Shown: piece after piece, positions 1 through 37,146 of the stretch
How the letters are laid out: each line of letters opens with the position of its first letter
Numbering within the stretch: position 1 is the stretch's first letter
From: Planctomycetota bacterium
Lineage (GTDB): Bacteria > Planctomycetota > Phycisphaerae > Sedimentisphaerales > Anaerobacaceae
DNA: 37,146 nucleotides
NCBI GenBank assembly: GCA_014384025.1
Contig: JACNGQ010000369.1
Coordinates: 1 to 37,146 of the forward strand
Reading direction: 5' to 3'
Notes under the pieces: model-generated
Database searches by the model: none
The model's input: only the letters and a program-made list of their open reading frames with translations
Told to the model about the DNA's origin: nothing
Program-made: the position numbers and the translations under genes

Positions 1-99
1 ACATCTCACATCGAGGTTGGCATCATCTCGTGGATAAATATACGCACGAGCTTAGGAGAAATGCTTCGTAAGAAGATTGTTTAGTATTGTGCAATATAG

Positions 100-128
100 T
101 TGTTGTGTACAAGCAAATAAAGTATGAT
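100..128 (+). promoter_or_regulatory. Candidate sigma70-type promoter upstream of the DUF1080 gene
   Basis: TTGTTG (100-105) and TATGAT (123-128) are separated by 17 bases. The predicted start would give an untranslated leader of about 85 bases before the ATG at 221. The match is moderate and AT-rich sequence gives such matches by chance, so this is tentative. Confidence 0.35.
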
Positions 129-220
129 ATCACATCGAAAAACTGTAACCGGACAGGACGGTTAGTAAATCGAAAATCCCTGTCGATATTAACAAAAAAG
201 TATTCCGAAGGGAGGAAAAA

Positions 221-1510
221 ATGAACCGCATTTTATTACTGCTCGTTGTCACGTTGGCTGTTGTATCTTCATCTTTGACGATATGTAACGCAGATGAGGC
301 CATTGAGCCGGAGCAAAAGATTATGCTTTTCGACGGCAATAGCTTTGACGGGTTGTATCGATATTTGAGAAATAATCAAGGCAACATAGATGAGACATGG
401 ACAATACAACCAGATGGCATTCTCGCCTGTGTGGGTAAACCGGCCGGTTATATCCGAACAGTCAACGCATATAAAAACTACAAGCTTCACTTCGAGTATC
501 GCTGGCCGGGCAAGCCGGGGAACAACGGGGCCCTTGTCCATATGGTCGGCGAAGACAAGGTGTGGCCAAAAAGCCTTGAGTGCCAGGGCGGCTTTCACAA
601 TCAGGGCGATTTCTGGGAGATTGGCGGCTTGGAATTCAACGAGCATAAAATCGGCGGACATCGCGTTCGGGGAAGGCGGGTTCTCAAATACGGTGAGCAT
701 AACGAAAGAGAACCGGGCCAGTGGAACGTTTACGAGATATGGTGTGTCGGCGGAAAGGTCCGACCATACGTTAACGGCAAGCTCATGAACGAGGCCACGG
801 ATTGTTCTGTAACGAGCGGAAAGATATGTCTCCAGAGCGAGGGCGCCTCAATCGAATATAGAAATATCTACATCGAGCCTGCGAAAGATTTGCCCTGGCC
901 GGTTAAGCCTGCCGAAAAAACCGTCCTGTTCAATGGTAAAGACCTCGACGGTTGGGTTCGCTTCATTCCGGACGACAAAGCCGACGCCGAGAGGAAGTGG
1001 ATTGTCGATAAGGTCTGGTCGGTTCGTAATGGTGTTATTCGATGCGAGGGAATACCCAGTGGTTATATTCGCACGGTTGAAAGTTACGCCGACTACAAGC
1101 TGCACCTTGAATGGCGCTGGCCGAAGGAACCGACAAACAGCGGCGTGCTGCTGCACCGCGAAGGTATCGACCGTGTCTGGCCCTTATGTGTGGAGGCGCA
1201 ACTGCAGCATGAAAACGCCGGAGATTTCTGGCTGCTTAACCATTCAACGATTAAAGTCGATGGTGAGCAAATCGGGCCAAAGGACTTCGCCAATGCTAAA
1301 CAGAAGCATCCCTCGAACGAGAAACCACTCGGCCAGTGGAACTCTTATGATATTGTCTGTGACGGCAAAACAGTTACGCTATACGTCAATGGCCTGCTTC
1401 AGAACAAAGGTGTCGATAGCAATCCTTCATGCGGCCCGATTTGTCTGCAAAGCGAAGGCAGCCCTATCGAATTTCGCAATATCTATCTGGAGCCGATTCC
1501 GAAGAAATAA
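221..1510 (+). CDS. Secreted protein with two tandem DUF1080 (3-keto-disaccharide hydrolase-type) domains
   Basis: Residues 1-25 form a Sec signal peptide (MNRILLLLVV onward, likely cut near CNA-DEA). Two homologous jelly-roll-like DUF1080 units follow, at about residues 33-219 and 233-425. Each starts with an LF(D/N)G motif, contains GYIRT and (R/W)W(P) stretches, and ends with a near-identical LQSEG...IE(Y/F)RNIY(I/L)EP block. The Pfam family (PF06439) is annotated as 3-keto-disaccharide hydrolase and resembles concanavalin-type carbohydrate-binding folds. The usual protein has one unit of about 200 residues, so this is an internal duplication. A strong Shine-Dalgarno (GGGAGG) sits just before the ATG. 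The role is likely to be cleavage or binding of oxidised glycosides outside the cytoplasm, in line with the Gfo/Idh/MocA oxidoreductases elsewhere in the window. Whether one or both units are catalytic cannot be told. Confidence 0.9.
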   Translation: MNRILLLLVVTLAVVSSSLTICNADEAIEPEQKIMLFDGNSFDGLYRYLRNNQGNIDETWTIQPDGILACVGKPAGYIRTVNAYKNYKLHFEYRWPGKPGNNGALVHMVGEDKVWPKSLECQGGFHNQGDFWEIGGLEFNEHKIGGHRVRGRRVLKYGEHNEREPGQWNVYEIWCVGGKVRPYVNGKLMNEATDCSVTSGKICLQSEGASIEYRNIYIEPAKDLPWPVKPAEKTVLFNGKDLDGWVRFIPDDKADAERKWIVDKVWSVRNGVIRCEGIPSGYIRTVESYADYKLHLEWRWPKEPTNSGVLLHREGIDRVWPLCVEAQLQHENAGDFWLLNHSTIKVDGEQIGPKDFANAKQKHPSNEKPLGQWNSYDIVCDGKTVTLYVNGLLQNKGVDSNPSCGPICLQSEGSPIEFRNIYLEPIPKK

Positions 1511-1530
1511 AATTTTCATACCAGCCAATA

Positions 1531-1561
1531 CCGGGATTATTATAATTCCGGCATGGATTTT
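1531..1561 (+). terminator. Candidate intrinsic terminator after the DUF1080 gene
   Basis: An inverted repeat at 1531-1551 (CCGGGATT with AATTCCGG, short AT loop) is followed by a T-rich stretch ending at 1561. It overlaps the stop codon of the convergent pyruvate kinase gene, so the two converging genes share this spacer of under 30 bases. Confidence 0.5.
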
Positions 1562-2562
1562 TCAGTAAACTTGATGATTTCATTCATCATCAGGACCGAC
1601 TCGTATGGAAAACGGCCAACGGCGGTTTCTCCCGAAAGCATAACGAAGTCGGTACCATCGATAATTGCGTTTGCGACGTCTGTAACCTCGGCACGTGTCG
1701 GCTTGATGTGTTCGGTCATGTGTTCCAGCATCTGAGTGGCTGTAATTACGAACTTTCCCGCCGCATTGGATTTTTTTATTATGCGCTTTTGGATTATGGG
1801 GACTTCATGAATCGGGACAGCAACGCCCATATCGCCGCGAGCTATCATTATTCCATCCGCGGCATCAATTATCCCGTCAATATTATCTATCGCCTGCCTG
1901 CTTTCAATTTTTGCCACTATCCGACATTCGGGCAATCCCGGCTTTATCAGTGAAGCGGCCTGCCGAACATCATTTTCATCCCGCACAAACGACAAGGCGA
2001 TATAGTCAACACCGTGCTCTATACCGAATTCAATGTCCTTTTTGTCTTTTGCGGTTATCCCTTCGAATTCGAGGTCCACCCCGGGAATATTTATACCTTT
2101 TCTTTCCTTGAGTATGCCGCCTTCGACAACCACCGCTTTTATACTGTTTACAGAGCTGCTCTGGACGCGGAGGACCAGATTACCATCGTCAATATATATA
2201 AGCTGCCCCGGTTGGATCCTGTTCAAATCACCTTCATAGTCGAATGGTATCATTCGCTGCCCGGATGCTTCGATGTCATTTGTCAGCCAGACTACCGTGC
2301 GGTTCTTTAATAATCTGGTTTTGGAGCCTTTGAAACGCCCGATTCTTATTCTAAAACCCTCAAGGTCCTGCATTATTCGAATGTGCCGTCTATACTTACT
2401 GTTTAACTTTCGAACAAGCTTTATTGCATCGAGATGTTTCTCATGGCTGCCGTGGGAAAAATTCAGCCTGACTACATCCAGACCGGCGGTAAACATTTTC
2501 CGCAGGACTGTGTAGTTTCTGCTGGCTGGGCCTAAAGTGGCGATTATTTGCGTTTTGGGCAT
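1540..2562 (-). CDS. Pyruvate kinase-like protein lacking the C-terminal domain
   Basis: The protein is homologous to pyruvate kinase, which converts phosphoenolpyruvate and ADP to pyruvate and ATP in the cytoplasm. Visible motifs are TLGPAS (9-14), RLNFSHG (32-38), the substrate lysine in VAKIES (K218, E220), the metal-site region ARGDMGV (241-247), TATQMLE (274-280) and PTRAEVTDVANA (288-299), ending with MLSGETAVGRFP (308-319). The inserted B domain (about 72-165) is present. At 340 residues it stops right after the A domain, whereas typical enzymes have about 470 residues with a C-terminal allosteric domain. Canonical DTKGPE is DLEGFR (66-71), and the usual GVE after RGD(L/M) is GVA. Activity is therefore plausible but regulation must differ; a non-canonical role is possible. 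The Shine-Dalgarno is weak. There is no frame continuing beyond the stop that resembles the missing domain. Confidence 0.88.
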   Translation of the reverse strand: MPKTQIIATLGPASRNYTVLRKMFTAGLDVVRLNFSHGSHEKHLDAIKLVRKLNSKYRRHIRIMQDLEGFRIRIGRFKGSKTRLLKNRTVVWLTNDIEASGQRMIPFDYEGDLNRIQPGQLIYIDDGNLVLRVQSSSVNSIKAVVVEGGILKERKGINIPGVDLEFEGITAKDKKDIEFGIEHGVDYIALSFVRDENDVRQAASLIKPGLPECRIVAKIESRQAIDNIDGIIDAADGIMIARGDMGVAVPIHEVPIIQKRIIKKSNAAGKFVITATQMLEHMTEHIKPTRAEVTDVANAIIDGTDFVMLSGETAVGRFPYESVLMMNEIIKFTEKSMPEL

Positions 2563-2780
2563 TTCTTCAAGTTCCGATTAGTCTGATATTTGTCTCTGAG
2601 TTAGTCATTTAGACGCTATAGATAATGATTTGTCAATAAGCAAACGCCAGACTTGCCCGGAAAATATCAAACAATCGCCCGTTACCTGCCAAGTCGGCTC
2701 TGCGAAGCTACGCAGGAACAAGCCGGTCATTGTTCGAAATGTGGTACTCAGGCGAATGGAAAACAAACAGCCTGTCTTTT

Positions 2781-2984
2781 TCACAGAAGAACCGGAACGC
2801 ACAGATTATCAGCACTTCTTGCTGTACGAGAGCAGTGGTTGCACATATACCTCACATCTTCTACTAAAGTATTGTATTCCTGCTCGTTAGTCAGATGAAA
2901 GCCTTGAGATTTAATATAGCAAAGGTGCTCATTATGCAGTTCCGAGTTACATATCGAATTACTTTTTAATGTTTCCTGAAGCAT
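2781..2984 (-). CDS. Small Cys-containing protein, possible zinc-binding, 67 aa
   Basis: The start at 2984 is chosen because an AAGGAG (2994-2999 on the complement) lies 9 bases upstream of that ATG; the frame is open further upstream but without a ribosome site. The product has cysteines at 12, 22, 48, 51 and 62. The C-terminal part, CNHCSRTARSADNLCVP (48-64), looks like a CxxC...C metal site. No signal peptide or membrane segment is seen. I do not recognise a named family; I have a vague memory of similar small proteins with a CxxCGRTA-type ending in planctomycetes, which is not proof. It lies alone between the pyruvate kinase and amidohydrolase genes with gaps of about 170-220 bases on both sides. 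Function unknown; a small metal-binding or regulatory protein is possible. Confidence 0.6.
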   Translation of the reverse strand: MLQETLKSNSICNSELHNEHLCYIKSQGFHLTNEQEYNTLVEDVRYMCNHCSRTARSADNLCVPVLL

Positions 2985-3151
2985 GATGAATGTCTCCTTA
3001 CTAATAATTTCTAAGTCAAAAGCTAATACGACATTGCCGGCAGAGGAGTTCACACCAATTTGTCTCAGAAAATATATTTAAAATATCCCCCCTGACTTAC
3101 CAAGGGTTGTTTTATACCCCAGAGATGGCAGAGGGCATTGTGGTTATGGCT

Positions 3152-4915
3152 CTACTCGAAAATGAGCGTGCCGAACTTTTCGAACTCGTGAAAACTGCCC
3201 CCTACCCGGGCCCAGTCCCAGCTTGTGCTCTTTTCGTCATCGTAATCAACGCGATAGAAATTGGCTCGCCATCGCGTTCCGGGCTGCGGGGGAACGTTTT
3301 GCAGAGGTTTGAGTAAATCGTACGGCACAAAAACCTCGGCCTTCCAGCCCGCTACACTAGCGCCAGATTGCTTCGGGCCGCCGATAGTCGTCGTGGCCGT
3401 TTGCGTTTTTCGTTTACCATCGTAATGCCATGGCCGCCAGCCGAGGAACTCGCCGCCGAAATTTGGGATGAGAATCGGCAGCTCAAAACCAAGCGGTGAA
3501 ATTTCGTATTCGAAGTAAACCGGGTACCGCTCGTCCGGCCACAAGAAGAACTCAAACACATCTTCATTCCACAAATCGAGAAAGTCCGCCTTCATAGTGG
3601 CAGTAATAGTACGGTCCTCGGCCTCCATTAACACGTACAGTCCCGTCTCGGAGTATAGCATCTTTACATGGGTCTTATACTTATGACCATCGACGGTACG
3701 CAGGTTAAGCGGTTCCCAGTCGGCTTTCTTCCAGGCGGACGCATCGCCCCGGCCGTTTACGACAAAATCTTCCGTCCGCCGGATCCGAAGTGTTTTTGCA
3801 GAAGGCCGTCCGAAGAATATTCGCTCAGCGTTCTTATTATAGATTTTTTCCAGCACGTCTTCCGGTAAGAACAACCCGTAAATCATCCAGAATCCCTGCC
3901 TCTGGTGCCCTCCCGCGCAGTCAAAATATTCATCGTCGGTTTCCAGAAAGCGGTAATATATCCGGTATGCGTCGCGGCGGGGCGTAGTATCAGTACCGAA
4001 CATGATGCGGTCCTGATACTTCAGGAAAAACTTCCGTGCTGTATATGGCTGCCTGCCCAATTCTGAAATCCGCGCGTCAACGTCGATGTACATATTGGGG
4101 TACCTTTCCAGCCACTTCCCGACTGTATCAAGGTCTTCGGGATTGTTGCCGAAGTGGGCGCAAATGAAAGTGGTTTTTGGGTGTTTGGCGATAGCGCGAT
4201 TTCGTTGCATCAGGATTTCATCGCGTGAGGGGAACCGCTCACCGTGGAACAGCCAGTTCGGATGTTCATTCAGCTCGTGCCAGCGTTCATTGAATCGATC
4301 CAGCGGAGTAAAAAAAGCTGCCGGGTCGGCAACGTGAATCACCACGGGCCGTTTATGCTTGGCGCACATTTGCCAGACAGGGTCCAGCTTGGGATCATCA
4401 ACCGGCATGAGCTTGCCGTTTTTATAACGGTAGGACAGTCCGAGTGACTTGTGGAATTTCAGCCCCTTCGCACCGGCCTTAAAACTCTCTTCGAGCCGCC
4501 TTGCCTCGCGACGACCCCAGTTCTCGTTGTCAATTCCATCGAAATTCAGCAGCGCAAACGTCAGGAATCGTTCGGGATATGCCTCATCCAGTGCCGATAG
4601 AGTCTCCTTCAACTGTTCGCCCCACCCGCCGTCGAGGTTGACGACCGTACGGACACCGGCGGCATCCATCTCCCCAAGATACTGCTTCACCTGTTCAGAC
4701 GTGAGGCGGTCTTTGCCCCCGCCCAAATGATTGTGAACGTCGATTACCGGGTACGCGGGCTTGTTGACCACACTCTCTTTTGTCTTGAGCATCGACCGGG
4801 GCTGCCAGTCACCAAGCTTGAGTTCACGAATATCACCGGACTGCCCGGCAAATACCAAAGAACCAAAACCAATCGTCTCGATTAATACTAATCCCATAAA
4901 TAAACGCATTTTCAT
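3152..4915 (-). CDS. Secreted amidohydrolase-family TIM barrel with C-terminal CBM9-like domain
   Basis: Residues 1-23 form a Sec signal peptide. The amidohydrolase-2 type barrel spans about 55-370, with DVHNH (H61, H63), VVIHVAD (H194), CAHFG (H254) and FGTDT (D309) as the expected metal and catalytic residues. Residues about 380-587 form a second beta-rich domain with a TEDFVVNG...W start and NEDVFEFF (a WNDD-like motif), typical of family 9-like carbohydrate-binding modules that planctomycetes attach to many enzymes. The amidohydrolase-2 group includes decarboxylases and lactonases, so hydrolysis of a lactone or other carbonyl bond is plausible; the substrate is unknown. The ATG is preceded by GAGGAG. 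It begins 15 bases after the stop of the SMP-30/metallo-beta-lactamase gene, so the two are probably co-transcribed. Confidence 0.85.
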   Translation of the reverse strand: MKMRLFMGLVLIETIGFGSLVFAGQSGDIRELKLGDWQPRSMLKTKESVVNKPAYPVIDVHNHLGGGKDRLTSEQVKQYLGEMDAAGVRTVVNLDGGWGEQLKETLSALDEAYPERFLTFALLNFDGIDNENWGRREARRLEESFKAGAKGLKFHKSLGLSYRYKNGKLMPVDDPKLDPVWQMCAKHKRPVVIHVADPAAFFTPLDRFNERWHELNEHPNWLFHGERFPSRDEILMQRNRAIAKHPKTTFICAHFGNNPEDLDTVGKWLERYPNMYIDVDARISELGRQPYTARKFFLKYQDRIMFGTDTTPRRDAYRIYYRFLETDDEYFDCAGGHQRQGFWMIYGLFLPEDVLEKIYNKNAERIFFGRPSAKTLRIRRTEDFVVNGRGDASAWKKADWEPLNLRTVDGHKYKTHVKMLYSETGLYVLMEAEDRTITATMKADFLDLWNEDVFEFFLWPDERYPVYFEYEISPLGFELPILIPNFGGEFLGWRPWHYDGKRKTQTATTTIGGPKQSGASVAGWKAEVFVPYDLLKPLQNVPPQPGTRWRANFYRVDYDDEKSTSWDWARVGGSFHEFEKFGTLIFE

Positions 4916-4930
4916 GATATTTTCTCCTCA

Positions 4931-6502
4931 TTATCTCATTTTTCGAATACGAACCTCGATAGCTTTTGAGTCTTTCAGCAAATTAACAAGCTTACTTGTG
5001 TCAGTTTGTCCGAAGTGATATGGGTACAGGATTTTGGGCTTAAAGGCCTTTGCCGCATTGGCCGCCATCTCCGGAGTCATAGTGTAAGGCAGGTTCATCG
5101 GCAAAAACGCAATATCGATTTCCTTTAGTCTTTTCATCTCCGGTACATTCTCTGTATCGCCCGCAACATACACCCTCTTATCACCCAGAGTAATCACATA
5201 GCCGTTGCCCTCACCCTTAGGATGAAAAGGCATCCCGTTGGAACGCTTATGAACAATATTGTACGCTGGTACGGCCTCGATTTTCAGTCCCTGAATATCC
5301 CGCTCATCACCGTTCTGCATGACAATACCACCGGTCACTCTTTCTGCACAGGCTTTAGTCAATACGATTTTCGTCTCTTCTTTTCGGATAATATTAATGG
5401 CCTTGGGATCAAGATGGTCGCCATGTTCGTGGGTTATTAAAATAAAATCAGCCTTGGCAAACCTGGTATAGTCAGCCTCTCTGCTAACAGGGTCCACATG
5501 AATGAACTTACCATTATAACTAAATATCAATGTTCCGTGCCCGATGAAAATAATCTTCAAATCACCTGCATCTGTATGGAAAATATCCTGTTCGAATCCC
5601 AGCTCTGTCACTGCTTGTTCCTGCTCCGCGCCCGAGACGCATGTACGAACCGAATAGAGAGATGTCCGAGCTGTGATAAAGAGTGTGCTTTTGTCCTTTC
5701 CGCCGAAACAGACATTGGCCGGCCCCTCAGGGACCTTAATCACCTCAATCTTCTCGCCGTTTTTATTATAAACAGACACTGCCCCCCTGGTCAGGTAAAC
5801 ATTTCCCTGATTATCTATGGTCATGCCATCGGAGCCTTCCGGTGCAAAAAGCTTCTTATTCGACAATGTTCCATCCTGATTGATAGTATATCTAAAGGTC
5901 TTGCCCCCGCCGTGGTCCGTAACGTAGAGAATCTTGCCGTCAGGAGTGCCTATCACTCCATTCGGCCTGACCATATCGTCAATAACCCTCTTGACTTCTT
6001 TACTCTCGGGCGTCAAATAATAGACATGTTCGCCATCCTGTTCCATATTATCTCTGGGCCCATAGCGCGGGTCGGTGAAATAAATCCCGCCTTTCGGGTC
6101 AATCCACAGGTCATTGAGACTGTTGAACTGTTTACCCAGATACTCCTCGGCCAGAGCTTCAACCTTACCTTGCGGATTAATGGACACTAATCTCCGCCCG
6201 CCTCCTTCACATGCCAGCAAATTACCGCTCTTATCAAAAAACAGGCCGTTGGCTCCGCCTGAGTTTTCGCGAAAAACCGACAGCTTGCCGTCCAGCGACC
6301 ACTTGTGAATTCGATTATTTGGGATATCCGTGAAGAAGATATTCCCCGCAGCGTCCGATGCCGGCCCTTCGGTAAAACTAAAGCCACCTGCAAGTTTTAT
6401 TACCTGTGTCCCGGGTGCCACAACACTTTGCTTTTCACCGCCGTAACCTGTTGCCGCTGTTAACAACAAAACCGCCATCAAACCATAATATTTTATCTTC
6501 AT
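4931..6502 (-). CDS. Fusion of SMP-30/gluconolactonase-like propeller and UlaG-like metallo-beta-lactamase domain
   Basis: The ATG at 6502 is chosen over one 12 codons upstream: it has an AAAGGG site 7 bases before it and is followed at once by a signal peptide (residues 1-21). Residues about 33-290 are an SMP-30/gluconolactonase/LRE propeller with the expected metal ligands in FTEGP (E45), NSLND (N130/D131 region), RPNG (N181) and SDGM (D225). Residues about 312-520 are a metallo-beta-lactamase superfamily domain of UlaG type: GHGTL, THEHGDH (H358, H360, D362, H363), AGDT (D449) and YPYHFG (H496). UlaG itself opens ascorbate-6-phosphate lactone, and SMP-30 enzymes also open sugar lactones, so both halves may be lactonases. 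The linker near 290-310 has no internal ribosome site. It is the first gene of a likely operon with the downstream amidohydrolase. Confidence 0.87.
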   Translation of the reverse strand: MKIKYYGLMAVLLLTAATGYGGEKQSVVAPGTQVIKLAGGFSFTEGPASDAAGNIFFTDIPNNRIHKWSLDGKLSVFRENSGGANGLFFDKSGNLLACEGGGRRLVSINPQGKVEALAEEYLGKQFNSLNDLWIDPKGGIYFTDPRYGPRDNMEQDGEHVYYLTPESKEVKRVIDDMVRPNGVIGTPDGKILYVTDHGGGKTFRYTINQDGTLSNKKLFAPEGSDGMTIDNQGNVYLTRGAVSVYNKNGEKIEVIKVPEGPANVCFGGKDKSTLFITARTSLYSVRTCVSGAEQEQAVTELGFEQDIFHTDAGDLKIIFIGHGTLIFSYNGKFIHVDPVSREADYTRFAKADFILITHEHGDHLDPKAINIIRKEETKIVLTKACAERVTGGIVMQNGDERDIQGLKIEAVPAYNIVHKRSNGMPFHPKGEGNGYVITLGDKRVYVAGDTENVPEMKRLKEIDIAFLPMNLPYTMTPEMAANAAKAFKPKILYPYHFGQTDTSKLVNLLKDSKAIEVRIRKMR

Positions 6503-6939
6503 TTGAGTACCCTTTCCCTTATTAAATGCCCTTACCAAATTTGAATCAGATATACAGTATTTGATGAGATTGTTCTTTGATTTCCCGGCAAAACTTTCGA
6601 CACATTATACCACTGTCTTACTCCTCCGGCTATAAAAAGTAAACCGCAGCAATTTATTTAATCCGATTTTTACTTGATATTTTACAATTTATGAGAAGCA
6701 TAAACTCTCTTACTCGCATTGGTATAGATGTTCTCTTAAGGTCAATCCAAAGATTTGTGGGTTTTCAGAGCAGGATTGAAACGTGAAAAAAACCTGGACT
6801 TGTGTTAAATATGTAAAAACGCCGGCCCTTTTGACCGATATTAAGAAAATGCCGGTGACTGTTGCCAACGTGTTCAGGCGAAAGAGTGCTTATGAAAAAA
6901 GGTCCTAACAAACGGAATACAGACAATGAAGGGGATTAA
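6503..6939. other. Intergenic region between divergent genes
   Basis: This 437-base spacer separates the SMP-30 fusion gene (minus) from the coiled-coil gene (plus). It holds a candidate extended -10 for the minus strand at 6604-6612 and a short GTG-initiated open frame at 6783-6908 that I do not accept as a gene. The rest is AT-rich with no recognisable RNA or repeat. Confidence 0.5.
6604..6612 (-). promoter_or_regulatory. Candidate extended -10 promoter for the SMP-30 fusion/amidohydrolase operon
   Basis: The minus strand reads TGGTATAAT, an extended -10 (TGnTATAAT). No good -35 is visible, as is common for extended -10 promoters. It would give a leader of about 95 bases to the ATG at 6502. 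Confidence 0.45.
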
Positions 6940-7557
6940 ATGGTAGTCATATCAATGCCTTTCCAGGAAGCAGGGATTATATCAGCGACAGCTATACCTT
7001 TGGGAATATCTGAGTTGGCTTTAGGAATTATCGTAGCGCTTATATTTGGTTGTATTCTCTTTATTGTGAAATGTGGCAAACAATGCTGTGACAATATTAA
7101 ATGGATAATAGATATTTATAAAATGAATAAAGGTAAAGGGACAGGTGGCAAGGAATTGGTGTCAGTTGCTGAATCTTCTGCCGAAGAATTAAGTAAAGAA
7201 GAAATAGAAGAAATTAAAGAACAAATATCTATCTTATCGCAGCAGATCAAAGCAACATTAGCTGAGATTAAGCAAATAAGAAAAACCGAAGCTCTGAACG
7301 CTTTAGAAGATGATATCAGAGCAGCTTCAACAGAATACGCTATGAAATTTGTGCTTAAGAGGCCTGAATATGATAAAGCAATGAGAATTCTACAAGTCAC
7401 GTTAGCAAAGATGCCGGAAGAAGCTGTTGAATATAATCAGAAAGTAATTGAATGGATTGCTAAAGCACAAAAGAAATTCGGGGAATATAGTCCGGAAAAT
7501 TTTGGCCGGAAAGTCGAAGCTCTTAAAGCCGGACGCAGAACGGATCAGAACAAATAA
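6940..7557 (+). CDS. Single-pass membrane protein with coiled coil, unknown function
   Basis: The start has AAGGGG 5 bases upstream. Residues about 21-46 form one hydrophobic membrane segment (ELALGIIVALIFGCILFIV region), followed by a basic stretch with CGKQCC. Residues about 75-125 are rich in E, K, I and L with heptad-like spacing (EELSKEEIEEIKEQI and on), predicting a coiled coil. The remaining C-terminus is charged and probably helical. I do not recognise a family. Base composition is clearly more AT-rich than that of the flanking carbohydrate genes, which could mean separate origin. It stands alone between a divergent and a convergent gene, with its own terminator-like hairpin. A scaffold or sensor at the inner membrane is possible but not shown. 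Confidence 0.7.
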   Translation: MVVISMPFQEAGIISATAIPLGISELALGIIVALIFGCILFIVKCGKQCCDNIKWIIDIYKMNKGKGTGGKELVSVAESSAEELSKEEIEEIKEQISILSQQIKATLAEIKQIRKTEALNALEDDIRAASTEYAMKFVLKRPEYDKAMRILQVTLAKMPEEAVEYNQKVIEWIAKAQKKFGEYSPENFGRKVEALKAGRRTDQNK

Positions 7558-7567
7558 GCGAGAGCAA

Positions 7568-7592
7568 ATTAAAATCCTTGAGGATTTTTAAT
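7568..7592 (+). terminator. Candidate AT-rich terminator hairpin
   Basis: ATTAAAATCC and GGATTTTTAAT form a stem around a TTGA loop, 10 bases after the stop of the coiled-coil gene. The run of five T lies in the right arm. It could work in both directions, since the DUF5696 gene converges and ends at 7603. Confidence 0.5.
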
Positions 7593-7602
7593 TCGTAGAA
7601 GT

Positions 7603-9621
7603 TTATTGACTCGGTATCGACAATTTCGGTGTAATTTCAAAAGTAGCACTGTCCAGGTCAATAGTAACCTTCGTTCCATCGGCGAACGTGGTCCGCTGTT
7701 TTCGATAGGACTCATCCAGAAACTCATGATTTGTCATTTCCGACAAGCCCGCTCGTTCATGCAATGCGGACATCGTACGCACGCGGACCAGTTCCTCTTC
7801 TCCGGGATTAAGCGAAAGGTAAGGAAGCCCCGCATTGGCCAGGCCATGTAGATATCCGAGGTCATTTTCAGGAATTCCCCATGCGCCTTTTCCCAGCGAC
7901 CAGGGCAGAAGTAGTGCATCATGATAGACGAGGTTGAAAAGCGGCACGGGTATTCCCATCGCCGGGCCGCGTCCGGGATTCGGCACCAAAGCGTAAGGGC
8001 CGTGATGAACAAGGTCAAGATGCGGAACAGCCCAATCGGCAGGCTCTTCAGAGCTTACAACCCCTCCGTTCGCTCGGATGAAATTCAGGCATTCACCGCG
8101 ATATTTCAGACAATCAATACGGCTGACAGGGTGCTCTGGATTGTAACATTCGTCAGGAGGCACAACGGCAAAAACATCAAGATAAGCCCCGCGCACTTTC
8201 ACTCCATGACTGAGAAGGGACAGGTAATTCTTTTTAACGTGCCCCAACGCCAGCGATGAGCACAGTATAGATTGATTGCCGCCGTACCAGGTACTGCCAT
8301 GAGGACGATTTCCTTTTCTATCGAGGATAGTATGGCGCTGGTCATAAGATTTTGCATCGAGATAATAGTCTCTGTATTGGTCGTGGATTGCAAAAACATA
8401 GTCTATCTGCTCACAGGTATCGGCAAGATTCTTCATGCCTTCCCAGCCGCCCGCATCGGGACTGGGAGGAATGATATCAGGATGCAGATTGTCATATCCC
8501 CGGAAACCCCATCCATCCAGATGAATATAGGCCTGCTTTATCCCTTTACCGGATAATTGGCGAAGCTGTTTGGCTCGCTCCTCGAAGCTGACCACTTGAT
8601 GGTTCTTAGCGGGGTCATCTTTATGATAATAGCTGGATTCCGGCTGGATGTGATACAGAATGCTGGTGTGCACTACTGGAGAGCCGACCAGTTTCCCAAC
8701 GAGAGGATTTCGGGCGATTTTCTCCTTCAAAGAAATAAAATGACCTGTCCGGCGAACATGCCGGCGGTATCGCTTGGCCAAATCAACATAGTTAGCGTTT
8801 TCAAAAAAACAGAGTCTGACACGTCGGGGATACGCCAGTTTCCCCAGAGAGTGAATCCATCGTAATTCTATTTTGGTTGGGCCTCCGGCTGGGTGTTCGA
8901 AACGACAGCCGCCGTCTTCCGGTGTTTCAAGCAAAACAAGCATTGCAGACTTGCTTTTTTGGTGACCCCACCACGGCATGTATAAGCCGCGCCCATAAGA
9001 GACAGTATCATACAGCCAGACCTTCTCAGCCCAATCCTTCGAAAGCAGCATGCCCTGCATAAAGGGAACCACTGTAAAATCAAAGCAATCGTCAGCCACG
9101 GCCTGAGGCCAGAAACATTCCAGAACTGTTGTGTTTTTCTCGGCGGCAATTAATTCACAAACAAGCTCTTCATCTTCTCCTTCGAGGCAGATAAAAAGCT
9201 GGATTTGTACATCTAACTTTCTATCTTGAGAGGCAAAGTCTTCCAAGCCAATTTTGACTCCGGTTTTGAAGCCCGTTTGGTATGACAAGATTTCTTTTTT
9301 ACCTGCATCAGCAAGGCGAAGTGATAACCGCTCCCCTGAATTCTCGACGATAAGGTCACCGGAAAATGATGGTATCATCGACCATCTCCGGCTCCCGGCA
9401 TAAACTGTCATTTGCAAATCAGAGGGATTTAGTTCTATTCGGTTTTTCAGCCCTTTAATAATCCATTTTTCTTCTTCCTGAACAACTTGAACTTTTGGAG
9501 CACCCCAACTGTCCTGCTGAGCCGCATATGTAGTCGAGCTTAATAGGAAAAACAGCATAGAAATACTGAATAATAGCCTGCTTAAAAAAGGGAGCGTTGT
9601 GTTCTGCTTTTTGCTTACCAT
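7603..9621 (-). CDS. Secreted DUF5696/GH101-GH129-like TIM-barrel glycosidase candidate
   Basis: The ATG at 9621 (GGAG 10 bases upstream) is preferred to one 8 codons earlier because the signal peptide follows it directly (residues about 14-33, ending TYAAQ). Residues about 40-300 are a beta-sandwich-like region. Residues about 300-600 look like a TIM barrel with HLDGWG (about 368-373), an acidic residue after a strand in RGAYLDVF (D482) and SSEEP (E525/E526), a layout seen in the DUF5696 and GH101/GH129-like families (alpha-N-acetylgalactosaminidase relatives). I infer retaining or related glycosidase chemistry; the substrate is unknown. It follows the GH99-CinA gene on the same strand with an 83-base gap and may be in one transcript with it. 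Confidence 0.7.
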   Translation of the reverse strand: MVSKKQNTTLPFLSRLLFSISMLFFLLSSTTYAAQQDSWGAPKVQVVQEEEKWIIKGLKNRIELNPSDLQMTVYAGSRRWSMIPSFSGDLIVENSGERLSLRLADAGKKEILSYQTGFKTGVKIGLEDFASQDRKLDVQIQLFICLEGEDEELVCELIAAEKNTTVLECFWPQAVADDCFDFTVVPFMQGMLLSKDWAEKVWLYDTVSYGRGLYMPWWGHQKSKSAMLVLLETPEDGGCRFEHPAGGPTKIELRWIHSLGKLAYPRRVRLCFFENANYVDLAKRYRRHVRRTGHFISLKEKIARNPLVGKLVGSPVVHTSILYHIQPESSYYHKDDPAKNHQVVSFEERAKQLRQLSGKGIKQAYIHLDGWGFRGYDNLHPDIIPPSPDAGGWEGMKNLADTCEQIDYVFAIHDQYRDYYLDAKSYDQRHTILDRKGNRPHGSTWYGGNQSILCSSLALGHVKKNYLSLLSHGVKVRGAYLDVFAVVPPDECYNPEHPVSRIDCLKYRGECLNFIRANGGVVSSEEPADWAVPHLDLVHHGPYALVPNPGRGPAMGIPVPLFNLVYHDALLLPWSLGKGAWGIPENDLGYLHGLANAGLPYLSLNPGEEELVRVRTMSALHERAGLSEMTNHEFLDESYRKQRTTFADGTKVTIDLDSATFEITPKLSIPSQ

Positions 9622-9704
9622 AAAACCATATCTCCAATATTCCAAATCAGCTTTTTATAAAAAACACAATATCTTAACAGAAACGCATGTAAATCAATTA
9701 CTCT

Positions 9705-12047
9705 TTATCTGAGCAATCGTCGTAATTGGTCAAGCAATTGCGTGCCCAGCCTGGAACGTGCCAATTCGCCGGAACCGCTAAGGCGAACCTTTCGGCTTTC
9801 CATACGGCCATCAGATAATTTGAATGCGACATCTACATAGGCCGCACCATTTTCATCTCGCCAAGCCTCCCCGATTGCAATAGCCAATTGGCTATCGGCC
9901 ACATCGGCTGTTGCTCTTGCCAGTTGCTCAATCTGTTGGATGCCGGATGCACCGTCAGTCCGCTTATCACTTTGCACACCAAGCAGGCGACGCAGCTTCT
10001 CCATAGTCGGTGCAATATACGCCCCAACTAAAACCCGGTGTCCCCCGTCTGCCTCGCTCATTGCCGCGGCCAGACTGCCCCCGCTGCCTACTTCCGCCAG
10101 CGACAGTGTAGCGCTGCGTGCTTCGAGCATTTGAATCACACGCTCCTCCAGCGATGTCTCATCGTCCGCATAGGCATTATCACCAAGATGCTCCAGAATC
10201 TTCTGTTTCGACTCCTGTAGCCGTTCTCTATCCTGTGCTGTATCGTTGCCAAGCGAAAAGGTAAAGTCCACTCGACTGCCCTCGAACTGCGAAGAAACTA
10301 TAATGTCGGATGCCAGCGGTACATGATCTTTTAACGTCTGGGCGATCTGGGACTGACCAAGACCCACAAACCGTAGTGTTATTGAACTCCCGGGCAGTCG
10401 TGTTCCAAAACGCTGCTTGAGATACGGCACAAGTTCATCGCTGACCATGGCCTGCAATTCACGAGGCGGGCCAGGCAGCGCTGCGATAACAGACTTTGTT
10501 GATTCGAAAACCAGCCCAAGGGCTGTTCCGTTGGAATTTTTTAGATATGTGCCCTGCGTTGGCACCTGGGTTTGCCGTCGCAGGTTCGCCCGAAGCTGAG
10601 AAGGTGATACACGGAAACGCTGCGCCATCTTCTGCAGCACATCCGGGTCTTCTTTTAATGTGATTGCCGTAAATTCACTGAGCGCCTCACGGGTGATGTC
10701 ATTCTCGGTTGGACCGAGGCCGCCCGTAACAATAACCAGGGCCGCTTTGTCTGTTGCATAGCGAAGCGCCTCTTTGAGGTCGGCCTGTTTGTCATCGACA
10801 CTCATCGAGCCGACACATTCCAGGCCTAACGGACGGAGGGTCCGTGTGAGAAAGTAGGTATGACCATCCGGATAGACGCCCGACAGCAGCTCCCCGCCGG
10901 TAACTATAATCATGTATTTCGTGGGCTGACCGGTTGAGGACTTAACGAACCGGCTAATCCAGTAACTCGTACGATCCAGATAGTACTCGGGGTAATGAGG
11001 CTCATAGTCGAGATATTTGAAATCCGGAATCTTCTTGGGAACTGCCGGTTCGATCTGGCTACCCTCATGCCATTCGTTAAAACTGGTGATACTGACGACT
11101 TGCGGACGGACAGCTATGGCGGCGGCAAATTCACGGTCGTAATAAGCGCCGTTCAGGCGGTCCCGGGTATTGACATTGTTCCACGGCCGAATACGCAGGT
11201 CAATGTATCCCGGCCCGACAGATGGAATAAACAGCTTGTTGTTTTGCCCTGCCCATTCTGCAAGCACAGGCCAGTTTTCGATAGTGGAGCCGTAAGTGAA
11301 ACCGTCGGTTGCGAAATAGGTATAATAGCCGTCGAAGTTTCCTTCGGTCATAAAGGCCTGTTCGTTTTCTTTCACCCACAGGCCGATGACTACGGAATCG
11401 TATTTTGTGTTTCGTATAGTCTGGCCGCCATCAGGTGAAAGTATTGTCTTCCACTGTTTAGCCGGTGTGAGATAGGAGTCATAAACATAGAACATTGGAC
11501 GCGGATTTTCTTTTCCATAGCGATAGAAAGCTGTGTGCGAGCCGTACTTATCGATAATATAGACAATTGCGTCACGAGTAGTCTTTGCATTCCGCCCTGG
11601 AAATGGCTCGATATGAAAACACACCTTGATATCATGATTCGCGGCAGCATCGAGCAGCCGCGGAACAGCCTTGTCCGTATATGAGTCTTTGCCCCACCAG
11701 GATGAGATGATTACACCCACCTGCGCCCGGCGAAGCATTTGCATGTGAGCATTCAGGTCATCACCACTGTTGGAGCTGTAACAGCCGAGTTTCGGATAGA
11801 AATCAGCGCCGATGTCATCTCCGCCCGGATAGTTTTTGGGTGCGCCCTTTTTTACAGATTGCTGATGGTTCCAGTGCTCGTAGTAATTGTCGGTCTGGGG
11901 ATTTCCGTACCAGGGATAGTAAAAGGTATGAATATTATAGTTTGGCTGTGGTTCACCTGCCCAAATCCCGGCTTGTTGGGGGCCGAAACAAATGCTCAAG
12001 GCAATTGCAAGCGATATTGCCAGTCGAATCTTTGCTTGTTGCTCCAT
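9705..12047 (-). CDS. Secreted GH99 endo-alpha-mannosidase-like domain fused to a CinA-like protein
   Basis: Two start codons abut (GTG 12050, ATG 12047) behind AAGGAG; I take the ATG. Residues 1-31 form a signal peptide. Residues about 38-367 are a complete GH99 domain: YYPWYGNP (43-50), SSWWG, FHIEPF (E147), YGSHTAFYRY, IPSVGPGYID, and SFNEWHEG (E325, E328), resembling eukaryotic MANEA proteins as I remember them. GH99 enzymes cleave internal alpha-mannosidic bonds. Residues about 379-545 are a MoCF/CinA N-terminal domain (GGELLSG, TGGLGPTENDITRE, ALPGPPREL). Residues about 635-778 match the CinA C-terminal amidase fold, but the usual AESCTGG is AEVGSGG and the YSN element is gone, so amidase activity is doubtful. 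No ribosome site precedes the internal Met at 10913, so this appears to be a genuine fusion. Exporting a CinA-like domain is odd because CinA is normally cytoplasmic. Confidence 0.9.
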   Translation of the reverse strand: MEQQAKIRLAISLAIALSICFGPQQAGIWAGEPQPNYNIHTFYYPWYGNPQTDNYYEHWNHQQSVKKGAPKNYPGGDDIGADFYPKLGCYSSNSGDDLNAHMQMLRRAQVGVIISSWWGKDSYTDKAVPRLLDAAANHDIKVCFHIEPFPGRNAKTTRDAIVYIIDKYGSHTAFYRYGKENPRPMFYVYDSYLTPAKQWKTILSPDGGQTIRNTKYDSVVIGLWVKENEQAFMTEGNFDGYYTYFATDGFTYGSTIENWPVLAEWAGQNNKLFIPSVGPGYIDLRIRPWNNVNTRDRLNGAYYDREFAAAIAVRPQVVSITSFNEWHEGSQIEPAVPKKIPDFKYLDYEPHYPEYYLDRTSYWISRFVKSSTGQPTKYMIIVTGGELLSGVYPDGHTYFLTRTLRPLGLECVGSMSVDDKQADLKEALRYATDKAALVIVTGGLGPTENDITREALSEFTAITLKEDPDVLQKMAQRFRVSPSQLRANLRRQTQVPTQGTYLKNSNGTALGLVFESTKSVIAALPGPPRELQAMVSDELVPYLKQRFGTRLPGSSITLRFVGLGQSQIAQTLKDHVPLASDIIVSSQFEGSRVDFTFSLGNDTAQDRERLQESKQKILEHLGDNAYADDETSLEERVIQMLEARSATLSLAEVGSGGSLAAAMSEADGGHRVLVGAYIAPTMEKLRRLLGVQSDKRTDGASGIQQIEQLARATADVADSQLAIAIGEAWRDENGAAYVDVAFKLSDGRMESRKVRLSGSGELARSRLGTQLLDQLRRLLR

Positions 12048-12387
12048 CACGCTTTAGCTCCTTGATTCGTTGTTGAAATTGCTGAATTCTGCTTTGGTTA
12101 TTCTACACTATTTTATCGCTGTGTCCATGAGCAACCTCAGTCATGGAGTAATGTTTAAGTGAAACGGGGTTTACACGCTTGCCAGAGAATATAAATTAGC
12201 TTTTGCTAATATTTCAGTGGAAATTTTTATAAAATCGCAATAAATTCGGATGTTGAATCGTCTTTTTTTATAAGGACAAGGTCTGTATATATTAAAAAGA
12301 CAGACAAGGACGAGCTCACATTGGTATTCTATTGCCGGAGGTGAGGTTTATTGTTAGCTTCTCACCAGAAAACAAAAGGAGTTTACC
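12048..12387. other. Intergenic region between divergent GH99-CinA and PQQ-propeller genes
   Basis: This 340-base AT-rich spacer must hold promoters for both divergent genes, but I see no convincing -35/-10 pair. A T-run near 12264-12271 is followed by TATAAG and a TATATATT tract (12286-12293). No repeat, RNA or open frame is supported. Confidence 0.4.
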
Positions 12388-13722
12388 TTGAAGAAATTAA
12401 ATTTGTCGAAGACCTTGCTGGCGCTCTGTGTAATTTTTATTTACTCAGACCATCTTGAAGCGCACAATTGGCCCGGCTTCAGAGGCGACGGGCAGGGCAT
12501 CTCATCTGAGACGAACCTGCCCCTGAAATGGAGTGAGGATGAGGGCATAAAGTGGAAGACCCCCATACCCGGCGCCGGCCACTCTTCACCAATTATCTGG
12601 GAAAACCGCGTCTTTGTCACAACCGCCGTCGCAGATGATCCAAACGTACAAACATTTCGAGGCGGCATGTATCTCGGAGGCGACCGCAAAAAACCCGACG
12701 ATTCGGAATATACATTTAATGTAATCTGCCTCGATGCCGAGAACGGAAACATCCTGTGGGACAAGGCCGTCACGAAGCAGCGACCAAGGACGCCACGCCA
12801 TACGAAGAACACCTATGCCTCAGAAACACCTGTAACAGACGGCAAGTACGTCTTTGCCTCATTTGGTTCGGCGGGACTGTATTGCGTGGATTTTGGCGGC
12901 AGCCTGATATGGCAACGAGACCTCGGGCTTATGCCCAGGCGAGCCGGCTGGGGTACAAGCTCCTCACCGGTCGTATTCAAGAATGCTGTCATTGTCAATT
13001 GCGACAGTGACGAGGAATCCTATATTACAGCACTCGACAAAACCACCGGTGAACCTCTCTGGCGTACAGAGCGGAATGAAAAAGCATCCTGGTCAACTCC
13101 CTTTTTGTTTCAGTCCGGTAACCGCACAATCGTTGTCACCAACGCCATGCGGCGCATGCGGGGTTATAATGCCTCCACGGGAAAGCTCCTGTGGGAGTGC
13201 GAGGGTGGCTCGATGATAACAGTTCCATCTCCTGTCGCCACCCGGGGACTGGTGTTTATCTCATCCGGACATAACTTATTCAGGAAACAGCCAATCGTTG
13301 CTGTCCGCCCTGATGCCTCGGGCGATATCACCCCGGATAAAGGGCAATCTTCGAGTCAGGGGGTCGCTTGGATGCATCCCACGGGCGGCCCATACATAAC
13401 ATCGCCGATTGCTTTCGCAGACTATCTCTACATACCCCTGGATAAGGGTTCTTTGACCTGCTACGATGCCCTGACGGGCGAAAAAGTGTACGAAAAGCAA
13501 AAACTCGGCGACCGCAACACGATCACAGCTTCACCGATTGCGGGAGATGGCAGGATTTATATCCAGACTGAAGATGGTGAGTGTTACATCATCAAACCGG
13601 GCCCGGAATTCGAAATCCTCGCTGTAAACAAGCTCGATGAGGTCTTCTGTGCTTCACCGGCAGTATCAACAGGCAGGCTCTTTCTTCGTGGTCGTAAAAA
13701 CCTCTATTGTATTGGAAAATAA
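12388..13722 (+). CDS. Secreted PQQ-like beta-propeller protein (TTG start)
   Basis: Translation appears to start at TTG 12388, 6 bases after AAAGGAG; no ATG is better placed. A signal peptide (residues 1-25) is followed by WPGFRGDGQGISSE, the hallmark N-terminus of planctomycete outer PQQ-like proteins. About seven blades follow, with repeated motifs such as LDAENGNILWDK, LDKTTGEPLWRT and YNASTGKLLWEC, each a WD/PQQ-type strand. No PQQ-dehydrogenase catalytic signature or cytochrome domain is present, so it is more likely a binding or scaffold propeller (BamB-like fold) than an alcohol dehydrogenase. A paralogue lies 137 bases downstream on the same strand, making a probable operon. Function unknown. 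Confidence 0.85.
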   Translation: MKKLNLSKTLLALCVIFIYSDHLEAHNWPGFRGDGQGISSETNLPLKWSEDEGIKWKTPIPGAGHSSPIIWENRVFVTTAVADDPNVQTFRGGMYLGGDRKKPDDSEYTFNVICLDAENGNILWDKAVTKQRPRTPRHTKNTYASETPVTDGKYVFASFGSAGLYCVDFGGSLIWQRDLGLMPRRAGWGTSSSPVVFKNAVIVNCDSDEESYITALDKTTGEPLWRTERNEKASWSTPFLFQSGNRTIVVTNAMRRMRGYNASTGKLLWECEGGSMITVPSPVATRGLVFISSGHNLFRKQPIVAVRPDASGDITPDKGQSSSQGVAWMHPTGGPYITSPIAFADYLYIPLDKGSLTCYDALTGEKVYEKQKLGDRNTITASPIAGDGRIYIQTEDGECYIIKPGPEFEILAVNKLDEVFCASPAVSTGRLFLRGRKNLYCIGK

Positions 13723-13859
13723 TGATTTTATGATAATGGTTTCCGGGCCATTGACAACCGGAGTGTATTAGAGTGTAATAAGCGAATCCGCGGCGATACT
13801 CTGTTGCCGTGAGTGCAACTCGGTGCGGGTTTCGAAGCAAGAATTGAAAGGAGATCACT

Positions 13860-15089
13860 ATGAAAAAAACAAATCAATTGAGTGCGGTTATGGTCTGTAT
13901 AATCCTGATGTGCGCAAGCTGCCTGTTCGCACAGGATTGGCCTCAATGGCGCGGGCTCAACCGGGATGGCAAGGCCGGCGGATTCAAGGCTCCCGGCCAA
14001 TGGCCGAGCGAGCTGACGCAGAAGTGGAAAAAGACAGTAGGCTTGGGCGATGCGACCCCTGCCCTGGTGGGCAACAAACTCTATGTATTCACCCGGCAGG
14101 GCGATGAAGAGGTTACTTTATGCCTTAATGCAGACAGCAGCGATGAAATATGGATTGATAAATACACCGCTCAAGCCGTAACCGGAGCAGCTTCCCGTCA
14201 TCCCGGGCCGAGAAGCTCGCCCACGGTGGCAAATGGAAAGGTCCTGACAATAGGCGTTGGCGGAGTATTGTCCTGCCTGGATGCCTCCAGTGGTAAAGTC
14301 CTCTGGCGTAAAGATCCCTTCCCCAAGAAAGTGCCCAGATTCTTCACGTCTATGTCTCCCATCGTCGTTGATGGAATGGCCATAGCTCAGCTTGGCGCTC
14401 AGGGCGGCGGTGCGATTATTGCATACGACCTGGCCACCGGAAACGAAAAGTGGCGATGGTCAGAAGAAGGCCCTGACTACGGCTCGCCCGTCATACTGAC
14501 AGTAGCCGGAACAAAGCAGATCGTCACACCGACCGAAAAAAGCATCGTGGGAATTGATGTAGCAGATGGCAAACTCCTATGGCAAATTCCGTCCGTACCA
14601 CCGGGGAGGGCTTATAACGCCGCCACCCCGATAGTGGATGGCCAAACTGTGATTTATGCCGCAAAGGGACGCGGAACAAAGGCAATAAAAATCGGAAAGC
14701 AGGGAGATGCCTTTATTACCAAAGAGCTTTGGAGCAATCCGGAACTTGGCACGCAGTACAATACACCCGTGCTTAAGGACGGTTTGCTCTTTGGTCTGTC
14801 CGACGGCGGCAATCTCTTCTGTATCAACGCCGAGAACGGCAAGACAGCCTGGACAGATGGAACACAGCACGACCGCGGCGGCTTCACCTCAATTGTCGAT
14901 GCCGGCTCTTGTCTTATGGCACTGCCCAGCAGCTCCGAGCTGATTGTTTATAAACCGAGTAAAAATCAATACGAGGAGCTGGCCAAAATAAAAGTGGCTG
15001 ATACACCGATTTATTCACACCCGGTAATTGCAGGTAACAGAATATTCATCAAGGACCAGGAGTCGGTTGCGTTATTAATGATTCAGTAA
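13860..15089 (+). CDS. Secreted PQQ-like beta-propeller protein, second copy
   Basis: The ATG has AAAGGAG 7 bases upstream. Residues 1-24 form a signal peptide ending FAQ; the cysteines near its end do not make a good lipobox. The mature N-terminus DWPQWRGLNRDGKAGG matches the same family as the preceding gene. Blades carry LDASSGKVLWRK, YDLATGNEKWRW, IDVADGKLLWQI and INAENGKTAWTD. At 409 residues it is a typical single propeller. The two copies are diverged, not a recent duplication. Without catalytic motifs I infer a structural or substrate-sensing role outside the cytoplasmic membrane. Confidence 0.85.
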   Translation: MKKTNQLSAVMVCIILMCASCLFAQDWPQWRGLNRDGKAGGFKAPGQWPSELTQKWKKTVGLGDATPALVGNKLYVFTRQGDEEVTLCLNADSSDEIWIDKYTAQAVTGAASRHPGPRSSPTVANGKVLTIGVGGVLSCLDASSGKVLWRKDPFPKKVPRFFTSMSPIVVDGMAIAQLGAQGGGAIIAYDLATGNEKWRWSEEGPDYGSPVILTVAGTKQIVTPTEKSIVGIDVADGKLLWQIPSVPPGRAYNAATPIVDGQTVIYAAKGRGTKAIKIGKQGDAFITKELWSNPELGTQYNTPVLKDGLLFGLSDGGNLFCINAENGKTAWTDGTQHDRGGFTSIVDAGSCLMALPSSSELIVYKPSKNQYEELAKIKVADTPIYSHPVIAGNRIFIKDQESVALLMIQ

Positions 15090-15491
15090 GCCTGATGGAA
15101 GAATTTTTCCAATAAAACGAGATAATTGAGTGTTCTAAGGTTTTTTCAGGCCGGCAAGCGAAAAGTATGGCAGATGTTGGACGATTCGCCCTCGTCTTAC
15201 ACACATAAATACCTCTAAATACTGCTTTTACGAAATTTCTATGCCCGCACCTTGGCCCTGGCAAACGTCAATTCGGTGGCAGATATCGGACTGCTCCACA
15301 GCTCAACCGCGGGCAAATCAAACATTGCTTATAGACAGTTTTTGAACCTTTGTGAGAAAAGTTACAATTATTGGCACTTTTTTAGTATAATTATGCACAG
15401 CGAAATAAAGTGGTTTAATGTCGATTCTTTATTTAACTGTAATATTTCACTTGTGCGGTTTTGAATATCTTTTGAAAGGAACAAAACCCCG
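15090..15491. other. Intergenic region upstream of the sigma factor gene
   Basis: This 402-base spacer carries a weak hairpin soon after the propeller stop (TGGAA...TTCCA near 15095-15112) and the candidate sigma70 promoter described separately at 15362-15391. The last 130 bases are AT-rich. No gene or RNA is supported. Confidence 0.45.
15362..15391 (+). promoter_or_regulatory. Candidate promoter of the ECF sigma/anti-sigma operon
   Basis: TTACAA (15362-15367) and TATAAT (15386-15391) are 18 bases apart. The predicted start lies about 95 bases before the sigma-factor ATG. The housekeeping-type match suggests basal expression; an autoregulated ECF promoter may also exist but is not recognisable. 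Confidence 0.45.
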
Positions 15492-16019
15492 ATGGTGTTA
15501 ACAGAAACAAGTATGTGCCAAAAAAATGTAGGGACAGCAACCGAGGTTTTTGCCGAATACAGAGATTTTATTCATATGGTGATCTATTCCCAGGTTAAGA
15601 ATAAATCTCATGCAGATGATATATTCCAGAATTTCTTTCTTTCGCTTGTTTCTAAACCAATACCCCGGAATGTCAAAAATATCAAAAGCTATCTCTATAG
15701 AGCTATATGTAACGATATTGTAGATACTCAACGTCAGGTAGAAAGATATAATGCACAAATTCATAAATATCAAGAAAGATGTAATTTTTCAATCAACAAA
15801 ACCGAGCCGGAAAACGCCTTAATTAAAGATGAGCAGATGAATAAGATGTTCGGTCTTATTAAAGGGCGATTAACGAGCAGTCAATCTCAGGCGATCGCTT
15901 TACGGTATGGGACTAACCATACTATAGAGGAAGTCGCTGAGAAAATGGGTGTAAAGTGTAAGTCTGTCAGCAGGTATATCTGCACAGGGCTCAGAAGAAT
16001 GCGTCAATCTTTTAAGTGA
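15492..16019 (+). CDS. ECF-type RNA polymerase sigma factor
   Basis: The product is a 175-residue sigma70-family protein with region 2 at about 18-85 (VFAEYRDFIHM, HADDIFQNFF, IKSYLYRAICNDIVDTQR) and region 4 at about 125-173 (LTSSQSQAIALRYG, TIEEVAEKMGVKCKSVSRYI helix-turn-helix, LRRMRQ). The order and length fit ECF sigma factors. AAAGGA lies 11 bases before the ATG; the next Met, 7 codons in, is an alternative start. The anti-sigma gene follows 4 bases after the stop codon, the standard arrangement for an ECF factor held by a membrane anti-sigma factor. Targets are unknown; the adjacent C39 and pseudopilin genes are candidates by position only. Confidence 0.92.
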   Translation: MVLTETSMCQKNVGTATEVFAEYRDFIHMVIYSQVKNKSHADDIFQNFFLSLVSKPIPRNVKNIKSYLYRAICNDIVDTQRQVERYNAQIHKYQERCNFSINKTEPENALIKDEQMNKMFGLIKGRLTSSQSQAIALRYGTNHTIEEVAEKMGVKCKSVSRYICTGLRRMRQSFK

Positions 16020-16023
16020 GGCT

Positions 16024-17406
16024 ATGATAGTGAACAATCGAAACCATAGTTCTATGTGTGAAGAGGCTAAGCTGTATTATTATGACTGTCTATGTGAAGA
16101 GAGCTGCGGGCTCATCCCGCAATCTACCAGTAACCACATAGAACGGTGTCGGCACTGCCAAAAGCAAATAAACCGGCTTAAAGTTGTGTTATCGCAAAAA
16201 GATTTCATCAAATCAGAGCAGAGACAAAACAGTTCCGCTGTTACTGCCATGCTGGAGCTTCACTTCGCATATATTGATAAGTATGTAACCTGCGATACAG
16301 TCAGGCCGTTTCTTCCCGGTATGTTAGACCCGGCTATAGAGATTAGAATACCAACACCAATAACGGCACATCTGGACAATTGCCAAAAGTGCACCGAAGA
16401 TTTAGGGACGCTCCAAAGGCTGAATCTTAACAGCACGCAATTATACGGCTTAAGCCAGTTCTTTGCGAAAGGGTATTCCCCGGACACCGCGGAGTATTCC
16501 GAAATAGCTGCATCTGTGACGGCTATGGCCGAACGGGCGGATTCTGAGATTGTTACAATATATCACGTAGATGAATCCGGAAAAGCCCGCAAGGCCGGCG
16601 AATCAGAGGACCTTTATGCCGGTTTTCCAATCAGGGTAGAAGTAATAAAACAGAAAGTAGATGTTGAACAGCCCGCTCCAACCTTAAATTTTGCTGCCGC
16701 CTTGAGAGAAAAAGTCTCAGCAATGAATCTGAAACCTTTTCTAAAAGTCGGCGTTGTAGCAGTGGCGGTTATATTAATAGGCTTTGCGCTATTGCTCAAT
16801 ACGCCCTCCGCCAAAGCAGTTACTTTAGAGCAGATTTACAAAGCTGTTGACTCCGTAAAAAATGTCTATATCTCAAGTTTTAAAGTGGGCGGTAGCGAGC
16901 CGACACAAGAGGAATGGATATCACAGACGCTGAATATTTATATGACCAAAACTGCATCTGCAAAAGTGTCAGTCTTGTGGGATATTAAAAATACCCAAAA
17001 AAAGATTTTGCCATTTGAAACCGGCGTAATGGAAACAAACCAACTGCTTGAAGATGACCTTCTCGGTATCAAACATGAAATAAAAGGCTCTTTAGGTTTC
17101 ATGCCATTTAATGATATATCCGAAATTCCTCTAGACTCTAAATTACACCCCATAAATGATGAAATCCTGGAAGTAGCCGAAGGAATTGAGATATACGAGT
17201 TGACATGGCCTAAGAGAAAAAAACTTAGCGGTTCCGCCGAATTCAAGATATGGCGGGTATTTGTAGATGCAAAGACGAGCTTGCCTCAAAAAGTCGAGTG
17301 GTATACAAAACTCGATGATGCTGAGCTTTTACTGGAAACAGTAATGGTAATTGAATATTTGGATGATAACCAAATGCAGAAAGCTGTTAAAGAAGCAGGA
17401 TTTTAG
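16024..17406 (+). CDS. Membrane anti-sigma factor with two zinc-finger-like modules and extracytoplasmic sensor domain
   Basis: The start lies 4 bases after the sigma-factor stop, implying translational coupling. The cytoplasmic N-terminus has two HxxxCxxC motifs, HIERCRHC (H38, C42, C45) and HLDNCQKC (H116, C120, C123), as in zinc anti-sigma (ZAS) domains, which normally occur once. A membrane helix spans about 241-259. The exported part (262-460) contains LEQIYKAVDSVKNVYISS and repeated beta strands, reminiscent of LolA/RseB-like folds; that resemblance is my inference. By analogy with ECF systems, an envelope signal would release the sigma factor. Its stop codon overlaps that of the convergent pseudopilin gene by 4 bases, leaving no space for a separate terminator. 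Confidence 0.85.
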   Translation: MIVNNRNHSSMCEEAKLYYYDCLCEESCGLIPQSTSNHIERCRHCQKQINRLKVVLSQKDFIKSEQRQNSSAVTAMLELHFAYIDKYVTCDTVRPFLPGMLDPAIEIRIPTPITAHLDNCQKCTEDLGTLQRLNLNSTQLYGLSQFFAKGYSPDTAEYSEIAASVTAMAERADSEIVTIYHVDESGKARKAGESEDLYAGFPIRVEVIKQKVDVEQPAPTLNFAAALREKVSAMNLKPFLKVGVVAVAVILIGFALLLNTPSAKAVTLEQIYKAVDSVKNVYISSFKVGGSEPTQEEWISQTLNIYMTKTASAKVSVLWDIKNTQKKILPFETGVMETNQLLEDDLLGIKHEIKGSLGFMPFNDISEIPLDSKLHPINDEILEVAEGIEIYELTWPKRKKLSGSAEFKIWRVFVDAKTSLPQKVEWYTKLDDAELLLETVMVIEYLDDNQMQKAVKEAGF

Positions 17407-18209
17407 TCATTGTTGTTTTGGATTGGCCGCCAGAGTGGATAACGATTATTGTAGCCGGTTTCGGTTTTTTCAACAAATAACTCTTCAGCTTGTCTGCGTT
17501 CGACATGTCCATCAACAAATCCGACGTTGACTTTTTTATTCGGATGGCGGCCGATTATAGCGTCCCATTTCTGGCTGGGCCATAAAGTTTTTTCTTTGTT
17601 AATCTCAAGGCCGGGCACGTAAGCAGCATCTGCGATAGAACTAACGAGAGACATAGGCGGAACATCCGAAACATGCCACCAGTTTATTATGCTGTAGCCG
17701 CTGTCAACTATCAGTAGAGTTTCTCCTTGTCTTTGTATATCACTTTTGCTCAAAGGCGTTCCGACAAATTCCGCACGGCTTTTTCTGCCGTTCGAGTTTT
17801 TACATATGGATTGGTTCACGCCGTAATTACTATGAAGGACATGTTCAATTTGAGGATCATTTATCCGTCTGGATGGGCACCAAAGCGGCGCTTTTTTGCC
17901 CTTGTTTTTTCTGGAATGGTCGGAAATATGATTAAACCACCACCATCCAATTCTATCGTACAAGGGATTCCCGGGTTCGCCGCCGGGAGGTAGTTCTTGA
18001 GGAGTGTCATCAAAAGCATGTGGGAAAGTTCCGTTGTCGTCTTCATACATAGTCAAACTTAAGACCAGTTGTTTAATTTGTGAGCTGCACAGAAGGGTTT
18101 CAGCTTGCAGTCTTGAGATTCGTAACGAAGGTAATAATATGGCTATCATCAAGGCAATTACTGCAACAACAACAAGCAGTTCGATAAGTGTAAAGCCCTC
18201 GCGTTTCAT
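17403..18209 (-). CDS. Pseudopilin-like protein with type IV prepilin N-terminus and H-X-DG motif
   Basis: The N-terminus GFTLIELLVVVAVIALMIAILLP is shortened here to its key parts: G5/F6 is the prepilin-peptidase site, E10 is the conserved +5 glutamate, and residues 7-28 are the hydrophobic helix. The C-terminus has RHPNKKVNVGFVDGH (221-235), the planctomycete H-Xn-DG motif, with 10 rather than the usual 9 residues between His and Asp-Gly. Such proteins are abundant in Planctomycetota and are presumed to belong to type II secretion or pilus-like assemblies, but few have known roles. The ribosome site is poor (AAAGG 2 bases before ATG) and a consensus promoter lies right at the start codon, suggesting a leaderless or nearly leaderless message. 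It is separated from the C39 gene upstream by a strong terminator. Confidence 0.88.
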   Translation of the reverse strand: MKREGFTLIELLVVVAVIALMIAILLPSLRISRLQAETLLCSSQIKQLVLSLTMYEDDNGTFPHAFDDTPQELPPGGEPGNPLYDRIGWWWFNHISDHSRKNKGKKAPLWCPSRRINDPQIEHVLHSNYGVNQSICKNSNGRKSRAEFVGTPLSKSDIQRQGETLLIVDSGYSIINWWHVSDVPPMSLVSSIADAAYVPGLEINKEKTLWPSQKWDAIIGRHPNKKVNVGFVDGHVERRQAEELFVEKTETGYNNRYPLWRPIQNNND

Positions 18210-18217
18210 AACCTTTC

Positions 18218-18246
18218 ATTATACGGCAGCTCTTGAGAATAGTCAA
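18218..18246 (-). promoter_or_regulatory. Promoter abutting the pseudopilin start codon
   Basis: The minus strand reads TTGACT (18241-18246), 17 bases, then TATAAT (18218-18223). Only 8 bases separate the -10 from the ATG, so transcription would start at or next to the start codon. Placement just after the upstream gene's terminator supports it as a real separate promoter. Confidence 0.7.
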
Positions 18247-18258
18247 CATGAATGGACA

Positions 18259-18293
18259 ATAAAAAAGCAGATGGAGATATACTCCATCTGCTT
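18259..18293 (-). terminator. Strong intrinsic terminator after the C39-peptidase gene
   Basis: On the minus strand a perfect 12-bp stem (AAGCAGATGGAG with CTCCATCTGCTT, 5-base loop) is followed by a run of T residues. It lies 25 bases after the stop of the C39 gene. This is a textbook rho-independent terminator and isolates that gene from the pseudopilin gene. Confidence 0.88.
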
Positions 18294-18317
18294 GATTTGC
18301 TGCAATCTTAACATCAG

Positions 18318-20120
18318 TTAATCACATGCCCGCATATAATAGTAACTCCAACTGCCCGTGTCGCAGCTCCATGGGTCATAAGGGTCGTTGAAACAGGGTT
18401 TACTTGCGCTTCTGATCTTAGAAGAAGTGCTGCAGCTTCCGCTCGGGGCCGATTCGCATCCCCAGCGTTCAAACCATACCTGGTAGCTGCCGCCGCACAC
18501 TCCGCCGTATTCGTCGCAAAACGAAACATCGTATTCCTGCAATAGGTCTGTGCACGAATAGCCTGTGCCGCCGATGATATTTTGAAGCTGGTTATCGGCA
18601 ATTTCAACAAAGCTGTCTTGTATTTTGATAGGCTGGTCTGAAACCAAAAGAGCAATCCCCTCAGTCCAGTCCATATCAAAAAAGGCGACGTCCGTACGAT
18701 AGAAGAATTTATTGTTTGTTAAATCTATACTGCTGACATACCTTTCGTCAATGTCCCCAAGTACGATGAAATGATTCTTCTCCGGAATATGAAGGATTAC
18801 CTCACAGCCGTCCAGCTTTTGAAGCGCTTTGATATCGAGCTGAACAGCTCGGCAATAAAGACCCAGACGCTGTACGAATTCCTTCATCGCATCAAGGCTT
18901 GTGGTCTTATCCGGCCCGCTTACTAATTGTGCGAGCTGCTGGTCGGTAACATCCTTACCTGACCGCGAAACTGCATATTTTAATGCCGCCGTTGCGCAGT
19001 TTTGTAACTGTGTGCCTTCGGATGCTGCGAAAGATAATCTTTCAAGCAAGAGCTTGTCCGTATCGACAGTGTGTGAGTAGTTGTACATTGCAGGTTTATC
19101 GGTAAGATAGGAACGATACTCTATCAATGCGTTGGCCTCGTATTCGATGTTAAAACTCCCCGGTGCCGGAGTTTCACCACTAATAGTAGTAAGTACCCAG
19201 ACGTCGTAAGCCAATAGCTGTTTGTTCCAGGCATCGTATTGCTCTATCGAAATATTAGCTGGAACCCATTGACCTGAGACTAATTGGTAGCTGCCGTATT
19301 GTGAGGAAGTGACAGTATTACTGCCGTTCATCGAAGCTGAAATAACTGCATAATCTTTTTCCGGGTCCATTACAAAGACCATTTCTGAGCCGTCCGGATT
19401 GTTAATTGTCATACGTATCTGGGTTTGGTTATCGATATCTTTCTCTTCTGCCGATGTTTCGGCCGCCGAAAGGTTCTCGTATGTGCAATAGCCATGTCCC
19501 CAGGGAATGACCCCGGCGGTTAAAGGCCCTTGAATGGAATGTTTGATTGAACCCATAGTATCAGTGAATTCTTGATTGGCGGGTAAACAATACATTGTGT
19601 ATTGTTGGCCGTTCCATGCAAATATACGTCGGGTGTTCCAGTCTAAATCAAACTGATCGGTCATGAAATTGCCTGCTAAGCATGCCTCAGGCGTTACTGA
19701 GTCTGTTCGTGAGCTTACGTTGATTTCCCAGTAGAACCTGTCCCCGTCAAATCTTACTTCCACATTCGAATTCATTGTGTATTTGTTGGACAGCCTGTAA
19801 CGGACATTGAATGGAATGGCATCAAGCATCATTGTCTGTAATCCCTGGGTTAATTCCCGTTTGTTTGGATTGCTTTGATAACCTTTAATTTGTTCGGTGA
19901 TTTGAAGGTTAATCTCAGCTATGCCACTTGTTTTCGGTGCCCGGTATTCTTCATGTTTGGCCTCGATTGTACCTGCAGATATCCAGGTATCTCTTGGCTG
20001 GCTTGTTAGCTTTTCGAGGATTTGCAAAATCTCACCTCTGTCCAGCGGCCTGTCTGCAAAAGAAATACAGCTGATAGTTAGTGGCAACAAAATTGCGGTT
20101 AAGAAATGTTTCGTGTTCAT
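18318..20120 (-). CDS. Secreted C39-peptidase protein with double-glycine motif and 8-cysteine tail
   Basis: The ATG at 20120 is chosen because AAGGAGG lies 5 bases upstream; earlier in-frame starts overlap that site. Residues 1-22 form a signal peptide. Residues about 25-355 are beta-rich and unassigned. Residues about 362-496 align with C39 (bacteriocin-processing) peptidases: LQNCATAALKYA (C375), TSLDAMKEFVQRLGL, LDIKALQKLDG, KNHFIVLGDID (H450) and SSIDLT (D466), ending GIALLV. Residues 505-518 read FVEIADNQLQNIIGG, which resembles the double-glycine leaders cut by C39 peptidases. The last 82 residues have cysteines at 523, 535, 542, 555, 563, 576, 586 and 599. Normal C39 domains sit in ABC exporters and act on separate peptides; no transporter domain is present here. 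I infer a self-processing secreted precursor. The ECF/anti-sigma pair lies nearby, beyond the pseudopilin gene. Confidence 0.85.
   Translation of the reverse strand: MNTKHFLTAILLPLTISCISFADRPLDRGEILQILEKLTSQPRDTWISAGTIEAKHEEYRAPKTSGIAEINLQITEQIKGYQSNPNKRELTQGLQTMMLDAIPFNVRYRLSNKYTMNSNVEVRFDGDRFYWEINVSSRTDSVTPEACLAGNFMTDQFDLDWNTRRIFAWNGQQYTMYCLPANQEFTDTMGSIKHSIQGPLTAGVIPWGHGYCTYENLSAAETSAEEKDIDNQTQIRMTINNPDGSEMVFVMDPEKDYAVISASMNGSNTVTSSQYGSYQLVSGQWVPANISIEQYDAWNKQLLAYDVWVLTTISGETPAPGSFNIEYEANALIEYRSYLTDKPAMYNYSHTVDTDKLLLERLSFAASEGTQLQNCATAALKYAVSRSGKDVTDQQLAQLVSGPDKTTSLDAMKEFVQRLGLYCRAVQLDIKALQKLDGCEVILHIPEKNHFIVLGDIDERYVSSIDLTNNKFFYRTDVAFFDMDWTEGIALLVSDQPIKIQDSFVEIADNQLQNIIGGTGYSCTDLLQEYDVSFCDEYGGVCGGSYQVWFERWGCESAPSGSCSTSSKIRSASKPCFNDPYDPWSCDTGSWSYYYMRACD
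18321..18566 (-). other. Predicted Cys-rich peptide after the GG site of the C39 protein
   Basis: This segment encodes residues 519-600 of the C39 protein, downstream of the GG pair encoded at 18567-18572. It has eight cysteines in 82 residues, six or more aromatic residues and many Gly/Ser, consistent with a disulfide-bonded secreted peptide. Release by cleavage is inferred from the leader-like sequence before it and has not been shown. Confidence 0.55.
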
Positions 20121-20470
20121 CATTACCTCCTTCACTTACTAAAGTTTCGACTAATACAAATGGTGACTTAACAACCAAAGTGTTTTAGGCCAGCCTGTGC
20201 TGCCTTTTCGTAAATGAAGGCGGTTCTGATGCTTGAAATGTTGATTGTTTTTTTGATTATTTCTAAAAATAATTACTCAGGAGGTAATATTTGGAGCAAA
20301 AATTGCGCATGCAGCTTTGAAATACACATTTCCTGCTCCTGAGAAAAGGATGCAATTTATGGGACGTGAAGACCGGTGGCAAGAAGAATGTTACCTCAGG
20401 TCTTTGTACCATGCAGATATCATTGCGACCCAGATCGATATCGGGTGCGAAAGAACGCTTATTTCTTCGA
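20121..20470. other. Intergenic region between SUMF1-domain gene and C39 gene
   Basis: This 350-base spacer holds the AAGGAGG ribosome site of the C39 gene (20126-20132). An AT-rich inverted repeat (ATTATTT...AAATAAT) near 20258-20278 may form a hairpin. I see no convincing -35/-10 pair for the C39 gene and no small gene. Confidence 0.4.
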
Positions 20471-21469
20471 TTATTTAGTGCCCTTTTCTATAGAGCAAGC
20501 CACCCGGAAACCTATAAAGTCCATTTCCGGCAGCCACCATATGCTCTTGGGTATCTGTGGGTCGCCGGAACGCCACCATTCCTGCTCGAAGGTTCTGGCC
20601 GCACAACGCAGTTCTTCTGCAGAGCAGCTATAGTCTCCCCCACGAGCTACATGTAACTCGCCGGTCTTAGGGCCCTTAGGATTGACAGAAGGGCTCTTTT
20701 TGGCAGCTTCTTGATAAGCGGTGGGACTGTAGAAATCGTGAACCCACTCCCGAACATTGCCTGACATATCATACAGACCCCAGGCATTGGGTTTTTTCTT
20801 ACCCACCGGATTGGTTTCACTGTCCGCGGTATCCTCGAACCACCCAAAATCCGCAAGCTTTTTTGGATCATCCCCAAAGCTAAATACGGTGCTGCTGCCC
20901 GCACGACAGGCATATTCCCATTCGGCTTCTGTTGGTAAATGATAGTTTTTCCCGGTTTTTTTCGAAAGCCACCTGCAAAATGTCATGGCGTTGTGCCAGG
21001 TTATCCCGATGGCCGGGTGTGTGTCTTCGTACCCCATCGTCATATCCCCATAAACAGGGGTAGGGCCGGTTATCACGTCAACATCGTCCTTGCCCTTTTG
21101 TTCCTTGTCCTTTTTAGCTTCCTCGACCGCAATGAAGTCTCTCTTCGCACTGACTGTTTCTCGATAAAAGGCCATAAAAAGTTTAATGGTGGCCTCTTTT
21201 GGGCAAAGGTAGAAGGAATCGAGCCGTACCTTGTGCTGAGGCCCCTCATGGTCCTGACGACCGGCCTCATCGACCGGGCTGCCCATCAGAAAACTGCCCC
21301 CGGGAATGAGAACCATTTCAAAAGAAATCTTTTCGCCGTCTTTTGCAGTAACAATCTCCGTGTACTTCTTCGGAAGCTTTTTTTGCGCCGCTGTAGTGTC
21401 CTCAGGCATCGTAACGGCGAAATAGACCACCAAAGCAATAACACCTACCAATATACGACTTAACCTCAT
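20471..21469 (-). CDS. Secreted SUMF1/formylglycine-generating-enzyme-fold protein
   Basis: The ATG at 21469 has AGGAG 8 bases upstream; an earlier in-frame ATG overlaps that site. An N-terminal hydrophobic segment (about 6-22) acts as a signal or anchor. Residues about 40-325 are a SUMF1 domain: FEMVLIPGGSFLMGS, HPAIGITWHNAMTFCRWL, YHLPTEAEWEYACRAG, GLYDMSGNVREWV, ARGGDYSCSAEELRCAAR and IGFRVA. True formylglycine-generating enzymes have a Cys pair four residues apart in the RGG region; here the cysteines (C282, C289) are six apart, so sulfatase activation is unlikely. No sulfatase gene is in the window. Many planctomycete SUMF1 proteins are of this non-canonical kind with unknown function. 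A charged insert (EEAKKDKEQKGKDD) interrupts the domain near residue 115-130. Confidence 0.88.
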   Translation of the reverse strand: MRLSRILVGVIALVVYFAVTMPEDTTAAQKKLPKKYTEIVTAKDGEKISFEMVLIPGGSFLMGSPVDEAGRQDHEGPQHKVRLDSFYLCPKEATIKLFMAFYRETVSAKRDFIAVEEAKKDKEQKGKDDVDVITGPTPVYGDMTMGYEDTHPAIGITWHNAMTFCRWLSKKTGKNYHLPTEAEWEYACRAGSSTVFSFGDDPKKLADFGWFEDTADSETNPVGKKKPNAWGLYDMSGNVREWVHDFYSPTAYQEAAKKSPSVNPKGPKTGELHVARGGDYSCSAEELRCAARTFEQEWWRSGDPQIPKSIWWLPEMDFIGFRVACSIEKGTK

Positions 21470-21606
21470 ATTATTTCTCCTCATAACTATACTATTTACT
21501 AAAAAAGTGTATCCAGCCGTCTGTAGATAAGACGTTTTTCACGACTTTTTATGATACACAAAAGCAATATTTATTTATTTATTTTCTGCGGTGAGTACCT
21601 TCCACC

Positions 21607-22926
21607 TCAAATCATTTTTGTAAAACCTGGTATCGGCACGGGATAGCTGCCATCGGCACCCGCCTTAGCCGGCGGTTCCATACCATCGTGGCAATCTTCA
21701 GCCCTTGGCGGGTAATAGAAATCAGATTTATTAATTTCCTCCCAGGTAACCTCCTTGCCGGTATAACAGGATATCTGTCCCATCACGCCGACCATTGTGC
21801 TGCGAGTCATGTAATCGCCGTTATTGACAGGATTACCTGAGCGAATCGCCTTAAATAGTACATCGTGCTCTATCTGATAGGGATCGCACCTTTCCTTCCA
21901 GCGCCAGTCTGTTTCACCCCAGATTCGGCACCCTGTAATAGAGGCCTTGCCTTTACTGCCGAGCACAACGCTGGAAGAATCGTTATAACATCCATTTGTC
22001 GTCCGGCAGAATGCATATATACGCACCCCGTTTTCGTATTCGTAAATCACCGAATGGTGATCGAACACGTCGCCATAGATAGGCTCAATCATTGAAGAGC
22101 GCCCGCCAAGACCGTGGCATTTCACGGGGACCTCATTGTGCATTACCCAGCTTGAACGGTCAAGGTTATGCACAAGCGACTGGGGTACATCATCCCCGGA
22201 GAGCCAGCGGAAATGGTATTGAGTGCTGCATTGCCACTGAAGCTCCGAAAGCCCCGCTTGGCGCTCTATGATTACGTATGGAGCCCGCAGGAAGTTCTCT
22301 TCAATGGAAATGACATCACCAATTGCGCCGTCATGGATACGTTTTATGGTTTCAGCGTACCCTGTGTGATACCGGCTGTGCAAGCCGGAAACCAGGCACA
22401 ATCCCTCCCGTTTTGCCCGTTGGGCCGCTCGCTGCAAGAGCTTAATCCCCACAGGGTCTATGCCGTGAGGCTTCTCCACAAAAACATGCTTTCCGGCCCT
22501 AATCGCCGTCATGGCATGAAGCGGGTGGAACTTGGCCGCATTAGCAATTACAACCACATCCGATGACTCAATCACGTGCTTATAACCGTCGAAACCGGCA
22601 AAACAGTGATCGTCATCGGCGATAACCTGATTGCCCTTCTGTTCTTTCAAAATCCTGCGTTTCTCTTTGACCCGGTCCATGAAGATATCACACATCGCAA
22701 CCAATCTCGCGCCTGAGTCCGCGGTGAGCGCCTGAGCGGCCGCTCCGGTATTTCGCCCGCCGCAACCAATCATACCCACACGAAGAATATCGCTGCCCCC
22801 GGCATATACGCTGTTACTAATGCCCAGTGTCCCCGTTACGGCAGCAGAAGCTGCAACTGTCGAAGCTTTCAAAAACTCCCGCCTCGTCGTTCCGGCATCT
22901 TTGCCTGGTTCGTTCGCATGTGCCAT
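21607..22926 (-). CDS. Tat-exported Gfo/Idh/MocA family oxidoreductase (first copy)
   Basis: The ATG at 22926 has AAGGAG 6 bases upstream; an in-frame ATG 8 codons earlier lacks one. Residues 13-21 contain the twin-arginine motif TTRREFLKA followed by a small-residue hydrophobic stretch. The nucleotide-binding start is LRVGMIGCGGRNTGAA (48-63), and the family EKP motif is VFVEKPHGIDP. At 439 residues the length is typical. Such enzymes use NAD(P) to oxidise or reduce sugars; the Tat signal means export with the cofactor already bound. It lies 137 bases upstream of the SUMF1 gene and 180 bases downstream of the second oxidoreductase, all on the minus strand, so the three may share the promoter at 24581-24608. 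Substrate unknown. Confidence 0.92.
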   Translation of the reverse strand: MAHANEPGKDAGTTRREFLKASTVAASAAVTGTLGISNSVYAGGSDILRVGMIGCGGRNTGAAAQALTADSGARLVAMCDIFMDRVKEKRRILKEQKGNQVIADDDHCFAGFDGYKHVIESSDVVVIANAAKFHPLHAMTAIRAGKHVFVEKPHGIDPVGIKLLQRAAQRAKREGLCLVSGLHSRYHTGYAETIKRIHDGAIGDVISIEENFLRAPYVIIERQAGLSELQWQCSTQYHFRWLSGDDVPQSLVHNLDRSSWVMHNEVPVKCHGLGGRSSMIEPIYGDVFDHHSVIYEYENGVRIYAFCRTTNGCYNDSSSVVLGSKGKASITGCRIWGETDWRWKERCDPYQIEHDVLFKAIRSGNPVNNGDYMTRSTMVGVMGQISCYTGKEVTWEEINKSDFYYPPRAEDCHDGMEPPAKAGADGSYPVPIPGFTKMI

Positions 22927-23040
22927 AGTATCTCCTTCGTCGAAGCACAATTAGCCCCGAGCTAATCATTAGTGCATTTCGCGCAATCTAATTCTGTTCT
23001 CGATTTTTATTCACCTTACTTACAAATTGCCATATTTCAG

Positions 23041-23110
23041 GATAAAATTACTCGATCCGGTGCCTAACTTTAGTCACTTTGAACTTTAGGCACTTTTAAT
23101 TTCACTTTAG
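23041..23110 (-). repeat. Cluster of short CTAAAGT/AAAGTG-type repeats
   Basis: On the minus strand, TAAAGT occurs repeatedly with variant spacers (ACTAAAGTG, CCTAAAGTT, ACTAAAGTT, AAAAGTG) over about 65 bases, beginning at the stop codon of the second oxidoreductase. Units are degenerate and 9-16 bases apart. Similar heptamer-like clusters are known to me in other planctomycete intergenic DNA, from memory only. Function unknown. Confidence 0.45.
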
Positions 23111-24471
23111 TATTCCCTGTCCTTGAGGATACCCGGCTGCGGAAGGGGATATTTGCCGTCGGCGTTAAGCCGTACCGGCCCAACCGAATCCATTTCCATC
23201 TTGTCAACATCGGGAGCAAACTCGTGCTTGCAGTTGAGCATATCGTCGAAAGTAACGACTTGGCCGGTATGAGCCGCCATACGACCCATAGAGGTAACCA
23301 TACTTCCCAAAGCACCGCGTTTGGCCTCGTTATAAGGCTCATCGTTACGAATAGCTTCAATAAGGTCGTCCCATTCGAGTTGATAAGGACTCGGCTCGGG
23401 TTGTGGAACTCGCCATATCAGATTATCTAAGTTCATATTGTGGCCTTTGTAGGTCCGTACCTTACCCGGATGGTGGCTGTTCGTCGAGATGACGGCTGAG
23501 CCTGTGGTACCGAGGGCATAACTGGAGAAAGCACCTTTACAACCATCCATGGCCCGGCCGTAATAAAACAGCTTCGTGCCGTCAGGATAGGTATATTCAA
23601 CCGAGTAAGTATCGAGGTTCTGGTCAAGGGTATTGCCTCGGTAATGGCGTCCGCCGCTGGCCTGGGCCTCGACCGGCCAGGCGCCTTTCATCATTGAACA
23701 CTCGTCGATTTGGTGAATGTAGAAGTCGCTGTACATACCGCCGCTGGCCCAAAGGAAGGCGTGGAAACGCGATATCTGGTAAAGCGCCTCGCTCATTCCA
23801 TCGGGTTTTGGTCCGGCTGTGCATGCACGTCCGGCCATTCGGTAGGCGTGCATAGCGATGATATTGCCGATTTCACCGTCATCAATGCGCCGCTTCAGCT
23901 CCTGTCGGCCCCTGCAATGGCGAATCATAAGACCAACACCTACTTTTAATTTTCTCCGCTCCGATTCTTCGGCAAGTTTCAGCATCCTCCGGGTAGTCGG
24001 ACCGTCAACTGTAACAGGCTTTTCCATGAATACGTTAAGGCCCTTCCGGATGGCATACGCAAAATGCACCCAGCGGAACGCCGGTGGCGTCGCAAAGATT
24101 GCCACATCGCCTGCATTAATGCAATCCATCGCCTTTTGGTAACCGTCGAAGCCAAGAAATTGGCGCTCCTTCGGCACATCCACCTGATTGGCGTGGTTTT
24201 TCTGAAGATTCTTGTAGCTGTTGTCAAGCTTGCGCTGAAAGACATCTGCCATTGCAACCAGCCTGATACGGCCATTCTTAACAGATAGAGCATTCGATGC
24301 CGCACCGGTCCCACGGCCGCCGCAGCCAATCAAGACTATATTGATTGTGTCGCTGCCGGCCGCATAGATCTTTGGAACGATTCCCGCCGCCAAAGCCGAA
24401 GCCGCCGCAATCTTCCCGCTGGTCTTCAAAAACTCTCGACGTGATGTGTTTGTTTCAACATTTTCACTCAT
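23107..24471 (-). CDS. Tat-exported Gfo/Idh/MocA family oxidoreductase (second copy)
   Basis: The start at 24471 is supported by AGGAG 10 bases upstream and by a consensus promoter that overlaps the longer open frame, which rules out a start near 24591. The Tat motif TSRREFLKTS lies at about 8-17, followed by a signal ending YAAG. The cofactor site is INIVLIGCGGRGTGAA and the EKP motif is VFMEKPVTVDGP. At 454 residues it is typical. It shares the GCGGR(G/N)TGAA block with the downstream copy, and the two genes are arranged in tandem. It is the first gene after the promoter, hence probably the best expressed of the group. Likely role: oxidation of a glycoside or inositol-like sugar outside the membrane; exact substrate unknown. 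Confidence 0.93.
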   Translation of the reverse strand: MSENVETNTSRREFLKTSGKIAAASALAAGIVPKIYAAGSDTINIVLIGCGGRGTGAASNALSVKNGRIRLVAMADVFQRKLDNSYKNLQKNHANQVDVPKERQFLGFDGYQKAMDCINAGDVAIFATPPAFRWVHFAYAIRKGLNVFMEKPVTVDGPTTRRMLKLAEESERRKLKVGVGLMIRHCRGRQELKRRIDDGEIGNIIAMHAYRMAGRACTAGPKPDGMSEALYQISRFHAFLWASGGMYSDFYIHQIDECSMMKGAWPVEAQASGGRHYRGNTLDQNLDTYSVEYTYPDGTKLFYYGRAMDGCKGAFSSYALGTTGSAVISTNSHHPGKVRTYKGHNMNLDNLIWRVPQPEPSPYQLEWDDLIEAIRNDEPYNEAKRGALGSMVTSMGRMAAHTGQVVTFDDMLNCKHEFAPDVDKMEMDSVGPVRLNADGKYPLPQPGILKDREY

Positions 24472-24780
24472 AATGGGTCTTCTCCTACTGATTGGTGTGT
24501 ACTTAATAAATGCTAAATTTATTCCGGGAGTTAGCACCTGCTCCTGGCCCAAACGTAGTTTGAACTCAATTGTCCCAACAATTATAGCCATACCTCCCCA
24601 CTTGTCAAGTGTTTTTCCACGTCAAAGTACGCTTTAACGCCTTAATCTGACTCATCAATCTCGACTCGGTCATCCCGACCGGAGTGGAGGGATCTGGCAT
24701 ACGAAATTAATCACTCATACATTTATTAAAAGGGAAGCCAACAAAAATCCCTCTAAATTCCAATTCGGTTTTCATTGTTT
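24472..24780. other. Intergenic region with promoter and possible dispersed repeat
   Basis: This 309-base spacer contains the leader and consensus promoter of the second oxidoreductase. Around 24670-24700 lies a GGTC-ATCCC-GACC inverted repeat followed by GGAGTGGAGGGATCT, a phrase I have met as a dispersed element in several bacterial genomes. No open frame is supported. Confidence 0.45.
24581..24608 (-). promoter_or_regulatory. Consensus sigma70 promoter for the Gfo/Idh/MocA-SUMF1 gene group
   Basis: The minus strand reads TTGACA (24603-24608), 16 bases, TATAAT (24581-24586): both hexamers are perfect. Expected transcription start is near 24574, giving a leader of about 100 bases to the ATG at 24471. 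The -35 lies inside a CACTTG-CAAGTG type dyad (about 24600-24612), a possible operator. Confidence 0.8.
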
Positions 24781-25935
24781 CTACTTAGCAAATTTACCCG
24801 CAGGCCCTCCGGCGGTAAACAGAACTGCAAAGCGTGTTACTAAAGCACCGAGTAAGACATAGCCCAAAATCACCTGTACCATCAATAGAACCTGTCCCTG
24901 CCAGCTATCCGGATTAGCCGCAATATCTCCAAATCCCAATGTTGTCATTGTTACAACTGAAAAATACAACACATGGACAAATCCCCGAATATCACCGACT
25001 TGGCCATTAACCAAAACACAATTCGGCCACAATCGATAAGCTATGGCAAAAGTCACTGCCAATCCAAAGAACCATTCTATAATGCGCCATGTCCTAAGCC
25101 CATAATCACTCATCGACCAGAACAATCTAACCGGAGATGTTAGTAAAAGACGACCTATAACACAACAAGCTCCAAGTATTAATTCTCTCTTTGTTACAAA
25201 CCTCCTAAAAAATATATGGGCCTCATTCCCCCAATACCAATCCTCCCAGTTCATTCGCCTGATATTGTATTCTAAAAGCTGTTTTGTCGATGAATATATC
25301 CGCATACTATCTAGTCCTACAGCTTCAAACTTTGTGTTATGATCGACTTTACATGCTTCATTTAATAAAGTTTCACCATTAACAATAGCTCCTGAAAAAT
25401 CAGCCCCTTGGAGATTGGAATCTTGAAAACTTGCACCTTCCAAATGAGCTTCACTAAAGTCAGCTTCTTCTAGGTGAGCATATTCAAGGTATGCCCCTTC
25501 CAGATGGGCTCTCCGAAGGCTGGCTCCTTCCAGATGGGTCTCTGTAAGGTCGGTTTCTTCCAGAGGGGCTTCACTAAGGTTGGCTCCTTCTAGATGACTT
25601 CCATTTAAGTCGACTCCTCTCAGATATGATTCACTAAGATCAACTCCTTCCAGATGTGCTTCACCAAGTATGGTATTTTTCAGATAAGCTCCCAGAAGGT
25701 CAACACCTTCCATATGGGCTCCCCTAAGGTTAGCAGCTTCCAGATTGGCACTCTCAAGTTCCGCTTGCTGTAACCAGATTTCTGTATCTTCATTTTCATA
25801 ACGCCATTGATTCCATTTTTTAATCCCTTCAGAGCTTTCTGCTATGCACTTTTTTAGAAACTTAAGCTGCTCTTGGTCACAATGGGGATTTTTAGGATCA
25901 TAATCGTGCGTTTGAATTTTATTATCAAGGGGCAT
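24781..25935 (-). CDS. Pentapeptide-repeat protein fused to a two-TM potassium-channel-like domain
   Basis: The ATG has AAGGAG 7 bases upstream. Residues about 56-186 are pentapeptide repeats of A(N/H/D)LxxA type (LESANLEAANLRGAH and on), predicted to fold as a right-handed quadrilateral helix in the cytoplasm. Residues about 250-268 and 284-302 are membrane segments. Residues 318-337 form a pore helix and selectivity filter, TMTTLGFGD, followed by a last membrane helix at about 347-372: an Ion_trans_2 (KcsA-like) pore. The filter GFGD replaces the more usual GYGD, a variant found in several K+ channels. The repeat tract probably acts as a regulatory or protein-binding arm. It has its own promoter and is unrelated to the sugar genes around it; base composition is AT-richer than theirs. 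Confidence 0.88.
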   Translation of the reverse strand: MPLDNKIQTHDYDPKNPHCDQEQLKFLKKCIAESSEGIKKWNQWRYENEDTEIWLQQAELESANLEAANLRGAHMEGVDLLGAYLKNTILGEAHLEGVDLSESYLRGVDLNGSHLEGANLSEAPLEETDLTETHLEGASLRRAHLEGAYLEYAHLEEADFSEAHLEGASFQDSNLQGADFSGAIVNGETLLNEACKVDHNTKFEAVGLDSMRIYSSTKQLLEYNIRRMNWEDWYWGNEAHIFFRRFVTKRELILGACCVIGRLLLTSPVRLFWSMSDYGLRTWRIIEWFFGLAVTFAIAYRLWPNCVLVNGQVGDIRGFVHVLYFSVVTMTTLGFGDIAANPDSWQGQVLLMVQVILGYVLLGALVTRFAVLFTAGGPAGKFAK

Positions 25936-26396
25936 AGGTTCTCTCCTTAACTTACTATATATCAGGCTCGCCGCTCTTATTTTAGCAGGTTAACAATGCA
26001 CTGCCAACTTTATCTTCGTTTTTACTGAGCTACTACGGTTAAAAGCAGTCCATTGATAAAGCCACTAACAAGGGAGGCCCTAAATTAACTTGCTGATAAT
26101 GTGAATAGGTTGCCCGGACATGTTAACCGCATTTCTACCTTCGGTTCGCACTAATTTTTATCACTTCGTGCCTGCGTGATTGTTTGATGCTCATGCTGGC
26201 CTCTGGTAGAAATGCTTTATAACTCGTTACTATGAGCGAAGCACACCAACCTCAAAACTAACACCAAAAAATTGAGCAATTTTCGGTCAAAAACGCTCAC
26301 AGTTAAAAACAAAAATCTAAAATTTCAAAATTTTATATCTCCTTTCCATATAACGTCTTACGAGCAACGAACCACGGCATATCTTAATCATCCTCG
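25936..26396. other. Intergenic region between GH97 and channel genes
   Basis: This 461-base spacer holds the channel gene promoter (25979-26007). The part near 26270-26345 is very AT-rich, with AAAATTT/AAATTTT dyads that could serve as a weak terminator for the GH97 gene on the minus strand. No gene or RNA is supported. Confidence 0.4.
25979..26007 (-). promoter_or_regulatory. Promoter of the pentapeptide/K+ channel gene
   Basis: The minus strand reads TTGGCA (26002-26007), 17 bases, TAAAAT (25979-25984). The predicted leader to the ATG at 25935 is about 37 bases. Spacing is ideal and each hexamer deviates by one base from consensus. Confidence 0.6.
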
Positions 26397-28349
26397 CTAC
26401 TTCGAGAAGCGCCCGACAAAGCCGCCGCCGTTTATCATCTCAATCGTAAGCATGTCACCTTGTCGTACGGTCCTGTCTTCGGTAACCACCGCGGCGGCAT
26501 CGTCCTTGTTGTCGAAAACTATCGCCGCTTTGTATTGACCGCCGCCAAGAAACGAAAGCGGCACCCGAATAGTCCTGGCCTGCGGGCCGCACATTACCGC
26601 CAGGAACCATATATCACCCGTACGTCTGGCAAAAATAGCCAACTCGCCGATTTTGGATTCCGGCAGAACGATGGTTTCGTCCCACACGGCCGGAATGCTT
26701 TTAATAACGTCCACCGCCGGATTGTCAAGAACAGCCTTAGGATGTGCCGCGACCGTCAAAAGCGGGCTGGCAAAAATGGCCAGACTGGCAATTTGATGCG
26801 CCCAGGTTGAGTCTTGCCGGCGCTCGCCGAAGTGCATCGTCGTATAGTCTGCATGACCGGCCAGAAAACGGGCAAAAGGCAGGATAGTTTCGTGGCGGGC
26901 GCGTTCGCGAAGCGAACTGCTTTCCATTCCGCGGACAGCCTCGCGAACTATTTCATTCGGCCAGGTGCGGGCCCGCCCGGTTGGCTTGTTGGCGCCGTGA
27001 AAGTTGACTACCATCTTATATTCCGCGGACTTTTCGAGAAGCGCCTCGTAATGGTCGACAACTTCCTTGGCTTCATGGTCGAGGAAGTCTATCTTGGTAC
27101 CGGCTACTCCCAAACTGTGCAGTCTCGAGAAAAATTCCTCACGCTCCTGGGCTGTGCCCAGCCGGTTGCTGTGCCTCCAGAACAAAAGACCCGCTCCCTG
27201 CTGTTTGGAATACTCCGCTATCTCTTTTATCTGCTCGTCGCTCCATCTGCTCCAGAAGCCCTCAAGGATGTGATATTCGTAGCCCAACTGACCGGCCATT
27301 CGGGAAAATTCCTTCATACCCTCAAACGAGCGGTCTCCACCGTCAAGATAACGCCAAACCGCCCGCCCGGGCTTTACCCAGTCTGTCTTAATACCGTCGG
27401 GAAAATACTTCAGATCAGGCCCCGGACATAGGTTGGGCACAATAGTGCTGTTGACTAATGTATTCAAGTCGCGCCCTGCCATCACGACCCGCCAGGGGGT
27501 TGTAATCGTACCGCTGACCGCTGCCGGCTTGCCCAGACGTTTGGCTTCCTCACGTCCGTACCGCAGCTCATAAGGATAATTCAGCGGTTGTCGATGACCC
27601 AGACCCGTTACCAAACCTCGGCGACCGTCGGCCTCCAGAGCCATGCCACTGTAATTGACTAAGTTGGCCTCCGTAATAGAGCCGTAACCGGCGCCGTCCG
27701 GCAGTTCGAAGGTCACCGGTGGACCCATCCATTGCCCGGGCCGAACATCGGAAATATCGCTCTTTTTATATGCGGCCTCATAATGATCCCCAAGGTCGTG
27801 ATACCACACAGTAGAGCCTTCGAGAATTACAAAGGCAGTGTACTCATCCGGAATGCGGGAAGCATTCTCATCACCCGGAATTATATGGCGGAATGTCGCG
27901 CCGTCGTTGAAGACGCGGATTTCCAGAATATAGTCGATAAACGATAAATCATTCTGCAGCGATATCCTTGCGCCGTTGCAGCGATTTACCGCCGTGCTCT
28001 TTGCTCCGTGCCAGGGATAGGTCTCGTTTATCTCATAGCGTTCCACGTCACCCAATACAACTCCCGTAGAAAGGTCATAACCGTCCAGATTCATTAAAAT
28101 CGTCGATGGCCCGAGCACAGTTACATCACCCATTGTCACCGTTAACGTCAAACGCTCGGCATTGCCTAAAACTGTCAACTTTACTTTCCCATCAGGCCCG
28201 GCCACCTCAACCTGCTCCATCCGTACCCTTTGTGAACGTCTCGAACTTGACCTTTGCCCAAACGCCGGATTTAATTCTGCTAAGCAAAATGCTGCTACCA
28301 GAACGACAACAATTATCAAAATACCTTCTCTGTTTTTTCTTTTCTGCAT
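26397..28349 (-). CDS. Secreted glycoside hydrolase family 97 protein, retaining type likely
   Basis: The ATG at 28349 has AGGAG 8 bases upstream and starts the signal peptide (about residues 9-31); an in-frame ATG 10 codons earlier lacks a site. Residues about 43-290 are the GH97 N-terminal beta-super-sandwich (LTVTMGDVTVLG, YPWHGAKS, FRHIIPG). Residues about 305-540 are the barrel with WRYLDGGDRSFEGMKEF, YHILEGFWSRW, GTKIDFLDHE and VVNFHGANKPTG-RTWPNE, and the last part is a C-terminal beta domain. In this family inverting glucosidases use a Glu base while retaining galactosidases have an Asp nucleophile after the KxDF strand; D421 in KIDFLD points to the retaining, alpha-galactosidase-like group. 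This subgroup assignment is inferred. It stands alone on the minus strand. Confidence 0.9.
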   Translation of the reverse strand: MQKRKNREGILIIVVVLVAAFCLAELNPAFGQRSSSRRSQRVRMEQVEVAGPDGKVKLTVLGNAERLTLTVTMGDVTVLGPSTILMNLDGYDLSTGVVLGDVERYEINETYPWHGAKSTAVNRCNGARISLQNDLSFIDYILEIRVFNDGATFRHIIPGDENASRIPDEYTAFVILEGSTVWYHDLGDHYEAAYKKSDISDVRPGQWMGPPVTFELPDGAGYGSITEANLVNYSGMALEADGRRGLVTGLGHRQPLNYPYELRYGREEAKRLGKPAAVSGTITTPWRVVMAGRDLNTLVNSTIVPNLCPGPDLKYFPDGIKTDWVKPGRAVWRYLDGGDRSFEGMKEFSRMAGQLGYEYHILEGFWSRWSDEQIKEIAEYSKQQGAGLLFWRHSNRLGTAQEREEFFSRLHSLGVAGTKIDFLDHEAKEVVDHYEALLEKSAEYKMVVNFHGANKPTGRARTWPNEIVREAVRGMESSSLRERARHETILPFARFLAGHADYTTMHFGERRQDSTWAHQIASLAIFASPLLTVAAHPKAVLDNPAVDVIKSIPAVWDETIVLPESKIGELAIFARRTGDIWFLAVMCGPQARTIRVPLSFLGGGQYKAAIVFDNKDDAAAVVTEDRTVRQGDMLTIEMINGGGFVGRFSK

Positions 28350-28469
28350 AGTGTTGTCTCCTGTTATGTTCGTTTTCATCTCCGTTCATACCTTGCCGTC
28401 CCCCATTTGCAACAAATATGAACGGCTCATTATTTAGCGGCAGCCCTCACTCATCGCACGTTATGGGCC

Positions 28470-28485
28470 TGTATTACATAATACA
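28470..28485. promoter_or_regulatory. Operator-like dyad upstream of the GH97 gene
   Basis: TGTATTA and TAATACA are perfect inverted arms around CA. The site is about 120 bases before the GH97 start codon and could bind a dimeric regulator. No regulator gene is adjacent. Confidence 0.35.
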
Positions 28486-28726
28486 CCCTGCCGGCAAGAT
28501 TCATATACAGAGACGGCCCGTATTGGGATTATAGTACTCTAAACGGTAGCAGTAAAGAGTGACTTTCCTGAAGAGTTCACCGTTTAAACAGCCTATGAGA
28601 GACTCTATGAATAGGCCTAACTGTCTTTTCGTTGCACTTATCAGGATTATAGAACAACTATACAGCAAATACAAAGAAATTTCTCATGCCGAAGTAGAGT
28701 AAAAGTGCTTTTTTGGCCGTTTTACC

Positions 28727-28755
28727 TTGCTTTTCGTTTAAAAATATGTTATAAT
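28727..28755 (+). promoter_or_regulatory. Strong promoter with extended -10 upstream of the LamG region
   Basis: TTGCTT (28727-28732), 17 bases, and TATAAT (28750-28755), with TG one base before the -10 (28747-28748). It faces the LamG gene, but the start codon is about 510 bases away, so the transcript begins with a long leader or a separate small RNA. Confidence 0.65.
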
Positions 28756-28764
28756 ACGCACATA

Positions 28765-28825
28765 TTAGCCAGATGGCTAACGCAAACTGCCAGCAGGCGA
28801 AGTTACAGGCCAGAAAGCCAAGTCA
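28765..28825 (+). ncRNA. Candidate structured RNA or 5' leader: three consecutive hairpins
   Basis: Starting about 10 bases after the promoter are TTAGCC-AGAT-GGCTAA, then TGCC-AGCA-GGCG, then GGC-CAGAAA-GCC. The first is a perfect 6-bp stem with a tetraloop. The segment ACGCAAA recalls the c-di-GMP-I riboswitch, but the rest of that consensus is missing. I do not recognise a known RNA family. Confidence 0.35.
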
Positions 28826-29055
28826 AATTAACCAATAGTCTTTTAGTCTGATGTCTATTATTAATTATCATCTATACGCTGTACTCAATACACAATACGC
28901 TTCACGAGATACAAAAATTCAATCTACGAATTCTTACGTACGAATTTATCAGCTTTTTATGCAAAACAAACCCAATTTGAAAAACACTAAAATTGGCATA
29001 AGCTCTTTTGTGACAAGTAAATACGAGATTTTATCCGGCTGGCGGGGCAAAAAAA

Positions 29056-29141
29056 CAAAGCCAATTCAAAGCCAATTCAAACCCAATTTAAGCCAAAACA
29101 AAGCCAATTTAAGCCAATTTCAAAGCCAAACAAACCCAATT
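29056..29141 (+). repeat. Tandem AAAGCCAATTT-type repeats, about eight units
   Basis: Units of 10-11 bases vary around AAAGCCAATTT and AAACCCAATT. A further CAAACCCAATTT copy occurs near 28967-28978. In one frame the region reads as QSQFKPNLSQNKANL, a pattern I recall from repeat-derived spurious ORFs in planctomycete genomes, which suggests a dispersed element. Confidence 0.65.
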
Positions 29142-29271
29142 GTTCAAGGTTCCCATAATAAAGCGATTTTCCTTGACGGGAAGGTATATAATTTGGTATA
29201 GATAGTTTATTCGGTGTGTGGCCGGAGAGATATTCCATATTAGTTTTCAGTTAGAAATCAGGAGGAACAAA

Positions 29272-31461
29272 ATGACACGCCTAACCATAATTTGCATCGG
29301 TTTTATTATCGTTAGTTTGATGTTAACTGGGCAAAGCTATGCCGAAGTTAATTCCGAAAACATTCTTGGGATATGGCTCCTTGACGAAGGAAACGGTGAT
29401 ATTACTGAGGATTCCTCAGGCAATGGTAATGATGGCACGCTCGGAGGCGGACCTACATGGATTGATGGTGTGTATGGCAAGGCCCTGGATTTCTCTGGGT
29501 CATCGAGTTACGTTGATTGCGGCAATGCTGAAACGCTGAATGTCGACGTTTTCTCCGTATCATTTTGGTGCAATATCCCAAGCACTCAAAGTTGGAACCA
29601 TATAGTCTCAAGGGGTGAGCATCATGGCGGTGGCAATCCCGGCGCAGTAAATTGGGGTGTTATGATGTACGCCGACCAAGAGACCATCCTTTATGAATTG
29701 TACAATGACACCGTTAAGCCGAGTATCAGCGCCGATACAACTACCGGCCAATGGCATCACGTCGTTGCCACCTTTGGCGGAGCTGAGATGCAGCTCTACC
29801 ATGACGGCGAATTAGCTGGAACCTCACCGGCCACAGGTGTTTTGCTTGATGAGAATTTGCCGTTTATAATTGGCGCTCAATCTCGCGCTGGCGGTCCATC
29901 TGACTACTTTAGTGGAAGCATTGACGAGGTGGGATATTTTAATATCGTTCTTACGCCGGAAGATATTGAAATGATAATGAACAATGGTCTTGCGGGAATC
30001 GCTGGTGGCCAGCCGCTCGCCCAGCGTCCGAATCCCGAAGATGGCGCTATACACGCCGATACGTGGGTGAGCCTTTCGTGGCGACCGGGTGATTTTGCTC
30101 TCTCGCACGATGTGTACATCGGCGATAATTTTGACGCTGTCAACGAAGGCGCTGAAGGCACGTTTATCGGTAATCAAGCCGCAAATTTTATTGTTGTAGG
30201 CTTTCCAGGATTTGCATATCCGGATGGCCTTGTGCCGGGAACAACTTATTATTGGCGCATAGACGAGATTAACGACGCCGATCCGAACAGTCCCTGGAAG
30301 GGTGATGTCTGGAGTTTCAGTATTCCCCCTAAGACTGCATACTCCCCCGACCCGGCTGATAACGCAGAGTCTGTAGATGTAGATGTTAAACTCAGATGGA
30401 CGGGAGGTTTCGGTTCTAAAATGCACTATGTATATTTTGGTGACAATTTTGACGATGTCAGCAATGCCACTGGCGGTCTTCCTCAGGGTTCGACGGTTTA
30501 CACCCCCGGCCCCCTTAAAATGGCCAGGACTTACTACTGGCGGGTTGATGAGTTTGATATTCTCGCCACGCATAAAGGTGATGTCTGGAGCTTTGTTACT
30601 GAAGGCGCCGTTGAGAGTCTGAATCCGGCCAATGGCGCCGTGGGCGTAACACAAACACCGATTCTAACATGGACACCGGGAGTCTATGGTTCTTCGCATG
30701 AGATTTACTTCGGCACTGACGCCGACGCCGTCAAAAACGCCGATACGAGTTCTCCCGAATATAAAGGCAGCGGTAACCTTGGCTCTGAGAGCTACGACCC
30801 CGGACAGCTTGAATGGAATACTATCTACTATTGGCGTATTGATGAGGCCGATAGCACAAATCCCAACAGCCCGTGGACAGGCCCGCTCTGGAGCTTTGCC
30901 ACAGCCGACTTCCTTATCATTGACGATTTTGAGAGTTACAATGACCTTGATGAAAGTGAACCGGCCAGCAACAGGATATATCTGACCTGGTTGGACGGAT
31001 TTGATAACCCGGCAATCAACGGTTCTATCGTTGGTCATACCGATCCTCCTTTTGCCGAGCAGACTATCATTCATGGTGGCAGTCAGTCGATGCCGATGTC
31101 CTACGATAATGGTGTTGGCAAATCAGAGGCGACTTTGACACTGACTTCCAATCGTGACTGGACAGTGAACGGTCTCGACACGCTGACGATTTGGTTCCGA
31201 GGCGAAGGGACTAACGCCGCTGAGAATTTGTATGTCGCCCTCAACGGCAGCGCAGTGGTCAATCATAATAATCCTAATGCCGCGCTAAAATCTGCCTGGA
31301 CACGATGGGATATCAAGCTCCAGGCCTTTGCCGACCAGGGTGTAGACCTTACCAATGTCAATACGATTACACTTGGCCTTGGTAACAGGGCTAATCCAAC
31401 TGCCGGCGGTGCAGGTATGATGTACTTCGACGATATTCGTCTATATGCACCGGCGCCTTAA
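29272..31461 (+). CDS. Large secreted LamG protein with three Fn3-like repeats and a C-terminal jelly-roll domain
   Basis: The ATG at 29272 has AGGAGG 6 bases upstream and begins the signal peptide (residues 1-24); upstream in-frame starts lack a site. Residues about 30-240 form a LamG/concanavalin-like domain (GIWLLDEGNGDITEDSSGNGNDG, WHHVVATFGG, DEVGYFNIVLTPEDI are its key stretches). Three repeats of about 95 residues follow, each with S-x-DVY(I/F)G-D, YYWR(I/V)DE and G-x-(V/L)WSF motifs. The C-terminal domain (about 555-729) starts FLIIDDFESYNDLD and ends DDIRLYAPAP. No enzyme motif is visible, so binding to polysaccharide or cell surface is the best inference. The same architecture recurs in the next gene. 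Confidence 0.87.
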   Translation: MTRLTIICIGFIIVSLMLTGQSYAEVNSENILGIWLLDEGNGDITEDSSGNGNDGTLGGGPTWIDGVYGKALDFSGSSSYVDCGNAETLNVDVFSVSFWCNIPSTQSWNHIVSRGEHHGGGNPGAVNWGVMMYADQETILYELYNDTVKPSISADTTTGQWHHVVATFGGAEMQLYHDGELAGTSPATGVLLDENLPFIIGAQSRAGGPSDYFSGSIDEVGYFNIVLTPEDIEMIMNNGLAGIAGGQPLAQRPNPEDGAIHADTWVSLSWRPGDFALSHDVYIGDNFDAVNEGAEGTFIGNQAANFIVVGFPGFAYPDGLVPGTTYYWRIDEINDADPNSPWKGDVWSFSIPPKTAYSPDPADNAESVDVDVKLRWTGGFGSKMHYVYFGDNFDDVSNATGGLPQGSTVYTPGPLKMARTYYWRVDEFDILATHKGDVWSFVTEGAVESLNPANGAVGVTQTPILTWTPGVYGSSHEIYFGTDADAVKNADTSSPEYKGSGNLGSESYDPGQLEWNTIYYWRIDEADSTNPNSPWTGPLWSFATADFLIIDDFESYNDLDESEPASNRIYLTWLDGFDNPAINGSIVGHTDPPFAEQTIIHGGSQSMPMSYDNGVGKSEATLTLTSNRDWTVNGLDTLTIWFRGEGTNAAENLYVALNGSAVVNHNNPNAALKSAWTRWDIKLQAFADQGVDLTNVNTITLGLGNRANPTAGGAGMMYFDDIRLYAPAP

Positions 31462-31533
31462 GCCGGAACCGACAGTTAAGATTGATTAGTTGACATTGCT
31501 GACTTAGTATAAATTATGTTAGTGAAACTTGTG

Positions 31534-31547
31534 CCTGCATAAGCAGG
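31534..31547 (+). terminator. Candidate terminator hairpin after the LamG gene
   Basis: CCTGC-ATAA-GCAGG is a perfect 5-bp stem. The T-rich stretch begins about 10 bases later (GATTTTTATTTT), so termination would be weak. Confidence 0.35.
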
Positions 31548-31713
31548 TAGGTATTGATTTTTATTTTCTGACCTGTGGAAACTTTGGAGTTTCTTGGTAG
31601 AGGAGAAATTATCATGTAAGGCACAGAGTTAGCCGTAAAGGCAACTGTGTACTTCGCGAACGGAGATGTTAACATTTCAACGATAAATTCATATCCCGCT
31701 TCCGTGGGAATGA

Positions 31714-31755
31714 GTGTTTTGGTGTGGCCAAAACACGGTTATTTTAACTTTTTTT
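31714..31755 (+). promoter_or_regulatory. Attenuator-like hairpin and T-run directly before the PA14 gene ribosome site
   Basis: GTGTTTTGG and CCAAAACAC form a perfect 9-bp stem with a 5-base loop (31714-31736). A small GTTA-TTT-TAAC dyad and seven T residues (31749-31755) follow, touching the GGAGG at 31756. This has the layout of a transcription attenuator or translation-control hairpin. Confidence 0.5.
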
Positions 31756-31767
31756 GGAGGACAAATT

Positions 31768-33699
31768 ATGTGCAGGAAATTGACTTATATGGTTTCTCTT
31801 GTTCTGGTTCTGGGGCTGGTCGGCCTCGCCAGCGGCACTGAAGGCCTAAGGGGTGAGTATTATCACGGCAGTGCAGGCAATCCCTGGCGGGATTTGATTA
31901 TGGTGCGTATAGATCCTACGATAGATTTTAGCTGGGGTGATGGTTCACCGGATCCGTCGATAAATGTGGATGGTTTCACAGTACGATGGACGGGCATGAT
32001 TGAAGTGCCGGCTTCCGCAATCTACACCTTCCACACTCAGACAGACGATGGGATTCGGTTGTACGTTAATGGCCAACGGATTATTAACAATTGGACCGAT
32101 CATGGGGGTACCCATGACAGCGGCGATATTTCCCTGAAAGCCGGGCAGAAATATGAGATTATCATGGAGTGGTATGAGAACGGCGGCGGAGCTATATGTG
32201 AGCTTTCATGGGAGAGTTCGACTATAGCCCGGGAAGCCATCCCAAGCCAGTATCTGTCTGTGGAAAGGCCGTTCCCACGTAGACCTGATCCGGCTGATGG
32301 CGCCATGCTTCGGGATTCTTGGGTGAGCTTTACCTGGGTATCGGGAGATTATGCAGTTTCACACGATGTGTACCTGGGTGAGAATTATGCTGCCGTGGCT
32401 GTCGGCACTAAAGATACGTTCCATGGTAACCAGACAGACAACATTGTTACCATTGGCTTTCCCGGATTTCCTTACCCGGACGGCCTTGTACCGGGTATGA
32501 CTTACTACTGGAAAATAGTTGAGATCGATGAATCGGATCCGGAGAGTCCATGGGAAGGTCCTGTCTGGAGCTTTTCAATTGCCCCCAAGAGCGCCTTTAG
32601 TCCATACCCTGTTGACGGCAGCGAATCTGTGGACCCGAATATCGCCCTTCGCTGGGAGCCCGGTTATGGTGCAATATTGCATTATGTGTACTTCGGTGAC
32701 GATTATGATGTTGTCAGTAATGCCGCCGGTGCTATGCCATCGGGACCTCCAACCTATAGTCCCGGCACGCTTGATTTAGAAAAGGTTTACTACTGGCGGA
32801 TTGACGCATTCCACGGTGCCGAAACAATTAAAGGTGATATCTGGAGCTTTTCGACTCCGGGCGCCGTCGGAAGCCCGATGCCGTCTAACGGTGCTGTTGA
32901 TGTAACACAGGTACAGATCCTCTCATGGGAGGCAAGTGACAGTGCCGCTTCGCATCAGGTCTATTTCGGTACGGATAAAGATGCAGTGCAAAGTGCTGAT
33001 ACAGGTTCGCCCGAATACAAAGGCAGCAAAACCATTGGCTCTGAGAGCTTTGACCCTGGTAAACTTGAGTGGGATTTGAGCTACTACTGGCGTGTTGATG
33101 AGGTCAAGGCCGACGGTACATCACAGAAGGGAATGGTTTGGACCTTTACGACGGCGAATTTCCTTATAGTGGATGATTTTGAGAGCTACAATGACCTGGA
33201 CCCTGCCGACCCGGCCAGCAACAGGATATTTAATGTCTGGTTGGATGGATTTGGCGACCAGACAAACGGCTCTCTCGTTGGTTACGATAATGCTCCTTTT
33301 GCCGAGCAGACTCTCGTTCACAGTGGTTCTCAGTCAATGCCGATGTCCTACGACAATGCTGCCGGGAAATCTGAAGCGACTTATGTCTTGACTTATCCAC
33401 GTGACTGGACAGAGAAAGGCGTCAACACACTGACAATTTGGTACATAGGCAGTCCGGCTAACGCTGCCGAACCTATGTATGTTGTTCTCAATGGCAGCGC
33501 TGTAGTCACTAATGATAATCCTGATGCAGCACAGTCAGCCATCTGGACACAATGGAATATCGACCTTCAGGCATTCGGCGTGGACCTTGCCAATGTTAAT
33601 ACGATTTCTCTTGGTCTTGGTAACAGGAACAATCCTGCTCCTGGCGGTGCGGGTATGATGTTATTCGATGATATTCGGTTGTATCCACCGGCACCGTAA
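31768..33699 (+). CDS. Large secreted PA14 protein, paralogue of the LamG protein
   Basis: The ATG at 31768 has GGAGG 7 bases upstream; upstream in-frame starts overlap the hairpin region. A signal peptide covers residues 1-24. Residues about 26-165 form a PA14 domain (LRGEYYHG, WTGMIEVP, YTFHTQTDDGIRLYVNG, YEIIMEWYENGG), which usually binds carbohydrate. Three Fn3-like repeats and the FLIVDDFESYNDLD...DDIRLYPPAP C-terminal domain follow, closely matching the preceding gene (for example AEQT(I/L)(I/V)H-GSQSMPMSYDN in both). So a shared C-terminal backbone of about 480 residues is capped by different binding domains. No catalytic motif is seen. Likely a surface or matrix protein that binds polysaccharide. 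Confidence 0.88.
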   Translation: MCRKLTYMVSLVLVLGLVGLASGTEGLRGEYYHGSAGNPWRDLIMVRIDPTIDFSWGDGSPDPSINVDGFTVRWTGMIEVPASAIYTFHTQTDDGIRLYVNGQRIINNWTDHGGTHDSGDISLKAGQKYEIIMEWYENGGGAICELSWESSTIAREAIPSQYLSVERPFPRRPDPADGAMLRDSWVSFTWVSGDYAVSHDVYLGENYAAVAVGTKDTFHGNQTDNIVTIGFPGFPYPDGLVPGMTYYWKIVEIDESDPESPWEGPVWSFSIAPKSAFSPYPVDGSESVDPNIALRWEPGYGAILHYVYFGDDYDVVSNAAGAMPSGPPTYSPGTLDLEKVYYWRIDAFHGAETIKGDIWSFSTPGAVGSPMPSNGAVDVTQVQILSWEASDSAASHQVYFGTDKDAVQSADTGSPEYKGSKTIGSESFDPGKLEWDLSYYWRVDEVKADGTSQKGMVWTFTTANFLIVDDFESYNDLDPADPASNRIFNVWLDGFGDQTNGSLVGYDNAPFAEQTLVHSGSQSMPMSYDNAAGKSEATYVLTYPRDWTEKGVNTLTIWYIGSPANAAEPMYVVLNGSAVVTNDNPDAAQSAIWTQWNIDLQAFGVDLANVNTISLGLGNRNNPAPGGAGMMLFDDIRLYPPAP

Positions 33700-33757
33700 G
33701 CTGGTATTGAGGTAGCAATTAAGATTGAGCCTTTGATATTGCTGAGTTGTATTAACA

Positions 33758-33792
33758 CGGGGCTTATACTGATTGATTCGGTATAGGCCCCG
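33758..33792. terminator. Terminator between the PA14 gene and the convergent isomerase gene
   Basis: CGGGGCTTATAC (33758-33769) pairs with GTATAGGCCCCG (33781-33792) over 12 bp with one G-T pair and an 11-base loop. It lies about 60 bases after the PA14 stop and is followed by an AT-rich stretch without a long T-run. It could serve both converging genes. Confidence 0.6.
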
Positions 33793-33870
33793 CTTGATTT
33801 AAAACAATGACTGAGAACATCCACATAAGCCGGGATAAAGTTAAACCAACTCAACATTTTTGCAGGACGG

Positions 33871-34803
33871 CTAACCGAGCACTTGCCGTACGTATTGCCG
33901 ACTAATCTTCCAGCTTTCACGCAACGGTCGCGTGATCTCGAATTTGTTCTCATGCGCCAACTCGATAACCGCAATCCCGCTAAACTTAACGTCGCGCAAG
34001 GCCTTGCCAATTGCCTCATAGTTCATATCGCCCTCGCCTAGCGCCTCGCTCCAGCGGCCATCTTTGTACTGATCGCGCAGATGCAGAAACACGATTTGCT
34101 CTCCGTAGTTTCGGATAAACCACACCGGATCGACACCCCCGCGTACCAGCCAATTCAGATCAGGCCCCAATTTCGCTTCAGGAATCCGCGCCAGCGTCCC
34201 CTTAAGATCATGAAGATCATCTACAACTTCGTAAGTGTGGTTATGCAGATTAACCGTCACACGGTGCTTCTCGGCAATAGCCATAATCTTACGCAGCAGG
34301 TCGGCTTGAACGTCAAGCTGCTGCGCCGTCTTTTTCTGAGGCGACGCCCCGACCGAAATCCCGAATGTTTTTCCCTTAAGTTTCGCTAAGTACCCAATCA
34401 CAAGCTCCGCATCCTCCAGGACCGCCTCGTACTTATCTCGATTCCACATAGCCCCGCTGAACGACGTTCCGATCACCGGCAATTCATATTTCTGCGAAAG
34501 CTCCCCGATACGCTCCACTGTCTCGCGTTTCCGCAGAACATTATGCATCAGTTCAACCCCGTCGATCCGGGCGTACTTCAAATCAGAAAAAATCTGCGGC
34601 AATACCGGCGTAACGTTATACTCGGGCTGCTTGGCGGCATACACCCAGACATGCGCTCCTACTGTAATCCTTTTCTTACTCGAATCCCCAGCGGCCCCGA
34701 GTATTTTCCCATCGCAACCGATGGACGCAACCACAACAGAACCCGCTTGAAGAAAACAACGGCGAGTCAAAACGGACGACGAATCATGACTATAAATTTC
34801 CAT
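33871..34803 (-). CDS. Tat-exported sugar phosphate isomerase/epimerase-like TIM barrel
   Basis: AGGAG lies 6 bases before the ATG. The N-terminus carries LTRRCFLQAG, a twin-arginine motif, followed by a hydrophobic stretch. Residues about 45-305 form an AP-endonuclease-2/xylose-isomerase-like barrel with GVELMHN, TVNLHNHTYEV (metal-binding His region), LGPDLNWLVRGG, FLHLRDQ and ALGEGDMNYEAI, and EL near the end in AVIELAHEN. These place the metal ligands (Glu, His, Asp, Glu) as in the family. Exported relatives occur with Gfo/Idh/MocA and DUF1080 genes in keto-sugar pathways, where isomerase-like enzymes process the oxidised glycoside. It is divergent from the third oxidoreductase gene, supporting a shared pathway. 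Confidence 0.85.
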   Translation of the reverse strand: MEIYSHDSSSVLTRRCFLQAGSVVVASIGCDGKILGAAGDSSKKRITVGAHVWVYAAKQPEYNVTPVLPQIFSDLKYARIDGVELMHNVLRKRETVERIGELSQKYELPVIGTSFSGAMWNRDKYEAVLEDAELVIGYLAKLKGKTFGISVGASPQKKTAQQLDVQADLLRKIMAIAEKHRVTVNLHNHTYEVVDDLHDLKGTLARIPEAKLGPDLNWLVRGGVDPVWFIRNYGEQIVFLHLRDQYKDGRWSEALGEGDMNYEAIGKALRDVKFSGIAVIELAHENKFEITRPLRESWKISRQYVRQVLG

Positions 34804-34867
34804 AACAACTCCTGCAAATAATCACATAAGATCCAAGGCTGTATAACGCATGTCCAACACATGGCTG

Positions 34868-34923
34868 CTGCCGCGACATAACGCCAGCTTCCATACAGAA
34901 TACCCAATCTGCCGCGATAACGC
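34868..34923. repeat. Pair of direct repeats, candidate operator
   Basis: The two copies of CTGCCGCGA-(CA)-TAACGC start 41 bases apart, close to four helical turns, 65-120 bases before the isomerase start codon. The spacing would let two regulator units bind on one face of the DNA. Confidence 0.4.
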
Positions 34924-35119
34924 AAGCTCGAGGCTCCAGGTGACATTTTGGTCGAGTAACGGTAATGCTGTCGACCGAGCTGAGCAATGAATCGTACATG
35001 TAGCCTGCTTGGCCGCTGATTTCAAAAGTCAGATCCATTTTCTCCAGGATCGGCGTTGGTGTTGAAGAAAACGCTTTTGCCTTCATATCGATTCTTGCGC
35101 AGGACAGCTCATTTATTAC

Positions 35120-35149
35120 TTGAATTAATATCCACTCAGGCGGTATAAT
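35120..35149 (+). promoter_or_regulatory. Promoter of the third Gfo/Idh/MocA gene
   Basis: TTGAAT (35120-35125), 18 bases, TATAAT (35144-35149). The leader to the ATG at 35213 would be about 57 bases and includes the GAGAGGG ribosome site. Confidence 0.55.
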
Positions 35150-35212
35150 TACTCCTGTCGGTGGAAATAAAATTTCCTAAGAGTTAACAGTTAATTCCGA
35201 GAGGGTAATAAA

Positions 35213-36622
35213 ATGATAAAAAGAAGAGAATTTATTAAGAAAAGCGTAATTGGGACTGCCGGAATAGCCATTGGGGGCATTGGGTTCAGTGCTAAATCAT
35301 ACGCTTCAATCATTGGTGCAAATGAACGCATCAATTTGGCAGTTATTGGTATCCGTAACCAGGGTACTGTGCACATCAATAGCTATTGTGGGCTGAAAGA
35401 CAGCCATAATGTAGTTGTGAAGACCCTCTGCGACACAGATGAACAGCTATTTGAACCGGCTTCGAAAATCGTAACTCAAAAGACCGGGGGCAAGCCATTG
35501 ACAGAATGGGATATACATAAAGTATTAGATGACAAGGATATCCATGCTGTGTCAATCGTTACACCGAATCATTGGCACGCACTGTCAACCATCTGGGCTT
35601 GTCAGGCAGGTAAACATGTTTATGTTGAAAAACCGGCTTCCCATAATATTTGGGAAGGACGTAAAATGGTTGAGGCGGCCCGCAAGTATAATTTAAGAGT
35701 TCAGGTAGGGTTAAATAACCGTTCGTCCGGCAATGTGATAGAAGCGATTAAATTTCTGCATGATGGCGGTATCGGCGAAGTTTTCATGGCCCGTGCCCTT
35801 TGCTTCAAAGCTCGCGATTCATACGGCATTGCGAAAGATAGTCTGCCGCCTGCCACATTCCATTATGACCGTTGGTTAGGACCGGCTCCTTATCGCCCTT
35901 ATAACGAAAAACGGAGTCATTATCGTTGGCACTGGTATTGGGATACCGGTAATGGTGATACCGGAAACACGGGACCGCACCAACTCGATCTTGCCCGTTG
36001 GGGAATGAATAAAAACGAGCACCCGGTCTCAGTATATTCGGCCGGTGGTATTTACGGATTACATCAGGAGGAAGGTCCATTGAAAACCCGGACTCCCGGG
36101 GTTATGGTATATGGTGGAGTAGAAACCTATGGCCGTGATAAGACTTCGCAGGAAACTCCGAATACGCAAACGGCCGTATTTAAATACAGGGATGGGAAAA
36201 TGCTTGAGTTTGAAACCCGGGGCCGATACACCAATCACGAAGGAAGCCAAGGTCAGGAAGTCGGAAATATTTTCTATGGCACTGAAGGATGGCTCGAAAT
36301 TAGTGGATCTACATGGAAAGCATTCCGTGGACGGGAAAGAAAACCATTTGACGGTTCAAAAGAAAGTTCAAGACGCAGAGATGGTAATCATTGGGGCAAT
36401 TTTATTGATGCAGTACGCTCTGGTAAGGACCAGGACCTTCATTGTGATATCAATGAAGGCTTTTATTCAACTACACTCCCTCACCTGGCCAATATCTCTT
36501 ATCGTCTTGGCCGTATGTTGAAGTTTATGGGTGATTACGAAAAGTTTGCCAATGATCCCGAAGCAGATACAATGCTGAGGCGGGTTTATCGCATTCCTTA
36601 TGTTGTCCCTGATAAAGTTTAA
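35213..36622 (+). CDS. Tat-exported Gfo/Idh/MocA family oxidoreductase (third copy)
   Basis: The start has GAGAGGG 7 bases upstream. The very N-terminal KRREFIKKS is a twin-arginine signal, followed by a Gly/Ile-rich hydrophobic stretch ending KSYAS. The cofactor motif is LAVIGIRNQG (a variant of GxGxxG lacking the middle Gly), and the EKP motif is VYVEKPASHNIWEG. Later blocks such as FHYDRWLGPAPYRPYN, WYWDTGNGDTGNTGPHQLD and GNHWGNFIDAVRSGK are typical of the planctomycete/Bacteroidetes exported subgroup. At 469 residues it is normal in length. It is more distant from the two tandem copies at 21.6-24.5 kb than those are from each other. Divergent arrangement with the isomerase-like gene suggests joint regulation. 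Substrate unknown. Confidence 0.93.
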   Translation: MIKRREFIKKSVIGTAGIAIGGIGFSAKSYASIIGANERINLAVIGIRNQGTVHINSYCGLKDSHNVVVKTLCDTDEQLFEPASKIVTQKTGGKPLTEWDIHKVLDDKDIHAVSIVTPNHWHALSTIWACQAGKHVYVEKPASHNIWEGRKMVEAARKYNLRVQVGLNNRSSGNVIEAIKFLHDGGIGEVFMARALCFKARDSYGIAKDSLPPATFHYDRWLGPAPYRPYNEKRSHYRWHWYWDTGNGDTGNTGPHQLDLARWGMNKNEHPVSVYSAGGIYGLHQEEGPLKTRTPGVMVYGGVETYGRDKTSQETPNTQTAVFKYRDGKMLEFETRGRYTNHEGSQGQEVGNIFYGTEGWLEISGSTWKAFRGRERKPFDGSKESSRRRDGNHWGNFIDAVRSGKDQDLHCDINEGFYSTTLPHLANISYRLGRMLKFMGDYEKFANDPEADTMLRRVYRIPYVVPDKV

Positions 36623-36680
36623 CAAAACTGAGTCCGGATACAACATATAGATATCACTTTTGCTTTCGAATTACTTAACT

Positions 36681-37146
36681 TCAATCCACCTTGGCGAGAT
36701 CGAGGAAGACGATGATTGAGGGATTGCCGACCGGGGTATAATGACCGGTGAATTTGAGGCCGCCGGTCTTGCGATTTACCTTAAAGACGGCGATGTTGTC
36801 ACCGCGCTGATTGCAACAATAGAGGTACCGGCCAGTGGGGTCGAAGTTGAAGCTGCGCGGATAATTCCCTCTTGTCCATTCTTCCCCTATGAACATGAGG
36901 TCGCCGTTTGGGCCAACGGAAAAGATCCCGATGCTGTCATGCAGCCGGTTGCCAGCATAGACAAATTGGCCATCGATTGAAACTAAGATCTCGGAGCAGA
37001 AATTACTGCCGGCAAATCCGGGTGGCAGAGTAGAGACCGTTTGACGTGCAGCCAACCGTCCCGCTCCGGCATCGTAGTCAAACAAAACGATTGTCGAGCC
37101 TTCTTCCTGAATGGAGTAGAACCAACGGCCATTGGGATGAAAATGG
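36681..37146 (-). CDS. Partial Pgl-type lactonase (seven-bladed propeller), cut by window end
   Basis: The frame stays open to the window edge, so only the C-terminal part of about 154 residues is seen; the TTG near 37085 is not a real start because the protein continues upstream (HPNGRWFYSIQEEGSTIV). Motifs such as SIDGQFVYAGNR, DSIGIF, YPRSFNFDPTGRYLYCCNQ and NIAVFKVNRKTG are propeller blades of the YbhE/6-phosphogluconolactonase family, whose catalytic part lies elsewhere in the protein. The end is clear, with a stop at 36681. Family members hydrolyse sugar lactones, which would complement the oxidoreductases here. The 5' end and any signal peptide lie outside the window. Confidence 0.85.
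   Translation of the reverse strand, partial: HFHPNGRWFYSIQEEGSTIVLFDYDAGAGRLAARQTVSTLPPGFAGSNFCSEILVSIDGQFVYAGNRLHDSIGIFSVGPNGDLMFIGEEWTRGNYPRSFNFDPTGRYLYCCNQRGDNIAVFKVNRKTGGLKFTGHYTPVGNPSIIVFLDLAKVD

Follow-up and report, generated by a model that had tools for sequence, protein, structure and literature searches.

A C39 peptidase gene with a leader and a cysteine-rich tail in the same chain

The stretch of DNA analysed here (the window; 37,146 nucleotides from a Planctomycetota bacterium) carries a minus-strand gene for a 600-residue chain composed, in order, of a signal peptide, an N-terminal domain, a C39 peptidase domain, a double-glycine leader, and a tail with eight cysteines (Table 1). 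The mechanically called reading frame opens five codons earlier, at GTG 20,135, and encodes 605 residues; both frames stop at 18,318. We took the ATG at 20,120, preceded by AAGGAGGT, as the true start, and the corresponding residue, M6 of the longer frame, is the conserved start in 52 of the 54 rows of the homologue alignment. This conserved ATG fits the coordinates and the 600-residue numbering of the first-pass annotation, which are therefore kept here.

Table 1. Positions of the features discussed (window positions unless a locus handle is given).
Feature	Position	Strand	Basis
Complete gene, 600 aa	18318..20120	-	ORF, Pfam, homologue alignment
Predicted Sec signal peptide, about residues 1-22, MNTKHFLTAILLPLTISCISFA	20055..20120	-	Sequence and homologues
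N-terminal domain, about residues 23-360	19041..20054	-	Weak DUF4292 match
C39 peptidase domain, about residues 368-498	18627..19019	-	Pfam, PDB profile search, Foldseek
Catalytic Cys375 codon (C380 in 605-aa numbering)	18996..18998	-	Kept in 73/73
Catalytic His450 codon (H455 in 605-aa numbering)	18771..18773	-	Kept in 73/73
Catalytic Asp466 codon (D471 in 605-aa numbering)	18723..18725	-	Kept in 73/73
Double-glycine leader (FVEIADNQLQNIIGG), last two codons the putative GG cut site	18567..18611	-	Conserved hydrophobic positions and G[G/A/S]
82-aa tail after GG, eight cysteines, presumed released peptide	18321..18566	-	Cysteine conservation
Terminator-like hairpin and T run directly behind the C39 gene	18265..18293	-	12 pairs
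ECF-like promoter motif TCAACATT-N14-CGCCTT	20217..20244	-	Conserved upstream
Pseudopilin (prepilin N-terminus, H-X9-DG type)	17403..18209	-	Pfam/NCBIfam matches
Anti-sigma factor (two zinc-finger-like parts, one membrane helix, extracytoplasmic domain)	16024..17406	+	Sequence; RsrA-like match, E 3.6e-4
ECF sigma factor	15492..16019	+	Profile matches
Secreted family with MVGT...SD...W motif (absent from window)	L002:42-1235; L037:1819-2679; L045:2662-3429; L053:1393-2085; L068:8307-8933
Other exported or membrane-bound C39-like proteins	L143:2191-3654; L146:2455-3561; L147:2666-3508; L165:1486-2559

Conservation was counted over 73 distinct fused homologues, all from one planctomycete order. 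A hydrophobic, signal-like stretch lies within the first 60 residues in 72 of them. The N-terminal domain gave a sub-threshold Pfam match to DUF4292 (E 0.013), and its mean pairwise identity among 54 homologues is 45%. A common family for this domain and the outer domain of the neighbouring anti-sigma factor was considered and rejected, as hhalign gave no support.

The C39 domain and its active site

The domain scored 49.3 bits (E 5.5e-13) with the Pfam Peptidase_C39 profile, whose cut-off is 22, and a profile search against the PDB returned ComA as the best match (4.5e-9), together with PCAT1 and LahT. Structure prediction of a construct spanning the C39 domain, leader and tail gave a mean pLDDT of 52.9, with residues 11-80 of the construct mostly at 66-89, the rest of the C39 part lower, the leader region at about 70 as a short helix, and the tail at about 32. 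Foldseek matches were led by C39 peptidases including ComA, PCAT1 and LahT, at E-values no better than 1.7e-3. The full-length model, built from an alignment of four sequences, reached a pLDDT of 36.5 and was set aside as unusable.

The residues C375, H450 and D466, put forward in the first-pass annotation as a C39-like triad, are invariant in the homologues. By fold, profile and triad the domain belongs to peptidase family C39. An oxyanion glutamine six residues before the cysteine is usual in this family, outside the profile definition; it is present in one of 31 sequence clusters and absent from the other 30, so that C39 activity is not assured. In 70 of 73 homologues a near-invariant asparagine precedes the cysteine instead. 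The missing glutamine favours a reading in which the domain is no longer a protease and keeps hold of the leader in a groove, much as HlyB binds its substrate through its C39-like domain, while the tail stays attached in a structural or binding role. Against this speaks the triad itself, kept in 73/73, which a dead enzyme need not retain.

Two extra cysteines in the C39 domain tend to occur together (both in 46 homologues, neither in 12, one only in 15), with a Fisher p of 9e-5 that is optimistic because the sequences are related. The pairing suits a disulfide that could form in an oxidising compartment outside the cytoplasm. No ABC transporter was found in the chain or among its neighbours, and the genome encodes no C39-ABC protein, in line with the earlier description of the protein as transporter-free and setting it apart from the PCAT exporters. 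It is likewise not a member of the FapD equivalog, since it scored 13.7 bits against the NCBIfam C39_FapD cut-off of 330.

The leader and its putative cut site

A G[G/A/S] site at the end of the leader is kept in 70 of the 73 homologues (GG in 41, GA in 20, GS in 9); the remaining three have GL or GM. Upstream of it, 92%, 81% and 91% of rows have a hydrophobic residue at -4, -7 and -12, respectively, and most have one at -15 too; positions -13 and -10 are acidic. All three hydrophobic positions occur together with a G[GAS] site in 57/73, as expected of a double-glycine leader. According to a review of leader proteases, the C39 code consists of hydrophobic residues at -4, -7 and -12, and the FapD paper names GG, and sometimes GA, as the cut site (PMC5557850). 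The leader motif thus matches C39 specificity position by position.

The strict leader pattern falls within the 36-residue linker of 56 of the 73 proteins, whereas a 36-residue stretch of unrelated ORFs would be expected to contain it in about 2% of cases; its rate in other ORFs is about 0.6 per 1000 residues. This count, together with the conservation of the triad, the cysteines and G[GAS], ruled out a chance motif. None of the curated leader models exceeded its cut-off (bacteriocin_sig 13.7 bits against 15.7, ComC 13.4 against 20.4), and several of the best sub-threshold matches were to GG-leader models (plantaricin, ComC, class IIc). For the question of an inactive, leader-gripping domain, the three homologues with GL or GM count in its favour, and the retention of the G[GAS] residues themselves, beyond the leader-binding positions, counts against it.

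The tail and its distribution

Each of the eight tail cysteines is kept in 70 to 73 of the 73 homologues, and no known family or solved structure matched the tail in Pfam, NCBIfam or PDB. The first-pass annotation had proposed an exported chain in which a C39 peptidase is followed by its own GG leader and an eight-cysteine peptide. The Pfam match and the conserved leader and cysteines uphold this layout, and the homologue search that it called for found domain order, GG site and cysteines all conserved. A C39 part kept without a conserved GG or cysteine tail, the finding named there as contrary evidence, was not what the homologues showed.

Relatives of the protein are present in 56 of 89 genomes of the host's own family. 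Across the order, the tail was found in 83 of 161 genomes and, counting good-quality genomes alone, in 43 of 66; most have one copy. Outside the order, no convincing match was found in the class and phylum samples, where a few class matches at E 0.002-0.008 were short and lay in unrelated short frames; viral contigs gave no match. A tail-only match in the window's own genome (L004, E 0.6) was rejected because it sits in an unrelated enzyme frame. The same genome has a second fused copy (L002, genome G000, contig C223), which groups with another family of the order at an SH-aLRT support of 100 in a quick version of the tree, with the family labels of some rows assigned by hand. With an estimated contamination of 4.4% for this genome, the contig may reflect transfer or be a contaminating foreign one, and we did not count the copy as a sure paralogue.

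The mean distance of the tail among homologues, 0.64, against 0.54 for the C39 domain and 0.60 for the N-terminal domain, shows that it is not hypervariable. This bears on a functional variant of the release reading, in which the freed peptide would be a bacteriocin-like antagonist. Double-glycine leaders are typical of bacteriocins, and the sub-threshold hits to plantaricin, ComC and class IIc models point the same way, but the tail lacks hypervariability, is mostly single-copy in the 83/161 genomes, and has no recognised immunity gene in its locus. We regard a bacteriocin role as unlikely. The steady retention of the tail, at roughly one per genome, speaks rather for a housekeeping role as a surface or signal peptide.

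Several relatives carry, beside the C39 gene, a further secreted family with an MVGT...SD...W motif and sometimes a dockerin-like end. Other planctomycete proteins, exported or membrane-bound, have C39-like domains fused to thioredoxin-like, rhodanese-like or membrane parts (Table 1), and one exported chain (L059:1848-4634) has a C39-like domain ahead of RHS-like repeats, resembling a polymorphic toxin.

A split relative

One locus, L056 (genome G079, contig C198), encodes a tailless exported C39 protein of 466 residues (1803-3203) that ends right behind the C39 domain. Just upstream lie two tandem genes (609-992 and about 1294-1677); the product of each consists of a signal peptide followed by a GG leader and a peptide whose eight cysteines repeat the pattern of the tail. 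A tail profile built without them matched these peptides at E 5e-10 and 4e-5, well ahead of other short ORFs. The catalytic aspartate of the L056 C39 domain is displaced; a fused copy (L038) is present in the genome as well. L056 is the only split version found (n = 1). It strongly supports a protease-substrate relation and, more than any other finding, speaks for the tail as a substrate of the C39 domain rather than a part of it. The almost constant presence of the tail in the C39 chain fits a domain that merely holds its leader, but the existence of a split version opposes this, and on the combined evidence of glutamine, triad, cut site and L056 we consider an inactive domain distinctly unlikely. 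This relative, like the conserved locus described below, had escaped the first-pass annotation.

The conserved locus

Downstream of the C39 gene, 55 of 67 loci have an orthologue of the pseudopilin. The anti-sigma gene, in opposite orientation, is present in 33 of 42, and 20 of the 22 loci with enough flank have the ECF sigma gene. An ECF-like motif, TCAACATT-N14-CGCCTT, was found with at most three mismatches in 28 of 66 homologous upstream regions, against about 4.5% of shuffles, and in many homologues it precedes the gene by about 110 bases. No shared promoter motif was found upstream of the sigma or pilin genes. The strong hairpin between the C39 and pseudopilin genes, of a kind seen in a minority of relatives, means that the two need not be equally expressed. 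Elsewhere in the window (24781-25935), a single protein fuses a pentapeptide-repeat domain to an ion-channel domain.

The conserved pseudopilin and anti-sigma neighbours could also be taken to mean that an active C39 domain cuts a different exported protein, encoded in the locus or elsewhere in the genome, with the GG stretch and tail as a fixed targeting or anchoring module; the periplasmic C39 peptidase FapD is indeed required for export of other proteins (PMC5557850). Two observations make this highly improbable in our view: the leader motif sits in the same chain and fits C39 specificity position by position, and the tail homologues at L056 are separate exported peptides with a GG leader.

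Proposed mechanism

Taken together, a transporter-free, self-maturing peptide precursor is probably the best explanation. In this model, Sec would export the whole chain, as the signal peptide suggests. Outside the cytoplasm the C39 domain would bind the adjoining leader helix and cut after G[G/A/S], in the same molecule or a neighbouring one, and a peptide of 80-odd residues would be freed, held by four disulfides. We infer export, cleavage, action in cis and disulfides from sequence. Judging by linkage, the ECF sigma/anti-sigma pair of the locus probably controls expression, and a probable role for the pseudopilin is to help move the peptide across the outer membrane or onto it. We lean, if only slightly, towards the fuller proposal of a self-contained, transporter-free GG maturation system, characteristic of this one order, that crosses the membrane by Sec as one polypeptide, frees its peptide outside the cytoplasm, and has a dedicated ECF sigma factor and pseudopilin.

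Relation to known systems

With the C39 domains of PCAT/AMS exporters (ComA, PCAT1, LahT) the protein has in common the fold, the Cys-His-Asp triad, the -4/-7/-12 positions, and the G[G/A/S] site, but here a signal peptide replaces the ABC transporter, the putative substrate is in the same chain, and the oxyanion glutamine is absent. FapD of the Pseudomonas functional amyloid system, a Sec-exported C39 peptidase that acts in the periplasm and needs its active-site cysteine, is the nearest precedent for location; it is, however, separate from its substrate, belongs to a system without a known canonical GG leader, and has no cysteine-rich tail (PMC5557850). The releasing peptidases of polymorphic toxins offer a precedent for release in cis, being proteases inside an exported chain that are thought to free its C-terminal part, but they lack a GG leader and are HINT, ZU5, caspase-like, PrsW or papain-like domains, with C39 listed as a toxin domain (PMC3482391). 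The present protein departs from that class in its order-wide conserved tail and in a locus with no recognised immunity gene. An archaeal locus encodes a C39 peptidase together with several GG-leader proteins, although protease and peptides are in separate genes (PMC6393860).

No description of an exported C39 peptidase with its own GG leader and peptide was found in the searched papers. The novelty first claimed for the protein thus holds for the fusion and not for the location alone, a Sec-exported C39 peptidase being known in FapD. The C39 peptidase and the GG leader are known elements; their transporter-free fusion, with enzyme and putative substrate in one probably exported chain, is a new form of them.

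In the standard view, double-glycine processing is a cytoplasmic step tied to an ABC exporter. In this protein, the code that C39 enzymes read appears to act outside the cytoplasm and in cis, which would uncouple leader cleavage from transport. If so, little-cultured planctomycetes would hold a new class of disulfide-rich peptides, and such a compact fusion of enzyme and substrate allows C39 specificity to be tested directly.
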